From: Trichlorobacter ammonificans
Lineage (GTDB): Bacteria; Desulfobacterota; Desulfuromonadia; Geobacterales; Pseudopelobacteraceae
DNA: 64,000 nt
Assembly: GCF_933509905.1 (NCBI RefSeq)
Contig: NZ_OW150024.1
Coordinates: 2,592,001-2,656,000, forward strand
Direction: 5' to 3'
The number at the start of each line of letters is the position of its first letter. The stretch's first letter is position 1. Position numbers and translations under genes: made by a program. Under the pieces are notes generated by a model. It was not told the origin of the DNA and searched no databases. It worked only from the letters and a program-made list of their open reading frames with translations. Positions 1 to 64,000 of this stretch are shown one piece after another.

Positions 1-1526
1 AGGCGACGCAGCAGGTGGGACACCTCCTGGGTGCCGTCATGTCCCGGCGGCGGAATGAAATAGATGCCGTCCCGGTCAAGCTCCAGCGGCTCCGCCCCCT
101 GCTCCCGCAGCCAGGTCAGCAGATCGCCGGTCAGCACCCGGCCCAGACGCTCGGTTTCGGCGGCTGTCTGCTGATCGGCAAACAGGAGGTGTGACGAAGC
201 CAGCAGGCCATAAAACCCCCGCGCCAGACTGCCCAGCACTACCCGGCGGCTGTCCGCCGCGGCAAACCCGTCCCCGGCCCCGAGGGTCTCCGCTTCGAGG
301 CGCGCCTCCCGCTTCAGGCGGGTCAGCCGATGCAGCAGCGACTGAAACATAGCCAGGTCGTCACTGCGCGGCGCAAGACGATAGGCCAGCAGGATAGCGG
401 GCAGCAGAGCCCGCAACTCGCAGTGCACCACCGGACCATGGGGGCCGGGCCGCAGTTGCGGCGTCCAACCGCGCAGGCCCGTGCCGTGCTGGTGAGAATG
501 GGGATGTGGCGGCAACGGCGGCATGCTGTGCCGGTGATGGAGATACGCCCTGACCAGCAGGGCGGACGCCACGTCGGCACGGCTGCGGTGCTGGCAGACC
601 TGGGGCGGATAGGGAACCATGCCAGACAGCTGCAGAAACGCCGGCGCCAGTACGCGATACTCGCTACGGAGAACCCCAAGCTGCTGCCGCAGCCCCTCCT
701 CATCCTTGCCCCTGTCGCGACTGAGCCCGCCGGGCCGGGGACGGTCGGCCAAGCGGAGCAGATGGCGCAGATCGACAACCGAGCGTCCGAAGATCCGGCA
801 CCATCCTGCCGCTCTCCCGCTCTCCTGCCTGGACGGGGAGAACTCCTTCACGCGGGGGCTGCTGCCATCCCGCCCCCAGGCAAGCCTCACTCCGGCGTTC
901 CGGGCACGCCTGAGCAATGCCGGCAACTGCTGCGCCAGACCATACCCCACCAGCAGATCGGGATCATCACGACGCAGAATGCGGGACAACTCCTCAAACA
1001 TGGCCCGCTCCGACATCCGGTCGGATGCGAGCAGCAGATCCCCCTGACGACGGTCACTGATCGCCAGACGGAACACAGCCCCGTCGCTGCTGTGGGTTAC
1101 TTCGCTGGCCAGAAAGGTCACGACAACCTGCTCCTGCGTCAAGCCACGAAAAAAGGTGACGCCGCTGGACAGCAGAAACTGCTGCTCCCGCTCGGGGAAG
1201 AACAGGGGGGGCGGTCCCGTCGTGCTGCGATGCAAATGAGCATAGGCGAGGCAGCAGTCATGCCAAGTGTCGAAAGTGAGCAGATAGCGGTACTCCCCCT
1301 CCCCTGTCAGCATTTTGATTACGCAGGAAAGTGGCAGTTCCCGAAGGACGGGAGGTGTTGCCGTCAGCAGGAAAGGGTGAAAAGGAACCTCTTGGGTTGT
1401 CAGACCGTCTTCGGTGCGCAGGAAGAGCCGGAAACCATGTCCGAGCGGCTCCACCGCCACAACCCCGCGGAACGGGGCATGACCGAAGAGTGACGGTTCA
1501 GTATTCGTGGCGGCATCCGGTTTCAT
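1..1526 (-). CDS. B-family DNA polymerase-like protein, probably inactive; 3' end outside window
   Basis: An uninterrupted minus-strand frame starts at ATG 1526-1524 and runs off the window at base 1 (about 508 codons seen). It follows the layout of bacterial PolB proteins: an exonuclease-like part near residues 140-210, with DPDLLVGYG at about 186, then a palm. The catalytic signatures are altered. Exo I, normally D-I-E, reads A-S-E, and the F-D of Exo II is missing. Palm motif A, normally DxxSLYPSI, reads ELRALLPAI near residue 365. Motif B has lost its Lys and Asn (ARGFYG). Motif C keeps two Asp (DRDGIYF, about 483). I infer a catalytically impaired paralogue with a structural or regulatory role. 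No good Shine-Dalgarno is visible, so the start is tentative. Confidence 0.7.
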   Translation of the reverse strand, partial: MKPDAATNTEPSLFGHAPFRGVVAVEPLGHGFRLFLRTEDGLTTQEVPFHPFLLTATPPVLRELPLSCVIKMLTGEGEYRYLLTFDTWHDCCLAYAHLHRSTTGPPPLFFPEREQQFLLSSGVTFFRGLTQEQVVVTFLASEVTHSSDGAVFRLAISDRRQGDLLLASDRMSERAMFEELSRILRRDDPDLLVGYGLAQQLPALLRRARNAGVRLAWGRDGSSPRVKEFSPSRQESGRAAGWCRIFGRSVVDLRHLLRLADRPRPGGLSRDRGKDEEGLRQQLGVLRSEYRVLAPAFLQLSGMVPYPPQVCQHRSRADVASALLVRAYLHHRHSMPPLPPHPHSHQHGTGLRGWTPQLRPGPHGPVVHCELRALLPAILLAYRLAPRSDDLAMFQSLLHRLTRLKREARLEAETLGAGDGFAAADSRRVVLGSLARGFYGLLASSHLLFADQQTAAETERLGRVLTGDLLTWLREQGAEPLELDRDGIYFIPPPGHDGTQEVSHLLRR

Positions 1527-1571
1527 GGTGCAGCAGACTATATCATGGCTCTGCTCTCATTTCAGCGCCAC

Positions 1572-1607
1572 AAAAAGCAGCGTCGCCTGTTCAGGCGACG
1601 CTGCTTT
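1572..1607 (-). terminator. Rho-independent terminator of the peroxiredoxin gene
   Basis: A 16-bp perfect inverted repeat (arms 1574-1589 and 1592-1607) is followed, read on the minus strand, by a run of T (complement of 1572-1576). It lies 25 nt past the stop codon of the peroxiredoxin gene at 1633. Confidence 0.85.
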
Positions 1608-1632
1608 GGTGCCGTATCGTGGTGAGGCGTGA

Positions 1633-2229
1633 TTACTTGGCGTGCTTCGCGAGGTAGGAAGCAACACCTTCAGCAGTGGGTTTCATCGCGTCCTCCCCCT
1701 GCTTCCAGTTGGCCGGGCAGACTTCGCCATGGGTGTCGGTGAACTGCAGGGCGTCCAGCATGCGCAGGGCTTCGTCAACACTGCGGCCCAGGGGCAGGTC
1801 GTTGATCACGCAGTGGCGGACCACTCCTTTGGGGTCAATCAGGAAGAGACCGCGCAGGGCGACACTGGCAGGATGCTCGATGCCGTAGGAACGGATGATC
1901 TCCTTGTTCAGGTCGGCCACCATCGGGTACTGGACGTTGCCGATGCCGCCGTTGTCGACCGGGGTGTTCTTCCACGCCAGATGAGTAAATTTCGAATCGA
2001 CCGACACGGCGATCACTTCGCAGTTACGGCTTTTGAACTCATCCAGCTTCTTGTTGAAGGCCAGGATTTCCGATGGGCAGACGAAGGTAAAATCCAGGGG
2101 ATAAAACAGCAAATACACATATTTGCCGCGATAGCTGGCAAGCTCCACCGTGCCGAAGCTGTTGTCGGGCAGGACCGCATCGGCCTTGAAATTAGGGGCT
2201 TCCTTGGTAACAAGCGTACAGGTGCTCAT
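1633..2229 (-). CDS. 2-Cys peroxiredoxin (AhpC/Prx1 type)
   Basis: The 198-residue protein is a thiol peroxidase that reduces H2O2, organic peroxides and peroxynitrite in the cytoplasm. The peroxidatic cysteine is C51 in FTFVCPSE, preceded by the Pro and Thr of the PxxxTxxC signature, and the resolving cysteine is C171 in EVCPANW. Full length is normal for typical 2-Cys enzymes. A GGIG motif near residue 95 matches the GGLG loop linked to hyperoxidation sensitivity, but the C-terminal YF motif is absent. The start has AAGGAG six bases upstream. It appears monocistronic, with its own terminator. The electron donor is not encoded here. Confidence 0.95.
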   Translation of the reverse strand: MSTCTLVTKEAPNFKADAVLPDNSFGTVELASYRGKYVYLLFYPLDFTFVCPSEILAFNKKLDEFKSRNCEVIAVSVDSKFTHLAWKNTPVDNGGIGNVQYPMVADLNKEIIRSYGIEHPASVALRGLFLIDPKGVVRHCVINDLPLGRSVDEALRMLDALQFTDTHGEVCPANWKQGEDAMKPTAEGVASYLAKHAK

Positions 2230-2328
2230 AGGTATCTCCTTTGCATTGTGTGGTGGTTGAAATACGAATATTTCTTACCATCGACCACGCCCCCTGTCAA
2301 GGGGACAAAAAAAGTCTTTTTGTGGCAA

Positions 2329-3780
2329 CTAGAGATAGGGGGAGAAAAGTCGGGCAATGCCGTCCCGCAATTTGACCGTCAACGGCCGCCCATCCACTTC
2401 AGCCAGGGAAACCGGCCGGGCGGACGTAAGCACGGCATCGAAGTGCCGGTTCAGTCCAGCGGCCAACTCCCGGTCAAAGACACTCAGGTTCAGCTCAAAA
2501 TTCAGGCGGAAACTGCGAGTATCCCAGTTGGCCGAACCGATCAGGCACCAGAGGTCGTCCACGACCAACAGCTTGGTGTGGGCAAAGGGGGGCGGCTGTT
2601 CGACAATGACGATATTGTGCTTCAACAGCTCCCAGTACGAGGCACGACTTGCCCAGGCAACAAAGGGAAGATTGTTTTTGGCGGGAAGCACCAGAGTGAT
2701 CTCCACTCCCCGTAGTGCCGCCGTGACCAGGGCGGTGATCAGTGGCCGGTCCGGCACGAAATAGGGCGTCATGATCCTGATCCTGTGCCGTGCCGTGGAC
2801 AGAGCACCGTAAATCAGCCACTCCAGTTTGTGAAACTCGCGGTCCGGACCGTCGGCAATGGTCCGGACCAATGCGTTGCCCACCGGAGGAAGCTCGGGAA
2901 ACAGCTCCGGTTCCTCGGGAATCTGGCCGGAAAGAAAATGCCAGTCCTCCAGGAAGATCCGTTGCAGGTCGGCTACAGCAGGCCCCGCCACACGGAAATG
3001 CAGGTCGCTGGCCGCCCGATCCTCGGCAACCGCACCAAGGCAATGGTTGTTGCGGATGTTCATGCCACCGGTAAAAGCAACGCTACCATCCACCACCAGC
3101 AGCTTGCGGTGGTTACGCAGATTGATGAAGGGGGCTTGGTGCAGGGGAAGATAATGACGAATATCGACAGTGCTGCCCAGCAGGGCGTTCCGGGCGGTGC
3201 GCCGGCTGTAGCGTTCGCCCATGGCGTCAACAATGACCCGCACCGCCACGCCGCGTGCTGCTGCGTCGCGCAGGGCTTCGACGAAAGCGGCACCGGCGCC
3301 GTCTCCGTCAAAGATGTAGCTGCTCAGGTGCAGACTATACCGAGCCTGGGCCATGGCCGCCAGCATGGCGGGATAGGCTTCTTCACCGTTGTGCAGCGGC
3401 TCGATACGGTTACCCGTGGTCAGCCCCAGGCGGGCTACCTTGCTGCTCAGTATCTCAATGGCCTGGAGCGTATCATAGGGGGCAGGCAACACGGCCGGCA
3501 TTGTCCGCTGCAGGGAAAGCGCCTCCGACGCATCCCCCTGACGGTGCGATTTCCACTGGAGTGCCCGACGGGTTATCCGGTTGATTCCCAGCAACCAGTA
3601 GGCCAGCGGCCCCAGAACCGGGATGGCTAGCGACAGGGAAACCCAGACCAGGGCAGAACGGGGATCGCGCTTGTTGAGCAGTGCATGACCGGCAGCCCAT
3701 ACCCCGCAAGCAATCACCGCCAGTGAAGCAAGACCGTTATCGATTTGGTCAAGCAGTGCAATCAGCTCACGCCAGGTCAA
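2329..3780 (-). CDS. cls: Cardiolipin synthase (phospholipase D superfamily)
   Basis: The 483-residue membrane enzyme condenses phosphatidylglycerol into cardiolipin. It has two N-terminal membrane segments (about 15-35 and 43-65) and then two PLD domains, each with an HKD motif: HRKLLVVDG at 224-232 and HTKLLVVDD near 400. GGMNI and GSANWD after the motifs are typical of the family. Length matches bacterial ClsA/Cls enzymes. The start overlaps the stop of the Rieske gene by 14 nt, so the two are probably co-transcribed and translationally coupled. Which Cls subtype it is cannot be decided from sequence alone. Confidence 0.93.
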   Translation of the reverse strand: MTWRELIALLDQIDNGLASLAVIACGVWAAGHALLNKRDPRSALVWVSLSLAIPVLGPLAYWLLGINRITRRALQWKSHRQGDASEALSLQRTMPAVLPAPYDTLQAIEILSSKVARLGLTTGNRIEPLHNGEEAYPAMLAAMAQARYSLHLSSYIFDGDGAGAAFVEALRDAAARGVAVRVIVDAMGERYSRRTARNALLGSTVDIRHYLPLHQAPFINLRNHRKLLVVDGSVAFTGGMNIRNNHCLGAVAEDRAASDLHFRVAGPAVADLQRIFLEDWHFLSGQIPEEPELFPELPPVGNALVRTIADGPDREFHKLEWLIYGALSTARHRIRIMTPYFVPDRPLITALVTAALRGVEITLVLPAKNNLPFVAWASRASYWELLKHNIVIVEQPPPFAHTKLLVVDDLWCLIGSANWDTRSFRLNFELNLSVFDRELAAGLNRHFDAVLTSARPVSLAEVDGRPLTVKLRDGIARLFSPYL

Positions 3781-4066
3781 CGATGATCTCGCCGTTCTCG
3801 ATACGCACCGGCCACGTTTTCAGCGTGTATTCCGGATGTTCCCGGCAGCTGCCGTCTTGCAGCTCAAAGCGGTAGCCATGCCGGGGGCAGGAGAGGTAAC
3901 TCTCTTTCACCAGCGCCCCTGCCAGCGGCGCACCCTGATGAGGACACTCCGTCTCCACGGCGTAGACAGTCCCCTTGTGATTGATCAGCAGCAGCTCCTG
4001 GCCTTCCACCACCACAAGTTTCTTTCCCATATTCGGAATGTCGCCAACCTTTGCAACCACCGGCAT
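3767..4066 (-). CDS. Rieske [2Fe-2S] ferredoxin-like protein
   Basis: The 99-residue soluble Rieske protein has ligands in CPHQG and, 16 residues later, CPRHG, the C-x-H...C-x2-H pattern that binds a 2Fe-2S cluster. Its size fits a free-standing domain of the NirD/BphF ferredoxin type. A longer frame from TTG 4180 exists, but ATG 4066 has AGGAGG six bases upstream and begins with the normal first strand (MPVVAKVGD), so I chose it. It overlaps the cardiolipin synthase gene by 14 nt. No oxygenase or nitrite reductase is nearby, so its redox partner is unknown. Confidence 0.9.
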   Translation of the reverse strand: MPVVAKVGDIPNMGKKLVVVEGQELLLINHKGTVYAVETECPHQGAPLAGALVKESYLSCPRHGYRFELQDGSCREHPEYTLKTWPVRIENGEIIVDLA

Positions 4067-4254
4067 GATGCACCTCCTGAGGGTCGATGCTGTGCTGAAA
4101 ACCATACCACAGTTATCAGCGGAGTTCAAAAATCCTTCAGCTGCATTCGCTTTAAGCTGCCCACCGCCAGCACTGCTCAAAAACTATACACACCGCTTTG
4201 ACCACCACGGCACGAAAGACATGCAACCCACCAAAATAACTCGCATTGCAAGAG

Positions 4255-4270
4255 TGGCATGGTCGATGCT
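4255..4270 (+). promoter_or_regulatory. Sigma-54 (-24/-12) promoter of glnK-amtB
   Basis: TGGCATGGTCGATGCT has GG at 4256-4257 and GC at 4268-4269 with exactly 10 nt between them, the sigma-54 spacing. It lies 143 nt upstream of glnK, as expected for a nitrogen-controlled glnK-amtB unit. Transcription should start near 4281. Confidence 0.75.
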
Positions 4271-4320
4271 CTACCGTTATCACGACAGGCGCTCATAACG
4301 ACGCTGTCCTCCTTCTGTGT

Positions 4321-4348
4321 GGGGGCGGACCCACCGCCCCCGTTTTTT
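4321..4348 (+). terminator. Terminator-like hairpin in the glnK leader
   Basis: An 8-bp GC-only stem (4321-4328 with 4334-4341) and five-base loop are followed by G and six T (4343-4348). It lies between the sigma-54 promoter and glnK, in the direction of the operon. No upstream plus-strand gene needs terminating, so it is a candidate attenuator for the glnK-amtB transcript. Confidence 0.65.
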
Positions 4349-4397
4349 CGGACCGGATTCCAGGCAGAACGCGCACCATACACATATCCCCTGTTGA

Positions 4398-4751
<354 letters not shown>

Positions 4752-4788
4752 CACCCCACTCGAACACTCGATACAGAGGAGGTAGGCC

Positions 4789-6189
4789 ATGAAACTGAAG
4801 TTCACCCTCACCCTTGTCATGATGGTTCTCTTTGCAAGCCTCACCGGCATATCGGCCATGGCTGAAGAGAAGAAGGATACTGCGGCGGCAGCGGTAGCGG
4901 CACCTTCCGATGCAGCCAAGCCAGCCGATGCCCCCGCGCCGGCCCCAGTCCCCGCTGCTGCCGAAGCAGCTCCGGCTCCCGTTGCCAAACTGGAGAACGG
5001 AGACAACGCCTGGCTGCTCACCTCCTCCGCACTCGTTCTCTTCATGCTGCCGGGCCTCGCTCTCTTTTACGGTGGCATGGTCCGCTCCAAAAACGTCCTG
5101 TCCACCATGATGCATTCCTTCGTGGCCATGGGGATCGTGGGCGTACAGTGGTTCCTGTTCGGCTACAGCCTGTCTTTCGGAAGCGACATCGGAGGCTTTG
5201 TCGGCTCACTCAACAAGCTGCTCCTGAACGGGCTGTCAGTAGACTCCCTGCAGGGCAGTATTTCCGAATACACCTTTGCCATGTTCCAGGGGATGTTCGC
5301 CATCATTACCGTTGCCCTCATTTCCGGTGCCTTGGCAGAGCGGATCAAATTTTCAGCCTACTGCGTCTTCGCCCTGGTCTGGACCACCTTGGTATATGAT
5401 CCGATCGCTCACTGGGTATGGGGCGGTGGCTGGATTGCCAAACTGCAGCCCGCCGCCCTCGACTTTGCCGGCGGAACGGTTGTTCACCTGGCTTCCGGCA
5501 TCTCGGCCCTGGCAGTACTGCTGTTCCTGGGCAAGCGCCATGGCTTCCCTACCGAGCGGATGGCGCCCCACAGCCTCCCGCTCACCCTGCTTGGCACCGG
5601 CATCCTCTGGTTCGGCTGGTACGGCTTCAACGCCGGAAGCGCCGGTGCAGCCAACGGAACCGCCGCTCTTGCGTTCGTCAACACCACGGTGGCACCTGCT
5701 GCCGCCGGCCTTGCCTGGATGATCGCTGAATGGCTCCATTCGGGTAAACCGTCCGCCCTGGGTTTCGCCTCCGGTGTCGTTGCCGGCCTGGTTGGCATCA
5801 CCCCGGCTGCCGGATTCGTTACCCCGGGGTGGGCAGTGATTATCGGCGCGGGTGCCGGACTCACCTGCTACGGCGCCATACTGCTGAAGGCCAAACTGAA
5901 GTACGACGACTCCCTGGACGCCTTTGGCGTGCACGGTATCGGCGGCACCTTCGGCGCTATCGCGACCGGCCTGGTTGCCAGCATCGGTGCCAAAGGCCTC
6001 ATCTACGGCGACGCAAAACAGTTTATCTCCAACATAATCGCCATTGTCGCCGCTGGCGCCTACGCCTTCATCGTCACCTTGGTCATCGCTTTCGTCCTGG
6101 ACAAGACCATCGGTCTGCGGGTGGAGAAGGAAGACGAGATCATGGGCCTGGATACGACACAGCACAGCGAAAGCGGCTACAACATGTAA
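4789..6189 (+). CDS. amtB: Ammonium transporter Amt/AmtB
   Basis: The 466-residue inner-membrane ammonium channel has a cleavable signal peptide (residues 1-24, ending ISAMA) and an Ala/Pro-rich linker of about 45 residues. Eleven membrane segments follow. The two pore histidines are in GTVVHLASG and FGVHGIGG, and the Amt signature region starts DNAWLLTSSALVLFM. The acidic Ala/Pro linker is longer than in E. coli AmtB but seen in other proteobacterial Amts. The C-terminal tail that contacts GlnK is present. GAGGAGG precedes the start. It is co-transcribed with glnK. Confidence 0.95.
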   Translation: MKLKFTLTLVMMVLFASLTGISAMAEEKKDTAAAAVAAPSDAAKPADAPAPAPVPAAAEAAPAPVAKLENGDNAWLLTSSALVLFMLPGLALFYGGMVRSKNVLSTMMHSFVAMGIVGVQWFLFGYSLSFGSDIGGFVGSLNKLLLNGLSVDSLQGSISEYTFAMFQGMFAIITVALISGALAERIKFSAYCVFALVWTTLVYDPIAHWVWGGGWIAKLQPAALDFAGGTVVHLASGISALAVLLFLGKRHGFPTERMAPHSLPLTLLGTGILWFGWYGFNAGSAGAANGTAALAFVNTTVAPAAAGLAWMIAEWLHSGKPSALGFASGVVAGLVGITPAAGFVTPGWAVIIGAGAGLTCYGAILLKAKLKYDDSLDAFGVHGIGGTFGAIATGLVASIGAKGLIYGDAKQFISNIIAIVAAGAYAFIVTLVIAFVLDKTIGLRVEKEDEIMGLDTTQHSESGYNM

Positions 6190-6213
6190 CCGGCAGCATA
6201 CGGGAGGCGTCAC

Positions 6214-6253
6214 CGTTCACCCCCTCTGTCCACCACGGCGGAGGGGGTGAACG
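6214..6253 (+). terminator. Hairpin after amtB
   Basis: A perfect 13-bp inverted repeat (6214-6226 with 6241-6253, 14-nt loop) begins 25 nt after the amtB stop. There is no T-run, so it is either a weak or factor-assisted terminator or a 3'-end stabilising hairpin. Confidence 0.5.
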
Positions 6254-6310
6254 CTTCATGTCCGGCAGACGCATGCCGGTACCGGAGTTTCGCCACCCAC
6301 TATTTTTTTC

Positions 6311-6339
6311 TTGCATTTGTCTACAGTCGGTGATAAACA
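6311..6339 (+). promoter_or_regulatory. Candidate sigma-70 promoter of tRNA-Leu
   Basis: TTGCAT (6311-6316), a 17-nt spacer and TAAACA (6334-6339) lie just before the tRNA. The -35 is a fair match and the -10 is poor, so the assignment rests mainly on position. Confidence 0.45.
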
Positions 6340-6351
6340 GTTTTTCTCTTT

Positions 6352-6438
6352 GCCCAGGTGGTGGAATTGGTAGACACGCAAGATTCAGGTTCTTGTGCTC
6401 GCAAGAGTGTGCTAGTTCGAGTCTAGTCCTGGGCACCA
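6352..6438 (+). tRNA. tRNA-Leu (anticodon CAG)
   Basis: An 87-nt class II tRNA with acceptor stem GCCCAGG/CCTGGGC, anticodon stem CAAGA/TCTTG around loop TTCAGGT (anticodon CAG), a long variable arm, the T-loop TTCGAGT and an encoded CCA end at 6436-6438. It reads the CUG codon, which is heavily used in this GC-rich genome. Confidence 0.97.
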
Positions 6439-6447
6439 TCCAAAAAG

Positions 6448-6484
6448 AAAATGCCTCCGAAAATCATTTCGGAGGCATTTTTTT
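6448..6484 (+). terminator. Bidirectional terminator between tRNA-Leu and glgA
   Basis: A perfect stem of about 15 bp (6448-6462 with 6467-6481) has a T-run on the plus-strand 3' side and an A-run on the 5' side. It can therefore end both the tRNA transcript and the convergent glgA transcript. Confidence 0.9.
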
Positions 6485-6529
6485 GAAACCTGCGCATCAC
6501 GCACGCCTACGCCATCACCAGCCGGTTTC

Positions 6530-8020
6530 CTAGCCCCCCAGCCGCCTCTGGAGCGCTGCACGATAGAGCTCATCATATTTCCGGGCCGCCTCCTCCCAGG
6601 TAAAACGCTTCGCCATGCCGTTTCGACGCAAGGCTGCCAGCCCCTGCGGATTGTTATACCAGGTCCAGACCGCCCAGCCCACCGTATCGTACAGAGCGGA
6701 AGCGGTATGATTCCAGAACTTGAATCCGTCGCCGCTACCGGTTGCCTCGTTGAAGTTTTCGACACTGTCATCCAGCCCTCCGGTGGCCCGGACAACGGGA
6801 GGCGTTCCATAGGCCAGCGAGTACATCTGGTTCAGGCCGCAGGGTTCGAACGCGGAAGGCATCAGAAAGAAATCGGCACCTGCCTCCACCAGATGTGCCA
6901 GCGCATTGTCGTAGCCGATATGGCACCCCACCCTGTCGGGATGCCGGTGTGCCATGCCGCCGAAAAAAAAGTGGGCCCAGGGTTCGCCGTTGCCGACGAT
7001 CACCAGTTGCAGTTCCAGGCCGATAAGCCGGTGGATCGCCTCTGCCAGAAGATCGGTCCCCTTCTGGGGCACCATCCTCGACACCACGCCGAATACCGGC
7101 AGGTCATCGCGCTCCGGCAAGCCGAAGCGCCGCTGCAGCGCACGCTTGCAAACCGCTTTTCCACTCAGGTCGTCAGCAGAGTAATTGGCTGGAATGTACC
7201 GATCAATGGCGGGATCCCACTCATGGTAGTCGACACCGTTAAGGATACCCCACAAATCGTCGGCACGCTCACGAACCACCCCTTCCAGCCCCCAACCGTA
7301 GGCGGGCGTCTGAATTTCGCGGGCATATCCCTGGCTGACCGTGTTCAGCAGGGTTGCGTGGTACATGCCCCCCTTGAGCAGGTTGACCTGGTCATCCTTC
7401 TCCAGTTCGAGAAAGGTGAAGTGTTCCCAACCGATCCCCAGCACATCCATCAGGCCGGGGTAGAAGCTCCCCTGGTACTGCATGTTATGGATGGTGAGGA
7501 TGGAGGCGGCATTACCCACCAGCGGGTCGGTACGGTAGAGGGTATTGAGGAACACCGGCACGGCAGCAGTATGCCAGTCGTGCGCATGGACGATATCCGG
7601 CTTCCAGCCGAGCATCTTGGGCAGTTCGAGAGCGGCACGCGACAGGAAGATGTAGCGGTTGTCGTTATCCAGGAAACTGACGTTTTCGATGCCGTAGATA
7701 CCGTCCCGACCGTACAGTCCTTCGTGCTCCAGAAAGTATACCGGCACATCACTGCCAGGCAGACGCCCCTCGCATACACCGCAGTACATAGTGCCGACGA
7801 TCCCCATCGGGACCACCAGGGTGCCGGGCAGCATGGTCAACCCGTACCGCTCGGGATCAATTGTGTAATAACGGGGGAGCAGCACCCGGACATCATGGCC
7901 CAGGGCACGCAAATAGCGGGGCAGGTCTCCTACCACCTCGCCCAGGCCGCCGGTCTTGGCAAAGGGTGCCGCCTCGGAAGCGGCAAACAGTATGTTCAGC
8001 CCCGGCCGCGCTGCCGTCAC
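6530..8020 (-). CDS. glgA: Glycogen synthase (ADP-glucose, GT5)
   Basis: This 496-residue enzyme adds glucose from ADP-glucose to alpha-1,4-glucan. The N-terminal KTGGLGEV motif (22-29) binds the sugar nucleotide, and the C-terminal Rossmann half carries SRMVPQKGTD and the PSAFEPCGLNQ acceptor/donor motif. Length is normal for GlgA. The first codon overlaps the stop of the Hpt-domain gene by 4 nt (ATGA), so the genes are translationally coupled. No other glycogen gene (glgB, glgC, glgP) is close. The shared terminator at 6448-6484 ends the unit. Confidence 0.95.
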   Translation of the reverse strand: MTAARPGLNILFAASEAAPFAKTGGLGEVVGDLPRYLRALGHDVRVLLPRYYTIDPERYGLTMLPGTLVVPMGIVGTMYCGVCEGRLPGSDVPVYFLEHEGLYGRDGIYGIENVSFLDNDNRYIFLSRAALELPKMLGWKPDIVHAHDWHTAAVPVFLNTLYRTDPLVGNAASILTIHNMQYQGSFYPGLMDVLGIGWEHFTFLELEKDDQVNLLKGGMYHATLLNTVSQGYAREIQTPAYGWGLEGVVRERADDLWGILNGVDYHEWDPAIDRYIPANYSADDLSGKAVCKRALQRRFGLPERDDLPVFGVVSRMVPQKGTDLLAEAIHRLIGLELQLVIVGNGEPWAHFFFGGMAHRHPDRVGCHIGYDNALAHLVEAGADFFLMPSAFEPCGLNQMYSLAYGTPPVVRATGGLDDSVENFNEATGSGDGFKFWNHTASALYDTVGWAVWTWYNNPQGLAALRRNGMAKRFTWEEAARKYDELYRAALQRRLGG

Positions 8021-8394
8021 CCTTCGAGCTCCCGCTCAATAGCCTGCAGCAGGCGCTCCAGCTCATGCTCCAGCTCCGGCATCCGCCGACGGAGTTCCTG
8101 CAGGTCTCCCCCCCGGGCCGCCTTTTCCATGGCAGCCGCGATGGCGGTCACATGCCGCCCGCCAACCGACCCCGCTTCCCCCTTCAAACCGTGCGCAAGG
8201 TTTAGCAGCTCGCCCATGCTCTCAGTGACAAGCGCACTCCGCACTCCGGCCAGCTTGACGCGGGAACTTTCCAGGAAAATACGAAAAACATCGGACAGCA
8301 CGTCGGCACAGCCGAGATCAAGGTAGTTCTTACGAAGATAGACCCGATCAAAAGGGTCATCCATTGGGGACTCATCGGTCATTTTTTCTGTCAT
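8017..8394 (-). CDS. Histidine phosphotransfer (Hpt) domain protein
   Basis: This 125-residue single-domain phosphorelay protein has the phospho-accepting histidine H68 in AHGLKGEAGS, the standard Hpt signature, within a four-helix bundle. Stand-alone Hpt proteins relay phosphate between hybrid kinases and response regulators. No kinase or regulator is adjacent. GGAGGG lies 8 nt upstream of the ATG. The gene overlaps glgA by 4 nt, an unexplained pairing that hints at phosphorelay control linked to glycogen synthesis. The partner kinase cannot be inferred from this window. Confidence 0.88.
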   Translation of the reverse strand: MTEKMTDESPMDDPFDRVYLRKNYLDLGCADVLSDVFRIFLESSRVKLAGVRSALVTESMGELLNLAHGLKGEAGSVGGRHVTAIAAAMEKAARGGDLQELRRRMPELEHELERLLQAIERELEG

Positions 8395-8572
8395 AGCGCC
8401 AGCCCTCCCGCACGTGACACCGCTCTACCCCGCCAGCACAATGGCACTGCCGGGGTAGAGACAGACGAGTATTTGGGCAAGTGTAGCCAAAACCGGCTGA
8501 AATGCAAGCACAGGCAGGATCGGTACAACGGAATGGAAGAAGCGGCTGATACCTCAGCCGCCGTGGCTGGAG

Positions 8573-8980
8573 TCACTGGACGCCTTTCGCCTTCAGATCG
8601 CGGGCAAAGGCTTTGTCGATATTCATGATATGCTTGGTCAACCAGTCTTTCAGGAAGTTCATCAACTCTTCGGAAATGGTTGCCTCACCCTTGATAAACT
8701 TGGCCTTGAAGTCGGAAACCGTCTTGACCAGATCCTTGTGCAGTTGCTTGTGGTTTGTCGCATCAGGATATTTGTGCAGATCCATCAACCGCTCCTCGGT
8801 TGCAAAGTGCGACTGGGTGTAGCTGACCAGTTCGTTCAGGATCTTACCGGCAACATCCTTGCCCTTGCCGGCCCGCACGGCATCGGCAAGCTCGTTGGCA
8901 AGATCCACCAGCTTGCGGTGTTGGGTGTCAATCTCCCTTACCCCCACTTCCAGCATTGGCCCCCACAGCAATAACGGCAT
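8573..8980 (-). CDS. Bacteriohemerythrin (copy 2 of tandem pair)
   Basis: A 135-residue oxygen-binding di-iron protein. All seven hemerythrin ligands are present: H21, H58, E62, H77, H81, H117 and D122. It binds O2 reversibly and in anaerobes is thought to buffer, deliver or sense oxygen. ATG 8980 was chosen because AAGGAGG lies six bases upstream; the frame extends to 9022 without a good ribosome site. It is the last gene of a chemoreceptor-hemerythrin-hemerythrin unit, 38 nt after its paralogue. The last 15 residues are identical to that copy although the DNA differs, suggesting selection on the C-terminus. Confidence 0.93.
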   Translation of the reverse strand: MPLLLWGPMLEVGVREIDTQHRKLVDLANELADAVRAGKGKDVAGKILNELVSYTQSHFATEERLMDLHKYPDATNHKQLHKDLVKTVSDFKAKFIKGEATISEELMNFLKDWLTKHIMNIDKAFARDLKAKGVQ

Positions 8981-9018
8981 TACAGACCTCCTTTGTCCCC
9001 AAAAGTAGGCAAAAAGGG

Positions 9019-9426
9019 TCACTGCACCCCTTTTGCCTTCAAATCCCGCGCGAATGCCTTATCGATATGCATGATATGACGGGACAGCCAGTGAGTGAAA
9101 AACTGCAGAGACTCTTCCACTACCAGCTGGTCCCCGGCATGAAAGCGCTGCTTGAACCCCGTCACCTGCTGAACCAGTTCCTGGTGCTGCTGTCGGTGCT
9201 CTGCAGCGGCCGGGTAGTGATGCTGGGACATGAGTTGTTCTTCAAACGCAAAATGGGTCTGCGTGTAGCGTACCAGTTCCGTAAGCACCTCGGCCAGCAC
9301 ATCCTGCCCCTTGCCGACCCGTACCGCGTCGGCAAGCTGGTTGGCAAGATCGAACAGCCGTCGATGCTGCGCATCGATATCGCTGACCCCTACTTCAAAC
9401 ATCGCTCCCCAGATCAGTAGTGACAT
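9019..9426 (-). CDS. Bacteriohemerythrin (copy 1 of tandem pair)
   Basis: A 135-residue hemerythrin with the same complete ligand set as its neighbour (H21, H58, E62, H77, H81, H117, D122). ATG 9426 aligns exactly with the start of the downstream copy; the frame extends to 9582 but that segment overlaps the chemoreceptor's C-terminus. It begins 10 nt after the chemoreceptor stop, so it is almost surely co-transcribed and perhaps translationally coupled. Position right behind a heme-containing receptor points to a shared role in the oxygen or redox response. Confidence 0.93.
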   Translation of the reverse strand: MSLLIWGAMFEVGVSDIDAQHRRLFDLANQLADAVRVGKGQDVLAEVLTELVRYTQTHFAFEEQLMSQHHYPAAAEHRQQHQELVQQVTGFKQRFHAGDQLVVEESLQFFTHWLSRHIMHIDKAFARDLKAKGVQ

Positions 9427-9436
9427 GACACGCTCC

Positions 9437-11530
9437 CTAGAGGCTGCACGGCGCCTTGTAACCGAAGCGGACGCCGCCCCAGTGACGGCCGTTGAGGTAT
9501 AGCGGCAGCGAAAGATCGTTAAGAATCTCACCGGTATCCCGTCGATAGGTCTGCAGCAGGAAGCCGTCGGTATTTTTTGCACAACGCATGCCGGTATTGT
9601 CCGAGAATATCCGCTTGGTGCGGTTGTTGACCTTGTCCACTTCGCTGTTGCCGGTCAGCGGCTTGCAAAAACGGAGATTATGGCAGGGAACGTAGGCTTT
9701 GTCGTCAAAACAGATGGCATAGAGCAGCTTGTCGTCGCGGTTGAGGACCGCCTCCTGCAGCGGCGAAATGACCCGGTCAAAGAAGCTGTCGTAACGGGTG
9801 GTGAATTTCGGGGGGTCGGTTTTTTGCGAGTAGGGCTGATAGCTGCGGTCAAACAGATCGCTCTCCGAGAGAGCGCCGCTGCGCACCGCTTCGGCAATGG
9901 CCGCCAGCACGCCATCCCGCAGCTCCCGCGCGTACCCCTTGACCTGATCATGGTAGTTGCCCACGGTAAAGCGGCCCACCGTACCGTAGATGTCCTCGAC
10001 GATATCGGAAAACTTGGCAAAGGTATCCAGGTTGACCTTCATCATCTGGTTGGTGCCGTGGGCGGCATTGGATACGTGATGAATCTTGCCGGATATTTCA
10101 GCGGTCACCGTGGTCTGCTCCCCCGCGGCGGTCGCGATCAACTCGCTCATCATGCGCGAACCGGAAGCGCAGTTCTTGATTTCCTCCAACTGGCGGCGGG
10201 CCTCCTCCGCCTGTTGCAGGGCGCTCTGAACCAGCACGCTCTCTTTACGGATACTGGTTGCGGCCCTGACGCTCTCCTGCTGAATCTTGCCCACGATCTG
10301 ATCGATTTCCTTGGTTGACTTGGTAGTTTTCTCTGCCAGCGACCGCACTTCGTCGGCAACCACCGCAAAGCCCCGCCCCGCTTCGCCGGCACGGGCTGCC
10401 TCAATGGCGGCATTCAGCGCCAGCAGATTGGTCTGGTCGGCAATATCCTCGATCAGTGACAGCATTTCACCGATACTGGCCGATGAGCGTTCCAGCTCGC
10501 CAATACCGGCCAGGGTAGCCTCGACACTTTCCGCCACGCTGTTCATGCTCTGCCAGGTCTGCTGCACCACGTCCAGTCCGGTGCTGGCGGCACTATCCAC
10601 CGTTGCGGCCAACTCCACGGCCTGGCTGGTGTTTTCCGCCACGTTCTGGATGGTGCTGCTCATTTCCTCGGCAGCGGTAGCCACGGTCTCGGCGTGCTCC
10701 ATCTGCTGGTGCATTTCTTTGGATATCCGTTCCGTGGAACTGTTCAGCTCGCAGGTGGCTCCGCCCAACTGACAGGCCTGCTGGTACAGGGAGGCGATGA
10801 TCTCGCGAATTTTCTGGGTCAGGTGGTTGACCTCGCCCCCCAGGCGACCGATTTCATCCTCCGAACGGACCGGCAGCACCCGGGTCAGGTCCCCTTCTCC
10901 CCGGGCGATGTCCTCGACCTGGGCGGAAAGCTCACGGATCGGGCGGACCACCAGGATGGAGATCAGCAGGTAGAGCACGCCGATGATCAGGAAGAAGAAA
11001 AAGACGCCGACACCGGTCAGCACATAGGCGAGCTTCTTGGCTTTGGCAACCCCCTCCTCCAGTGAGGAGGTCAGCTGCAGGCCACCAAGAAACTTGGGAC
11101 CGGGGGCATGACAGGCGTTACAGCGGGCTTCATTGGCCAGGGGGATGGCCAGGCGGAGGGCCGATTTACCGTCAACCGTCGTATTTTCTTCCTGCTGGAC
11201 GCCGGCTGCCACCGCTTTTCTGATCAAATCGCTGCTGTCGTTACCGCCGTATTCGCTACCATCGGGCTTGAACATCTGAATCTTCAGCGCGCCGCCCCGC
11301 TTCACCACCTCATCGACATACTTGTTGAAAACCTGGAAGTCACCCCGCATTTTCAGCTCGGTCAGCTCCCGAATGGTGGAGGCCGCTTCCTGACGGGCGC
11401 TTGCCCGTTGCAGGTCGATCATGGAGCTATAGGAAAGATAGAGACTGAGCACGCCGAGACAGAGAAAACCGACGGTGAGGGTCAAAGCGATGGCGATCAG
11501 TACCTTGGCGGTCAGGCGGGTGCGTATCAT
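9437..11530 (-). CDS. Methyl-accepting chemotaxis protein with periplasmic c-type heme motif
   Basis: A 697-residue transmembrane chemoreceptor. TM1 is at about 8-32 and TM2 at about 168-194. The periplasmic domain between them contains one CXXCH (CNACH, 137-141), the covalent heme c motif, in a region resembling DUF3365/Tll0287-type sensors. A HAMP domain (about 195-248) and the MCP signalling hairpin follow, with conserved [19 protein letters not shown] at about 365-383. Unusually, about 150 residues continue past the signalling domain (545-697), ending [10 protein letters not shown]. Heme-containing MCPs are known in Geobacter and thought to sense redox state. It is first in an operon with two hemerythrins; no CheA, CheW or CheR is nearby. 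Confidence 0.92.
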
Positions 11531-11644
11531 GACAGGTCTACCTCCGGAAGCGGTGCCTCAATGCATGACGTTACGTGTTGCAGGGGAAACAGGGAAAGCG
11601 GGTTCGCATTAAATCAGAGCAGTGCCCTTTTTGCAAGCAGATTG

Positions 11645-12304
11645 CTAACATTGTTTTACTGTTTCAGGGGTGTCAAACAAACGTTCGAGTGCCATCAGAT
11701 CGTCGATGGTTTTTGTCAGAAGCACCGGACAGCCCCGCTGCTCAGGCAGGCGCAGATCGATGTCAAATCGATCCCCCACGAACAGCACGGCCTCCGGCGG
11801 CAGGGCAAGCCGGCCCAGCAGCTCGTCGAGCACCGACTCGTCCGGCTTCGGACGCCAAGTATCGTCGATGGTCACCACCTGCTCAAAAACCTCCTGAAGT
11901 CCCAGAACCGCCAGAATCTTGTCGGTCAGTACCCGGTTGTTGTTGGTCAGGAGCCAGCAGCGACGGGAGCGGGCCAGGAGATGCAGCAGGCGGGGAACCC
12001 GCGGATCGGGAACAAGCATCGCTGCCGGCTCCAGTTCCGCGGCAAAGCGGCGGTGCATCTCCCGCACCGTTCCCCCCAGGGCCTGGATGGCAACGGCAAG
12101 GGTCTGCACCATACCCCGCTCCGCGGTCAGGCGCTCGCGCACCTCCCGCAGCCGCTGTCCACCCAGGACGGCCGGGCAGTCCAGCAGATGGCCGGCATAG
12201 CGGGAGACCGACTCCCAGACCGCATGTTCAAAGGCTTCGGAAACATACAGCGTACCGTCGAGATCAAACACGACGGCGCGTATGTCCCGCTCCCGGCCGT
12301 TCAT
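11645..12304 (-). CDS. HAD-superfamily hydrolase
   Basis: A 219-residue haloacid dehalogenase-like phosphatase. Motif I is FDLDGTLY (Asp nucleophile), motif II the LLTNNN region near 115, and motif IV VGDRFDIDL. A helical cap lies between motifs I and II, as in subfamily IA phosphatases such as phosphoglycolate phosphatase or pyrophosphatase PpaX. The substrate cannot be told. The start overlaps the MidA-type methyltransferase stop by 4 nt, and the gene ends the WYL-methyltransferase-HAD operon. Confidence 0.88.
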   Translation of the reverse strand: MNGRERDIRAVVFDLDGTLYVSEAFEHAVWESVSRYAGHLLDCPAVLGGQRLREVRERLTAERGMVQTLAVAIQALGGTVREMHRRFAAELEPAAMLVPDPRVPRLLHLLARSRRCWLLTNNNRVLTDKILAVLGLQEVFEQVVTIDDTWRPKPDESVLDELLGRLALPPEAVLFVGDRFDIDLRLPEQRGCPVLLTKTIDDLMALERLFDTPETVKQC

Positions 12305-13440
12305 ATACCGATCCCCCGCAGACAGCCCAAGGCCGCCTGCGGAACCCCCTTCGACTGTACCAACACCCGAAAGGTGTCTCCCATCCCTCCCTCCGGCATG
12401 ATCAGCCGCTTCAGAGTCAGGCGTTTTTTCAACTTTTCAGCCTCGGAGAGGCTTGACGTTTCAATCGCCTCGAACTCCTCCACCATGCCGGCGGCCAGCA
12501 GGAAGCGACACTGCTCACCGAACCAGAGCGTCTTCACCCCCTGCTCTTCTCCCCGCTGGATCAGCGCGGAAAAATTGACGTGGCTGGTAATGTCCTGTTC
12601 TCCCAGAAGTTGGTACGGGTTGTCTTCGACACGGTGCTTGTGGTAGCAGAGCAGCGTGCCCAGCTTGCGGTGGGGCGCGTACAGCTCTTCCTTGGCGTAG
12701 CCGTAGTCGACGGTCAGAATGAACCCCTGCTCAAGCCCCGCAACCACGCTGTCGAACCAGTCCAGGGCCGCCAGGGAGACTTCCGCCTCCTGGCCCGGCA
12801 TCAGCGGCATGCCGTAACGGGAGAGATACTCAGCCAGAGCCGGCGTGGAGGGCGGACCGAGCTGCTCCTTCAACTGTTCTCCCTCGCGGGTCACGTAGAT
12901 TTCCCGCAGCCCCTCCGGCGTCATCAACACCCGGTGCACCGGCAGGGCGTCCAGCAGCTCGTTGGAATAGAGCACCCCCCGGAAGCGAATTCCCGACGCC
13001 AGTTCGGCGGGGGTCAGCCAGCGCAGTTTGTCGGCATGCTCATGCAAAACCTGGCGTTGAGCCCCGGCCAGGGTCGGCTCCTGCTCCACCAGCACCGGCC
13101 GGGACGCCGCGTAGCAGGCCGGCTCCCGTTCCTTCAGAAAGTCGAGAATATCGCAGGCAAGACGGCCGTGACCCGCCCCCACCTCCATCAGCGTGAATTC
13201 GGCCGGCTGCTCCAGGGACCGCCACATGGCCGCCACTTCGCGGGCAACCACCCGGCCGTAGGCGGCATGGACGGTGATGCTGGTGTAGAAATCCCCCTCG
13301 ACCCCCACCTTGCGCCCCGGTGAGGTGTAGTAGCCCAATCCCGGCTCGTAGAGGCAGGCGGCCATGTAATCGGCAAAGGTGATCCGGCCCTGTTCGTCAA
13401 TCCGTGCGGCAATGCGGTCAAAAAGATTCTGGTGCGTCAT
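12301..13440 (-). CDS. MidA/NDUFAF7-family SAM-dependent methyltransferase
   Basis: A 379-residue class I methyltransferase of the MidA (DUF185) family. The N-terminus has the family pattern with SPGRKVGVEGDFYTS, and the SAM site is LMEVGAGHGRLACDIL near 80-95. The mitochondrial relative NDUFAF7 dimethylates an arginine of complex I; the bacterial substrate is not established. The gene lies 12 nt after the WYL regulator and overlaps the HAD gene by 4 nt, so all three form one operon. Confidence 0.9.
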   Translation of the reverse strand: MTHQNLFDRIAARIDEQGRITFADYMAACLYEPGLGYYTSPGRKVGVEGDFYTSITVHAAYGRVVAREVAAMWRSLEQPAEFTLMEVGAGHGRLACDILDFLKEREPACYAASRPVLVEQEPTLAGAQRQVLHEHADKLRWLTPAELASGIRFRGVLYSNELLDALPVHRVLMTPEGLREIYVTREGEQLKEQLGPPSTPALAEYLSRYGMPLMPGQEAEVSLAALDWFDSVVAGLEQGFILTVDYGYAKEELYAPHRKLGTLLCYHKHRVEDNPYQLLGEQDITSHVNFSALIQRGEEQGVKTLWFGEQCRFLLAAGMVEEFEAIETSSLSEAEKLKKRLTLKRLIMPEGGMGDTFRVLVQSKGVPQAALGCLRGIGI

Positions 13441-13452
13441 GGTCCCTTCTCG

Positions 13453-14451
13453 TCAGCTTTTCTTTCGATACAACTCGCGCAGTCCCTTGATGTGCCGACG
13501 CAGCTCCTTGCGCAACATCGGCGGTTCCAGCAGTTCGGCATGGCTGCCGAAGGAGAGTATCCAGGCCAGGATTTCCAGGGTACCGGCCGCCTCGAACGCA
13601 AGCTGCACCGACCCGTCGGCGGCGGCAGTCATCCGCTGGCCGCTCCGCCAGATCCGATCCCGCACCAGGTGGGCAACCTGGGCGTCGAACCGAACCTTGA
13701 GCGCCATCGGCTGATCCGTCACCAGGCCGAAGGCGTCGCTGAAACAGGCTTCCGGATCGAAATCCTCCGGCAGCTCGAAGCGCTTCCGCGTCACCTCCAG
13801 GCCGATGATCCGCTCCACGGCAAACAGCCTGATGCCGCCACGGTTGTGGGCCAGGGCCAGCAGGTACAGCCCCCCCTTGGCCAGCACCAGGGTATAGGGG
13901 TCCAGCTCGTAGGCGGCCGCCTCCCGTCCCCCCTTGGTGTAGGAAATCCGTATCCGGTACTGGTAGAGCAGTGCGCGACGCAGCTCCGCCAGCAGGTCCT
14001 CGCAGCCGGAATAGTCGCGCACCCCCTGGAAACGGGGAAGCGAGACCCGGCTGATCCGCTCCAGATGGGCAACGGAACGGGGCGGCAGGGCGGCATGGAT
14101 CTTGGCGAACAGGGCGTCGATCTCCGCGCCGAAGGGACGGGGCGGCAGCAGGCCGGCACAAGAACGAAGCAGATGCAGCGAGACCAGCTCGTCAAGGGTA
14201 AAGGTAATGGGCGGAACTTGACGCGTGCGGGTCAGAAAACGGTAGACTTTCTTCCCTTCCTGCCAGTCGGTGGTCAGGGGATAGCCGGCCTCCTGCACGG
14301 CAGCCAGGTCGCGGTGGACCGTGCGCAGGTCCACGCCGGTCTCCTCCACCAGTTCGTCAAGGGTCATGCCGTTCCTGGATTCCAGCAGGCGGATGACGTT
14401 ATGCAGCCGCGCTGCCTGGGTATAGCGGCCGGATGGTTTCCCCCGTGGCAT
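13453..14451 (-). CDS. WYL-domain transcriptional regulator
   Basis: A 332-residue regulator of the YafY/PafC type with an N-terminal DeoR-like winged helix-turn-helix (about 10-65, with LDELVEETGVDLRTVHRDLA). A WYL domain follows in the middle (about 130-215) and a C-terminal extension domain with the LEILAWILSFG block. WYL domains bind ligands or nucleic acid and often regulate DNA-damage or defence genes. ATG 14451 was chosen for the AAGGAGG upstream; the frame continues to 14571 without support. It probably regulates its own operon or the divergent yqaA gene. Confidence 0.9.
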   Translation of the reverse strand: MPRGKPSGRYTQAARLHNVIRLLESRNGMTLDELVEETGVDLRTVHRDLAAVQEAGYPLTTDWQEGKKVYRFLTRTRQVPPITFTLDELVSLHLLRSCAGLLPPRPFGAEIDALFAKIHAALPPRSVAHLERISRVSLPRFQGVRDYSGCEDLLAELRRALLYQYRIRISYTKGGREAAAYELDPYTLVLAKGGLYLLALAHNRGGIRLFAVERIIGLEVTRKRFELPEDFDPEACFSDAFGLVTDQPMALKVRFDAQVAHLVRDRIWRSGQRMTAAADGSVQLAFEAAGTLEILAWILSFGSHAELLEPPMLRKELRRHIKGLRELYRKKS

Positions 14452-14569
14452 GGCCCCCTCCTTCTTGCCTCTGTCATGATCGGCGATTTTCAGGTACACT
14501 GTGCGGCACGCGGCAGTGAGGGTACTTGATGTGACCTGGTTTGACAACGGATTTCCGACATATTTCGCC

Positions 14570-15019
14570 ATGCTTTGGGATGGCGCGGCCCAGCCCGGTT
14601 ACCCCGCGTTGCTCCTGCTCAGCTTTCTGGCATCAACGCTGCTCCCCCTGGGGTCGGAGTGGCTGCTGGTACTGATGCTGGTCAAGGGGTACGATCCGGT
14701 GACCACCGTTACAGTGGCCACTGCCGGCAATACCGCCGGTGCCTGCACCACCTGGCTGGTGGGGCGCTACGGCGGCACCTGGCTCATCTCCCGGTTTTTC
14801 AGAATCAGTGATGAGCAGCACCGCAAGGCGGAAGCCTGGTACCGCCGCTACGGCTCGGCATCACTGCTTTTTTCCTGGCTGCCGGTGATCGGCGACCCCC
14901 TGTGTCTGGTGGGGGGGCTCCTCAACATCCGTTTCGTACCGTTTCTCGTCCTGGCCGGCAGTGGAAAACTGCTGCGCTACGCCCTGCTCGCCGGAGCGAC
15001 CCTGGGCATCTCCGGCTGA
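14570..15019 (+). CDS. yqaA: YqaA-family membrane protein
   Basis: About 149 residues with four or five hydrophobic segments, close to E. coli YqaA in key stretches such as FLASTLLPLGSE, the GN-x-G region and SWLPVIGDPLCLVGG. It belongs to the VTT/DedA-related superfamily of small inner-membrane proteins whose members include lipid scramblases or transporters; the function of YqaA itself is unknown. The frame is open from 14501, no convincing ribosome site is seen, and the start at ATG 14570 is only the best fit to homologue length. Confidence 0.8.
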   Translation: MLWDGAAQPGYPALLLLSFLASTLLPLGSEWLLVLMLVKGYDPVTTVTVATAGNTAGACTTWLVGRYGGTWLISRFFRISDEQHRKAEAWYRRYGSASLLFSWLPVIGDPLCLVGGLLNIRFVPFLVLAGSGKLLRYALLAGATLGISG

Positions 15020-15048
15020 ACGGCTCAACGTCCGCACAGGAGGCAGTC

Positions 15049-15933
15049 ATGAAAATCTTCATCGCAGGAGCAACCGGATTCGTCGGCGGCCACCTTACCG
15101 AGGCGCTGCGACAGCGGGGACATGAACTGGTGCTGCTCTCCCACGCCCGCCGCCTGACCACCGAGGCCGGCCTCAGCTACGTCACCGGCGACGTGACCGA
15201 GCCGGACAGCTATGCGGCGGCCATGAAGGGGTGCGATGCCGCCATCAACCTGGTGGGGATCATCCGGGAGTTTCCCGGCAGGGGAATCACCTTCGAGCGG
15301 CTCCATGTGGAGGCGACCGCCGCCATGGTAGCCACGGCACAGAAGAGCGGCGTACTGCGCTACCTGCAGATGTCCGCCCTGGGCACCCGTGCCAACGCCG
15401 TTTCCCGTTACCACCAGACCAAGTGGCGGGCCGAGGAGATCGTCCGGGCAAGCGGCCTGGCCTGGACCATCTTCCGCCCCTCGCTCATCTTCGGCCCCAA
15501 GGATGCCTTCGTCAATATGCTGGCCCGCCAGATCCGCCTCCTGCCCCTGCTCCCCACCTTTGGTGACGGCACCTACCGGCTGCAGCCGATCCACGGCAAC
15601 GATGTGGCCCGCTGTTTCTGCGAGGCGCTGGAAAAAGCGGAGACCAGAGGACAGACCTACTCTCTCTGCGGTCCGGACCGTCTCAGCTACCGTGAGCTGC
15701 TGGACGTCATCGCCGAGGCGGTGGGGCGTCCCCATCCGCTGAAACCGGCCCTGCCCCTGGGACTGATGAAGCCGATCATCTCCAGGCTGCAGGGAATTGC
15801 GGCCTTCCCGATCACCCTGGACCAGCTGCAGATGCTGCTGGAGGAGAATATCTGCGACGGCGACTGGCAGAACACCTTCACCACGCCGCCGGTACGCTTC
15901 AGGGACGGCATCCGGGCCTACCTGGGACGCTGA
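15049..15933 (+). CDS. NAD(P)-binding atypical SDR (NDUFA9-like epimerase family)
   Basis: A 294-residue protein with a Rossmann fold: dinucleotide motif GATGFVGGHL near residue 6, the NLVGII strand and a conserved YHQTKWRAEEIV segment in place of the usual YxxxK. It resembles bacterial relatives of complex I subunit NDUFA9, which bind NAD(P)H without clear catalytic activity. ATG 15049 follows CAGGAGG. It starts 29 nt after yqaA and ends 4 nt before rlpA, in one plus-strand operon. Substrate unknown. Confidence 0.88.
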   Translation: MKIFIAGATGFVGGHLTEALRQRGHELVLLSHARRLTTEAGLSYVTGDVTEPDSYAAAMKGCDAAINLVGIIREFPGRGITFERLHVEATAAMVATAQKSGVLRYLQMSALGTRANAVSRYHQTKWRAEEIVRASGLAWTIFRPSLIFGPKDAFVNMLARQIRLLPLLPTFGDGTYRLQPIHGNDVARCFCEALEKAETRGQTYSLCGPDRLSYRELLDVIAEAVGRPHPLKPALPLGLMKPIISRLQGIAAFPITLDQLQMLLEENICDGDWQNTFTTPPVRFRDGIRAYLGR

Positions 15934-15937
15934 CGCC

Positions 15938-16408
15938 ATGCTGAAACCCATGCTTCTGTTCGTACTGTTTCTTGGGCCGTTCCTGACGGCGTCACCGGCT
16001 GCGGCATACCTGCCGGACCGGGAGGCGCTGTCCGACGCCGAACTGCTGGAAACCCTGGCCAAGGGAGGCGGCCTGAAGGATCCCCGCGAAGGAATCGCCA
16101 CCTACTACGCGTCCCGTTTCATCGGCCGGCGGACCACCTCGGGGGAACGCTACCATCCCGACCGTTTCACCGCCGCCCACGCCACGCTGCCCCTGAAAAC
16201 CGTGGTACAGGTCTTCAACCGCACCACCGGCCAGGGGGTGCAGGTGGTGATCAACGACCGCTGCCGCAAACGGTCGTTCCAGCTGATCGATCTTTCCCGT
16301 GCGGCGGCACAGAAGATCGGGCTCTGGGGCAAGGGGGCGATGAAGGTGCTGATTGTCCCCAAAACCGGCAATCAGCTGGACGAACTACTGGCGGAACTGG
16401 AAGGGTAG
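15938..16408 (+). CDS. rlpA: RlpA-like septal/lytic transglycosylase family protein
   Basis: A 156-residue exported protein: signal peptide at 1-23 (ending SPAAAY) and a double-psi beta-barrel domain from about 50. The RlpA pattern is clear in GIATYYASRFIGRRTTSGERY, the AAHATLPLKT block, VVINDR and the FQLIDLSRAAAQKIG region. RlpA of Pseudomonas cleaves peptidoglycan lacking stem peptides. The usual NDRGP is changed to NDRCRKR here, introducing a cysteine. The C-terminal SPOR domain of longer RlpAs is absent, so septal targeting would need another route. Confidence 0.88.
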   Translation: MLKPMLLFVLFLGPFLTASPAAAYLPDREALSDAELLETLAKGGGLKDPREGIATYYASRFIGRRTTSGERYHPDRFTAAHATLPLKTVVQVFNRTTGQGVQVVINDRCRKRSFQLIDLSRAAAQKIGLWGKGAMKVLIVPKTGNQLDELLAELEG

Positions 16409-16413
16409 ACAAC

Positions 16414-17298
16414 ATGCAACGATTGTTCATAGCCGGCTGCGGCTATACCGGGGAGCGGGTGGCCACGACGGTTCTCGCACGGGGATGGGAGGTCATCGTC
16501 CAAGTGCGGGACGAGGAAAAAGCCGCCAGGCTGCGGCAAAGGGGGCTGTCCGTCATCTGCTGCGCCATGGACCGGCTTGAGGAGGTGCCGTCGCTCCTTC
16601 TCGACGGTCATTGCCTGCTCTACAGCATCCCTCCCCAGGGGGGGGGCAGCATCGATCTGCGGGCACGCGCCTTCTGCGCCGCACTGGAGCGTGACCGGCT
16701 GGTGCCGCGGCGGATCGTCTATCTGAGCGCCACCAGCGTCTACGGCGATACCGGCGGAGCGGCCGTCACCGAAACCTCGCCGACGGAACCGGCATCGGCC
16801 ATGGGCAAGCGACGGCTGGATGCCGAGGCCCGGTTCCATGAGTTTGCCGCCCACCACGGCATCCCGTTGGTGATCCTGCGTATCGCCGGTATCTACGGCC
16901 CCGGACGGCTGCCGCTGATGCAGATAACCCAGGGGCAGCCCCTGCTGCGGGAAGAAGAGGCCCGCCCATCCAACCGCATCCACATTGACGACCTGGTGCA
17001 GGTCTGTGCCACGGTGCTGGAAACCGGCAGCGGTGTCTACAATATCAGCGATGGCGCCCCCAGCAGCATGACCAGCTACTTCAATGCCTGCGCCGACGCC
17101 CTGGGGCTGCCCCGCCAGCCCCAGGTGAGCCTGGATGAGGCCAGACGGACGATGCCGCCGCTGCTCTTCAACTATTTCGTCGAATCGCGGGTGGTGGACA
17201 ACAGCCGCATGCTGCGCGACCTGGGTATTGTGCTGCGCTATCCCGACATGGTGTCAGGCGTTGCCGCCGCTGCTTTACAAACACCGAAAACCTGCTAG
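16414..17298 (+). CDS. YeeZ-like NAD-dependent epimerase/dehydratase family protein
   Basis: A 294-residue extended SDR fold. The nucleotide motif is GCGYTGERVA near residue 8. The LSATSVYGDT strand is present, but the catalytic Tyr-x-x-x-Lys is replaced around the GKRRLDAE segment, as in the YeeZ branch. Members of this branch are proposed NADP-dependent reductases without known substrate. It begins 5 nt after the rlpA stop, so it is co-transcribed with it. Confidence 0.85.
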   Translation: MQRLFIAGCGYTGERVATTVLARGWEVIVQVRDEEKAARLRQRGLSVICCAMDRLEEVPSLLLDGHCLLYSIPPQGGGSIDLRARAFCAALERDRLVPRRIVYLSATSVYGDTGGAAVTETSPTEPASAMGKRRLDAEARFHEFAAHHGIPLVILRIAGIYGPGRLPLMQITQGQPLLREEEARPSNRIHIDDLVQVCATVLETGSGVYNISDGAPSSMTSYFNACADALGLPRQPQVSLDEARRTMPPLLFNYFVESRVVDNSRMLRDLGIVLRYPDMVSGVAAAALQTPKTC

Positions 17299-17342
17299 AG
17301 TCTTCTCACCATTTTCACGCTGGCACAAAGGAGGATACCACC

Positions 17343-17939
17343 ATGATCCGCAGTTTTCTGGCGTTGTTTGTCCTGCTCTCCATCGCTGTAACCGCCCACG
17401 CCTTCGACGTGGAAAAGCTGATTCTGGATGGCGCGTCCCGTATCCGTGAATCGGCTCCCCGCGACGAGGCCGGCCAGGACGAGGCACCGCGGCCGTCGAA
17501 ATCCCGCCCGAGCGCACCGGCGGCCGGTGAAGATGATCACTTCATCCAGCCTGACGATGTTTTTATTGCCGAGCGCCCCCTGGGCTCCCACGCCTGGATT
17601 TCCGTCCAACTGGCCAAGGTAACCACCGCTCCTTCCCCCCAGACCAAGGATGAAGGCGAATTTTTCCGGGTGACCGACGGCACCAGCCACTGGACCCGGC
17701 ATTACTGGAAGACCAGGATTGCCCGTTCCGATGAGATCAAGCTGGGCGCCGTGATGATCATGTTCGAGGGCAGAAGCTCGAAGGGAGTCTACCAGGCCCC
17801 GGACAAGAAGAGCTCCGCCCGTCGCGACAACTGGTTCATGGCCAAGATCACCGACACCTCCGACCTGTACAAGGGGTACGTCACTGTCTCGGGCGGCTAC
17901 AAGACCAGCCCCGCCAACCTGCGGGTGATCGTCCGCTAG
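17343..17939 (+). CDS. Secreted protein of unknown function
   Basis: A 198-residue protein with a signal peptide (1-20, cleavage after AHA). A low-complexity charged and Pro-rich stretch (about 38-64) is followed by a compact C-terminal domain with repeated aromatic residues (HWTRHYWKTRIA, RRDNWFMAKITD) and a GGYKTSP segment. The ribosome site AAAGGAGG is strong. It is the last gene of the yqaA-rlpA cluster, and a hairpin follows. I recognise no family. A periplasmic or surface location is likely. Confidence 0.75.
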   Translation: MIRSFLALFVLLSIAVTAHAFDVEKLILDGASRIRESAPRDEAGQDEAPRPSKSRPSAPAAGEDDHFIQPDDVFIAERPLGSHAWISVQLAKVTTAPSPQTKDEGEFFRVTDGTSHWTRHYWKTRIARSDEIKLGAVMIMFEGRSSKGVYQAPDKKSSARRDNWFMAKITDTSDLYKGYVTVSGGYKTSPANLRVIVR

Positions 17940-17960
17940 ACGTTCCACTTCCCTTTCTCT

Positions 17961-18015
17961 CCGGCCCGTGCCGCGGCTCGTCACAACGTACGCCGCAGCA
18001 CGGGCCGGCCTGTTT
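17961..18015 (+). terminator. Probable terminator before the kdp region
   Basis: An 11-bp perfect inverted repeat (17961-17971 with 17998-18008) encloses a 26-nt loop and is followed by CCTGTTTT. The T-run is short and the loop long, so strength is uncertain. Confidence 0.55.
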
Positions 18016-18052
18016 TCGCCCCGGCTTGCTCCTCCTGCTCCCTCCCCCCTAT

Positions 18053-18118
18053 TTTGATGCGCGCTTGACACCTCCGGCGTGCATTTTGACACCTGATTTA
18101 CCTCCCCCCCGCTATCCT
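18053..18118 (+). promoter_or_regulatory. kdp promoter with KdpE-type box array
   Basis: Boxes resembling CTTGACA occur at 18053 (TTTGATG), 18064 (CTTGACA), 18085 (TTTGACA) and, weakly, 18096 (ATTTACC), giving spacings of 11, 21 and 11 nt. A -10 hexamer TATCCT begins at 18113, 60 nt from the first box. The same geometry occurs before kup at 26266-26331. I infer binding by the KdpE response regulator encoded in this operon. Confidence 0.65.
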
Positions 18119-18157
18119 GAGCTTATGAACGCTCCTACACCACCGGAGGAACGGGCC

Positions 18158-18394
18158 ATGAAGGTCTACTTGTTCAACGTGGAAAACGGTCTGTACGCAG
18201 GTGAAACATTCGAGGATGCTGGTATGCTTGCAGAAGAGGAGGGGATGACCACCATTGCTCCGCCCCTGCACGACTGCAGCCAGGTACCGGTGTTCAACCG
18301 GGAGCGGCAACAGTGGGAACTGATCTCCGTCGGCATAGCCCGGCAACTACTGCATCTGGACGACGGATGCAGTGCCAAGGAGAAGCGATCATGA
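18158..18394 (+). CDS. Small conserved-looking protein leading the kdp operon
   Basis: A 78-residue protein starting at ATG 18158, with CGGAGGAACGGGCC just before it. It begins [15 protein letters not shown], is rich in acidic residues in its centre, ends basic, and has no membrane segment or signal peptide. It overlaps kdpA by 4 nt (ATGA), so translation is coupled. The usual small Kdp subunit KdpF is a hydrophobic peptide of about 30 residues; this is not KdpF. A regulatory or assembly role in potassium uptake is possible but unproven. Confidence 0.7.
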
Positions 18395-20175
18395 ACCCCT
18401 ACGAGTGGATGCAAACCGGAGTGTTCTTTGCGGTACTGCTGGCTCTGATCAAGCCGTTTGGCGGCTTCATGGCCAGGGTATTCCAGGGGGAACGGACCGT
18501 CATCACGCCGGTACTCGCCCCCTGCGAACGCCTGATCTACCGTCTCTGCGGGGTAGCGCCGGATGAGGAAATGGACTGGAAGCGCTATGCCCGGTGTCTG
18601 ATCCTCTTCAATAGTGTGCTGTTCGTATCGCTTTTCGCAATCCTCATGACCCAGCACCTGCTGCCGCTCAACCCGCAGAAGCTCCCGGCGTTCTCCTGGC
18701 AACTGGCGCTCAATACCGCGGTCAGCTTCGTCACCAACACCAACTGGCAGGCATACGTCGGTGAACAGGCCGCCAGCTACTTCACCCAGATGGTGGGACT
18801 CACGGTGCATAATTTCGTCTCAGCTGCCACCGGCATTGCCGTGGCCATCGCCGTGATTCGCGGTTTTGCCCGGCGGCGCACCAACCAGCTCGGTAACTTC
18901 TGGGTGGACCTGACCCGCTGCACGCTCTACGTGCTGCTGCCCATCTCGCTGGTGGCTGCCCTGGTTCTGGTCTCCCAGGGAGCGATCCAGAATTTCAGCG
19001 CCTACAAGACCGTACCGCTTGTCCAGCCGATCACCTACGACACGCCGAAAAAGGACGCCAAGGGGGACCCGGTCAAGGATGCCAGGGGGAACCCGCTGAC
19101 CGAGAGCGTGACTGCCAAGGAGGTCGTTATCCCCATGGGGCCGGTGGCCTCCCAGGAGGCGATCAAGGAACTGGGGACCAACGGTGGCGGCTTCTTTAAC
19201 GCCAACTCTGCCCACCCCTACGAAAATCCGACCCCGTTTTCCCACCTGTTCGAGATCCTGCTGATCCTCCTCATCCCCGGCAGCCTGACCTACACCTTCG
19301 GGGTCATGGTGGGGAATACCCGCCAGGGGTGGGCCATCCTGGGAGTCATGCTCGTTCTGCTTCTTGCCTCCTTCGGCGCGCTCCAGTGGGCAGAGGCCGG
19401 CGGTAATCCGCTGGTGGCCAAGCTCGGCGTCAGCGGCCCCAACATGGAGGGAAAAGATCTCCGCTTCGGTCTGGCCGGCACCACCCTGTTCGAGGTGGCC
19501 ACCACCGGCACATCATGCGGCGCCGTAGCCGCCATGCACGACTCCCTCACCCCGCTTGGCGGCATGGTCCCCTTGAGTCTCATGCTCCTCGGCGAGATCG
19601 TCTTCGGCGGAGTAGGATCGGGGCTCTACACCATGCTCGCTTTTGCGATCATCGCCGTGTTCATCTCCGGCCTCATGATCGGTCGCACCCCGGAGTATCT
19701 AGGTAAGAAGATCGAGGTGCGGGAAATGTGGCTGTCCATCATCACGGTACTCATTGCCGGGATCACGGTGTTGATCGTCACTGCCATTGCCATGATCACC
19801 CCCTCCGCAGTGGCCTCCATGGCTAATCCCGGCGCCCATGGCCTCAGTGAAGTGCTCTACGCCTTCGCCTCCATGGCCAACAACAACGGCAGTGCCTTTG
19901 CCGGCCTGAACGCCAACGTCAATTTCTACAATCTTTGGGGCTCCCTGGCCATGATCCTTGGGCGCTATGTCCCGGCGGTGGCGGTGCTGGCCATGGCCGG
20001 CTCCCTGGCGGAGAAGAAGTACGTCCCTCCCAGCCTGGGGACGCTGCCCACGGACAAGGTACCGTTCGCCCTCTGGCTTACCCTGGTGATCCTGATCATC
20101 GGGGCGCTCACCTTTTTTCCGGCCCTGTCGCTGGGGCCGATCGTCGAACACCTGACCATGGTGGGAGGTACCTGA
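18391..20175 (+). CDS. kdpA: Potassium-transporting ATPase subunit A
   Basis: The 594-residue potassium-binding and translocating subunit of the high-affinity KdpFABC pump. It has about ten membrane segments of the potassium-channel superfamily type. A filter-region signature [21 protein letters not shown]-like block is near residue 265, and the TTGTSCGAV block near 370 is another pore loop. ATG 18391 overlaps the stop of the small upstream gene. Length is normal (E. coli 557) with a modest insertion rich in Lys and Asp near 218-240. The operon should be induced by low potassium. Confidence 0.97.
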
Positions 20176-20177
20176 CC

Positions 20178-22247
20178 ATGTCGCTACACAAACCTGAACC
20201 GGTATCCCTGTTTGATACCCGTATCCTGCGCCCGGCGCTGGCGGCATCGTTTAAAAAACTGAACCCGGTTGAACTGTGGCGTAATCCGGTCATGCTCTGC
20301 GTGGAGATCGCCAGTGTCATCACCCTGGTGACCTTCGTCATGTCGCTCACCGGCGCCAACCTGGAGCCGGCCTGGTTCACCGGCCTGGTTTCGGCGTGGC
20401 TCTGGCTGACGGTGATCTTCTCGACGTTCTCCGAGGCGCTGGCCGAAGGACGCGGCAAGGCCCGGGCCGCCAGTCTCCGCTCGTCCCGTACCAGCGTCAC
20501 CGCCAAGCTCCTGTCCCGGCCGGAGTTCGGCAGCGCCTTCACCACCGTGGGAGCGAGCCAGCTGCGCAAAGGTGACCTGATCCTGGTGGAAGCGGGTGAG
20601 ATGATTGCCGGTGACGGCGACGTCATTGCCGGGGCAGCCCTGGTGAACGAGGCGGCGGTGACCGGCGAGTCGGCACCGGTGGTGCGGGAGTCCGGGGGGG
20701 ACCGCAGTGCCGTCACCGGCGGTACCATGGTCATCGCCAACAGCATCATCGTCAGGATCACCGCCAACCCCGGCGAAACTTTCCTAGACCGGATGATCTC
20801 CCTGATCGAGGGGGCCAAGCGCCGCAAGACCCCCAACGAGATCGCCCTGGAGGTGCTGTTGATCGCCCTGACCCTGGTGTTTCTGCTGGTCTGCATCAAT
20901 ATCAGTCCGCTCTCCATCTACAGCGTCACGGCCGCCGGCCAGGGGCAACCGGTGTCGCTCACCGTGCTGACCGCCCTGTTCGTCTGCCTGGCCCCCACCA
21001 CCATTGCCGCCCTGCTGCCGGCCATCGGTATCGCCGGCATGGACCGGCTGTTCCAGAAGAACGTTATTGCCCTCTCCGGTCGGGCCATCGAGGCTGCCGG
21101 CGATGTGAACGTGCTGCTTTTGGACAAGACCGGCACCATCACCCATGGCAACCGGGAAGCGGTGGCGTTCGTCCCCGTGGGGGGGCATGGTGAGCAGGAG
21201 CTGGCGCAGGCGGCCCTGATGGCCTCCATCGCCGATGAGACCCCGGAGGGGCGCAGTATCGTGGCTCTGGCCCGGCAGAACTACGGGTTCGTCATGGAAG
21301 CACCGCCGGCCGGTGCTGAAGTGATCGACTTCAGTGCCGAAACCCGCCTCTCCGGCATCAACGCCCATGGCGAACAGTTCCGCAAGGGCGCTTCCGATGC
21401 AACCGTCGCCTTTGTAAAAAAGCTGGGTGGCACAACCATCCCCGCAGAACTGGCCGAGGTGGTTCACAAAATCGCCCGGGCCGGCGCCACGCCGCTGGTA
21501 GTCTGCCGCACCAGTGAAATCATCGGCGTGGTCAATCTGAAGGATATCGTCAAGACCGGCATCCAGGAGCGCTTCCTGCAACTGCGCAGCATGGGGATCA
21601 AGACGGTGATGATCACCGGCGACAATCCCCTCACCGCCGCCGCCATTGCCGCCGAGGCCCAGGTGGACGACTTTCTGGCCCAGGCGAAACCGGAGGACAA
21701 GCTGCGCCTGATCCGGGAGAACCAGGAGGCCGGTTTCATGGTGGCCATGACCGGCGACGGCACCAACGACGCCCCGGCCCTGGCCCAGGCCGATGTGGCG
21801 GTGGCCATGAACACCGGCACCCAGCCGGCCCGGGAGGCAGCCAACATCATCGATCTGGACTCCAACCCCACCAAGCTGCTGGATATCGTCGAGGTGGGCA
21901 AGCAGATCCTCATGACCCGGGGTAACCTGACCACCTTCAGCATCAGTAACGACGTGGCCAAATATTTCGCCATCATCCCGGCCATGATGATTTCGGTCTA
22001 TCCGCAGTTGGGCGCCCTCAACGTCATGCATCTGGCGACACCGCTCTCGGCGATTCTGTCGGCGGTGATCTTCAATGCCCTGATCATTCCGCTGCTGGTG
22101 CCGCTGGCGTTGAGGGGCACGAAGTTCCGCCCCATGCCGGCGGAACGGCTGCTGATTCACAATCTGCTGATCTACGGCGCGGGTGGACTGGTGGCGCCGT
22201 TCGTGGGGATCAAGGCCATTGATATGGTTATCGGGATGCTGGTGTAA
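20178..22247 (+). CDS. kdpB: Potassium-transporting P-type ATPase subunit B
   Basis: The 689-residue catalytic P-type ATPase subunit of KdpFABC. The phosphorylation motif DKTGTIT has its Asp near residue 316. The actuator TGES motif is in [11 protein letters not shown], the hinge [10 protein letters not shown] is complete, and the membrane segments match type IA pumps. It follows kdpA by 2 nt with GGAGGTACCTGACC upstream of the ATG. Energy from ATP drives potassium through KdpA. Confidence 0.97.
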
Positions 22248-22256
22248 GTCGGACAT

Positions 22257-22281
22257 GTCGGACCGGTCGTACCGGTCCGAC
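22257..22281. repeat. Palindromic hairpin between kdpB and kdpC
   Basis: A perfect 10-bp stem (22257-22266 with 22272-22281) has a five-base loop and sits in the only sizeable gap (51 nt) inside kdpABCDE. There is no T-run. A partial copy of the half-site (GTCGGACATGTCGGAC) precedes it. It could tune relative expression of kdpAB versus kdpCDE or stabilise mRNA ends. Confidence 0.6.
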
Positions 22282-22298
22282 GAAAAGGAGACAACCGG

Positions 22299-22868
22299 AT
22301 GAACGACCTGAAAGCAGCCATTCTGCTGTTCATTACCTTCACCGTTATCTGTGGCGGTATCTACCCCCTGGCGGTCACCGGCATTGCCCAGGCAGTGTTC
22401 CCCAGGCAGGCCAACGGCAGCTTCATCAGCGGAAAGGACGGCAAGGAGATCGGCTCCGTCCTGATCGGCCAGCCCTTCAGCGACCCGCAGTACTTCTGGC
22501 CCCGCCCGTCGGCCACCGCGGAATTCGGCTATAATCCCGCAGCATCCGGCGGCTCCAATGCCGGCCCCACCAACCCCGACTACCTGAAGATCGTTGCGGG
22601 GCGGGTTGCGGACCTGCGCGCCGGCGGCATCACCGGCCCCATTCCGGCCGACCTGGCGCAGGCATCGGCCAGCGGGATTGACCCCCATATCTCCGTTGCG
22701 TCGGCCCGGCTGCAGATACCGCGGGTGGCCCGGTCGCGGGGCCTGAGCGAGGATGCGGTTGCCGCGCTGGTTGCCCGGACCACGGAAGGGCGACAGTTCG
22801 GACTGCTGGGAGAGCCGCGGGTCAATGTGCTTGTATTGAATCTCAATTTGGCTACACTCCAGCCATGA
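22299..22868 (+). CDS. kdpC: Potassium-transporting ATPase subunit C
   Basis: The 189-residue Kdp subunit with a single N-terminal membrane anchor (about 8-30) and a periplasmic domain containing the family block GQPFSDPQYFWPRPSATA. Its C-terminal part includes NPDYLK and DPHISVASA. KdpC stabilises the KdpA-KdpB complex and is thought to help gate potassium access. It overlaps kdpD by 4 nt. Confidence 0.96.
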   Translation: MNDLKAAILLFITFTVICGGIYPLAVTGIAQAVFPRQANGSFISGKDGKEIGSVLIGQPFSDPQYFWPRPSATAEFGYNPAASGGSNAGPTNPDYLKIVAGRVADLRAGGITGPIPADLAQASASGIDPHISVASARLQIPRVARSRGLSEDAVAALVARTTEGRQFGLLGEPRVNVLVLNLNLATLQP

Positions 22869-25552
22869 CCGTCTCCGACGACATACGCCCCACCCCGGAG
22901 GCGATGCTGAAACTGGCCCAGGCCGAAGAAGTGACCGCCGAGCTGGGCAAGCTGAAGATATTCCTCGGCTATGCCGCCGGCGTGGGAAAGACCTACGCCA
23001 TGCTGGAGGCGGCCCGCAAACGGAAGGCCGACGGCCGCGACCTGGTGGTGGGCTATGTGGAATCCCATGGCCGGTCTGAGACCGATGCCCTGCTGGGGGG
23101 GCTGGAAATCGTTCCCCGCAAGCAGGTACCCTACGCCGGGGTCGCACTGCCGGAAATGGACCTCGACGCCATTCTGGCCCGCAAGCCCCAGATCGTCCTG
23201 GTTGACGAACTGGCCCATTCGAACGCTCCCGGTTCCCGCCACGAAAAGCGCTGGCAGGACGTGGAGGAAATCCTCGAAGCGGGAATCGATGTCTATACCA
23301 CGGTCAATATCCAGCACTTTGAAAGCCTGAACGATGTGGTGGCCCGCATCACCGGCGTCACGGTGCGGGAAACCGTGCCGGACCGGCTGCTGGACCTGGC
23401 CTTCGAGATCCGGCTGATCGATATTCCGCCCGAAGATCTGCTGCAACGGCTGCACGAAGGCAAGGTATACGTGGCCGACCAGGCAGCCAAGGCCATTGAG
23501 AAGTTCTTCCGGCCGGGCAACCTGATGGCGCTCAGGGAACTGTCCCTGCGCAGAACCGCAGCCCGGGTGGACGACCAGATGCGGGCCTACATGGAGACCC
23601 AGGCGATCCCCGGTCCCTGGGCCACGGCGGAACGGCTGCTGGTCTGCGTCAGCGGCAGTCCCTACAGTGAGAAGCTGATCCGCGCCACCTGCCGACTCGC
23701 TGAGGAGCTGAAAGCCACCTGGTTCACCGTCTATATCGAAACACCGGCAGGGGGGCGGCAGGTTCACGAAAACCGGCAACGGATCTGGCAGAACCTCCGC
23801 CTTGCCGAAAGCCTGGGGGCCCAGGTGGCCACCGTGACCGCCACGGACGTCACCGACGCGATCATGGAGTATGCCGGTCGCCACAACATCACCAAGATCG
23901 TCATGGGCAAACCGGATAGGCCCCGCTGGCGCGAACTGCTCCAGCCCCCCATCGTGGATCGGGTCATCCGCCGGAGCGGTGCCGTCGACGTGGTTGTGGT
24001 CAGCTTCGAATCCACCGGCAGGTCTTCCTCCCGAGAAACGCCGCCACGACGACAACCTGTCCGGATCCGGGGCTACGCGGCAAGTATTGTCCTGGTAACC
24101 GTGGCAACCATGCTCTGTGCCCTGGTCCGGCCGTTCCTGGAACCGACCAACATGGTGATGATCTACCTCCTGGCAGTGGTGCTGGCGGCGGTCCGCCTTG
24201 AACGCAAACCGGCGATGCTGACCGCCCTGCTGGGGGTCCTGGCCTTTGACTTCTTTTTTGTCCCTCCCTTCCTGACCTTTGCCGTGGCAGACACCCAGTA
24301 CATTATTACCTTTATCGCCCTGTTCAGCGTCGGCCTTGTCATCAGCACCCTGGTGGTCCGTGCCCGGGAGCGGGCCGACGTCATGCGGGCCCGGGAGCTG
24401 CATACCGCCAGCCTGTATTATCTGAGCCGGGATCTTGCCGCTGCGGTCGACATCGATGCCGTGCTGAGCGCCATGGTGCGCAATATCGAGGAGGCGCTGA
24501 ACGCCCAAGTGGCCATCCTTCTTCCGGAAGGAGAGCGGCTCGACATTATGGCCACCAGCAACGGCCTGACCCTGGACGTCAAAGAGCAGGCGGTTGCCGA
24601 CTGGGCGTTCCGCAACAACCATCCGGCCGGACGCACCACCGACACCCTGGTTTCCGCCGAGCTGGTCTACCTGCCGCTCCAGACCCCGGCCAGCGTTCTG
24701 GGGATACTCGGCATCAGGCTTGAGGACGACCATGCCTACCACTCCCAGGACAACCGGCGCCTGCTGGAAGCGTTTGCCACCCAGGCTGCCATGGCCATCG
24801 AACGGATCCGGTTCTCGCACCAGGCGGAGCAGGCCCAGATTCTGCAGGCACGGGAAAATCTGGAGCGGGCCCTGCTCAACTCCATCTCCCACGACCTGCG
24901 AACTCCGCTGGTAACCGTCACCGGGGCTCTGACCACCCTGCGGGACAGCCCCGACGAGGTACCGCCCGGTGCGAAGCAGGCCCTGCTGGAAACCGCCTGC
25001 GACGAGGCGGAACGCCTGAACCGCTTTGTGGCCAACCTGCTGGATATGAGCCGCATCGAGGCCGGAGCGGTCAGGCTGAACCTGGAACCGTGCGACATGC
25101 AGGATCTGGCCGGCTGCGCCCTGGCAGCAGTCAAGCCGCGGCTTGGCGACCGATCGATCAGCACCCTCCTGCCGGACGACCTGCCGCTGGTGCCGCTGGA
25201 TATGGTGTTGATGACCCAAGTGCTGGTCAACATCCTGGACAATGCCCTTAAATATTCGTCGCCGGACACCCCCCTGGAGCTGGCCGGCTCGGTGGAACGG
25301 AACCGGCTGGTACTGACCGTTGCCGACCGTGGCCCCGGGGTGCCGGAGCATGACCTGAAGCGGGTGTTCGACAAGTTTTACCGCATACCGGTTCCGGAAG
25401 GAGCCGGCGGCACCGGCCTGGGCCTTTCCATCTGCAAGGGAATCGTGGAGGCCCACGGCGGCGACATCAGCGCGGAAAACCGGACCGGAGGCGGCCTTGT
25501 CGTGACCGTGCGGCTGCCCCTTACCCAGAATCACGTAAGGACGACATCATGA
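22865..25552 (+). CDS. kdpD: Osmosensitive K+ channel sensor histidine kinase KdpD
   Basis: The 895-residue sensor kinase controls kdp. The N-terminal KdpD domain carries a Walker A (GYAAGVGKT, 35-43) and a DELAHSN Walker B-like motif. A universal-stress-protein domain follows (about 250-375), then four clustered membrane segments (about 400-500), a GAF-like region, and the kinase core with HDLRTPL (His near 677), N box NILDNALKYS and GTGLGLSICKG. The arrangement matches E. coli KdpD. It overlaps kdpC and kdpE by 4 nt on each side. Confidence 0.96.
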   Translation: MTVSDDIRPTPEAMLKLAQAEEVTAELGKLKIFLGYAAGVGKTYAMLEAARKRKADGRDLVVGYVESHGRSETDALLGGLEIVPRKQVPYAGVALPEMDLDAILARKPQIVLVDELAHSNAPGSRHEKRWQDVEEILEAGIDVYTTVNIQHFESLNDVVARITGVTVRETVPDRLLDLAFEIRLIDIPPEDLLQRLHEGKVYVADQAAKAIEKFFRPGNLMALRELSLRRTAARVDDQMRAYMETQAIPGPWATAERLLVCVSGSPYSEKLIRATCRLAEELKATWFTVYIETPAGGRQVHENRQRIWQNLRLAESLGAQVATVTATDVTDAIMEYAGRHNITKIVMGKPDRPRWRELLQPPIVDRVIRRSGAVDVVVVSFESTGRSSSRETPPRRQPVRIRGYAASIVLVTVATMLCALVRPFLEPTNMVMIYLLAVVLAAVRLERKPAMLTALLGVLAFDFFFVPPFLTFAVADTQYIITFIALFSVGLVISTLVVRARERADVMRARELHTASLYYLSRDLAAAVDIDAVLSAMVRNIEEALNAQVAILLPEGERLDIMATSNGLTLDVKEQAVADWAFRNNHPAGRTTDTLVSAELVYLPLQTPASVLGILGIRLEDDHAYHSQDNRRLLEAFATQAAMAIERIRFSHQAEQAQILQARENLERALLNSISHDLRTPLVTVTGALTTLRDSPDEVPPGAKQALLETACDEAERLNRFVANLLDMSRIEAGAVRLNLEPCDMQDLAGCALAAVKPRLGDRSISTLLPDDLPLVPLDMVLMTQVLVNILDNALKYSSPDTPLELAGSVERNRLVLTVADRGPGVPEHDLKRVFDKFYRIPVPEGAGGTGLGLSICKGIVEAHGGDISAENRTGGGLVVTVRLPLTQNHVRTTS

Positions 25553-26247
25553 CCCCGGAGCGTACCGAGCGAAATCTTCCCCGCATTCTGATCATCGACG
25601 ACGAGGCGGCTATCCGCCGTTTTCTGCACACCGTCCTGCCTGCCGACGAATTTGCCCTGTACGAGGCGGACAGCGGTCACAGCGGCCTGTCGGTGACCGC
25701 CGCCGTCCGGCCCGACGTCGTCCTGCTCGACCTGGGCCTGCCGGATATGGACGGCATTGAGGTGATCGCCCGAATCAGGGAATGGGCCCCCACCCCGATC
25801 ATCGTACTGTCGGTGCGGGAGCGGGAGTCGGACAAGATCGCGGCCCTTGATGCCGGTGCGGACGATTACCTGACCAAACCGTTCGGGGTCGGCGAACTGC
25901 TGGCCCGGATCAGGGCCATGCTGCGCCGGGCGCAGCAACAGATCCCCGAACCGGTGTTCCGCAGCGATGATCTGGAAATGGATCTCGAAAAGCGCCGTGT
26001 CGTTGTGCGGGGCGAAACGGTTCAGCTCACCCCCACGGAGTACGACCTGCTCAAGCTGCTGGTCACCCATGCCGGCAAGGTGCTGACCCACCGCCATATC
26101 CTGAACAGGATCTGGGGACCGGCCTACCTGGAGCAGCCCCATGTGCTGCGGGTCAATATCAGCAACCTGCGCCGCAAGATCGAAATCACCCCCACCCAGC
26201 CCTGCCACATCATCACCGAGCCCGGGGTCGGCTATCGCCTGCTCTGA
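25549..26247 (+). CDS. kdpE: Response regulator KdpE
   Basis: A 232-residue OmpR-family regulator. The receiver domain has acidic pocket DDE at 17-19, phosphorylation site D61 in VLLDLGLPDMDG and Lys in LTKPFG. A C-terminal winged helix follows, with TPTEYDLLKLLV and VLRVNISNLRRKIE. It is translated in overlap with kdpD and is expected to activate kdp at low potassium. The repeated boxes upstream of kdp and kup are candidate binding sites: direct repeats 11 and 21 nt apart suit an OmpR-type dimer binding one face of the helix. Confidence 0.95.
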   Translation: MTPERTERNLPRILIIDDEAAIRRFLHTVLPADEFALYEADSGHSGLSVTAAVRPDVVLLDLGLPDMDGIEVIARIREWAPTPIIVLSVRERESDKIAALDAGADDYLTKPFGVGELLARIRAMLRRAQQQIPEPVFRSDDLEMDLEKRRVVVRGETVQLTPTEYDLLKLLVTHAGKVLTHRHILNRIWGPAYLEQPHVLRVNISNLRRKIEITPTQPCHIITEPGVGYRLL

Positions 26248-26265
26248 CCCCGCCGCACCAACCTT

Positions 26266-26331
26266 CTTGATGTTTTCTTGACAGACCTCCGGCACATCTT
26301 GACACCGGCTTGATGTGGCGATACCTACAAT
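26266..26331 (+). promoter_or_regulatory. kup promoter with KdpE-type box array
   Basis: Four boxes, CTTGATG (26266), CTTGACA (26277), CTTGACA (26298) and CTTGATG (26309), are spaced 11, 21 and 11 nt. A -10 hexamer TACAAT starts at 26326, 60 nt after the first box. Spacing is identical to the kdp promoter at 18053-18118. The array is the best match in the window to a multi-site OmpR-family operator. Confidence 0.7.
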
Positions 26332-26351
26332 GAATAAGTATGGGCTCCCGG

Positions 26352-26385
26352 GTCGTCGGCAACGGCTGACGACTTTTTTGTTGCC
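26352..26385 (+). promoter_or_regulatory. Terminator/antiterminator-like leader of kup
   Basis: A 9-bp stem (26352-26360 with 26365-26373, loop AACG) is followed by six T, forming an intrinsic terminator 42 nt before the kup start. GGCAAC (26358-26363), half in the stem and half in the loop, can pair instead with GTTGCC (26380-26385) just past the T-run, which would break the terminator. This is the layout of an attenuator. The controlling signal is unknown, and the leader is too short for the known large potassium-related riboswitches. Confidence 0.5.
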
Positions 26386-26414
26386 CTCACCGCTGCCTGT
26401 CCGGAGACGAATTC

Positions 26415-28235
26415 ATGAAACAGTCCGAAGCCGCTTCATACTGGGGCGGCATCGTCAAATCCATGGGGCTGGTGTTCGGCGATATCGGCACCAGCCCGAT
26501 CTATACCCTGACCGTCATCGTCACCCTCACAAAACCTTCCCAGCAGAGCATCTACGGCATTATTTCCCTGATCGTCTGGACCCTGATCCTGCTGGTCATG
26601 GTGGAGTACGCCTGGCTGGCCATGTCCCTGGGACGCAAAGGAGAAGGGGGTACCATCGTTCTGCGGGAGATTCTGGTCAGGATGCTCAAACCGGGCCGGC
26701 GGCTGGCATTTGTCACCTTTCTCTCCTACGTCGGCATCTGCCTGCTGATCGGCGACGGCGTCATCACGCCGGCCATCTCGATCCTTTCAGCCGTGGAAGG
26801 TCTGGAACTGATCCCCGGACTTGAGCACACCTCCCAGAACATCCTGATCCTGATTGCGGCCATCATCGCCGTGGGTCTGTTCATTTTCCAAAGCAAGGGA
26901 ACCGACCGGGTGGCCAGCGCCTTCGGACCGCTGATGGTGGTCTGGTTCCTGGCCCTGACCGTCTCGGGGGTGGTCTCCATTGTGGATCACCCCATGGTGG
27001 TCAAGGCGATCAATCCCTGGTACGCCCTCCAGTTCCTGAGGGACAACGGCCTGGCCGGCTTCTTTGTCCTGTCCGAAGTCATCCTCTGCGCCACCGGCGG
27101 CGAAGCGCTCTACGCCGACATGGGGCACCTGGGACGCAAGCCGATCGTCCGGGCCTGGTATTTCGTGTTCACCGCCCTGGTCATCAACTACCTGGGCCAG
27201 GGGGCCTACATCATCAACCACCCGGAAGCCACCAACATCCTGTTCGGCATGGTGCGCCACGAAGCGGCGTTCCTCTATATCCCCTTCCTGGTCCTGACGA
27301 TCATGGCCACGGTCATCGCCTCCCAGGCCCTGATCAGCGGCGTCTATTCCATCGTCTACCAGGGGGTCACCACCCGGATTCTGCCGCTCCTGAAGGTGGA
27401 GTACACCTCAAGCCACCTGAAGTCCCAGATCTACATCGGCTCGGTCAACTGGGTGCTCCTGGCCCTGGTGATCCTGATCATGCTGGTATTCCGGAAATCG
27501 GAAAACCTGGCCGCCGCTTACGGCCTGGCGGTGACCGGCACCATGACCATCACCGGCATCATGATGACCATGATCTTTGCCCGCACCACCAAGAAATGGA
27601 AAGTGCCGATCGCCCTGCTGGTCACCCTGCTGGACTTCGCGTTCCTGACCGCCAATCTGAACAAGTTTCCCCACGGCGGCTACTGGTCCATCATCCTGGC
27701 GTTGATTCCCTTCATAACCATCATGGTCTGGACCCGGGGACAGCGAGCCCTGTACCGCGCCATGCGGCCGCTCGATCTGGACACCTTCCGGCTCTCCTAT
27801 GAGCAGATTTACGCCAAGGGACGGAACATCCCCGGCACGGCCCTGTTCTTTGTCAAGGAACATACGGTGGTCCCCCCCTATGTGGCCCACTGCATCATCC
27901 GCAGCAACATCATCTACGAGCGCAACATCTTCATCTCCCTGATCCGCACCGATGAGCCCTACGGCGTCGACACCACGCTCATCGAAGGGCTTGCCACTGG
28001 CCTCGACGTGTTCGAAATCAGCGCAGGGTACATGGAACTTCTCAGCATCGAGGAATTGTTGCGGAAAAACGGCATCAGGGAGAAGGTCATCTTCTACGGC
28101 GTTGAGGACATAGCCACCAATAACTTGATTTGGAAGCTGTTTTCGACTATCAAGCGTCAGACACCGAACTTCGTACAGTTCAACAAGCTGCCGGCTGCTC
28201 GGCTCCAGGGGGTGGTAACCCGCGTGGAGATGTAA
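26415..28235 (+). CDS. kup: Low-affinity potassium transporter Kup (first copy)
   Basis: A 606-residue potassium/proton symporter with twelve membrane segments. The N-terminal signature GLVFGDIGTSPIYTL and the conserved GDGVITPAISILSAVEG segment are complete, and a C-terminal cytoplasmic domain of about 150 residues is present. It is first in a two-gene unit with a close paralogue 18 nt downstream. Expression is probably tied to potassium supply through the box array at 26266. Confidence 0.96.
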   Translation: MKQSEAASYWGGIVKSMGLVFGDIGTSPIYTLTVIVTLTKPSQQSIYGIISLIVWTLILLVMVEYAWLAMSLGRKGEGGTIVLREILVRMLKPGRRLAFVTFLSYVGICLLIGDGVITPAISILSAVEGLELIPGLEHTSQNILILIAAIIAVGLFIFQSKGTDRVASAFGPLMVVWFLALTVSGVVSIVDHPMVVKAINPWYALQFLRDNGLAGFFVLSEVILCATGGEALYADMGHLGRKPIVRAWYFVFTALVINYLGQGAYIINHPEATNILFGMVRHEAAFLYIPFLVLTIMATVIASQALISGVYSIVYQGVTTRILPLLKVEYTSSHLKSQIYIGSVNWVLLALVILIMLVFRKSENLAAAYGLAVTGTMTITGIMMTMIFARTTKKWKVPIALLVTLLDFAFLTANLNKFPHGGYWSIILALIPFITIMVWTRGQRALYRAMRPLDLDTFRLSYEQIYAKGRNIPGTALFFVKEHTVVPPYVAHCIIRSNIIYERNIFISLIRTDEPYGVDTTLIEGLATGLDVFEISAGYMELLSIEELLRKNGIREKVIFYGVEDIATNNLIWKLFSTIKRQTPNFVQFNKLPAARLQGVVTRVEM

Positions 28236-28253
28236 CGCCGGCATGGGAGTACC

Positions 28254-30077
28254 ATGTCACACACACAGGAAAACGACTCCTTCTGGGGCGGTATCGTCAA
28301 GGCACTGGGGCTGGTGTTCGGCGATATCGGCACCAGTCCGATCTACACCCTCACCGTTGTCTTCACCCTGACGAAGCCCACGCTCGGGAACGTCTACGGC
28401 ATCCTCTCCCTGGTTTTCTGGACCATGACCATCCTGGTAACTGTCGAATACGCCTGGCTGGCCATGTCCCTGGGACGCAAGGGGCAGGGTGGGGAGATCG
28501 TCCTTCGGGAAATCCTGATCAGGATGCTGAAGAAGGGGAGGCTGCTGGCCTTTGCCGGCTTTCTTTCGTTCCTGGGGGTATCCCTGCTGCTGGGGGACGG
28601 CGTCATCACCCCGGCGATTTCAATACTGTCCGCCGTGGAAGGGATGCTGCTGATTCCGGCACTGTCCGGCATGAAGCAGGGGATGCTGGTGGGGATCGCC
28701 GCCCTGATCGCTTTTACCCTGTTTTTCTTCCAGTCCCGCGGCACCGACCGGATGGCCGGCATTTTCGGCCCGGTCATGGCTGTGTACTTCCTGTCGTTAC
28801 TGGTGTCGGGTGCTGTCTCCATCTCCAGCATGCCGGGTATTGTGGCGGCGGTCAGCCCCCACTACGCCGTTGAATTTTTCAGCAACAACGGCCTGTCCTC
28901 GTTCTTTGTCCTCTCCGAAGTCATTCTGTGCGCCACCGGCGGCGAAGCGCTCTATGCCGACATGGGGCACCTGGGACGCAAGCCGATCGTCCGGGCGTGG
29001 TATTTCGTCTTTTTCGCCCTGTACCTGAACTACCTGGGCCAGGGGGCGTTCATCATCCAGCACCCGGACGCCACCAACATCCTGTTCTCCATGATCAGGC
29101 ACCAGGCTCCCCTGCTGTACATCCCGTTCCTGCTGCTGACCGTCATGGCCACCATCATCGCTTCCCAGGCCATCATCAGCGGGGTCTTCTCCATCGTCTA
29201 CCAGGGGATCACCACTCGCCTGATGCCGCTGTTGAAGGTCGACTACACCTCCAGCCATATCCAGTCACAGATCTACATCGGTGCCGTTAACTGGATGCTG
29301 ATGATAGCCGTCATCTTCGTCATGTTCTTCTTCCAGAAGTCGCAGAACCTGGCAGCGGCCTACGGCATGGCGGTGACCGGCTCCATGACCATCACCGCCA
29401 CCATGATGATCCTGGTCTTCGCCAATACCATGAAAAAATGGAAGGTACCGATCGTGGTGCTGGTGGCGTTGCTGGATCTGGTCTACTTCGTCTCCACCTT
29501 TTCCAAGATTCCCCACGGCGCCTACTGGTCCATCATCCTGGCCGCCATCCCCTTTGTCACCATCATGATCTGGACCAGGGGGCAACGGGCTCTCTACCAC
29601 GCCCTCAAGCCGCTGGACCTGGAGACGTTCCTGCTCTCATTCGCGCAGATATTTGCAAAAGGCAGGAACATCCCCGGCACGGCACTGTTTTTCGTCAAAG
29701 GGCTGGATGTGGTCCCTCCCTATGTGGTGCATTGCATCATTCGCAGCAACATCATCTACGAGCGCAACATTTTTATCTCCATCGTGCGCACCGACGACCC
29801 CTTTGGCGTGGAATGCAGCCATCTGCCTGCTGTGGCGTCGGGACTCGAGTTCTTTGAGATTCGGGCGGGATATATGGAGGTGATCGACATCGAGCGGCAA
29901 CTGCATGCCCACGGCATCAGAGAAAAGGTGATCTTCTACGGCATCGAGGATATCAGCACCGCCAATCCGCTCTGGAAGGTCTTTGCCACCATCAAGAAAC
30001 TGACCCCCAACTTCGTGCAGTTCAACAAGCTGCCGGCCAGCAAGCTGCAGGGAGTGGTCACCAGGGTCGAGATGTAA
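28254..30077 (+). CDS. kup: Low-affinity potassium transporter Kup (second copy)
   Basis: A 607-residue paralogue of the preceding gene with the same motifs (GLVFGDIGTSPIYTL, GDGVITPAISILSAVEG) and twelve membrane segments. The two align along their whole length, with several near-identical stretches such as YADMGHLGRKPIVRAWY, and differ most in external loops and the C-terminal domain. A tandem duplication that has since diverged is the simplest reading. Its stop is 6 nt from the convergent pilT stop with no terminator between, so transcripts probably overlap. Confidence 0.96.
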   Translation: MSHTQENDSFWGGIVKALGLVFGDIGTSPIYTLTVVFTLTKPTLGNVYGILSLVFWTMTILVTVEYAWLAMSLGRKGQGGEIVLREILIRMLKKGRLLAFAGFLSFLGVSLLLGDGVITPAISILSAVEGMLLIPALSGMKQGMLVGIAALIAFTLFFFQSRGTDRMAGIFGPVMAVYFLSLLVSGAVSISSMPGIVAAVSPHYAVEFFSNNGLSSFFVLSEVILCATGGEALYADMGHLGRKPIVRAWYFVFFALYLNYLGQGAFIIQHPDATNILFSMIRHQAPLLYIPFLLLTVMATIIASQAIISGVFSIVYQGITTRLMPLLKVDYTSSHIQSQIYIGAVNWMLMIAVIFVMFFFQKSQNLAAAYGMAVTGSMTITATMMILVFANTMKKWKVPIVVLVALLDLVYFVSTFSKIPHGAYWSIILAAIPFVTIMIWTRGQRALYHALKPLDLETFLLSFAQIFAKGRNIPGTALFFVKGLDVVPPYVVHCIIRSNIIYERNIFISIVRTDDPFGVECSHLPAVASGLEFFEIRAGYMEVIDIERQLHAHGIREKVIFYGIEDISTANPLWKVFATIKKLTPNFVQFNKLPASKLQGVVTRVEM

Positions 30078-30083
30078 GGCGGT

Positions 30084-31163
30084 CTACGTGGCTGCGGCGG
30101 CCTCCTGCCGAGGCAGATACTGCTCGAACTGTTTTTTGTCGATGGCACAGCGGTAGGCTTCTTCCGGGTTGATCCGCTTGCTCTTGAGCAGGTCCAGCAG
30201 ATGCTGGTCCATCAACTGCATGCCGTCCTTCTTGGCGGTCTGAATGATCGACGGTATCTGGAAGGTCTTGCCCTCCCGGATCAGGTTGCCGATGGCCGGT
30301 GTCCCCAACATGATCTCCAGGGCGGCCACCCGACCGTGACCGTCGGCGGTTTTCAGCAACTGCTGGCAGACTACCCCTTTCAGCGACTCCGAGAGCATGG
30401 TCCGCACCTGGTCCTGGGACTCCTTGGGAAAGACGTCGATGATCCGGTCAATGGTCTTGGCGGCGGTGTTAGTGTGCAGGGTGCCGAACACCAAGTGGCC
30501 GGTCTCGGCGGCGCTCATGGCCAGTTGGATCGTTTCCAGGTCTCGCATCTCCCCCACCAGGATGATATCGGGGTCTTCCCGCAAGGCGGCCCGCAGGGCA
30601 GAAGAGAACGAATTCGTATGTGTCCCAATCTGGCGCTGATTGAGCAGCGACTGCTTGTTCTCGTGGATGAACTCCAGCGGATCTTCCAGCGTCAGAATAT
30701 GTTCCTTGCGGGTGGCATTGATCAGATCGATCATGGCGGCCAGGGTAGTTGACTTGCCGGAGCCGGTGGGACCGGTTACCAGCACCAACCCCTTTTTGAA
30801 CAGCGTCATCCGGCGCACGCCATCCGGCAGGGCAAGCTGGTCCGCGGAAAGAATCTTCGCCGGGATGATCCTGAATACCGCGGCCACCCCCCGATGGGTC
30901 ATCATGATATTACCACGGAACCGGGCCAGTTCCGGCACCGCATAGGCGAAGTCCAGATCGTTGGTGGCCTCGAAATGGGTCCTTTGCTCATCGGTCAGGA
31001 TTTCAAAGAGGATCGGAAGCAACTCCTCGTGGGACAGCGCCTTGAATTGAAGGCGCACCATCTCGCCATGCAGGCGGAAGATGGGAGGATTACCGGACGA
31101 AAGATGCAGGTCCGACGCCCCTTGCTCCTTCATCATCCTGAACAGTGCATCAATCTTAGCCAT
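30084..31163 (-). CDS. pilT: Type IV pilus twitching motility ATPase PilT
   Basis: A 359-residue hexameric ATPase that powers type IV pilus retraction. It has an N-terminal PAS-like domain, Walker A GPTGSGKST (131-139), Asp box region, Walker B ILVGEMRD and the C-terminal AIRNLIRE-like element seen here as AIGNLIREGK. ATG 31163 has AGGAG upstream; a longer frame to 31316 lacks support. It stands alone, without pilU or pilB, as often in Geobacter-type genomes with several pilT copies, so its role in motility versus other pilus functions is not certain. Confidence 0.95.
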   Translation of the reverse strand: MAKIDALFRMMKEQGASDLHLSSGNPPIFRLHGEMVRLQFKALSHEELLPILFEILTDEQRTHFEATNDLDFAYAVPELARFRGNIMMTHRGVAAVFRIIPAKILSADQLALPDGVRRMTLFKKGLVLVTGPTGSGKSTTLAAMIDLINATRKEHILTLEDPLEFIHENKQSLLNQRQIGTHTNSFSSALRAALREDPDIILVGEMRDLETIQLAMSAAETGHLVFGTLHTNTAAKTIDRIIDVFPKESQDQVRTMLSESLKGVVCQQLLKTADGHGRVAALEIMLGTPAIGNLIREGKTFQIPSIIQTAKKDGMQLMDQHLLDLLKSKRINPEEAYRCAIDKKQFEQYLPRQEAAAAT

Positions 31164-31399
31164 AGCGTATCTCCTCACAACGTAACCGTAACGCGCAGCG
31201 TTTCGGGAATGAACACCTTCTTCCGCAGTACCACCGCCATTTCCCATCCCAGGGTGTCCACAGGTGCAGACGCACGTCAGTCGGCATGCAGAACGGGATT
31301 CGGTTGGGCTGAACACACGTAACTGTTGTTTCCTCAGCAGGAAAGGGCTGTTCGTTTACCGCCCCTTGCCGCGCCGAATGCAAACAACAAGAAAACCAG

Positions 31400-31428
31400 T
31401 TGACACACGAAAATCGGTTTGCTATAAG
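31400..31428 (+). promoter_or_regulatory. Sigma-70 promoter of tRNA-Gly
   Basis: TTGACA (31400-31405), a 17-nt spacer and TATAAG (31423-31428) lie 13 nt upstream of the tRNA. This is nearly consensus and fits a strong stable-RNA promoter. Confidence 0.85.
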
Positions 31429-31441
31429 TGCAAGTCCAAGC

Positions 31442-31516
<75 letters not shown>

Positions 31517-32833
31517 CTAATAAGATAATGGGATTAAGTAGTTAGGCTTGACAATCCCTTGACTGTGCCCGGTACTGTACCCATACAGTGCCGGGTTTTT
31601 CTTTTTCCGGGGCTCGATAAAGTCACGTCCAAAGTAGTCCAGAATTGCCACAGCGTCCTCCTCAAGTCCTTCCACGTAGTTCCCGTAGACTTCATATACC
31701 ATCTGTTTTGAAGCATGGCCCATGAGCTTAACCAACCGCAAGGGGTTAACTCCTATGGTCAAGGCCCAGGCCGCGAAGGTGTGCCGAGCCGTATAGGAGG
31801 TCATGGGAGCAATACCAGCCTTGTCCACTGCTTTTTTCCAGACCTTGGCAAAGTCGGTGCTGTGCAGTCTGCTTCCCCTAGCGGATGTGACTAGATACGG
31901 AGTGGTAGCCCTGGCAACCAGGATATCCAATCGCTTTCTGATGGCGTCGGTGATGTAGATATCCCTTTTGCGGAAGGCGGTCTTCAAGCTGCTTTTCTCG
32001 TTCTTGAGAACATACGAAGAGGTCAGCTTGAGATAATCGCCCTGGATGCTGTCTTTGGTCAGGGCGGCCATTTCCGAAACAATCATGCCGGTCAGGATCA
32101 TGAGTTCCGCAATGGGGCGGTAGTGCTCTTCCAGGCTTTCAAGGAACAGTTGCCAATCGCGGAAGCGAAGGGCAAGGCGTTCTTTCTTCTCGGTCTTCGG
32201 CAGCTTTTTGTGGATACCGTCGCAGGGGTTTTTTATTACCCAGCGGTAATGGTCGCAGGCGTCATTCCAAATGGCCCGAAAGGGTATCAGGATGTTGACC
32301 TTACGCGCCCGTGACAGGGGCTTGCCCTTGTTGGGGCCGGTTTTCCATTTCAGCGTTTCAGTGAACTTGTACAGTTCCTGGCCGGTGATCTGGTGAAAGG
32401 TCAGGTTCTTGAAGTGGGGCAGCATCCGCCGGATTGCTTCCTGATAGTCCCGGTGTTTGGTGGGGGAGCCAAAGGTGGGGAAGATGGTCTTCATCCATTC
32501 CTTGACGTAATCACCGAACAGGACGTTATGCGGTTCCGGGCGGTACTCCCTGCCTTCCAGTTTGGTAAAGAACGCTTTTTCCTTCCTGCTAGCTCCGGGG
32601 AACGCTTCGGCGAATTTGAAGGTTCCCTTCTCTACCCGGTCCCCAATCCTGTTCAGGAAGTCCCGGACCTTCTGTTCATTGGCCGGGGTGTCGTCCAGTT
32701 CAGTGGAACGAATAATCCGGTGGCCGAAGTAGTAGAAGTCGATGTAGAGCTTGCAGGAGTCTTTCCTGCGCTTAACTCTGCCGAACTGCTTTGCTGGTTG
32801 TTCCAGGGCCAGCATCCCTTTCTTGGTTCTCAT
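31517..32833 (-). CDS. int: Tyrosine-type site-specific recombinase (integrase)
   Basis: A 438-residue phage/island integrase. The N-terminal arm-binding region (about 15-80) resembles the DUF3596-type domain of lambdoid-like integrases. A core-binding SAM-like domain (about 105-210) and the C-terminal catalytic domain follow. The second arginine is in TARHTF (R350), the GH box is MGHAS (H373) and the likely nucleophile is Y383 in EVYGNY. The first catalytic arginine, expected in TGMRxSE, is isoleucine here (TGMIVSE, I251). The stop codon abuts the tRNA. It should integrate and, with the small HTH protein, excise the island. Confidence 0.92.
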   Translation of the reverse strand: MRTKKGMLALEQPAKQFGRVKRRKDSCKLYIDFYYFGHRIIRSTELDDTPANEQKVRDFLNRIGDRVEKGTFKFAEAFPGASRKEKAFFTKLEGREYRPEPHNVLFGDYVKEWMKTIFPTFGSPTKHRDYQEAIRRMLPHFKNLTFHQITGQELYKFTETLKWKTGPNKGKPLSRARKVNILIPFRAIWNDACDHYRWVIKNPCDGIHKKLPKTEKKERLALRFRDWQLFLESLEEHYRPIAELMILTGMIVSEMAALTKDSIQGDYLKLTSSYVLKNEKSSLKTAFRKRDIYITDAIRKRLDILVARATTPYLVTSARGSRLHSTDFAKVWKKAVDKAGIAPMTSYTARHTFAAWALTIGVNPLRLVKLMGHASKQMVYEVYGNYVEGLEEDAVAILDYFGRDFIEPRKKKNPALYGYSTGHSQGIVKPNYLIPLSY

Positions 32834-32858
32834 TCTATAGCCTCATTTCCGTTACCTC

Positions 32859-32878
32859 CCTTCGGTGTGTCTTGAGTC
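32859..32878. repeat. Island 20-bp inverted repeat, int-proximal copy
   Basis: CCTTCGGTGTGTCTTGAGTC lies 26 nt upstream of the integrase start. Its exact reverse complement is at 38009-38028, 58 nt inside the right end of the island. Position and exactness suggest integrase arm-type or replication-related binding sites. Confidence 0.8.
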
Positions 32879-33017
32879 TGAGAGGGAGAATAGCGGTATT
32901 TCATATATCTGGCAATTATTGCTTTGGAGGACGCGGGGGAACGATGGTGGTTTTTCAACCTTCTTCCCCGCGTCGTCCCTTCCGGGGTTGTTTCCGGCCG
33001 TGGTAGTTGGCTTTGTA

Positions 33018-33042
33018 TGGCGCGAAAACCCTTTTACGCGCC
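33018..33042. repeat. Hairpin between xis-like gene and int
   Basis: A perfect stem of about 8 bp (ATGGCGCG with CGCGCCAT) with a 12-base AT-rich loop. It lies in the 236-nt space between the HTH gene and the integrase, which otherwise shows only another GC-rich imperfect hairpin at about 32930-32980. No gene is seen in this space. It could be a terminator for the rep-xis transcript or part of the attachment complex. Confidence 0.5.
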
Positions 33043-33069
33043 ATTACTGTGCGGCTTTCAGCCGGATCA

Positions 33070-33372
33070 TCAGCCACCGGCCCCGTATTCCAGGTTGATC
33101 CCCGGTTGTGAGGGGACACGGTTTGTCTTTTTAGCGGCTGGCTTGCTGGGGTGCACGTTTCGTGCAGCGGCTTTTGTTTTGCGCTTCTGGTGCAGCAGGA
33201 GTCCCGTGTCCCAGACAAAGCGGAGTACGCGCCCGATCCTGAAGTAATGTGTCCCTTCATGGAGCAGACCGCTTTTCAGCCAGCCAAAGACCGTGGTGCG
33301 CGATACCTTGAGCTTGTCGGCAAACTCTTCCACGGTGAGCAGGTCGTTGTCAGAATGGCAGGTCATCGTCAT
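33070..33372 (-). CDS. Small HTH protein, putative excisionase/AlpA-like
   Basis: A 100-residue protein with an N-terminal MerR/Xis-type winged HTH: LLTVEEFADKLKVSRTTVFGWLKSG, then a short wing FRIGRVLRF. A basic tail rich in Lys, Arg and Ala follows (KRKTKAAARNVH). ATG 33372 was chosen for the GGGAGG upstream. It overlaps the end of the Rep gene by 23 nt and lies upstream of int, the classic place for a recombination directionality factor. It may also repress or activate int. Confidence 0.8.
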   Translation of the reverse strand: MTMTCHSDNDLLTVEEFADKLKVSRTTVFGWLKSGLLHEGTHYFRIGRVLRFVWDTGLLLHQKRKTKAAARNVHPSKPAAKKTNRVPSQPGINLEYGAGG

Positions 33373-34498
33373 GGTCTGCCCCTCCCAATGTTCCCCGATA
33401 GCCGAGCTTAAAGAGTTTCTCTTGAAGCTTTTCTTTGAATGTACGGTCATCCCCATGACGCTCAAGAAGGTCATACAGATTACGGATTGATTCTTTACGG
33501 TCTTTGATACCAGACAGGGCGGCAATGGTTATCATCCGTGAATAGACATGGGGCAGGATTTTCTTGATTTCCTGCGGTTTATCGCTGTCATAGTGGCGGC
33601 GGTCACCGTTATTGACGCCCAGCAGTTCACCACAGGCCCGGACAGCTTCCCACCAGGGATGTATGGTGCGGCGTTCTGCCTTGTCATTGTCCGGCAGACG
33701 CAAGGAGAACCATTCCGTTGTCAGATATTCCCAGATAGCGCCGATCGTTTCCCAGAGGTCTTCAAGGGTTTTTATCCGGTATTGGTGTAGGAAAGAACGG
33801 CGTAGCTGAAATTCAACCCGCCAGATGTTTTCTGAATCGTGAATCCCCCAGAGGTCAAGGAACCAATACTTGTTGCTTTTCTGGATTTCCTTGCCTTTGT
33901 CATAGATACGAAGCCGCACCGGTGATCCAGGCGAACTACTGTAGAAGGTTTCCAGGATGCCGCTGTTGATGTGTGTGTTGATGTAACGGCTACGGGATAC
34001 CTTGTGCTGTTCCAGGAAAGGAAAGTCAGGTGGCGGGCAGATGCGGAAGTCTGCCGACAGGTCGCAGCGGCTGGGCTGGATGCGGTCAATGATTCCGCCG
34101 AAGTGTTCCAGGTCAAAGGTCAGCAGGTCTATAATGGACGCAAAAGGTTCATGCCACAGGGCAGCGGAACTGATTGAGACATAGACATTCGGGGAATTGC
34201 CGTATTTGTCAGATTTTGCGAGGTAGAGGTGATATTCCAGAAATTGGATATGGTAGCGATAATTCGGCGGCTTGCCGCTGGGAAGGTGCAGGAATTGACG
34301 GTCAAGGTCGGTTGACTCGATGATGGATGTGTTTTCCTGGGAGGCCTGCTTTTTTGCTTCCAGGTCTTTACAGACTTCAGACCAACCAGCATTCCAGGAG
34401 ACAAACAAGCCAAGATCAAGACTGTCTATTCCGCAAAGCAAAAGTCGAAATGTTTCACAGGGTGGGTTTAGCGCATGGCGTGTTACAGATAACGCCAT
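33350..34498 (-). CDS. rep: Rolling-circle replication initiator-like protein (Rep_trans family)
   Basis: About 382 residues. Two blocks match replication initiation factors of the pT181/phage CTX-RstA type (Rep_trans): SRCDLSADF near 165 and LRIYDKGKEI near 210, followed by WRVEFQLRR. In that family a tyrosine nicks the origin to start rolling-circle replication; several Tyr lie downstream but I cannot assign the catalytic one. Its presence suggests the island can replicate after excision. The start is uncertain because no clear ribosome site precedes ATG 34498. It ends overlapping the xis-like gene. An IS copy lies directly upstream and may have removed its promoter region. Confidence 0.8.
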   Translation of the reverse strand: MALSVTRHALNPPCETFRLLLCGIDSLDLGLFVSWNAGWSEVCKDLEAKKQASQENTSIIESTDLDRQFLHLPSGKPPNYRYHIQFLEYHLYLAKSDKYGNSPNVYVSISSAALWHEPFASIIDLLTFDLEHFGGIIDRIQPSRCDLSADFRICPPPDFPFLEQHKVSRSRYINTHINSGILETFYSSSPGSPVRLRIYDKGKEIQKSNKYWFLDLWGIHDSENIWRVEFQLRRSFLHQYRIKTLEDLWETIGAIWEYLTTEWFSLRLPDNDKAERRTIHPWWEAVRACGELLGVNNGDRRHYDSDKPQEIKKILPHVYSRMITIAALSGIKDRKESIRNLYDLLERHGDDRTFKEKLQEKLFKLGYRGTLGGADHDDDLPF

Positions 34499-34566
34499 GC
34501 TTGGGGGTGACTCGGAGGAGGCACCAGGGGCTCCGGTTGAACCGTCACCCCTGGTGTAGTGTGATG

Positions 34567-35755
34567 GTATTCACCTGACAGTTGGCCATTTTCAGTTGGT
34601 GGCCATACTGCCCTTGAATGGTAAAAGATGAAGTTGCTCAGACTAAATCTTTCCATCAAGGAGAACAGTATGACCACCGCCGAGAAAGTATCACGAAGAA
34701 AGCTCAGTTTGCTAGAGTTGGCCGCCGATCTTTCGAATGTCAGCAAAGCCTGCAAGCTCATGGGTTATTCGCGGCAGCAGTTCTATGAAATCCGTCGAAA
34801 CTATCAGACCTACGGTTCAGCCGGTCTGGTTGATCGGATGCCCGGAGCCAGAGGCCCGCATCCTAACCGAGTCGATGAATCTGTAGAGCAGGCGATTCTT
34901 GAACACTGCCTGGCTCATCCCGGTCATGGCCCGCTACGTGTTGCCAACGAGTTAGCTCTTAAAGGTACCCAGGTTAGCTCAGGAGGCGTTCGCGGAGTCT
35001 GGAGCAGGCACAACCTGCTGACCAAACAGGAACGGATGCTGCGACTTGAAAAGAGCGTCCGGGAACAAGCCTTCGAACTGTCAGATGAGCAGATCAGGGC
35101 CTTGGAACGGTTCAGCCCTGAGTTCAGGGAGCGTCACATCGAAACCAGCCACACCGGCGATCTCGTAGCAGTGGACACCTTCTTTGTCGGCACTCTGAAA
35201 GGCGTCGGCAAAGTCTACCTGCAATCGGTCATTGATTGCTACTCACGCTACGCCTGGGGCAAGCTCTACACCAATAAGCTGCCGGTCACTGCCGTGCATG
35301 TGCTTAATGAAGACGTACTGCCGTTCTTTGAAGAACATGACGCCCGGATCAGCACCATCCTCTCGGATAATGGCAGGGAGTTCTGCGGCAGGCCGGACAA
35401 TCATCCCTACGAGCTGTTCCTACAGCTTGAAGAGATCGAGCACCGCACCACCAAGGTCAGACGTCCGCAGAGCAATGGCTTTGTCGAACGGCTGCACAGA
35501 ACCTTGCTTGACGAACACTTCCGGGTAATGGGCCGCACCAAGTGGTACGAGTCGTTGGACGAGATGCAGACCGATCTGGACACCTATCTCAAGACTTACA
35601 ACTACGACCGCCCACACCAAGGCAGAAACATGCTTGGCAGGACGCCATACACGGTTTTCATAGACGGCTTGCCAAAGAACGACGATTCAGATACTGAGGA
35701 CTACAAACTGGCAGCGTAAATCACGACCCATTCAAGGGCACTGTCAGGTGAATAC
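34567..35755 (+). mobile_element. IS481-family insertion sequence
   Basis: About 1.19 kb with one transposase. Outer terminal repeats GTATTCACCTGACAGT (34567-34582) and its exact inverse (35740-35755) are perfect over 16 nt. A second inverted match, GCCCTTGAATGG, lies directly inside at the right end but is separated by 27 nt at the left end. No target duplication is recognisable with these borders, so the exact ends remain open. Confidence 0.85.
34670..35719 (+). CDS. IS481-family transposase (DDE/rve)
   Basis: A 349-residue transposase. It has an N-terminal helix-turn-helix region (about 5-60, ACKLMGYSRQQFYEIRR) and then an integrase-core fold with the catalytic triad: Asp in VAVDTFFVG, Asp in ILSDNGREFCG, and Glu in NGFVERLHRTLLDEHF. 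AAGGAGAACAGT precedes ATG 34670. The gene is intact and the IS could be active. The stop codon is in frame with the truncated cargo gene downstream, which blocks read-through fusion. Confidence 0.93.
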   Translation: MTTAEKVSRRKLSLLELAADLSNVSKACKLMGYSRQQFYEIRRNYQTYGSAGLVDRMPGARGPHPNRVDESVEQAILEHCLAHPGHGPLRVANELALKGTQVSSGGVRGVWSRHNLLTKQERMLRLEKSVREQAFELSDEQIRALERFSPEFRERHIETSHTGDLVAVDTFFVGTLKGVGKVYLQSVIDCYSRYAWGKLYTNKLPVTAVHVLNEDVLPFFEEHDARISTILSDNGREFCGRPDNHPYELFLQLEEIEHRTTKVRRPQSNGFVERLHRTLLDEHFRVMGRTKWYESLDEMQTDLDTYLKTYNYDRPHQGRNMLGRTPYTVFIDGLPKNDDSDTEDYKLAA

Positions 35756-35788
35756 TATCTCTGTACAAGTAGTGATTGTTCATTTCTA

Positions 35789-36394
35789 TTGACCCACTTG
35801 ATAAGGCAAAACGATGGCAAATCCGATGCAGACGCAAAGCGCATTCTAGAACTGATATTAGACATTAGCGGTGCTCCTCCGCAACCACTTTTAAAATCAT
35901 CAGTTGTCGGTTGGTATGGCACTTCAACCCCCGGTGTATTTAATCCGAGAACCGGCAGATTGGATGGCACTGTAAAAAACAAGGCAGTTTGTTTTACAGA
36001 AAGCACTCTCGCAGGTCTACGTGCACATAGAGACTTATTTGATGTTAAGTATGGTATTTCATTCGACAGAGACAATTTATTTGCTATGGGTGCTAACCCT
36101 TGCATAAATATTTCAGATGCTTATATGCGTACTCAAAAGCTTTGGCACATTACTGGTTATCCAAAGCATGTATACAATTTCATCCCAGAAGAGTTACAGC
36201 CATTCGTGAATATAATACACGGTCAATTTGATGCTACGCATGAAAGAGAGTGGCGTTATCCTGATAACCTCAATTTTTTTTGGCCAGATATTAAATTTGT
36301 TTTTTGCCCCGAGTCAGAGTTCGGTACTTTTTTACCGCTACAAAATAACGCTGTACCCTGTCTATTCGACTTAGCTTGGTTAGACCGAATTTAG
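35789..36394 (+). CDS. AbiGi-like abortive-infection protein, probably 5'-truncated by the IS
   Basis: 201 residues from a TTG codon; the open frame continues upstream to the IS end (35756) with plausible protein sequence and no better start, so the true N-terminus was probably lost. The centre reads KAVCFTESTLAGLRAHRDLF, KYGISFDRDNLFAMGANP and REWRYPDNLNFF. This matches my memory of the AbiGi/DUF2743-type family (CFTE near the start, GI-F-R--L---GA-P, then EREWR). AbiGi belongs to the AbiG phage-abortion system, whose partner AbiGii is not seen. AT-rich, unlike the chromosome. Assignment is moderate and by pattern only. Confidence 0.55.
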   Translation: MTHLIRQNDGKSDADAKRILELILDISGAPPQPLLKSSVVGWYGTSTPGVFNPRTGRLDGTVKNKAVCFTESTLAGLRAHRDLFDVKYGISFDRDNLFAMGANPCINISDAYMRTQKLWHITGYPKHVYNFIPEELQPFVNIIHGQFDATHEREWRYPDNLNFFWPDIKFVFCPESEFGTFLPLQNNAVPCLFDLAWLDRI

Positions 36395-36453
36395 GCATAA
36401 CCTGGAAGATGCACCGGATCAATACAACCGGCGCATCTTCCAGATCGTTGGAG
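36395..36453 (+). repeat. attC-like hairpin 1
   Basis: It starts directly after the stop codon of the AbiGi-like ORF. GCATAAC and GTTGGAG (each 6 of 7 against integron boxes RYYYAAC and GTTRRRY) enclose a strong imperfect hairpin: an 11-bp outer stem, one A-C mismatch, then CCGG/CCGG. The next gene's ribosome site begins within the right box. Confidence 0.45.
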
Positions 36454-36459
36454 GAATTA

Positions 36460-37023
36460 ATGGATACGGAAAAAAATAACCACCTTGTTTTCGGGCGTGA
36501 GTGTGGCGGTTGTTTCGCATGCTGCGTAACGCTAAGAATTGATACACCAGAACTACAGAAGTATGCTGATATTTCATGTCACAAAATTGCGCCCGGCGGA
36601 GGGTGCGCAATTTATCCAAATCGTCCTGGCGTCTGTCGGTCTTGGTTTTGCGTGTGGCGTTATATGCCGCAACTAGATGACGATTGGAGGCCAGACAAGT
36701 CCAAGATCATTATCAGATGTCATCCAGAAATAATTCCAGGCTTGATATTGCAACCACTCGAAAGGTCAATAGAAGTTCTCACTTCGCATCAAACGTTGCA
36801 GTTAATTGGTGGTTGCGTGGAACAATCTGTTCCTGTCTTCATTTCTGTCCCAACAAGGGAAGGGTTCTGTCATGCATTGCTTAGTTTAAACCAAGCCTTT
36901 GCCAAGCCAGTCGCCTCACACATATTCGAAGAGGTAAAGGCTGCGATGATGGAGGCACTAAATCACGCCAAGCAAATCCAAACGGATCCTATACAAGCTT
37001 TGAAAGGGGAACGGCAGGGGTAG
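36460..37023 (+). CDS. YkgJ-like CxxCxxCC zinc/iron-chelating protein
   Basis: A 187-residue cytoplasmic protein. The N-terminal ECGGCFACC motif (about 15-23), later CHKIAPGGGCAIYPNRPGVCRSW, is the signature of the YkgJ/Fli(B)-type cysteine cluster family, proposed to bind zinc or an iron-sulfur centre. ATG 36460 was selected because GGAGG lies five bases upstream. The C-terminal half (about 95-187) has no recognised motif. It sits in the island's cargo as the second cassette-like gene. Substrate or partner unknown. Confidence 0.8.
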   Translation: MDTEKNNHLVFGRECGGCFACCVTLRIDTPELQKYADISCHKIAPGGGCAIYPNRPGVCRSWFCVWRYMPQLDDDWRPDKSKIIIRCHPEIIPGLILQPLERSIEVLTSHQTLQLIGGCVEQSVPVFISVPTREGFCHALLSLNQAFAKPVASHIFEEVKAAMMEALNHAKQIQTDPIQALKGERQG

Positions 37024-37074
37024 CGTGGGGACGACAACATTGACAATCTTAACCTCCTGAGAATGAGAAGGGAT

Positions 37075-37136
37075 TGCCAACCAGGAAGATGCACCTGCCC
37101 CACAAACCGGTCAGGTGATCTCCCGACCCGTTGGTG
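37075..37136 (+). repeat. attC-like hairpin 2 with extended arms
   Basis: TGCCAAC and GTTGGTG enclose a stem in which AGATGCACCTG pairs with CAGGTGATCT, leaving one unpaired G as in attC extrahelical bases, and a 14-nt loop. Outer arms (37060-37072 with 37141-37158) lengthen the structure. The 163 nt between the YkgJ-like and lipoprotein genes hold no gene. Confidence 0.45.
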
Positions 37137-37186
37137 ATAACCCTTATAATCTCATTCTTAAATCAGCCAAAATCTAGGAGGAAATT

Positions 37187-37756
37187 ATGAATAAGACTAT
37201 CGTTGTATTTATTACGTCCTTTTTATTTGGCTGTGCCAATGGGAATTATCATGCATCTCCACCAAAGACTTACATAGATCAGAGCAAAGTGGCTGTCTTA
37301 GAATTTTTAGCAAGGCCTGCTTCTGTATCTAGCCCAGGTCATACTTACATAAAATTACTTGCAGAAGACGAGGACAGGAAAATGTCAACTGTTAGTACTT
37401 ATGGATTTTACCCAGCTGCTAATTCAAAATTGATTCAAATTTTCCACACAAAAGGTGAACTTAGAAGTGAATTAGAGTTGAGCAACCCACCATCAATAAC
37501 TGTTACAACAATTTTAAATACAAAGCAGTTTGAAGACGTAATGTTAGCTATTAATGATTGGGAAACTAAAGCATTTTTAGGATTTAAGAAATACCAGCTG
37601 ACAACACAGAATTGTATAAGTTTTGTGAATGAGATTGCATTAAAGACAGAGTTGATAACCCCTTCTATGACACTTGAGTTCCCGACGCAATACATTGAAA
37701 AACTAGCGCAACTGAACAAAATACCGAAGGCAGTGGGATCGTCTATGAAGGAATAA
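37187..37756 (+). CDS. Putative lipoprotein with permuted papain-like (DUF4105/NlpC-like) features
   Basis: A 189-residue protein. The signal sequence MNKTIVVFITSFLFGC ends in a lipobox (LFGC, Cys16), so it is probably lipid-anchored. The mature part carries GHTYIKL near 51 and TQNCISFVNEIA near 145, the His and Asn-Cys pattern of permuted papain-fold peptidases and acyltransferases. AGGAGG lies seven bases before ATG. It is the third cassette-like gene of the island and AT-rich. A cell-wall peptidase or a secreted effector are possible; the fold assignment is from motif only. Confidence 0.6.
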   Translation: MNKTIVVFITSFLFGCANGNYHASPPKTYIDQSKVAVLEFLARPASVSSPGHTYIKLLAEDEDRKMSTVSTYGFYPAANSKLIQIFHTKGELRSELELSNPPSITVTTILNTKQFEDVMLAINDWETKAFLGFKKYQLTTQNCISFVNEIALKTELITPSMTLEFPTQYIEKLAQLNKIPKAVGSSMKE

Positions 37757-37867
37757 GGACTACCCTGAGGGCGGCAACCCTTGACACAAGACAAAAGTGA
37801 AAATTAGAAGGATGGCCGGAGAGGACGCTGGTAAGTTATGTAACTTGATTTAGCGAGAGAGACATGC

Positions 37868-37939
37868 TTCCAACAAGACCGTTGGACACCGACCGGGCTA
37901 AAAAACTGCCCGGACGGGTCAACGGCCAAAACGTTAAGC
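37868..37939 (+). repeat. attC-like hairpin 3
   Basis: TTCCAAC and GTTAAGC (the second a full match to GTTRRRY) enclose a stem of CCGTTG/CAACGG and CCGGGC/GCCCGG with an AT-rich nine-base loop and internal unpaired segments. It follows the lipoprotein gene by 112 nt. The rest of the 460-nt stretch 37757-38216 holds a 14-nt palindrome (37833-37846), the 20-bp repeat and attR, and no convincing gene. Confidence 0.45.
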
Positions 37940-38008
37940 AGTATAAAAGCCGTTCCCAAACTGTTCCTACTATTACTGAATTTTGCTGAATTCGACTGTA
38001 CTAATCTG

Positions 38009-38028
38009 GACTCAAGACACACCGAAGG
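38009..38028. repeat. Island 20-bp inverted repeat, right-end copy
   Basis: GACTCAAGACACACCGAAGG is the exact reverse complement of 32859-32878, located 57 nt inside attR. Confidence 0.8.
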
Positions 38029-38085
38029 TTTTAGTAACTAATTGAATTTGCTGAGCCGCCATAACTCATTGATTTTACTGGGTCT

Positions 38086-38109
38086 GTTCGAATCCCGTTT
38101 CCCGCTCCA
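38086..38109 (+). repeat. attR: right 24-bp copy of tRNA-Gly 3' end
   Basis: Identical over 24 nt to 31493-31516 and including the CCA. The tRNA body is missing upstream, so this is the island's right junction and not a second tRNA. Confidence 0.92.
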
Positions 38110-38118
38110 AGCAACTTT

Positions 38119-38145
38119 AAGGAACCCTTATGGGTTCCTTTTTTT
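38119..38145 (+). terminator. Probable original terminator of tRNA-Gly, displaced by the island
   Basis: A perfect 9-bp stem (38119-38127 with 38132-38140), loop TTAT and seven T lie 10 nt past attR. In the uninterrupted chromosome it would follow the tRNA CCA by the same 10 nt. Confidence 0.9.
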
Positions 38146-38216
38146 ATACCCGAAAAACCACCAAAACGTTCCCAAGGTTTCTCGGCGACGTTCTTTCAAA
38201 TCAGTTGATGAAGCCG

Positions 38217-38558
38217 CTACGAACGGCAAAAAAGTAAACCGCCGATGACAAGCGCGGCAAACGCAAGCGTAAGTACCGCCCCTGCAGCCGCGTCTTTGGC
38301 TGCTTTCGCTAAGGGATGGTACTCAGGTGCGACCAAGTCCACCACCGCTTCCAAGGCGGTGTTGAAGAGTTCTGCGGCGATAACGGCAGCAATCAGCAGT
38401 ACCAGCACCATCCATTCAACGATTGCAAGCCCCTTGAACGTCCCAACGATGAGTGCCAGGCTGCCGGCAATCAGATGAAAACGGAGGTGGCGCTGGGTTG
38501 TTACCCCGTATCCGATCCCTTCTAGAGCACACCGAAGCGCTTTCAGAAAGCGTATCAT
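38217..38558 (-). CDS. dgkA: Diacylglycerol kinase/undecaprenol kinase family
   Basis: A 113-residue integral membrane kinase with three membrane segments. The signature AAELFNTALEAVVDLVAPEYHPLAKAAKD-like region (about 62-90) holds the catalytic Glu, Asn and Lys/Asp residues of the DgkA family. The N-terminal basic stretch (RFLKALRCALEG) fits the undecaprenol-kinase branch. It starts 1 nt from the PAP2 gene stop. In a locus for undecaprenyl-linked polysaccharide, recycling of the lipid carrier is a likely job. Confidence 0.9.
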   Translation of the reverse strand: MIRFLKALRCALEGIGYGVTTQRHLRFHLIAGSLALIVGTFKGLAIVEWMVLVLLIAAVIAAELFNTALEAVVDLVAPEYHPLAKAAKDAAAGAVLTLAFAALVIGGLLFCRS

Positions 38559-38559
38559 G

Positions 38560-39420
38560 TCAGAAACGGTATACGAGGTTCATGGTCGCCGCCTCGCCAC
38601 TGACGCTCGGCAGCAGCATGAAACGCCGGCTTTTGTCGGCATGGTAATGGGTAACCACCCGACCGGCCAATTCGCCGAGTGCTGCCCCCAGCAGCACATC
38701 ACTTGCCCAATGCTTATTCTGGTTCATGCGTGCAAATCCAACCGACGCCGCCAGCGTGTACGACAGGACGGAAAGTTCGATACTCTGGGATGTCCGGGCA
38801 ATGACGGACGCCATGGCAAACGAACTGGCCGTATGCATGGAGGGGAAGGAGTCATAGTCGGTTTTGAACTGGAGGGGCCGCAGGTCACCTTTGCCCGATG
38901 CTACTGCCGGACGCCCTCTGCCGGTTCCCTCCTTGATCAATAATGTCGCAGCGTCCGCCAGAAACAGGGCTTCGGCCATCATTTCCCCGATTTCTTTCCA
39001 CTTCGGCGACTCTGCCAGCACTCCGCCACCGTAGACCAGAGCGGCAACCCCGATGTGCAGGTAGGGATTACCGGCAAGCTCGGCAACATCGGCAGCCTTG
39101 TCAAGCCCCCGACTGCGACTGCCCTGCACCTTGTCTCTGATATCGGTATCAAAGCCATAGGTGAGGCCAACCGCACCGGCAACCGCCAGTGTCCAGAACA
39201 GATTACCGTCCCGTAGGGAAAAAGGGGTAGTAGCGAAGTCGGAACCTTCGCCAAGCAGGCGCGAACTGAAACCTTTCAACTCCCCGCCTACTGTTATCTC
39301 CTCCGCCATGACCGGACGTGCACACGTCATCGCGAGCATCAGCACCAGCACAACCCCGTAAGCCGTGCTTCGCACGAGGGATCGTTCTCCCGGGCGCGGC
39401 CGGCGTTCATGAGCTGCCAT
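38560..39420 (-). CDS. PAP2-family phosphatase, exported
   Basis: A 286-residue protein with an N-terminal signal (to about 40, ARPVMAEE) and a phosphatidic acid phosphatase type 2 domain. All three motifs are visible: K-x6-RP in KEGTGRGRP, PSMHT in SFPSMHT, and R-x5-H-x3-D in ARMNQNKHWASD. Possible substrates are undecaprenyl pyrophosphate or lipid phosphates at the outer face of the inner membrane. ATG 39420 has AAGGAG five bases upstream. It overlaps the VanZ-like gene by 14 nt. Confidence 0.9.
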   Translation of the reverse strand: MAAHERRPRPGERSLVRSTAYGVVLVLMLAMTCARPVMAEEITVGGELKGFSSRLLGEGSDFATTPFSLRDGNLFWTLAVAGAVGLTYGFDTDIRDKVQGSRSRGLDKAADVAELAGNPYLHIGVAALVYGGGVLAESPKWKEIGEMMAEALFLADAATLLIKEGTGRGRPAVASGKGDLRPLQFKTDYDSFPSMHTASSFAMASVIARTSQSIELSVLSYTLAASVGFARMNQNKHWASDVLLGAALGELAGRVVTHYHADKSRRFMLLPSVSGEAATMNLVYRF

Positions 39421-39778
39421 TACCACTCCTTGTTTTTCGGCACGTCCACAGAATCACGAGTCCCATGGCACCTGCAATCCCGACAATATCAGCAACCAGG
39501 TCGCCCCACTCGGCACTCCGGGTCGTCGTACAGACTCCCTGTAACACCTCAATCAAAACTCCCAGCAGCAGGGTGTAGGAGCCGGCCAAAATCACGGCCC
39601 GTCGTGCGGGCCGTAGTGCGAGATACGCCAGCACTGTCAGCAGCAGCATTGCTGCGGCGTGATTCGCCTTATCCCACCCCAGACCTTCGGCGACAGGGGG
39701 AGACGGCATCAAGGACAGACCCAAAACAGCGACCGTGAGGACTGCCAGCACCCCGCGCCAGAACAGATACAGCGACAT
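39407..39778 (-). CDS. VanZ-like membrane protein
   Basis: A 123-residue protein with four predicted membrane segments. It matches the VanZ-like family through DKANHAAAMLLLTVLAYLAL, the LIEVLQ motif and EWGDLVADIVGIAGA. Members are often found at exopolysaccharide loci with PEP-CTERM/EpsH systems; no exosortase is present here. The function is not known. It lies 8 nt after wzz and overlaps the PAP2 gene. Confidence 0.87.
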   Translation of the reverse strand: MSLYLFWRGVLAVLTVAVLGLSLMPSPPVAEGLGWDKANHAAAMLLLTVLAYLALRPARRAVILAGSYTLLLGVLIEVLQGVCTTTRSAEWGDLVADIVGIAGAMGLVILWTCRKTRSGNGSS

Positions 39779-39786
39779 GCTCCTGG

Positions 39787-41013
39787 CTATCCCTGCCTCG
39801 AAAACGGCAACTTCCTGAGTAGTGGCTGGAAGGAGTCGGCGAGGGATTGCTTCATTTCCCGAATGATGGCGGCGTCATCTTCAGGCAGCTTTGAAAAATA
39901 TTCCTGGATGAACACCAGCAAAACTGAGCAGAAAAGCGCCGTCACCGTGGCAAGGATTACAATCATCGAACGCCTCGGCTTGCTTTTCTGAGTTGGTACC
40001 ACCGCTTCGTCAAGCACCTGCAATGACGATGAATCGCGGGCCTCGTTCAGCTTGGCAAGCTCGAACTGCTTGGTCAACTGTTCGAACAGCGCTTCCTGGA
40101 GCTTGAACTCCCGCAGCTTGCGTACGTACTCGACACCGATGCCGGGAGCACTCCCCACCGACGGGATAACCCCGCCAGCGTCACCGGCCCCACTCATCGC
40201 ATTCAACTGTGCCCGCAAGCGCGCTATGGTGGCCAGCATCCGCCTGACTTCCGGCGCCTCGTCGGTCATGGAATGGCGCAGGGCCGCCAACTGCACCTCA
40301 CTGGTTACCAGTTCTGCTTTTACCCGGGCAACCCCTTCTATGGAAGCAGCCGCCTGGGCGTCGGCCTTGATGGTCTTGTATTGTTCCTGAAATGCCTTCA
40401 TGTCGTCTTCGGCATTTTTCAAATCCTGCTTCACCACGACCAGCCGTTTCTCCAGAAAGCTCCGCTCCGTACTCGCCTTGGTGAGATTCAACTGGAGGCT
40501 CTTGCGTTGCAGCTCATCCACAAACGTGTTGGCCAGCATGGCCGCCTTGCGGGGGTCTTTATTGTCAGCAGTAACGGTAATGATGCCGTCCTTGCCGGCC
40601 TGGAACTTCACCATCCCCTGCAAAGCGCTGCGAAGCACGTCGCGGTTGTTCGTCTTCAGCTCTTTCTCCAGCTCCATGCGCTGGATAACGGCGTCGGCAA
40701 CCGAGCGGCTTTTCAGTATGCCCATATAGAGCTCGGAGGACCCGCCAAGTCCTGCCGCCATTCCGCCAAGCCCGCCCAACTGCCCCAGCAACGCAGCGGC
40801 AGCGCCACTACCACCATCCTTCTGAGGGGGCAACAGCTTGGCAGTGGCGGTATATATGTTGGTCAGGGTCAACGCATACAGCACCGCAAGAACAGCAGTG
40901 CCACTGGTCAGCTTGATGATCAGCCCGCGGCGACGGACAAGCACCCGCAGCAGTTCAAGCAGGTTTATGTCCTGCTCATCCGAGGGATGGATATTCTGAC
41001 GTAATTCCTCCAT
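39787..41013 (-). CDS. wzz: Polysaccharide chain-length determinant (Wzz family)
   Basis: A 408-residue polysaccharide co-polymerase. Membrane segments lie near 35-55 and 365-385 and a large periplasmic coiled-coil part (about 175-320) between them. The Wzz fold begins INLLELLRVLVRRRG. It contains a Gly-rich stretch (GGLGGMAAGLGG) typical of class 3 relatives. No cytoplasmic tyrosine-kinase domain is attached and no kinase gene is adjacent. It sets polymer length together with Wzy and pairs with the Wza-like outer-membrane protein 11 nt upstream. Confidence 0.92.
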   Translation of the reverse strand: MEELRQNIHPSDEQDINLLELLRVLVRRRGLIIKLTSGTAVLAVLYALTLTNIYTATAKLLPPQKDGGSGAAAALLGQLGGLGGMAAGLGGSSELYMGILKSRSVADAVIQRMELEKELKTNNRDVLRSALQGMVKFQAGKDGIITVTADNKDPRKAAMLANTFVDELQRKSLQLNLTKASTERSFLEKRLVVVKQDLKNAEDDMKAFQEQYKTIKADAQAAASIEGVARVKAELVTSEVQLAALRHSMTDEAPEVRRMLATIARLRAQLNAMSGAGDAGGVIPSVGSAPGIGVEYVRKLREFKLQEALFEQLTKQFELAKLNEARDSSSLQVLDEAVVPTQKSKPRRSMIVILATVTALFCSVLLVFIQEYFSKLPEDDAAIIREMKQSLADSFQPLLRKLPFSRQG

Positions 41014-41024
41014 GTTACCCCCCC

Positions 41025-43961
41025 CTATTTCAGGCCGATCCAGATCGTGCCGGCAGCGACTGCGATGTTGGCCAGAATCTGGGTGATGTCCTTGATTTCA
41101 CGCATCCAGGCGATCCGCTCGACCTTTTGCGGCACCACCACCGTGTCGCCCGGCATGAGCTGTGACGACATGAATCCGCCAAAGGCCCAGCTGCGGCTGT
41201 CGTCGCTCCACTGGATGCCGAAGGAGGACTGCTGGCGGCTGATGACGGTCCCGTCGGCCCGGATGATGTACATTTCCGATTCCTCGGCATCGCGGGTCGG
41301 GCCGCCCGCCTTGCGCAGGTAGTCGCCAACCCCCGCCGACTCCGGCAGGTAGACGAACGAGGTCTGGTTGTAGACCTGGCCCAGCACGTGCACGACGCTT
41401 GAACGCTGGGGAATGGTCACTTCATCCCCCCCCTCGAGTTCAAGATCGTAGCTGCTTTTCCGCAACGCATCCAGCTCGGCCAGTTGCAGAACAACCCGCC
41501 CCTCTGCGCGCAGGCGCCGCATATGGTCAAGGCTTTTCAGCAGACCGTCCAGCGCGGACCTGGTTGACTCGAGCTCCTCCTTGGAAGCGGCAACCGTGGC
41601 AAGCGCGGCCTGCTTCTGCATGATATCCTTTTCAGTGCGGGCAATGATTTCGTCCATCCGTTTCTGCTGCTGCTCCCGCACCGAGCGCCGGGTGAATTTT
41701 GCGCCGAACAGATAGGCCTTGTCGGTATAGCCGCCAGCTCTCGCAATCAGAGAACTCAGCTTTTCTCCGCGGGCAACCGTGTACACTCCCGGAAAGCGTA
41801 CCTCGCCCTTCAGCAGCACAAACTTGTCAGCGGACTCCATCCAGTCGGCAACACTGCGCACGATCAGTACGTCGTCCGGCTGCAGGGGAAGATTATGACG
41901 CGGATCGCCGGCCAGAGCCTTGCCCAGGTTCAGCGCGATCCGCTTCGATTCCGCCTTGCTGCCGGCGATAACGATCCGCGACAGTTCGGCCTCATCAAGG
42001 AAGGCATTACGCTTGGGGCTGCCGCCGGTGGTCACGAGGTCCCTGACCGACATGCCGTCCCGGTACTCATACACCCCCGGGTTTACCACGGCACCATTGA
42101 CGGCCACCTTCGGCTTTTCCTCCATCTCCCAACGTGAGAAGACCTTGACCGCGTCCTGTTCCTGCAACACGATGTTGTCCGCTTCCCGCCCTTCAAGCGC
42201 CCTGCGCAGACTGACGGTAATCAGCTCCCGCCGGTACTCCGGTGGAGAAATACGGGTAATCTCCACCGAGTCGAGGTACGACTCGGGCAGCAGCACCTGC
42301 GGTGACGGGAGCAGATCGACAAGCCGCATCCCCGGCCTGAACTGGTACTCCCCCGGTTGCACCACATTTCCCCGCAGACTCACCACCTGGCGTGTGGCGG
42401 CCTGCACCGGAAACACCTTCACCATATCCCGGTCCCGCACCTGAACCGACGCCAGCGTCTCATCGAGCTTGTCCGGCTCGGGGGCAAAGTCCTGCACTAC
42501 CCGGGACCTGTTTTCAGCAAGTCGCTCCAACTGGATGCGCCCCGTATAGCCGCTGGCTGCCACGCCACCAGCCATTTTCAGCACATCCGGCAGCATTGTG
42601 GTGCCCTTCAGCTCATAAATTGCCGGCCGGCGCACTTCACCGGCCACCGCCACCACCGGGCCGATAACCGGCACAAAAATGGTGTCCCCGTTTTGCAGCC
42701 GCACATCCTTGCTGCGATCACCGGTCAACAGCATCTCGTAGAGATCAACCGAATTAAGGGTTTGAGCACCTCGAGTCACGCGGATATCCCGCAGTGAACC
42801 GTTACGGGTCGGCCCGCCGGCCGCTGCCAGCGCGTTGATAACCGTTGACAGCGAACTGACCGGGTAGCTGCCCGGCGCCTCTACTTCTCCCACCACGTAA
42901 ACCTGGATGGTACGCAACCGCCCCATGGAAAGATTCATCTCGTAATTGCGAAAATATTTAGCGATCGCCGTGTTGATCGCTTCCTTTGCCTTTGAGAAGG
43001 CAAGCCCCCAGACCTTGACACTCCCGACCCGGGGAACCAGCACCTCGCCATTACGGTCCACCGTCAGTTCATACTGCGCGTTGACCGCCCCCCAAAGGGA
43101 GAGCTTCAGCACGTCCCCCGGACCAACACTGTAGTCATCGCTTGCCGGCAGCGCATCAAGGGCCTGGGACAACTGGGCGCTGTTACGAAAAAAATCGTAC
43201 CCGAACTGCTTCAGTTCCCGGGAAAACTGCTCCGGCTCCGCTTTGTCGAGCAGCGTCAGCGGCTTGCGGGAAAACGATTTTTCTATCCGCGACCCCAGGC
43301 TGTCAAAGGGAAGCGGCGTGACCCGCACTTCCTCCGATTTGTAGAGGGCCTTCTCCTCGCGATCAACGGCCACAACCTGCAGATAGTAGGGCTGGTAGTT
43401 TTTCAGGCCGCGCAGAACAAACTCTTGTTGCCTGCCAATCTGCAGACTTTTTTCGAGTTTCTCCGACTCGATGCCGTACCGGATGACGAAACGCAGGGGC
43501 TGTTCATCAGTCCGCATCGGCAGGTTCAGCACCTTCCAGGAAAGCTTTGCCAACCCGTCCCCTGCCTCTGCATTCACCAGCACCTGCGGCTTCTTGAGGG
43601 CTGTTCTGGTGCGCGGCTCCAGTGCCCGCTGCTCCGGCGATACCGGGTGACCATCGGCGCCAACCATTTCATCGGCACCGTCCTGCAGCATTTTCTGCTG
43701 TGACTCCTGTTGCAACTTCATCAGCAAATCTTCATCGCTGCCCGGCAGTGGAACGAACTGCGGAGTACCATAGGACTGCGGAGTACCATAGGACTGCGGA
43801 GTGCCATAGGACTGCGGAGTGCCATAGGACTGCGGAGTGCCATAGGACTGCGGAGTGCTCCCCTGCCAGCCACGCAGGGTCGTGTCCGGTTCAGAAAAAG
43901 CGTTTGCCACGCCGATGGTCATGCTGAGCAGCACTACAACGCCCATAAGCTGTCGAATCAT
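41025..43961 (-). CDS. Multi-SLBB polysaccharide export protein (Wza-like)
   Basis: A 978-residue outer-membrane export protein, much longer than Wza (about 380). It has a signal peptide (1-21, ending VANA), a Gln/Pro-rich repeat region and a fibronectin III-like part (about 110-200). A polysaccharide export domain follows (about 265-345, YSVGPGDVLKLSLWG), then four to six SLBB-type modules (patterns VYVVGEVEAPGSYPVS, VVSLRGNVVQPGEYQF, FVLLKGEVRFPGVYTV, VHVLGQVYNQTSFVYL). A C-terminal hydrophobic segment may insert in the membrane. ATG 43961 follows AAGGAG. It probably forms the exit channel for the locus polymer. Confidence 0.9.
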   Translation of the reverse strand: MIRQLMGVVVLLSMTIGVANAFSEPDTTLRGWQGSTPQSYGTPQSYGTPQSYGTPQSYGTPQSYGTPQFVPLPGSDEDLLMKLQQESQQKMLQDGADEMVGADGHPVSPEQRALEPRTRTALKKPQVLVNAEAGDGLAKLSWKVLNLPMRTDEQPLRFVIRYGIESEKLEKSLQIGRQQEFVLRGLKNYQPYYLQVVAVDREEKALYKSEEVRVTPLPFDSLGSRIEKSFSRKPLTLLDKAEPEQFSRELKQFGYDFFRNSAQLSQALDALPASDDYSVGPGDVLKLSLWGAVNAQYELTVDRNGEVLVPRVGSVKVWGLAFSKAKEAINTAIAKYFRNYEMNLSMGRLRTIQVYVVGEVEAPGSYPVSSLSTVINALAAAGGPTRNGSLRDIRVTRGAQTLNSVDLYEMLLTGDRSKDVRLQNGDTIFVPVIGPVVAVAGEVRRPAIYELKGTTMLPDVLKMAGGVAASGYTGRIQLERLAENRSRVVQDFAPEPDKLDETLASVQVRDRDMVKVFPVQAATRQVVSLRGNVVQPGEYQFRPGMRLVDLLPSPQVLLPESYLDSVEITRISPPEYRRELITVSLRRALEGREADNIVLQEQDAVKVFSRWEMEEKPKVAVNGAVVNPGVYEYRDGMSVRDLVTTGGSPKRNAFLDEAELSRIVIAGSKAESKRIALNLGKALAGDPRHNLPLQPDDVLIVRSVADWMESADKFVLLKGEVRFPGVYTVARGEKLSSLIARAGGYTDKAYLFGAKFTRRSVREQQQKRMDEIIARTEKDIMQKQAALATVAASKEELESTRSALDGLLKSLDHMRRLRAEGRVVLQLAELDALRKSSYDLELEGGDEVTIPQRSSVVHVLGQVYNQTSFVYLPESAGVGDYLRKAGGPTRDAEESEMYIIRADGTVISRQQSSFGIQWSDDSRSWAFGGFMSSQLMPGDTVVVPQKVERIAWMREIKDITQILANIAVAAGTIWIGLK
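43759..43858 (-). repeat. 18-nt tandem repeat encoding PQSYGT
   Basis: Five full copies and a partial copy of an 18-nt unit give a PQSYGT array near the mature N-terminus of the Wza-like protein. Copies differ only at one A/G position. Copy-number change keeps the frame, so length polymorphism is expected, not on/off switching. Confidence 0.95.
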
Positions 43962-44045
43962 ATTCCAAAACTCCTTATGTCGCACATTCGGTACGGTTAA
44001 GCACTGTACTTGAACGTCGCGAGAATATACAAGCTGTTCTGTCGG

Positions 44046-45665
44046 CTAGTAGCGATAACGCAGCTCGAAACGGGCCAGATGATTCGTTTGCCGGACACCG
44101 GCCACGAGATTCAGGTTGTTGATCCGCTCGATGCCGTAGCTGAGCTGCGCATCGATATCGCCATACACCGGTAGCGTCCAGTTGAGCCTGCCGGCATGTT
44201 TCATTTCCGTTGTTTGGCCGGGCATCCGCCCGAAACTGCCCCGGGTGGTATAGAAGTATTCCAGGGCCAGGTTATGACGCGCACCGAACCAGTGACTGTA
44301 GCGTACGAAGAAATCCTCGGTGGCTCCTCCCTGGGAGTGCCCCAGCGGCAGGCCGTGGTAGAGATAGCCCTGCGGCATCGTACCACTGGTGTAGAGAATA
44401 TTGTTTCCCCGAAAATATTCGAAACGCAGATCGTTTTTACCGTCCTCCGTCAACATCGGCACGTAAAAGCCCGCGAGGTAACTCTCGACAATGGGCCAGA
44501 AACTGGCCGTATCCTCACCGGAAAACTCAACGAAAAATTCGGTATTACGTAGCCAGGGGGCGCGATAGCGCACTTCAAAGCCGGCCATGCCGTTGGAGTT
44601 GTCGGCGCTGGTACCGCCGAAAATGCCATTTATATACTGCCTCAAGCTGTTGTCCAGTCCTTTGCCGCCGGCCTGCTTGCCCAGGTTGAAGCCGATCTCG
44701 AGGTTTTTTGTCGGTTTGCTGATCAGCTTGACCGCGTAGTACCATGGCTCACGCTCCTGGCCACCGGTAACAGTATGGTCGAGTTGTGAAAGCAGTACGG
44801 CGTACTTCATATCGCCCAGCCAGGACAGCCAGCCCACCCTGAACGGTTCAGGGCTGGAAAGCTTGACCATGTTCAGATTGCGGGCATTGTCCGACAACGT
44901 GATCGCACCACGGTATCCGAGGCCGAACCAGGAGGAATCCCGCCCGACTTCAAGCTCCCAGGCTCCCCCCCCAACCTTCAGGTAGCCACGGTTCAGGGTG
45001 AGCAGCGCACGGTCAGTATCCCTGTTGAAGGTAACTTGGGGCTCTGCGAGCACCGTGGCATAGCGCCCCACGTACCCTTCGGCGGCGGTACGCAGTTCTC
45101 CGGTATGGCCGGGCCGGTACACGGCACCCTCGGCATGTTCCAGTAATGGCGTTCCTTCGCTGCCGTGGTGCTGGGCGGGAGTGGGGTACGGATTGGGTGG
45201 CCGCAGTCCGCGACCGATGCCGAACACTCCATCGTTCCCCGGATCATGCACTTGGCGTTCATAATTTCGCGGGACGCCGTCCAGATAGACATAGCGCAGG
45301 CGACTGGACAGCACGGGATTAAAGTCAAGCAACCGGGGTTCCGTATCGTTTCCATACAGGGCCGCCTCACGGGGAATCAGCTCCCGTATCCTCTTGACCA
45401 TTTCGCCGGCCAGCCGGGGCGACGCCTCCTTCTTTTCGAGCAAACGCTGTTCAGCCTCCAGCAACTGACGTGCGACCTCTGCCCGTGAAAATGGCTTCAT
45501 CCCTTTTACATCCGAGGTAATCAGCCCCATGCCGGACAGCTTTTCCAGATAAAGGTAGATCGGGCTGTCCAACGGGACATTGGAGGAAGAAAGCGGTGCG
45601 GCCGATACGCCGGAGGCACCAGCCACAAGCAACATGCAGGAAAGCAACAGGTATCGTGTGAGCAT
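44046..45665 (-). CDS. wzi: Capsule assembly Wzi-family outer-membrane protein
   Basis: A 539-residue protein with a signal peptide (to about 23) and a beta-barrel body of alternating aromatic strands ending in Tyr (RFELRYRY). The N-terminus PLDSPIYLYLEKLSGMGLI and later sections fit the Wzi family, whose E. coli member anchors capsule at the cell surface. ATG 45665 overlaps the upstream dehydratase stop (TGATG). Position between Wza-like and CapD-like genes supports a role in attachment of the same polymer. Confidence 0.85.
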   Translation of the reverse strand: MLTRYLLLSCMLLVAGASGVSAAPLSSSNVPLDSPIYLYLEKLSGMGLITSDVKGMKPFSRAEVARQLLEAEQRLLEKKEASPRLAGEMVKRIRELIPREAALYGNDTEPRLLDFNPVLSSRLRYVYLDGVPRNYERQVHDPGNDGVFGIGRGLRPPNPYPTPAQHHGSEGTPLLEHAEGAVYRPGHTGELRTAAEGYVGRYATVLAEPQVTFNRDTDRALLTLNRGYLKVGGGAWELEVGRDSSWFGLGYRGAITLSDNARNLNMVKLSSPEPFRVGWLSWLGDMKYAVLLSQLDHTVTGGQEREPWYYAVKLISKPTKNLEIGFNLGKQAGGKGLDNSLRQYINGIFGGTSADNSNGMAGFEVRYRAPWLRNTEFFVEFSGEDTASFWPIVESYLAGFYVPMLTEDGKNDLRFEYFRGNNILYTSGTMPQGYLYHGLPLGHSQGGATEDFFVRYSHWFGARHNLALEYFYTTRGSFGRMPGQTTEMKHAGRLNWTLPVYGDIDAQLSYGIERINNLNLVAGVRQTNHLARFELRYRY

Positions 45666-47614
45666 CAAAACCTCATGGCCACGACATCGGAAGGCTGCTG
45701 GTGGTGACCTTCAGATGGCATCACATCCGGACGCAGGCGTTTGAATGAAAAGGGGGGCTCGCCTTCAAAATGATATTGTGGCCGAAACTCCTGCACCGTT
45801 GCCTTCAACTCGTCCAGCAGCGCACCGGTATCAGCCAGAGCAGCCTGCCCCAGCAATGCTGCTATTCTCGCACGCACGGCCTCACTATCCTGCCGCACCG
45901 CGGCCAGCACCCGAATTTTCTCATGGGCGGTGGGCAGGATCCCCTCCCCTTCGATGAGCAATTCTTCGAACAACTTTTCTCCGGGGCGCAGGCCGCTGAA
46001 AACGATCTCGATATCTTCGTACGGAGTTAGCCCGGAGAGCCGGATCAGCTCTTCAGCCAGATCGAGAATCCGTACCGGCTCACCCATATCCAGCACGAAA
46101 ATATCACCACCATTTCCCAGACACCCTGCCTGGAGAACCAGCTGGCAGGCCTCGGGAATGGTCATGAAATAACGGATAACCCGTGGATCGGTCACCGTTA
46201 CCGGTCCGCCTTTTTGAATCTGCTCCTTGAAAAGCGGAATCACGCTGCCGTTGCTGCCCAACACGTTCCCAAACCGCACCGTAGTGAAACCGGTACACGA
46301 CTGTTGCGCCAAGGCCTGCACATAGAGCTCTGCCGCCCGCTTGCTGGCACCCATGACATTGGTGGGATTGACAGCCTTGTCAGTCGATATCATCACAAAC
46401 TTTTCAACACCGCAGGCGTGCGAAACATCAGCGAGCAGTGCGGTACCTCCCACATTGTTGCTGACTGCTTCCATGGGGTTGTATTCCATCATCGGGACGT
46501 GCTTGTATGCCGCGGCATGAAACACCACTTGGGGCAAAAAGCTGTCAAAAAGTGTCGCTATCCGCTCCCGGTGACGGATATCGGCGATAATCGGGATAAT
46601 ACGCAGATCGGGATACAGGGCCGTCAGCTCTTTTTCAATGTGATAGAGCGGCGTTTCAGCATTGTCCAGCAGCACCAGCTTGGCCGGGGCATAGTGACAG
46701 ACCTGCCGACAGATTTCACTGCCGATGCTGCCGGCTGCACCGGTCACCAGCACCCGCTTGCCGGTGAGATAGCGACGGATACCCTCCTGATCCAACTGCA
46801 CCGGTTCCCGTCCCAGCAAATCTTCGATCTCGACATCTTTAATCTGGGAGATCGACACTCGTCCGTCGATAATATCACTGATACCGGGCAGCGTCTTGAA
46901 ATGCACGCCGGACTCCTTGCAGCATGCAATCATCTGACGAATAAACTTTTTGGGAGCAGAGGGGACGGCGATAATAACTTCTTCAATCAGATATTTTTTA
47001 ATCAAAGCGGGAAGCTGCCGGGTATGACCGAGAACGCGAACTCCGGCCAGCTTGAGCCCGTTCTTTTCCGCATCGTCATCGACAAAACCGACCACCGCAA
47101 ATCCTGAGTCTGGTTGTTTGTGTATTTCCTTCAGCAGAAGATTGCCAGCATCACCGGCTCCCACAATCAGTGTTCGCCTGCCGGTTCGGCTGGCACCAAT
47201 GAGACATCGCTCCCGCACCACCCGCCATATCAACCTGCTGGCGGATACGAACAGAAACAACAGCACACCATCGAGGATAAAAATAGAGCGGTGATAGGGA
47301 GCAAACTTCCATAAATAGAGAATGGTAAAGGTTGAGATTGCTGAAGAGATTACAACGGTCTTGGCGATTTCAAGGGCATCCTGCAGGGAGGCATAACGCC
47401 ACATGGTGCGATAGGTACCGAAGGAGGCAAAAATAATCGGCTTCACCACCAGCACCACCCCGAGCCCCAACTTGACCAGCGGCATCTCTTCGGAGGGAAG
47501 GGCAAGATCAAAACGCAGGAGAAAGGCCAGGAGAAAGGCGGCGGCGATCAGAGCGATATCAACCAGCAGCACCGGCAAGCGGCGGTATGTAAGGAGAAGC
47601 CCGGTCAGAGACAT
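45665..47614 (-). CDS. Membrane nucleotide-sugar 4,6-dehydratase/epimerase (CapD/WbpM family)
   Basis: A 649-residue protein with four N-terminal membrane segments (about 10-125), a CoA-binding-like Rossmann region (GAGDAGNLLLKEI, about 152) and a C-terminal SDR domain. The SDR domain has GAAGSIGSEI near 293, STDKAVNPTNVMGASKR and the 4,6-dehydratase signature. WbpM makes UDP-4-keto-6-deoxy-GlcNAc for QuiNAc, FucNAc or bacillosamine. The enzyme is likely to supply the first unusual sugar of the repeat, used by the initiating sugar transferase at 50544. Confidence 0.92.
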   Translation of the reverse strand: MSLTGLLLTYRRLPVLLVDIALIAAAFLLAFLLRFDLALPSEEMPLVKLGLGVVLVVKPIIFASFGTYRTMWRYASLQDALEIAKTVVISSAISTFTILYLWKFAPYHRSIFILDGVLLFLFVSASRLIWRVVRERCLIGASRTGRRTLIVGAGDAGNLLLKEIHKQPDSGFAVVGFVDDDAEKNGLKLAGVRVLGHTRQLPALIKKYLIEEVIIAVPSAPKKFIRQMIACCKESGVHFKTLPGISDIIDGRVSISQIKDVEIEDLLGREPVQLDQEGIRRYLTGKRVLVTGAAGSIGSEICRQVCHYAPAKLVLLDNAETPLYHIEKELTALYPDLRIIPIIADIRHRERIATLFDSFLPQVVFHAAAYKHVPMMEYNPMEAVSNNVGGTALLADVSHACGVEKFVMISTDKAVNPTNVMGASKRAAELYVQALAQQSCTGFTTVRFGNVLGSNGSVIPLFKEQIQKGGPVTVTDPRVIRYFMTIPEACQLVLQAGCLGNGGDIFVLDMGEPVRILDLAEELIRLSGLTPYEDIEIVFSGLRPGEKLFEELLIEGEGILPTAHEKIRVLAAVRQDSEAVRARIAALLGQAALADTGALLDELKATVQEFRPQYHFEGEPPFSFKRLRPDVMPSEGHHQQPSDVVAMRF

Positions 47615-47644
47615 TCAACAGCACCCAATCCCAGCAGTTCAAGC

Positions 47645-48631
47645 CTACTTCAAAGCCAGCTTCACTGCCTCAACAATCTCCGAGGCTTTCGGATAATACG
47701 CCTGCTCGAGAGTTCTGCTTGCCGGGGCCGGAACGTCCGGCAAGGTAACCCGAACAATGTTGGACTTGAGAGAAGACACCAAGTTTTCAGCAATCAGCGC
47801 AGCTATCTCTGCAGCAGCCCCAAACGCTTTCCACCCCCCATCCGCAATAACAGCCCTGCCGGTCTTTTTAACGGAATTCAGAATGAGCTCTGAATCAAGC
47901 GGCTTAATGGTCCGCGGATCAACCACTTCTACGTCAATCCCCTCACTGGCAAGAATAGAAGCCGCCTCCAGAGCCTCTTTAACCATATATGAAATTGAAA
48001 CAATGGTAACATCTTTGCCTTTACGGCGGACAACCCCCTGGCCAATTGGGACTGAATACAACTCCTCCGGTACATGTTCCTGTGTGCCATACAGCCAACG
48101 ATCGTCAATAAAGACCACAGGATTATTGTCCTGTATCGCTGCAACCATAAGCCCCTTGGCATCGTATGCTGTGGCCGGCATTACCACCTTCAATCCCGGC
48201 ACATGGGCGAACATGGCATGCAGCGTCTGGGAATGCTGGGCCCCCTGCTCGCCACCACGATTCACGACCCCCCAGATCACCACCGGAACCGGGAGCTTTC
48301 CGCCATTCATGTAATACCAGTTGGCCGCTTCATTAATAATAGGGTCAAAGGCATACAACATGAAGTCCATGCGCGGATGCACCACCACCGGTCGCATCCC
48401 AGCAAGTGCCGCGCCGACGGCGGCACCGGTCATCGCATTTTCCGAAACGGGTGTATCAATTACTCGCGCCTCGCCAAAACGGGCTATAAGGCCTTGCGCT
48501 GTGTTACCTACGTACCAAGGACTTTTCACCCCCTGGCCGATCAGCATTACGGAACTATCGAGCTCCATGGTCTGGTGGAATGCCTCGTTGATAGCCAGGC
48601 TGTAGGAAAGCAATCTAGTCGGCATAGACAT
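47645..48631 (-). CDS. Thiamine-diphosphate dehydrogenase E1 component, beta subunit
   Basis: A 328-residue transketolase-like Pyr-domain subunit of the 2-oxoacid/acetoin dehydrogenase type (SENAMTGAAVGAALAGMRPVV, NRGGEQGAQHSQ, and the C-terminal transketolase domain with VEVVDPRTIKPLD). ATG 48631 follows GGAGG and overlaps the alpha-subunit gene by 17 nt. No E2 lipoyl transferase or E3 is in the locus. The pair may therefore act without the dehydrogenase complex, transferring an active aldehyde to a sugar acceptor. That job is an inference. Confidence 0.9.
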   Translation of the reverse strand: MSMPTRLLSYSLAINEAFHQTMELDSSVMLIGQGVKSPWYVGNTAQGLIARFGEARVIDTPVSENAMTGAAVGAALAGMRPVVVHPRMDFMLYAFDPIINEAANWYYMNGGKLPVPVVIWGVVNRGGEQGAQHSQTLHAMFAHVPGLKVVMPATAYDAKGLMVAAIQDNNPVVFIDDRWLYGTQEHVPEELYSVPIGQGVVRRKGKDVTIVSISYMVKEALEAASILASEGIDVEVVDPRTIKPLDSELILNSVKKTGRAVIADGGWKAFGAAAEIAALIAENLVSSLKSNIVRVTLPDVPAPASRTLEQAYYPKASEIVEAVKLALK

Positions 48632-49595
48632 AGCGAGCAACCTCCATCGGATCAGGAAACGCACTGGCACGCGCAGCATCAAAAGCTTCCGCGACCTCAC
48701 GCTCAACGCTCTTTTTGAGCTTCTCAAGCTCTTGTACCGAAGTCGACATTTCATTCCGTAAATATTTTTCAAGCTTCTTAATCGGATCTTTTTTCATCCA
48801 GCGCGCCAGTTCCGCTGGCGGACGAATGTCAGTGTGAGTACCCTGCACATTGTCATCCGGCCCCACATGGCCGCGCTGACGATAGGTCATGCATTCGAGC
48901 AGCACAGGGCCTTCGCCGTTCCGACACAGCTCCACGGCATGCTGCGCCTTTTCGTACACCTTGATCACGTCATTGCCATCCACACGGTAACACTTTTCAC
49001 CAAACGGCTTTCCCAGCTGGTAAATTTGACGATTTACCCGAATTTCATCAATCGGTAAATGCGTCGAATAGAGATTATTTTCACAGACAAAGATGATCGG
49101 GAGCTTTTTCAAAGCCGCAAAATTAAGGGACTCACACAAAACTCCCTCGCCGGTTGCACCGTCACCGAAAAAACTCACCGCTACCCGTCCATCGTCACGG
49201 ATCGAAGCGGCCAAGGCGGCGCCCAAGGCAAGGGATATTGTCCCGGCAACGATTGGAGCAGAACCAAGCATTCCGACATCAGGGTCAATCAGGTGCATTG
49301 ACCCTCCGCGCCCGCGAGAACAGCCGGTTTCACGACAATATACCTCGGCAACCATTGCTTTCAGGTCGCCTCCCTTAGCAAGATAATGCCCATGGGAGCG
49401 GTGGTTACCAAAGACATAATCCTCTTTTTGCAATGCCGAACAGACTCCTGTGGCAATTGCTTCTTCGCCGGAACAGAGATGTACCGGACACTTGATGGTA
49501 CCATCAAGAATGGGTGCGACAAACCCTTCTTCGGCAAGACGGATACGGAGCATCGTCCTGTAAAACTCCTTCAACATTTCAAGCGAATAACCCAT
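48615..49595 (-). CDS. Thiamine-diphosphate dehydrogenase E1 component, alpha subunit
   Basis: A 326-residue E1 alpha-like protein. The thiamine-diphosphate motif runs from GDGATGEG to CENN (about 160-190). The active-site histidine region reads NHRSHGHYLAKG, and GRGGSMHL is also conserved. ATG 49595 has AGGAGG six bases upstream, and the gene overlaps the aldo/keto reductase by 17 nt. It forms the catalytic heterotetramer with the beta subunit. Location inside a polysaccharide operon is unusual; a role in sugar chain extension is proposed. Confidence 0.9.
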   Translation of the reverse strand: MGYSLEMLKEFYRTMLRIRLAEEGFVAPILDGTIKCPVHLCSGEEAIATGVCSALQKEDYVFGNHRSHGHYLAKGGDLKAMVAEVYCRETGCSRGRGGSMHLIDPDVGMLGSAPIVAGTISLALGAALAASIRDDGRVAVSFFGDGATGEGVLCESLNFAALKKLPIIFVCENNLYSTHLPIDEIRVNRQIYQLGKPFGEKCYRVDGNDVIKVYEKAQHAVELCRNGEGPVLLECMTYRQRGHVGPDDNVQGTHTDIRPPAELARWMKKDPIKKLEKYLRNEMSTSVQELEKLKKSVEREVAEAFDAARASAFPDPMEVARYVYAD

Positions 49596-50547
49596 AAGTC
49601 CTCCTAGCTGTATCAACAATTGCATTAATTATACTAATGTCATCCGCACTAAGCTGCCACCCAGAAGCACGTACGTTCTCCTCTATCTGCGAGTCTGTTT
49701 TCGCTCCAAATAATGGCAGGGTAAATTCAGCTACGTCAAGCACCCATCGTAGTGCAAGCTGGTTGAGAGTTATGCCACGCTCAATAGCGAATTGAGCAAG
49801 GCTCGAAACACATTCAAGATTTTCTTTAAAACGGCTGCCTATGAAGTCCGGCATCCTGCTGCGATGATCATCAGGACCAAAAACCGTATTCTTGTCGAAC
49901 TTGCCTGTTAACAACCCATCTGCGAGAACTCCCCAGGCAACCAGCTTCACTTTATGCTTAGAACATATTTTCTCATAACGCTCAAGGAGGTGCCTTTCAA
50001 AAAGATTAAATCGCAGCTGTATTACCTTTATCGGCGCGACATCTAAAGCCTCAAGCAGTTGTTCAGGCGAGAAGTTTGCAACGCCAATGGATACAATCTT
50101 TCCTGCTTCACGAAAGCGCTCAAGAGCCGCCACGCTATCCTGAATGCTCGTTACGTTGTCTGGCTTATGAATGTAATACAGAGGAATAACATCAAGTTGA
50201 AGCCTTCTCAAACTGTTTTCCAGAGATTGCTGGAGCGAGACTGGAGATATATCAGTCCACACTCTGCCGGAATCATCCCACTTGACGCCCCCTTTAGTTG
50301 CGATAACCACTTCGTGGCGTTTTCTTCCTAGAACACTTGCAAGCAACGCTTCCGACTTCCCTAAACCATATGCATCCGCAGTATCAAAGAATGTAATTCC
50401 TTTTTCCAAGGCGCAGTTCAGCGCGCGAATAGAGTCTTCATCACGTACCACTCCCCATCCATGCCCACCGATTGCCCAACATCCCAGACCAAGACGTGTA
50501 ACTGGTTGGTAGCCATCAACTAATGGCATCGCTTCCAGCGTCTTCAT
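49579..50547 (-). CDS. Aldo/keto reductase
   Basis: A 322-residue (beta/alpha)8 NADPH-dependent oxidoreductase. The catalytic tetrad fits Asp-Tyr in DTADAYG, Lys in ATKGG and His in YIHKPD. The NADPH site has the GVANFSPEQL segment and a C-terminal LFGAKTDSQIEEN block. The start at 50547 overlaps the sugar transferase stop (ATGA). In context it may reduce a keto sugar or an alpha-keto branch product made by the E1 pair. Confidence 0.88.
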   Translation of the reverse strand: MKTLEAMPLVDGYQPVTRLGLGCWAIGGHGWGVVRDEDSIRALNCALEKGITFFDTADAYGLGKSEALLASVLGRKRHEVVIATKGGVKWDDSGRVWTDISPVSLQQSLENSLRRLQLDVIPLYYIHKPDNVTSIQDSVAALERFREAGKIVSIGVANFSPEQLLEALDVAPIKVIQLRFNLFERHLLERYEKICSKHKVKLVAWGVLADGLLTGKFDKNTVFGPDDHRSRMPDFIGSRFKENLECVSSLAQFAIERGITLNQLALRWVLDVAEFTLPLFGAKTDSQIEENVRASGWQLSADDISIINAIVDTARRTYGLFA

Positions 50548-51212
50548 CGGACAAAAACCCTCTTCACTACCCGTAAAAATGTTGACCACAGGAGCATGAA
50601 GTCTGATCTCAGGGACCACTCCTTCACGTATCTGACCCTTAAGGCATTCTTGCGGGGTAAAATATGCTCACGGAAGTACCTGTCCGGGTCCACAGTGCCA
50701 ACCCGATCATCCAGATCAGCAAACTCAATCGAGGCGTAGTCAGTAATTCCTGGGCGCATACTAAGAATAAGACGTTCCTCACCTGCGTATAAACGCGTAT
50801 ATTCGAGCACCTCAGGCCGCGGACCGACCAAGCTCATATCGCCCAGCAACACGTTAAAAAACTGGGGGAGTTCATCAAGCTTGGTCTTTCGAAGCAAAGC
50901 GCCAACAGGTGTAACGCGTGGGTCGTTTGTACCTGTGGTCGGCCCACCCAGCTGCTCGGCATTGATTACCATGGTGCGGAATTTGAGTATCCTGAACTCC
51001 TTACCATGGAGACCGGATCTAACTCCACGGTACAGGATAGGGCCAGGACTTGATAGCTTGATTGCAATCGCAGCTCCAAGTAACACCGGCCATATTGTCG
51101 TCAAGACAGCTGCTGATACCACCACGTCAATGACGCGCTTAAATAGCAAAGCCCCTAAAGGATGCTCCACAAAAACAGCTTCACTTGCTATGCCCTGTCT
51201 TGGTGCACTCAT
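50544..51212 (-). CDS. Priming sugar transferase (polyprenyl-phosphate glycosyl-1-phosphate transferase)
   Basis: A 222-residue monotopic PGT of the WcaJ/PglC fold with a re-entrant hydrophobic helix (about 22-45) and family motifs: YRGVRSGLHGKEFRILKFRTM, LRKTKLDELPQFFNVL and SLVGPRPE. It transfers a sugar-1-phosphate onto undecaprenyl phosphate to start repeat assembly at the inner membrane. The short form lacks the N-terminal membrane domain of WcaJ. ATG 51212 overlaps the methyltransferase stop by 4 nt. Confidence 0.92.
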   Translation of the reverse strand: MSAPRQGIASEAVFVEHPLGALLFKRVIDVVVSAAVLTTIWPVLLGAAIAIKLSSPGPILYRGVRSGLHGKEFRILKFRTMVINAEQLGGPTTGTNDPRVTPVGALLRKTKLDELPQFFNVLLGDMSLVGPRPEVLEYTRLYAGEERLILSMRPGITDYASIEFADLDDRVGTVDPDRYFREHILPRKNALRVRYVKEWSLRSDFMLLWSTFLRVVKRVFVR

Positions 51213-52051
51213 CGTGTGACAGGCCGTCGATACTCGACCACTGCAACCCATGCCATGTCACGAATGAATGGCATTGACAATAACATGCGATCCACAAGAT
51301 TAAGCATACCCAGCAGAACGCTGAAAAAGAAGGTCTTGCGGAGTGGCACAGCTGCAAGTGCTGCTAGATGAAAGGTACGGACGTTTAAAGATGAGAAAAA
51401 CTTTTTACCACTATATATTTCAGGAATCCCAAGAATATGCTCGACCTCCCATTGGGTCCTTAAGTGTGGAGTTCGCTTCCGGTACCAATGTATCAGCGGA
51501 TTATGGCGTAACGCCTCGGTACAGACCAGCTTTCCTTCGGGCCTAAGTATCCGGGCCAGCTCCGCAAAGGCCGCCGACAAATCAAGATGATGTAATGCCC
51601 CATACTCGTGAATGATGTCAAAAGTACCATCAGCAAATTCAGTACGTTCAGCATCCATTACCTTAAACTCACAGATATCATCAACCCCTTGGAGCTTCGC
51701 CAGCTCCTGAGCGTTTTTAATAGCAACTTCACTTATGTCAATACCAACCACTTTCCTTGCACCGCGCCTAGCCATTTCCAGAGCCACCTCACCGTTGCCA
51801 CAACAGTAGTCCAAGGCGACAGCTCCTTGAATGTTTTCATAAAGCAACGCATCTCGATAAGCAAAACTCGACTTGGTGATACTATAAAATTTCATGTTAC
51901 TAAAGTGCTGGTCATACTCTTCGCTACCCTCAACAAATGTCTCCTCAAGCTGATCTACAGCTGTATCGGTTTGATACTCGTACCCCTTGACTATCGATCG
52001 ACGCCGATCAGAATGCTCTATTTCCTTCAGCTTTCTTTCCTCTAACTGCAT
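51209..52051 (-). CDS. SAM-dependent methyltransferase
   Basis: A 280-residue class I methyltransferase: SAM motif ALDYCCGNGEVALEMA near 80, acidic loop VGIDIS and post-motif FDIIHEYGALHHLD. Substrate probably a glycan intermediate, given its position between a glycosyltransferase (10-nt overlap) and the priming transferase (4-nt overlap). Hydrophobic segments near the C-terminus (about 225-260) may bind membrane, compatible with a lipid-linked substrate. Confidence 0.85.
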   Translation of the reverse strand: MQLEERKLKEIEHSDRRRSIVKGYEYQTDTAVDQLEETFVEGSEEYDQHFSNMKFYSITKSSFAYRDALLYENIQGAVALDYCCGNGEVALEMARRGARKVVGIDISEVAIKNAQELAKLQGVDDICEFKVMDAERTEFADGTFDIIHEYGALHHLDLSAAFAELARILRPEGKLVCTEALRHNPLIHWYRKRTPHLRTQWEVEHILGIPEIYSGKKFFSSLNVRTFHLAALAAVPLRKTFFFSVLLGMLNLVDRMLLSMPFIRDMAWVAVVEYRRPVTR

Positions 52052-53271
52052 TTAGATTTCTCCTTATCCTGGACGGCTTGCCATAACAACGACTCCATAC
52101 GTCCCGAAAGCACACGCATATCAAACTCCTTGATGTAATTACTCCCACGTTGTCCCATCAAAGAGCGCTCCTCCGGTGAGAGTGCCGCAAGCCTCATGAG
52201 GACATCTGCCATCACCTCAGGCTGTTCCGGCGGTATGCTGTAGCCGGCACCTGCTTCGGCAACAGGATCGTTAGGAGCCTTTCCAGAAAAGACAACCGGA
52301 CGTCCAGAGGCAAAGTAGTCAAACATCTTATTAAGATTAAGGCCGAAGCGATAGATCGGGGAATCGAGAACCGCAGCGATCAAAATGTCAGACTCCATCT
52401 GTACCTTCGGTATATCTGCTTTGGGGATCGGTGCGCGAAACTCGACATTTGCAAGCCTCGATTCCTCGGCCAACCTCAGACATTCATGCTTCTTCGGCCC
52501 ACTACCAATGATGACAAAGTATATATCGTCGACTCCCCGCTCCTGTAGAATCTTTGCGGCCTTCACGATGGTGATTACATCATGTGCGTTGCCAAAGCCG
52601 CCGATGTACATTGCCACCAACGGACGTCTTTTGCCTCCGTCGTAGTCAGCATAGCTGGAAAAACGCTCAAAGCTTACCCCGTTTGGAATCCACTCAACCT
52701 TGTCCGGATCGCCGCCACTTTCAGCAACGTGATCGAAGACAAACGGCATTGTAGCTGAAATCCGGTTGGCCTTCCGGTAAAGCAATTTTTCGAGCAAACG
52801 GAAAGCAAAATACACGGGATGCTTGTTTGATAACCCACCGTCATCGACGAGTGCAATAGGCCAGACGTCCCGCACCTCGAAAACAAAGGCAGCCTTCTTC
52901 TGATGGGCAATGTGCAAAGCGGCCCAACCTGTACCGAGGGGGACGCTAGGCCCCACTACCACGTCCGGCTGGTCGGGCAGAATCTTTGCCACCTGTAGTG
53001 ATCTCCAGACATTAGATAACATGTTCGCACCGCGCTTTACCCCGTTGCCATCGTAGTGTATAGTGCGTAACCATACCACTCGGATACCGTCAAAATACTC
53101 GATACGCCATTTTTCACCAGGCCCAAGCAACTCCTTGTGGGTCCAATGACAGAAGCTGTTAGTGAACATGGTCACTTGATGACCGCGTTTGAGCAGTTCA
53201 AGAGAAAATTCGTAGGTACGCGCGGACTGCCCTTTCGGCTGATCATGCGCAGATAAATACCAAATATTCAT
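52042..53271 (-). CDS. Glycosyltransferase family 4 (WbuB-like)
   Basis: A 409-residue GT-B enzyme with starting block MNIWYLSAHDQPKGQSARTYEF as in WbuB-type fucosaminyl/N-acetyl-sugar transferases, and a C-terminal half with MYIGGFGNAHD, then PKADIPKV and NKMFDYFASGRPVVFSG. Retaining transfer from an NDP-sugar to the lipid-linked acceptor is expected. ATG 53271 was chosen as the family start; the upstream ribosome site is weak. First gene of a tightly overlapping run. Confidence 0.88.
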   Translation of the reverse strand: MNIWYLSAHDQPKGQSARTYEFSLELLKRGHQVTMFTNSFCHWTHKELLGPGEKWRIEYFDGIRVVWLRTIHYDGNGVKRGANMLSNVWRSLQVAKILPDQPDVVVGPSVPLGTGWAALHIAHQKKAAFVFEVRDVWPIALVDDGGLSNKHPVYFAFRLLEKLLYRKANRISATMPFVFDHVAESGGDPDKVEWIPNGVSFERFSSYADYDGGKRRPLVAMYIGGFGNAHDVITIVKAAKILQERGVDDIYFVIIGSGPKKHECLRLAEESRLANVEFRAPIPKADIPKVQMESDILIAAVLDSPIYRFGLNLNKMFDYFASGRPVVFSGKAPNDPVAEAGAGYSIPPEQPEVMADVLMRLAALSPEERSLMGQRGSNYIKEFDMRVLSGRMESLLWQAVQDKEKSKCS

Positions 53272-53329
53272 GATTGGATTATGAACCTTTAAATTAATTA
53301 ACCGCAAATTCGAATTTTACAAAAGCCTA

Positions 53330-54775
53330 TTAATTAATCCTTATTTGTACTTTTTTATCGCTCAGGATTCCGAACACTCCATCACCTATTTCAAAATGAC
53401 TTATCTCACCTATGTTGAAATCGTGTAGTTTTGTTTCAGCAATATTCTTACCATTATCGAACACACTGACACTCTCTGATGACAAAACTATTTTAAAGTT
53501 CAATTTATCACTTATATATGTCGTCAAACAATTAGAATCAGTTTTATAATGAACAAGACCATATTCATTTATCTGTTTTTTTGTTAAGAACCACGGGTCT
53601 GAAACATTTTTATCCCATCTTCCGTAATTTCCAGACACAAGAAAAAGTGAATTCTGATGATTTGCCATTGAAGTTACTCGCTGACCTAAAAATGCTGATG
53701 AATTAAGCCCCTTAAACAAAAGCATCGAAAGTCGGTATGGAATTAATCCATCTATTAAAATTTTTGGATGGGAAAAAAGCCTATGTGTAATTTCCCAGTT
53801 TTGACTTTCCAGTGACTTCTTCCACACCTCCCCACGTGGCCAAAAGCCTGCATATAAGTCTCCACAAAAAAGCGAAACAGATTGAAGCTCAAGATTATTA
53901 TGCTTATTTTTACTGTATGGACTCAAGGGTGTCGGCACCAACGTTCCATTACCGAGCCTCCAGAATCTACCAGTTGGATATTCTCCCAACAAGGTACCTT
54001 CATGTGTTTTTATTGAAGAATAAATCTGCCATCCCCTACTCTCAATAAAATTAGTAGCATTTTTATTACACTTGTATCCACCTTCAAACATTTCACCCCT
54101 GCACCATCCGTTTTTACTATGAAACAAGACATCACCCTTATTGGTAATTGCGACGGTGTTGCTTTCATTACCACCGAACGCAAATACAACAGACTCTGGT
54201 GAAATATTAATTTTATCACACAGGACCGGGTTTGATATTTTACATGCGCTAACTACTGTCTCATTTGCGCCAATCCCTTCCTTTGCGTACTTGTAGCCTA
54301 GATTCTTAAAAGCCTCATCGTAAACACGAACTGGCTCTCTATCGATGATGAATTCACCCTGATCTGTTTTCACTATTTGATAATAACTACTATTAACCTC
54401 ATCTAGCAAAAATATTCTGTTGGTGCTTTTTACGATATACGCGCTATGGACGCCTTCTATCACTCTAGATAAAGCAACGAAAGGAGCATCCATATTTGGA
54501 GTACGCACAAACAAATGGATTTCACCCAATACATTTGCAGACAATGTATTCCATGTGAGTGGGAAACCTGCCGAAAATAGCAGTTTATTTGACTTCGAAT
54601 ATGCCGATATTAAAGTTCCACTTATTGTAGACTCTGATAGCTTTATAGGTGAGAATACATTTATTACTATTTGTCTATCTGTTATATTACTTCTAGACAA
54701 GACAACACGCTCAGAGCCATCAGCTGCATCTAAATTTACACAGTTTAATATCAATATTGAAACAACAGAAAGCAA
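53330..54775 (-). CDS. Exported protein of unknown function, beta-propeller-like
   Basis: About 481 residues from a TTG start; no ATG or GTG lies between it and the upstream in-frame stop. A hydrophobic signal-like N-terminus precedes a long mature part rich in Ser, Asn, Tyr and Trp. Repeats are suggested by FWRLGNGTLVPTP, GEVWKKSLESQNWE and FWPRGEVW. I recognise no family, but strand periodicity resembles surface-exposed propeller proteins such as phage tail-associated or WD-like modules. AT-rich, in contrast to genes upstream. It might process or display the polysaccharide. Confidence 0.6.
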   Translation of the reverse strand: MLSVVSILILNCVNLDAADGSERVVLSRSNITDRQIVINVFSPIKLSESTISGTLISAYSKSNKLLFSAGFPLTWNTLSANVLGEIHLFVRTPNMDAPFVALSRVIEGVHSAYIVKSTNRIFLLDEVNSSYYQIVKTDQGEFIIDREPVRVYDEAFKNLGYKYAKEGIGANETVVSACKISNPVLCDKINISPESVVFAFGGNESNTVAITNKGDVLFHSKNGWCRGEMFEGGYKCNKNATNFIESRGWQIYSSIKTHEGTLLGEYPTGRFWRLGNGTLVPTPLSPYSKNKHNNLELQSVSLFCGDLYAGFWPRGEVWKKSLESQNWEITHRLFSHPKILIDGLIPYRLSMLLFKGLNSSAFLGQRVTSMANHQNSLFLVSGNYGRWDKNVSDPWFLTKKQINEYGLVHYKTDSNCLTTYISDKLNFKIVLSSESVSVFDNGKNIAETKLHDFNIGEISHFEIGDGVFGILSDKKVQIRIN

Positions 54776-54843
54776 AAAAAGTCTGAACTGGCTATATATT
54801 ATAACATGCCTCTTTCTTAGCCGACACAGCTAGGCCTAATTTA

Positions 54844-56655
54844 TTAATATAGACATGGAATAGAATTTACTACAGAAATGACTTCTTTGAAGTCTAAACC
54901 AACGGCGTCTAGATACCATTTGATATTTGGATATCTGGGAGTATTTTCTTCACTAACCAACTCAAGAGCCTCTTCGCGAGTCAAATCTCCCTCGCGGATC
55001 TGATTGCTTCTAAAAGTATCGTGTTCAGTAAAACCAGCGACTGTATAGTATATATAATTATAGAAAGCCGCTGTTCCATCACCAATACGCCAGGTTGTCC
55101 TGGTATCAGGCGCCCTCTCCCAATCATATTTGTCGAGCGTATCCTCAATTAGCTTCTCATCCCAGCGCCAATAATCAAATATGTGATAATAATCTGATTT
55201 TTCTGTGAAACTGCGATAGTATTCTCCTGAGAGCGTATCCCAGAGTGAAGCATTGAAATAACCGGGACTTTCCAACATCGCCTTAAAGCGCAAGTACTGG
55301 TATCGTAGTTGCTTCATCGCACCATGACTGTAGACGCGCTTTTCTTCAAAATCGGGTGGAATACCTAAAAAACCAGCCTTAAAATGCGTTACTTCAAGCG
55401 GATTGACTCCCCACAAGTTCAAGCTGATTCCGGTCTGCTGCTTTATTGTTTCGATATGCCTAAAGAAGTGCTTATCTCCAGCCGTAAGGATGCTTATCAT
55501 CCCCAGATGTGGTGACTTAAGCCATGCACAAAGATTTTTCCTGATATACTCGCGCTTCTTGGTAATGTCATCTGCAACAATAATATTCTCGACTCCAAGC
55601 TCTGCGCACATTCGACTAATATTACGGCGGCCCAGATCGGTTACCATACCCCAATCATATGTATAGGTAACAGGCTTCATCTTCAGCTCTTTTACTATCA
55701 AATGCAGACCATAACAGCTATCCCTGCCTCCAGAGAAAGGAACAATACAATCAGTACCTATCTTTCTACGATATGGCTCAACAAGCGCAAAAAGCTCTTC
55801 TTTTGGCCTAGGCCTGTTTCGCAATTTATAATTTCTGCAATAATTACAAACCCCTTCATGATCGAAACTGATAAATGGCATTGTTGCAGGCAAGATACAT
55901 CTAGTGCAGCGACGCAAATCGTGCTTACGGTATTGAAGCAGTTTCTCGTTAGACACTGAAATAGACAATGGGGGTATTAAGTTAGTAGTTCTTCCACCTT
56001 TATTATAAATAATTATTGGTTGTTTCGATTGCGGTATTTTAACAAAAATAGCATCCATAACCTGCTTTACGCCAGAACAACCAATTTGAGTCAATGGATA
56101 ACTTTCAGAGGCAAAAATTGTACTTTGGTCTTTAGTTCCTACATACAGACTACCATTATTTGAAAAGAGACATAACGTTCCTTTGTTAGGTAATACTAGC
56201 GCACATGCAACAACACCTTGGCACAATTCTAGTATTCTTGAGGGCAGCTTATCAACATCTCCGCCTGCGTCGATGTGCGCAGATGCGACCGCGGCAATTA
56301 CTTCCGTATCTATTTGTAATTCTCTAGATTTGTTGATTTCTGACCAGATATCTTCATGGTTAACAATAATACCGTTATGCAAAACACATATATTATCTCG
56401 TATAACAGGCTGATTATCCGACAATCCATTTGTTATTAGTCGACTATGGCCCATAACAATATTGCTGGAATAAGGCCTAACTTCCCTCAACAGACTTGTT
56501 ACTGGAAAGTCAGCACGATAGGCGTGGTAGCTTTTACCATCATACAAGAATAAGCCACTAGAATCTTTGCCTCTTTGCTGAGAATGAGTTGCAAGTACTT
56601 TAAAGTCATTGCGATTTATAGGTACTTGTGAAATTACACCAAAAATCCCGCACAT
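54844..56655 (-). CDS. Class II glutamine amidotransferase fused to WbpG-type N-acetyl sugar amidotransferase
   Basis: A 603-residue fusion. The N-terminal domain starts MCGIFGVIS, so Cys2 is the Ntn nucleophile of a class II glutaminase, and covers about 1-200. After a linker with a four-Cys knuckle (CTRCILP...CNYC, 243-270), the second domain carries the PP-loop PFSGGRDSCYG near 300. Its layout matches WbpG/PseA-like amidotransferases that form acetamidino groups. Asparagine synthetases combine similar parts but lack the zinc-like knuckle. The protein should supply its own ammonia from glutamine, which WbpG normally takes from HisH/HisF homologues. Confidence 0.85.
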   Translation of the reverse strand: MCGIFGVISQVPINRNDFKVLATHSQQRGKDSSGLFLYDGKSYHAYRADFPVTSLLREVRPYSSNIVMGHSRLITNGLSDNQPVIRDNICVLHNGIIVNHEDIWSEINKSRELQIDTEVIAAVASAHIDAGGDVDKLPSRILELCQGVVACALVLPNKGTLCLFSNNGSLYVGTKDQSTIFASESYPLTQIGCSGVKQVMDAIFVKIPQSKQPIIIYNKGGRTTNLIPPLSISVSNEKLLQYRKHDLRRCTRCILPATMPFISFDHEGVCNYCRNYKLRNRPRPKEELFALVEPYRRKIGTDCIVPFSGGRDSCYGLHLIVKELKMKPVTYTYDWGMVTDLGRRNISRMCAELGVENIIVADDITKKREYIRKNLCAWLKSPHLGMISILTAGDKHFFRHIETIKQQTGISLNLWGVNPLEVTHFKAGFLGIPPDFEEKRVYSHGAMKQLRYQYLRFKAMLESPGYFNASLWDTLSGEYYRSFTEKSDYYHIFDYWRWDEKLIEDTLDKYDWERAPDTRTTWRIGDGTAAFYNYIYYTVAGFTEHDTFRSNQIREGDLTREEALELVSEENTPRYPNIKWYLDAVGLDFKEVISVVNSIPCLY

Positions 56656-56709
56656 ACATTTGCTCCATATCTCGGCCTATGCCATCAACAGACTATGTTG
56701 TTTGATACT

Positions 56710-57957
56710 TTACATCCGTTGATCAAGGTTCTTACCAGTTTCAATATGTTGCAACTGCGGAATAAGCTCTGACAACCACCTAACAATGTCCTGCTTTCCG
56801 ACAGCAGAGTCAGGCTTCATAAGCATTGCTTCCACCCTATTTAGAAAAATGGTACAGGCACCTTTGGGGGCCGCAAGATAATCTACTGCAAGCAAGTTGG
56901 TCATCCCCACTTCCACTGAAGTTTCACCGTCACCGACAAATTCTTCGTACGGTTTTTCACCTGAAGTATCCAACGGGGTCACCAGTAGTGGGTATTGCCC
57001 CTTATTCAAGAGAGCAGAAAGGTTTAACCGCGCTTCCTCTTCATCTAAGCACACCTGCGGCTCCACACCATACTGCCTGAGTACTGCTTTAGCAACAAGT
57101 TCCAAATCCAACAAATCAGTACTAGGGTCAAAACGTGGGATAAGAATAGATTTAGCGGGAGCTCGCACTGAGGCCAAAAGACAAATTTGACCAGCCTCCT
57201 TAAGTGATATGAAGTAACGCTTTGTGTTCTTAGGAACTGCAAGTGGCTGATGCTTTTGTAGACGCTTGATAAAACTGTCAAGGAGGCTGCCGTCCGAGAA
57301 GGCTACATTGGCAAAGCGAGCCGAGGTTACGGTGAGTGATGAGCTGGGTGACACCTCGCCGGAAAAGAGCACATGTTCCAAGCTCCGCTTGCTGGCTCCC
57401 ATCAAGTTCACAGGATTAGCAGCCTTATCAGTGGAAACGCAGAAGTAACGTGCGCCTGAATGTGTCTCGAAAAGCCAACGTAAAAAGCGGGCCTGTTTGA
57501 CGACATTTGTGTCCAACATCTGCAAAAGCGAAAAGACGTCCTTTTCGGACCTAACGTGTTTAATGGCGGCAAAGTTCATAATAACATCATATTGTTCTGT
57601 GTTTCTTAGAAAAGCTTCCATAATAGGAGACCCAAAATCGAGCGGGAGGGTACGAAAATCGGGGATGCTCATCAACTTCTCACCACTTCGCAAGTCACGA
57701 ACCAACTCAGCAAGATTGTTCTCGTTCTGGTCTACTACATGTAGTGTAGCGGGAGAAAAAGGAAGTAGCTCTCGAATAGTTGCCGAACCGATACTTCCCG
57801 CTCCACCGATTACAAGAATACGTTTACCTGTTATATTTGTAGCAATTACATCTCTATGAGCTTCAAAATCGCTCGAAAACTGCGCCTTCTCCCTTCCAGT
57901 GACTAACGACGATAATCGGTCGATTGAAAGGCTTTCTTTAAGACAGTCTACTTGCAT
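56710..57957 (-). CDS. Soluble nucleotide-sugar dehydratase/epimerase (polysaccharide biosynthesis SDR)
   Basis: A 415-residue SDR. The dinucleotide motif is GGAGSIGSATI near 50. The STDKAANPVNLMGASKR block matches the CapD family, but the membrane part is missing. An additional C-terminal extension of about 100 residues ends LNRVEAMLMKP. It likely makes a 4-keto-6-deoxy or C5-epimerised NDP-amino sugar. Overlaps the following glycosyltransferase by 20 nt. Confidence 0.85.
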   Translation of the reverse strand: MQVDCLKESLSIDRLSSLVTGREKAQFSSDFEAHRDVIATNITGKRILVIGGAGSIGSATIRELLPFSPATLHVVDQNENNLAELVRDLRSGEKLMSIPDFRTLPLDFGSPIMEAFLRNTEQYDVIMNFAAIKHVRSEKDVFSLLQMLDTNVVKQARFLRWLFETHSGARYFCVSTDKAANPVNLMGASKRSLEHVLFSGEVSPSSSLTVTSARFANVAFSDGSLLDSFIKRLQKHQPLAVPKNTKRYFISLKEAGQICLLASVRAPAKSILIPRFDPSTDLLDLELVAKAVLRQYGVEPQVCLDEEEARLNLSALLNKGQYPLLVTPLDTSGEKPYEEFVGDGETSVEVGMTNLLAVDYLAAPKGACTIFLNRVEAMLMKPDSAVGKQDIVRWLSELIPQLQHIETGKNLDQRM

Positions 57958-59065
57958 GTATATTCTCCATTTCAGCCAACAACAAAGCTATATTTTTACG
58001 GCTGTCAGCTAATTTTTCTATCGATTGGCGGTTAATCATCGCAGCACGTTTTCGAGTGTTAGCGTCCCTAATCGCCACACTTAGAGCTTCTGCAAGCATC
58101 TCTGGCTTATCGAGTGACACCAAAGAACCATTTTTCAGATCAGCGTTGATCCACTCACGGTTCTGTGGAATATCCGATAAAACTGGATAAAGTCCGCAGC
58201 TAAGTGCTTCAAGCAAAGAGATCGAAGTTCCATCTGATCGAGATACTGACACATAGACATGCGAATTTTCGAGAATGTTTACCAAAGTATCATCATCAAC
58301 GCCGCCCAAAAAATGAATCTTTTCTCGAATTCTCTCAGGCAACATGCTGTCTGCCAAGGCAATTACCTGGCCAAGCTGTGGCCCATTCGACACAAATACA
58401 ACCTCAAAGTCTGGAAGCTCCTTGGGCATTAAGGCCAAAGCATGAACGATATACTCATTGTTGTAAACTGGCAAGAATCCACGTGAGCAAACCACGCGAA
58501 TAGTCCCTAGTGTCTGTGGGCTCTGATTCCACTTGAGGATATCCAAACCCAAGAGAAGTGGCTTTACTTTTACCTTATCTGACAGCTTCTGCGCTTTTTC
58601 AGCAAGGTATCGACCATTCGCAAAGACACAACTCGCACTGTTTAGGGAAAGCCTTGCTAACCTCTTCCTCAACCCAGACGCTAGAAGTACATCGCTACCG
58701 ACAACGAAGACGCAATACGGACGGAAAAGAGAAAGGTATGCCAGGGCCGCAAACCCCCCGCCATACAACGTTAATACTATGTCTGGGGTCACTGAGCGTA
58801 AAATACTCCTGAAAGCAGGCACGGCAGCTATGTACTTGATGCTCGAACTCCCAACAACGTTAATCAGGTGCAGCCCCGATATCTGTTGTCTAAATGTTCG
58901 AATCGACTCTTTTTGAAATTCGTCGCTAACACTGAGATATTCGCCTTCAGCCGACTCTTTAGGTAAAAAATCGACCACGTGAACAGTCTGGCCAAGTGCA
59001 ATCAATTGCAGCACAGCTGCCCTAGACCAAGGGCTGGAAATTGCCATCAAAACTACAATTCGCAA
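57938..59065 (-). CDS. Glycosyltransferase (GT4-like)
   Basis: A 375-residue GT-B fold. The start at TTG 59065 gives a natural first strand RIVVLMAISSPWSRAAVLQL and has GAGG upstream. The C-terminal half includes VCSRGFLPVYNNEYIVHAL and VSVSRSDGTSISLLEALSCGLYP, the E-x7-E region of GT4. It overlaps both neighbours (13 nt and 20 nt), so is translated within the same unit. Sugar donor unknown. Confidence 0.85.
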   Translation of the reverse strand: MRIVVLMAISSPWSRAAVLQLIALGQTVHVVDFLPKESAEGEYLSVSDEFQKESIRTFRQQISGLHLINVVGSSSIKYIAAVPAFRSILRSVTPDIVLTLYGGGFAALAYLSLFRPYCVFVVGSDVLLASGLRKRLARLSLNSASCVFANGRYLAEKAQKLSDKVKVKPLLLGLDILKWNQSPQTLGTIRVVCSRGFLPVYNNEYIVHALALMPKELPDFEVVFVSNGPQLGQVIALADSMLPERIREKIHFLGGVDDDTLVNILENSHVYVSVSRSDGTSISLLEALSCGLYPVLSDIPQNREWINADLKNGSLVSLDKPEMLAEALSVAIRDANTRKRAAMINRQSIEKLADSRKNIALLLAEMENIHASRLS

Positions 59066-60000
59066 TTTTCAACCTCTTTAATAACATAGTTCCAAGCAGA
59101 AGCAAGAGCAGACTCTATACTTACATTGGGGTTAAAGTTAAAAGCCAGACGCGCTTTTTCACAACTTCCGTAAAATATGGGAGGATCTGTTGATCTGTAA
59201 AGTCCAGGATCTATTTCGAAAGCTATCTGCCGTGTTGAAATGTTCACAAGCTTGTCAATTAAGGACTGAATTGTGTAAGGCTGTCCAGAACAAATATTAA
59301 ATATTTTTCCCCAGAAATTTCCTTTGATCATTCGGACATAAGCATCTACAACATCTTCCACCGCGATGAAATCACGAGCACTCGCAACATTTCCAATTTT
59401 AACAACAGGAGCAACTTGGCTTGTAAGCGCCAGTTTGATTCTATTTAAAATCGCACCGAGTACTAAATTTGATGAAATTCCTGGGCCTATAATATTAAAT
59501 GGTCTAGCAATTACTATCTTTTTGTTGTGTCGGCTCGCAAGGTCGAGCCCCGCCATTGTTACAGCGTATTTACTGATCCCATATGCGCCCACCGGTTTGC
59601 AGACAAGTTCTTCAGTTACAGGCAGTAAATCTGAAGTTACAGATCCATATTCAGCTGCAGAGCCAACTAACAGCAGGCTAGCCTCAGGAGCGAAACGACA
59701 ATACGCATCTAATAGATTGATCGTTCCTGAAACATTTACACGATAAATATCAGCGTCATTGGCATTCCCAACCAATCCTGCTAAGTGAAAAATCCAGTCA
59801 GGACGAAATTGTCGAATCAATTCTTTAACTTGTTCGGGGTCAGTTATATCCACCTGACAATAACTGTCGAGTGACATATTGTCAGGCTTTGCCTTGCCAA
59901 TATCTGTGCCATAGATAAAAACTGATTCTGTCCTGCGCAGCCTTGATACTAAATGGCGGGCGCAAAAACCAGCGGCACCGGTTATTATTACCTTTTGCAT
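59053..60000 (-). CDS. NAD-dependent epimerase/dehydratase (GDP-mannose 4,6-dehydratase/RMD-like)
   Basis: A 315-residue extended SDR with nucleotide motif GAAGFCARHL and D40-region acceptor, catalytic S-YxxxK as VGSAAEYGS and YGISKYAV, and a C-terminal substrate part IFNICSGQPYTI. Most like GDP-6-deoxy-4-keto-mannose reductase or dTDP-hexose dehydratases. It follows the nucleotidyltransferase with a one-base overlap (TAATG), suggesting the two make one NDP-sugar in sequence. Confidence 0.87.
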   Translation of the reverse strand: MQKVIITGAAGFCARHLVSRLRRTESVFIYGTDIGKAKPDNMSLDSYCQVDITDPEQVKELIRQFRPDWIFHLAGLVGNANDADIYRVNVSGTINLLDAYCRFAPEASLLLVGSAAEYGSVTSDLLPVTEELVCKPVGAYGISKYAVTMAGLDLASRHNKKIVIARPFNIIGPGISSNLVLGAILNRIKLALTSQVAPVVKIGNVASARDFIAVEDVVDAYVRMIKGNFWGKIFNICSGQPYTIQSLIDKLVNISTRQIAFEIDPGLYRSTDPPIFYGSCEKARLAFNFNPNVSIESALASAWNYVIKEVENCEL

Positions 60001-60719
60001 TATGCGCCTTTACTCTGCGGCATGAACCGCTCTGGCGCTTTATCAAAATCCTCACTTGCCTGCTGGTAATCATCGAAACGACCAATATCTTGCCAGTAAC
60101 AATCAGTTTTATAGCAGACAACAGATCTACCGGCATCCTTCATTGCAGACATGAGTTGTGGCATATCAAATTTTTGACCAGCAGGTATATATTCCAGACA
60201 ACGGCGTGTGAGGACATTTATACCCATGCTTACGTAATAAGGCATTGAAGGCTTCTCTATATAGCTCTTCAACAAATTATCTTCTGTTGATTCCACTACA
60301 CCATAATCGATATTTACGTCTCGACGACTAAGAGCAATAGTTCCCCAAGCATTTTTTTCCATATGTACTGAAAAAAGATCCCCAAAATCAAGTGTGGTTA
60401 GAATATCACCGTTCATTACAATAAAATCATCTTCCAAATCTTGTATCAAAGCCAATGATCCAGCTGTTCCAAGCGGTGACTTTTCTATGCAGTACTCTAT
60501 TTTAACGTTCTCAGGTGCCCAAGAATCTAAGAAAGCGGTAAAAAACGGCGCCATGTGCCCTAAAGTAAGGACAATACGCTTCACACCAGCAGCAGACAAC
60601 TGCTGCACAACTACTTCTAAAATAGGCACATTACCCAATGGCAGTAGCGGCTTAGGAATAGTTACCGTGAACGGCTTAAGCCTTGTTCCTAAGCCACCCG
60701 CTAGAATTATTGCCATCAT
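60000..60719 (-). CDS. Sugar-1-phosphate nucleotidyltransferase
   Basis: About 239 residues from ATG 60719 (AAAGGG eight bases upstream; GTG 60728 is an alternative). The N-terminal activator motif AIILAGGLGTRLKPFT and PKPLLPLGNVPI are typical of NTP transferases such as mannose-1-phosphate guanylyltransferase or the D-glycero-D-manno-heptose HddC enzyme. The metal-binding MNGDILT block is present. With the neighbouring SDR it could give GDP-6-deoxy-sugars. Confidence 0.9.
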   Translation of the reverse strand: MMAIILAGGLGTRLKPFTVTIPKPLLPLGNVPILEVVVQQLSAAGVKRIVLTLGHMAPFFTAFLDSWAPENVKIEYCIEKSPLGTAGSLALIQDLEDDFIVMNGDILTTLDFGDLFSVHMEKNAWGTIALSRRDVNIDYGVVESTEDNLLKSYIEKPSMPYYVSMGINVLTRRCLEYIPAGQKFDMPQLMSAMKDAGRSVVCYKTDCYWQDIGRFDDYQQASEDFDKAPERFMPQSKGA

Positions 60720-60769
60720 AAAATTCACCCTTTCAAAACTGGAATATTTTGAATCAAGTTTATGGAGGA

Positions 60770-62104
60770 CTATTTCAATTCTGCATTATTTGTAATACGT
60801 CTCATAATTAATGGTAATCTATTAGCAAAAAGCCAAGTAGGTAGCCAGACTAATACTGACATAACCACCAATGCTTTGATTAGCCCCCCCATCGACTCCC
60901 TAATACTATACAGTGCAAATGGAGTTAACGAAAAACAAATAATTTTCAGCAAGATTTTTGAAGTTTCAGTCATTCTTGAATGTCCAGTTTCTACAAACCG
61001 AGCCAATAAAGAAACTATACCAGAGAACAATCCTATACCAATCCATCCAAACAACAGAAAACCATCGCAGATCAAAGGCCACCCAAAGCCGAGACCTTTA
61101 GCATATCCCGAGCCAATCATTTTTTCTGCATATATCTCTGGCAACAACATCCCGCGATCAACCAAAGAACTTGGAATCATTATCTTTATGGTATCCCAAA
61201 TAGGAGCTATTGTGAAATCAGGCTGAGTGTTTAAGACATAGTATGTCATGGCAGATGGTCCAGGAATATCGTTTCCCCAAGGATTAGATACTACTTCACC
61301 GATCTCTTCCCAGTAAGTAGCTATATACAGAGGCAGTTCCGAAATATTCTGCACGCCTCGCAAAAAACTCATGGATGAAAGTATAAGCGCAGTGAATCCA
61401 ATAGGCACTAACATTCGAATGATGCTTTTCTTTTCAAACACAACTACTCCACTAAAAACCAACAATACCCAGAAGACAGGGAATTTTGATTTCATACCAA
61501 CAGCATGCAACGTCATCATTAAAAGCACTGAAACAGCCCACTTAGGCCGATCAGTCAATAGAAAAACTACGATCAACTGTGCCGCACCATAAATACCAAG
61601 ATTCATTAAGAAGGCTTGAGCAGGGTTGTTTAGCGCCAGTGCGCTCCGCTCAAAGTAGGTAATCTTGTAAAGACCCATTAACTGACCATTGTATTTTAAA
61701 CCAATCCACATAACGCCAGCGACGCCTAGTAACAACAAAAACATACCAACAACAGTGGCAGCTCTATAGATGTGCTTACTATTACTGCTAATAGATTTTT
61801 CAATATTTTTTTTCTTACCAAGACAGGCTACAATTAGAATTCCTAACTGAAAAACACAGGCCGCTAGCATAGACCTTACTAGCCCTAACTCATTAATTTC
61901 CAAACCTGCGTCGTTAACATACAATTCAAATGCCCAAACAACTTGAGGCTCATAAAAGCACAGAGCTGGAGTCAATGCATTATATAAGACATTTCCAAAT
62001 GACAGCATAGAACACAAGGTGATACGCCGCATCCGCCGAAACTCAACAAAGACCGTAACTATTACCAGAACAATAAAAACTATTAAAACGAAGTTAAAAA
62101 GCAT
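60770..62104 (-). CDS. Putative O-antigen/capsule polymerase (Wzy-like)
   Basis: A 444-residue polytopic membrane protein with about ten to twelve hydrophobic segments and one long periplasmic loop around residues 265-340. Wzy proteins share topology and little sequence; the assignment rests on size, topology and its place beside Wzx. It would polymerise lipid-linked repeats on the periplasmic face. Strongly AT-rich. Confidence 0.72.
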   Translation of the reverse strand: MLFNFVLIVFIVLVIVTVFVEFRRMRRITLCSMLSFGNVLYNALTPALCFYEPQVVWAFELYVNDAGLEINELGLVRSMLAACVFQLGILIVACLGKKKNIEKSISSNSKHIYRAATVVGMFLLLLGVAGVMWIGLKYNGQLMGLYKITYFERSALALNNPAQAFLMNLGIYGAAQLIVVFLLTDRPKWAVSVLLMMTLHAVGMKSKFPVFWVLLVFSGVVVFEKKSIIRMLVPIGFTALILSSMSFLRGVQNISELPLYIATYWEEIGEVVSNPWGNDIPGPSAMTYYVLNTQPDFTIAPIWDTIKIMIPSSLVDRGMLLPEIYAEKMIGSGYAKGLGFGWPLICDGFLLFGWIGIGLFSGIVSLLARFVETGHSRMTETSKILLKIICFSLTPFALYSIRESMGGLIKALVVMSVLVWLPTWLFANRLPLIMRRITNNAELK

Positions 62105-62167
62105 ACATTTAAACCTAATTGAAAGCCGTTTTAATCAGCATGTGCACAAATCAAAGAATCATGAATT

Positions 62168-63670
62168 TTAAGCATAGCCTCTAGTATACTTTTTGATTAG
62201 CATTTTAGTGGATGGTGTAACGGCCGATGCAGCAAGCAAGGTCACTACATAGCAAGCAAAAATGGTAACAGCCCCGCTAAAACCATATATTTCCCAACTT
62301 ATAACATATTTAGCAAAACCTCCAACAACTAATGAAATAAGTAGCGGGAGTCCAAAATCACGAGTTAACCACTTATTGTGCTCAAAAGGAATGAAATATG
62401 AGTGAGTTACTCTCACAATAATGTAATCCTGAATTAAGCTAATAAATGTATATGCGATAGAAGCACCCAGCATTCCGTAGTGCTTTGCTATTATAAGCAT
62501 GGTCGGTGCATATACAAGCACGGAAAAAAAATAAACATACACTAGATGTTTGGTTTTACCAAATGCTTGACTTACTGCATACTGCATACATAACATACCA
62601 TTAAATGCTGCCCCAATTAACAATATTGACAATAATGGCGAACAGCGTTCAGATGTTAATGGGTTATTTGTCCACAATAACAGTATTTCATTAGAAAATA
62701 GAATTATAATTACTGATACAGGGATAACAGCTATAGACATAAACTGATTTGCTTTGTGGTAAACGACTTTAAAAGCATCTAAATCTTTTTGGGCCACTAA
62801 CTGTGTCATCAACGGCAAAAATGCCGAATAAATTGGATAATATAGCATAAACAAGCTTCCTACTACTTGCCATACCAGACTGTAATAACCAAAATCAGCA
62901 AGAGACAGTTGTTTGCTGAGGACTATTTTGTCGAGCTGATTAAACAGGATAATTAAAATAGAAACAGCACTCATGCCAGCAGCAAAGCGCCACACAGAAA
63001 TCAGAGTACTTGGCTTGAATTTTGGCGCGCATCGCCAATTTCCTGGCAAAACACACCATAGGGCCACGGCGATAGTACCCACATTTGCAACACTCATGAA
63101 TAATTGCCAATTAAAAAAAGCTCTAATAGGATCATGCGAAACGATAACTGCTATTACAGAGCCAGCCCCTCGCATTGTCCAGATTAGTGTATTGAGAACA
63201 TTAAAAAGTACTTGTTTTTGTAATCCCATAAGTGCGCCAGTATAAAAGCCTACTGGCCATTGCAGTACGATCGATAACCCCATAATCACTACTGCATAAT
63301 TTATCGTCTCAACCGGTAATGACGCTGAATGGAACCACTTGCTGACTATTATAGGAGATAAAAGAAGCACTCCTATGCAAAGCACTATAGCAACCGCCCA
63401 GTAAACAATTTCTAATGTTCTGACCATATCACGAATTTGCTGCTCTTTGCCCGTGACAGCTGTAAAGCACGCCATTTCACGATTGATTGATGGGCTCAGT
63501 CCCATATCGAGTATTGTCATTAGCGGCTGTATAGCGGCAAAGGCTCCGATCACACCATAGGCTTCAATTCCTATATATTTTATATAAAGCGGCACAAAAG
63601 CAATATTAATAATCGCTGCCCAAATTTTGCCAGCGTAATTGGCAACTATATTTGATCTAAGAGAGCTCAA
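62168..63670 (-). CDS. Oligosaccharide repeat flippase (Wzx-like)
   Basis: A 500-residue member of the polysaccharide transporter/MATE-like superfamily with about twelve to fourteen membrane segments. The N-terminus NIVANYAGKIWAAIINIAFVPLYIKYIG and the block AFAAIQPLMTILDMGLSPSINREMA fit O-antigen flippases. It moves lipid-linked repeat units across the inner membrane. It is 9 nt after the partial gene at the edge and 63 nt before wzy. Confidence 0.88.
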   Translation of the reverse strand: MSSLRSNIVANYAGKIWAAIINIAFVPLYIKYIGIEAYGVIGAFAAIQPLMTILDMGLSPSINREMACFTAVTGKEQQIRDMVRTLEIVYWAVAIVLCIGVLLLSPIIVSKWFHSASLPVETINYAVVIMGLSIVLQWPVGFYTGALMGLQKQVLFNVLNTLIWTMRGAGSVIAVIVSHDPIRAFFNWQLFMSVANVGTIAVALWCVLPGNWRCAPKFKPSTLISVWRFAAGMSAVSILIILFNQLDKIVLSKQLSLADFGYYSLVWQVVGSLFMLYYPIYSAFLPLMTQLVAQKDLDAFKVVYHKANQFMSIAVIPVSVIIILFSNEILLLWTNNPLTSERCSPLLSILLIGAAFNGMLCMQYAVSQAFGKTKHLVYVYFFSVLVYAPTMLIIAKHYGMLGASIAYTFISLIQDYIIVRVTHSYFIPFEHNKWLTRDFGLPLLISLVVGGFAKYVISWEIYGFSGAVTIFACYVVTLLAASAVTPSTKMLIKKYTRGYA

Positions 63671-63679
63671 ATTTTGTCC

Positions 63680-64000
63680 TTAGGGTCGGTTGTCGTGACA
63701 CCTCGAGCACCTTGAAGTTTCCATTTCATTCAAAAGCCTTGGAAGCTTATCAGCAATGTTGTCCGAGTACCACAGCAGCACTCCATTTTCCCCATCAGAC
63801 TTGTAGTAAACACCACTATTATCTTGATTTTTTATAATTACAGCAAGCGCATTGGATATTATAGGGTTGTTATTCGTTCCAAATTCTTTGTCTATCAGAT
63901 AAAAAGCTAGCGCAGTATCCGCACAACACTCTACGCATCGTGGGGCTTCAGAATCATAGTTAAAGGTTGCAATATCTGTTAGCATGTATTTTTTTACCCC
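63680..64000 (-). CDS. Partial protein of unknown family, 5' end outside window
   Basis: The minus-strand frame is open to the window edge; an internal ATG at 63985 is probably not the start because reading continues upstream. The visible part of about 106 residues has CVECC, FGTNNNPIISNALAVIIKNQD, GVLLWYSDN and near its end CSRCHDNRP. The alternating helix pattern suggests an alpha/alpha toroid like that of glycosyl hydrolases, lyases or prenyl/terpene enzymes, in keeping with a glycan locus. CSRCH fits CXXCH, but no export signal can be seen to support heme attachment. Confidence 0.45.
   Translation of the reverse strand, partial: GVKKYMLTDIATFNYDSEAPRCVECCADTALAFYLIDKEFGTNNNPIISNALAVIIKNQDNSGVYYKSDGENGVLLWYSDNIADKLPRLLNEMETSRCSRCHDNRP

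Follow-up and report, generated by a model that had tools for sequence, protein, structure and literature searches.

Two copies of kup lie directly downstream of the Kdp pump genes and the kdpDE two-component system in this locus, and the question it raises is whether these copies share the control of the pump. Two papers describe the E. coli Kup as constitutive (PMC5458449, PMC5401905), and in a literature search whose coverage lay mostly outside subscription journals, the phrase "KdpE regulon" did not appear and KdpE control of kup was unreported. A first-pass annotation of the window (the whole 64-kb stretch of DNA analyzed here) had proposed that related boxes in front of kdp and kup form a shared KdpE operator. 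Equivalent arrays in relatives and the geometry of the E. coli kdp promoter support this reading, with the array present at a minority of kup genes.

Gene order and promoter geometry

The features of the locus are collected in Table 1. The annotation had placed the encoded regulator in the OmpR family, and the Response_reg and Trans_reg_C domains found in it agree; an OmpR-type receiver and winged helix here adjoin a KdpD that has the KdpD sensor domain. The best NCBIfam model for this protein is KdpE, yet its 256.9 bits fall below the curated cut-off of 325, so the name KdpE is taken from the locus, the domains, and the PDB match and not from that model. Both Kup copies have the Pfam K_trans domain expected of the family; TIGR00794 is the best model for each (401.2 and 377 bits, below the NCBIfam kup cut-off of 539.6), and the two genes are probably co-transcribed. 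The 78-aa ORF matched no Pfam or NCBIfam family, and tblastn located homologues of it in 3 of 89 kup upstreams and in 52 of 70 kdpA upstreams, a count that includes the window.

Table 1. Features of the kdp-kup locus, in window coordinates.
Feature	Position	Strand	Basis or remark
kdp distal half-site pair (TTGATG, TTGACA, 11 nt apart)	18054..18070	+	predicted KdpE dimer site; E. coli S1/S2 spacing and promoter position
kdp proximal half-site pair (TTGACA, weak TTTACC)	18086..18102	+	occupies the -35 place
kdp -10 hexamer (TATCCT)	18113..18118	+	read from sequence
78-aa ORF, no assigned function	18158..18394	+	first ORF after kdp promoter
kdpA	18391..20175	+	PF03814, E 1.4e-241
kdpB	20178..22247	+	ORF list; identity from position; start at the MSLHKP codon (manual count)
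kdpC	22299..22868	+	ORF list; identity from position
kdpD, sensor kinase	22865..25552	+	KdpD, Usp, DUF4118, GAF, HisKA, HATPase domains
kdpE, response regulator (residue 198 His)	25549..26247	+	Response_reg and Trans_reg_C; E. coli KdpE 4kny, E 6.2e-72
kup distal half-site pair (TTGATG, TTGACA)	26267..26283	+	predicted KdpE site
kup proximal half-site pair (TTGACA, TTGATG)	26299..26315	+	
kup -10 hexamer (TACAAT)	26326..26331	+	distance as at kdp
terminator-like 11-pair hairpin with T run	26350..26379	+	intrinsic type; between kup -10 and kup start codon
kup, first copy	26415..28235	+	K_trans, E 2.2e-160
kup, second copy	28254..30077	+	18 nt after first; K_trans, E 6.5e-152

Four boxes precede each promoter: TTTGATG (18053), CTTGACA (18064), TTTGACA (18085), and a weak ATTTACC (18096) at kdp, and CTTGATG (26266), CTTGACA (26277), CTTGACA (26298), and CTTGATG (26309) at kup, where the fourth box is the better of the two. 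Direct reading confirmed the annotation's 11-21-11 spacing at both promoters, the weak fourth kdp box included, as well as a -10 hexamer starting exactly 60 nt after box 1 in each case (18113 and 26326). The claim that no -35 lies at normal distance also held: between 17900 and 26500, no sigma-70 -35/-10 pair with 16-18 nt spacing was found, against 1.6 expected in shuffles. The pattern TTGAYR-N5-TTGAYR-N15-TTGAYR occurs without mismatch exactly twice in the 3.06-Mb genome, as the kdp and kup arrays, so that both perfect arrays stand at potassium uptake genes; one further match has one mismatch and five have two, one of the five being the region of kup boxes 3-4. Allowing up to three mismatches gave 56 matches versus 39 for the pattern read backwards as a control, and therefore only the top matches are meaningful.

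The described KdpE operator of E. coli kdpFABC consists of the half-sites S1 (TTTATA) and S2 (TTTACA), 5 bp apart (PMC3264566). The window's kdp and kup arrays both present the same arrangement of two 6-bp direct repeats starting with TT and 5 bp apart, in the form TTGATG-N5-TTGACA. They stand where a KdpE operator is expected, roughly -72 to -50 relative to the kdp start, with 59 nt from the TT of box 1 to the -10 both here and in E. coli, as counted from the -10 and not from a mapped start. In E. coli K-12, the best kdp match to our main matrix (described below) lands on S1, with TTTACA at +11, TTTGCG and TTTGCA at +32 and +43, and TACCCT at +59; its score of 10.4 was reached by none of 1000 mononucleotide shuffles, but, like other low scores outside the order, it counts mainly by position because AT-rich loci of other phyla reach 13 at unexplained positions (L115, L124, L125, L129). 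The region upstream of E. coli kup scored -45.3. The distal pair thus has its E. coli counterpart at an equal distance from the -10, whereas the half-sites differ (TTGATG/TTGACA here, TTTATA/TTTACA there), and the window has a second, strong proximal pair at +32 and +43 where E. coli reads TTTGCG/TTTGCA and the accessible text describes S1 and S2 only (PMC3264566). The E. coli helix arginines R193 and R200 named in the same text correspond to R201 and R208 of the window's KdpE by the 4kny alignment and a manual count.

Distribution of the arrays

Conservation upstream of kdp and kup orthologues had been set beforehand as a test of the proposal, and it was borne out at both genes. The main matrix, trained on 55 kdp promoters from other genomes, scores 58 at the window's kdp and 56.3 at its kup, which ranks first of 89 kup upstreams, and never exceeds -8 in the rest of the window. 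Arrays were found in 64 of 70 kdpA upstreams (leave-one-out), as expected of a KdpE operator, and in 16 of the 89 kup upstreams of the order, for which the best of 1780 shuffles scored -7.1. The remaining 73 kup upstreams have no array within 1 kb, so the array is no general feature of kup. A second matrix, for which 15 kup arrays of other genomes were the only training set, recovered the window's kdp at 30.4, with the next best score at -6.3. Among the 55 relatives, the box 4 consensus is TTTAT, and TA...T, at +59 counted from the TT of box 1, is almost invariant; the arrays are conserved in four families of the order. The kdpA upstreams omit 5 of 73 genomes (G005, G012, G081, G091, G105), 85 of the 113 genomes in which Kup was matched contributed kup upstreams, with some kup copies left out, and one short upstream at a contig end (L191, 61 bases) was excluded from the matrix and Rfam counts.

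On the reverse strand, searched as a control, scores above 0 occurred in 1 of 89 kup and 4 of 70 kdpA upstreams. Each of these arrays faces a divergent gene, namely kdpE-kup (G043, G070), a KimA-like ORF (G001, G009), or a homologue of the 78-aa ORF (G039), and they were excluded from the forward-strand counts. Further kdpE-kup pairs are preceded by arrays in 9 of 12 cases examined. In G093 and G099, kup comes first, ahead of kdpA, with the array before kup; the array of G041 stands at a kup 7 kb from kdpE, and that of G053 at a kup unlinked to kdp, 640 kb from the kdp-linked kdpE. The flanks of the kup arrays differ by eye. Arrays also face a KimA-like potassium transporter gene in three genomes (G011, G001, G009), and one genome, 88% complete, has an array and no KdpE-like match at E 1e-60 (G106). 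Across phyla, kdpA was usable in 19 of 80 loci, of which 7 score above 0 and 12 do not; the four-box form is widespread, not universal.

KdpE residue 198, the kup leader, and competing explanations

Among 232 KdpE columns compared across 52 kdp loci, residue 198 is best associated with the third base of the box. This base is mostly G, in 37 of 39 His198 loci versus 1 of 13 others; the Fisher value of 5e-9 ignores kinship and is descriptive only, since a tree-corrected test was not significant and had just 3 well-supported independent pairs. The His loci G079 and G061 depart from this association, as does the Gln locus G043, and three genomes (G028, G053, G044) each contain two KdpE types together with two matching box types. 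The window combines a His198 KdpE with TTGA boxes, the weak fourth kdp box excepted, and both KdpE paralogues of the same genome have Gln198.

The hairpin and T run of the kup leader, which the annotation had not mentioned, lie about 18-48 nt after the -10 and can be aligned with the riboswitch terminators of four relatives, near their position. The c-di-AMP riboswitch (RF00379) also controls potassium uptake genes, and of the order's 89 kup leaders 25 carry it, one of them together with an array; unlike the proposed operator, it acts at the RNA level in response to c-di-AMP. As an explanation of the window's own kup leader it was rejected: no Rfam family matched 17500-28500 at the gathering score, and 26240-26430 gave nothing at E<=10 except a chance sRNA match. 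RF00379 was unmatched in the whole genome as well, despite the presence of c-di-AMP cyclase domains there.

A different OmpR-family protein of this cell might read the arrays, the two KdpE paralogues being the foremost candidates, or several regulators might do so jointly. These paralogues, 63% and 61% identical, have the helix LRVNISNLR in common with the KdpE of the window, so overlapping binding is plausible, and both are located away from kdp. We nevertheless judge this quite unlikely: in four relatives (G043, G070, G044, G023) the Gln198 type goes together with boxes that are mostly TTTA, a comparison qualified by the separate origin of the paralogues' Gln198 on the tree, whereas the window's arrays are TTGA, and no array above -8 occurs in the sequences of 14 kb and 16 kb surrounding the paralogues (L034, L035). 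That the box-like repeats reflect chance or base composition, with no regulator site at all, is barely credible. Single TTGACA-like hexamers are common, and the relaxed genome search gave 56 matches to its control's 39; however, the mismatch-free matches number exactly two, the arrays are conserved in four families, and E. coli provides a match, and the relatives' matrix scores relative to shuffles, with the leave-one-out kdpA result, in our view rule this origin out.

It also seems unlikely that KdpE binding at the kup array serves as a brake or has no effect, the array being a copy of the kdp promoter that remained beside kup, with the downstream terminator limiting kup expression. The hairpin directly after the kup promoter would suit such an arrangement, and so would results from Sinorhizobium fredii, where kup fell at low potassium and rose about 50-fold in a kdpDE mutant under that condition (PMC9239096). 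The same study speaks against the main reading in that KdpE, which activates kdp at low potassium there, by EMSA bound the kdp and not the kup promoter. In contrast to the unbound S. fredii promoter, the window's kup promoter contains a full predicted operator, as judged from sequence. Against a brake or relic, none of the four boxes has been lost at kup, the -10 stands at the same distance as at kdp, and box 4 is better than its kdp counterpart; arrays also stand at kups 7 kb from kdpE in G041 and 640 kb from the kdp-linked kdpE in G053, in flanks that look different by eye.

A predicted KdpE operator and its implications

We consider KdpE operators, with kdp and the tandem kup genes in one low-potassium regulon, the best explanation as a whole, and a probable one. 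Taken separately, the kdp array is very likely a functional KdpE-activated promoter, and the kup array is likely to be one too. The window's kup is thus likely to be under KdpE control through a variant of the known KdpE operator; KdpE binding, activation, and KdpD dependence at the arrays are what we infer from sequence.

In this model, two dimer sites in head-to-tail orientation would make up each array, offset by 32 bp or about three turns of the helix. At low potassium, KdpD would phosphorylate KdpE, as is established for the family; the geometry would then place one KdpE dimer on boxes 1-2 (about -72 to -55) and another on boxes 3-4 (about -40 to -23), the proximal dimer substituting for the missing -35 and bringing RNA polymerase to the -10. 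With an identical arrangement in front of kup, the tandem Kup transporters would join the low-potassium regulon of the Kdp pump. In PhoB-type class II activation, the pho box similarly takes the place of the -35, and the predicted operator shares with it tandem 11-bp repeats, a proximal dimer some 10 bp before the -10, and the lack of a -35; the half-site and the regulator are different.

A broader reading is one that we advance tentatively, leaning slightly toward doubt. The native KdpE operator may have four half-sites, with a proximal pair replacing the -35. This form may be conserved across E. coli, whose described site is the distal pair, Geobacter relatives, Chloroflexota, and Planctomycetes, with KdpE residue 198 tuning it. 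Kup, supposedly constitutive, may repeatedly have come under KdpE within the order, as may KimA-like transporters in three genomes; in the window's genome, KdpE control may have replaced a c-di-AMP riboswitch inherited from an ancestor, of which the terminator persists.

As an operator model, the four-box geometry is sharp and testable and could help to locate targets of KdpE elsewhere among genomes; at the protein level, residue 198 offers a candidate specificity swap. If the proposed regulon is real, the nominally low-affinity Kup would be part of the starvation response in Geobacter-like bacteria, and kup would have two alternative kinds of control, a two-component system or a c-di-AMP riboswitch.

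Arrays at the kdp and kup promoters

All eight boxes and both -10 hexamers placed by the first-pass annotation upstream of kdp and kup are borne out by the sequence, as is the identical geometry it claimed for the two promoters, with boxes spaced 11-21-11 and a -10 hexamer starting 60 nt past box 1. Its further claim that a normally spaced -35/-10 pair is absent also stood, none being found in the kdp-kup region. A search of the 3.06-Mb genome for the three-box pattern gave just two matches free of mismatches, these two arrays. The genes all lie on the forward strand in the order 78-aa ORF, kdpABC, kdpD, kdpE, and two tandem kup genes, with kdpB and kdpC named from their position in the cluster. 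Clusters of kdpABCDE and duplicate kup genes are described for G. metallireducens and G. sulfurreducens in the text available of PMC2700814.

Features of the kdp-kup region and the KdpE paralogues (window positions unless a contig is given)
Feature	Position	Strand	Remark
kdp boxes	18053, 18064, 18085, 18096	+	sequence reading; box 4 weak
kdp -10 hexamer	start 18113	+	sequence reading
78-aa ORF	18158-18394	+	between kdp promoter and kdpA
kup boxes	26266, 26277, 26298, 26309	+	sequence reading
kup -10 hexamer	start 26326	+	sequence reading
Terminator-like hairpin	26350-26379		between kup promoter and kup
KdpE paralogues (loci L002, L003)	G000:C1:2003908-2004594 and 1124411-1125100		Gln198 type

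Of 70 sequences upstream of kdpA, 52 contain a homologue of the 78-aa ORF, as do 3 of the 89 upstream of kup (genomes G053, G021, and G098), and another follows a reversed array in G039. The ORF matched no Pfam or NCBIfam family, and against PHROG gave only a weak tail-fibre-assembly match (E 0.017).

Conservation and gene context

KdpA is present in 73 of the 117 Geobacterales genomes (E 1e-80), 68 of which supplied the 70 kdpA matches whose upstreams we sampled. A 74-nt matrix, starting 6 nt ahead of box 1 and ending a little beyond the -10, was trained on the 55 of these with at most two mismatches to the three-box pattern, the window's genome (G000) excluded. The array predicted before kdp orthologues was found in 64/70 upstreams (score >0, leave-one-out by genome). 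The consensus, TCTTGAtg..ttcTTGAc....T..ccCcccATTTTGACACC.a.TTTAT........tGcTA.c.T, shows that the -10 and each of the four boxes are conserved; it includes a partial extended -10 tG, which the window's kup lacks. The six misses are G069 (just 324 bases before the contig end), G034, the second kdpA of G098, and three genomes in which kup precedes kdpA: G093 and G099, where the array lies before kup, and G103, where the contig ends before kup.

Kup is present in 113/117 genomes (E 1e-60), and was sampled as 90 upstream stretches from 85 genomes, 89 of sufficient length. Here too the predicted array was recovered, with 16/89 scoring >0 with the kdp-trained matrix, from 5.1 (G106) to 56.3 for the window's kup, the top score; the best of the remainder reached -9.3, and the maximum among 1780 dinucleotide shuffles was -7.1. 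On the opposite strand a single upstream of the 89, that of G039, scored >0 (43.9); its array is oriented away from kup. A kup-only matrix, trained on 15 kup arrays from other genomes, scored 63.7 at kup and 30.4 at kdp over the 64-kb window, the next best site being -6.3.

Among the 16 positive kup upstreams, the ties between kup and kdpE take several forms. A kup array directly follows kdpE, as in the window, in G000, G063, G029, G114, G038, G068, and G032, or lies away from it in G041 (7 kb), G053 (unlinked), G110 (different contig), G013 (divergent kdpE at 2.2 kb; KdpA not found in the genome), and G106, where the search found neither KdpE nor KdpA. In G093 and G099 kup and its array stand ahead of kdpA, and in G043 and G070 the array is ahead of a kdpE-kup pair. 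Among 12 more such pairs outside the 16, an array lies upstream in nine (G044, G108, G021, G098, G023, G064, G056, G049, and G039) and was not found in the upstream DNA of G086, G088, and G009; in both loci with ORFs listed (G044, G108) a kdpD-like ORF separates the array from kdpE. The G111 kup has an array 0.14 kb upstream, and 21/90 kups have a same-strand kdpE no more than 400 nt upstream.

Arrays also face KimA-like transporters in G011 (score 44.2; locus L363, 765-2843; E 6e-62 to KimA, PDB 6s3k) and, judged by common N-terminal sequence, in G001 (L237) and G009 (L050). In G015 (L358, 1625), kdpD and an ABC transporter diverge from each other, and a weaker array (10.8) in the gap points toward the transporter.

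Among 80 KdpE-bearing loci from other taxa, 19 had a usable kdpA upstream; 7/19 scored >0 and 12/19 did not, the positives including two Anaerolineae (54, 50), one Planctomycetia (21), and three Betaproteobacteria (18, 3, 3). Four loci with no kdpA in reach (L096, L120, L126, L162) scored 29 to 53, and AT-rich loci outside the order gave unexplained scores of up to 13.

KdpE residue 198 and the third box base

At 52 kdp loci, linked KdpE proteins were compared with the base at position 3 of boxes 1-3; the column best associated with that base was residue 198 (numbering of the window's KdpE), immediately before the recognition helix. With His198 (39 loci) the base is G in 105/117 boxes; with Asn198 (11 loci), A in 22/33 and G in 3; and with Gln198 (two loci), T in 3 and G in 3. 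G079 and G061 break the His-G rule, and G043 is an exception in the opposite direction. Ten Asn198 proteins form one clade of the KdpE tree, with G083 separate, and a tree-aware test yielded only three well-supported pairs, none contrary. Better controls come from genomes that encode two types of KdpE. G028 has a His198 KdpE with TTG boxes and an Asn198 KdpE with TTA boxes; G053 pairs Asn198 with a TTA kdp array and has a TTG kup array and a second, His-type KdpE; and G044 has Asn198 with TTA at kdp and Gln198 with TTT at kdpDE-kup. In the window, KdpE carries His198 and the arrays read TTGA save the weak box 4 of kdp. The two paralogues of this KdpE (63% and 61% identical) are both Gln198, a residue of separate origin on the tree. 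One follows a putative KdpD-like kinase fragment and adjoins a putative sodium/proton-antiporter-like gene; the other has a putative DUF485-like ORF nearby.

The kup leader and a proposed mechanism

The c-di-AMP riboswitch RF00379 occurs in 25/89 kup leaders, and occurs together with the array in G106 only. Chance would give 16 x 25 / 89 = 4.5 such leaders, a figure that serves as no test given the relatedness of the genomes. In that leader (L223) the KdpE-like array is at -310 and the aptamer at 765-921. Array, riboswitch, and close upstream kdpE are all missing from 39/90 kups, including that of G039, whose kdpE is 532 nt off.

RF00379 has no match anywhere in the window's genome, which does encode c-di-AMP cyclase domains. 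The T run of the hairpin before the window's kup starts 41 nt before the start codon; in same-genus riboswitch leaders the T run starts at -41 (G116), -42 (G059), -43 (G011), and -57 (G018). In G063, array-bearing like the window, it starts at -34; a similar hairpin is absent from most other array-bearing kup leaders examined. The window's leader can be aligned with four riboswitch leaders across stem and T run. We read the hairpin as a terminator remaining from a lost riboswitch. Alternatively, it may be the ordinary end of the kdp operon.

The E. coli KdpE site is given as TTTATA-N5-TTTACA, -72 to -50, in the available text of PMC3264566. With our Geobacter-trained matrix this very site scores 10.4, the highest value on either strand of a 7-kb stretch and one reached by 0/1000 mononucleotide shuffles of 400 nt; the E. 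coli kup upstream scores -45.3. The E. coli kdp promoter also has TTTGCG at +32, TTTGCA at +43, and TACCCT at +59. Kup is described as constitutive in E. coli (PMC5458449, PMC5401905), and in S. fredii kup is not bound by KdpE (PMC9239096), as far as the portions available of these papers go. In the accessible part of PMC10599522, kdpDE and kdpABC transcripts drop together in gsu1771 mutant biofilm of G. sulfurreducens. In the literature searched, within the text available, kup is nowhere described as controlled by KdpE.

Most likely, KdpE dimers would occupy boxes 1-2 and boxes 3-4, on the same helix face and 32 bp apart, and the proximal dimer would most likely take the place of a -35 element. 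KdpE very likely acts at the predicted kdp operator. Judged from the sequence, it probably also acts at the predicted kup operator, and both would depend on KdpD, as its domains and family suggest.
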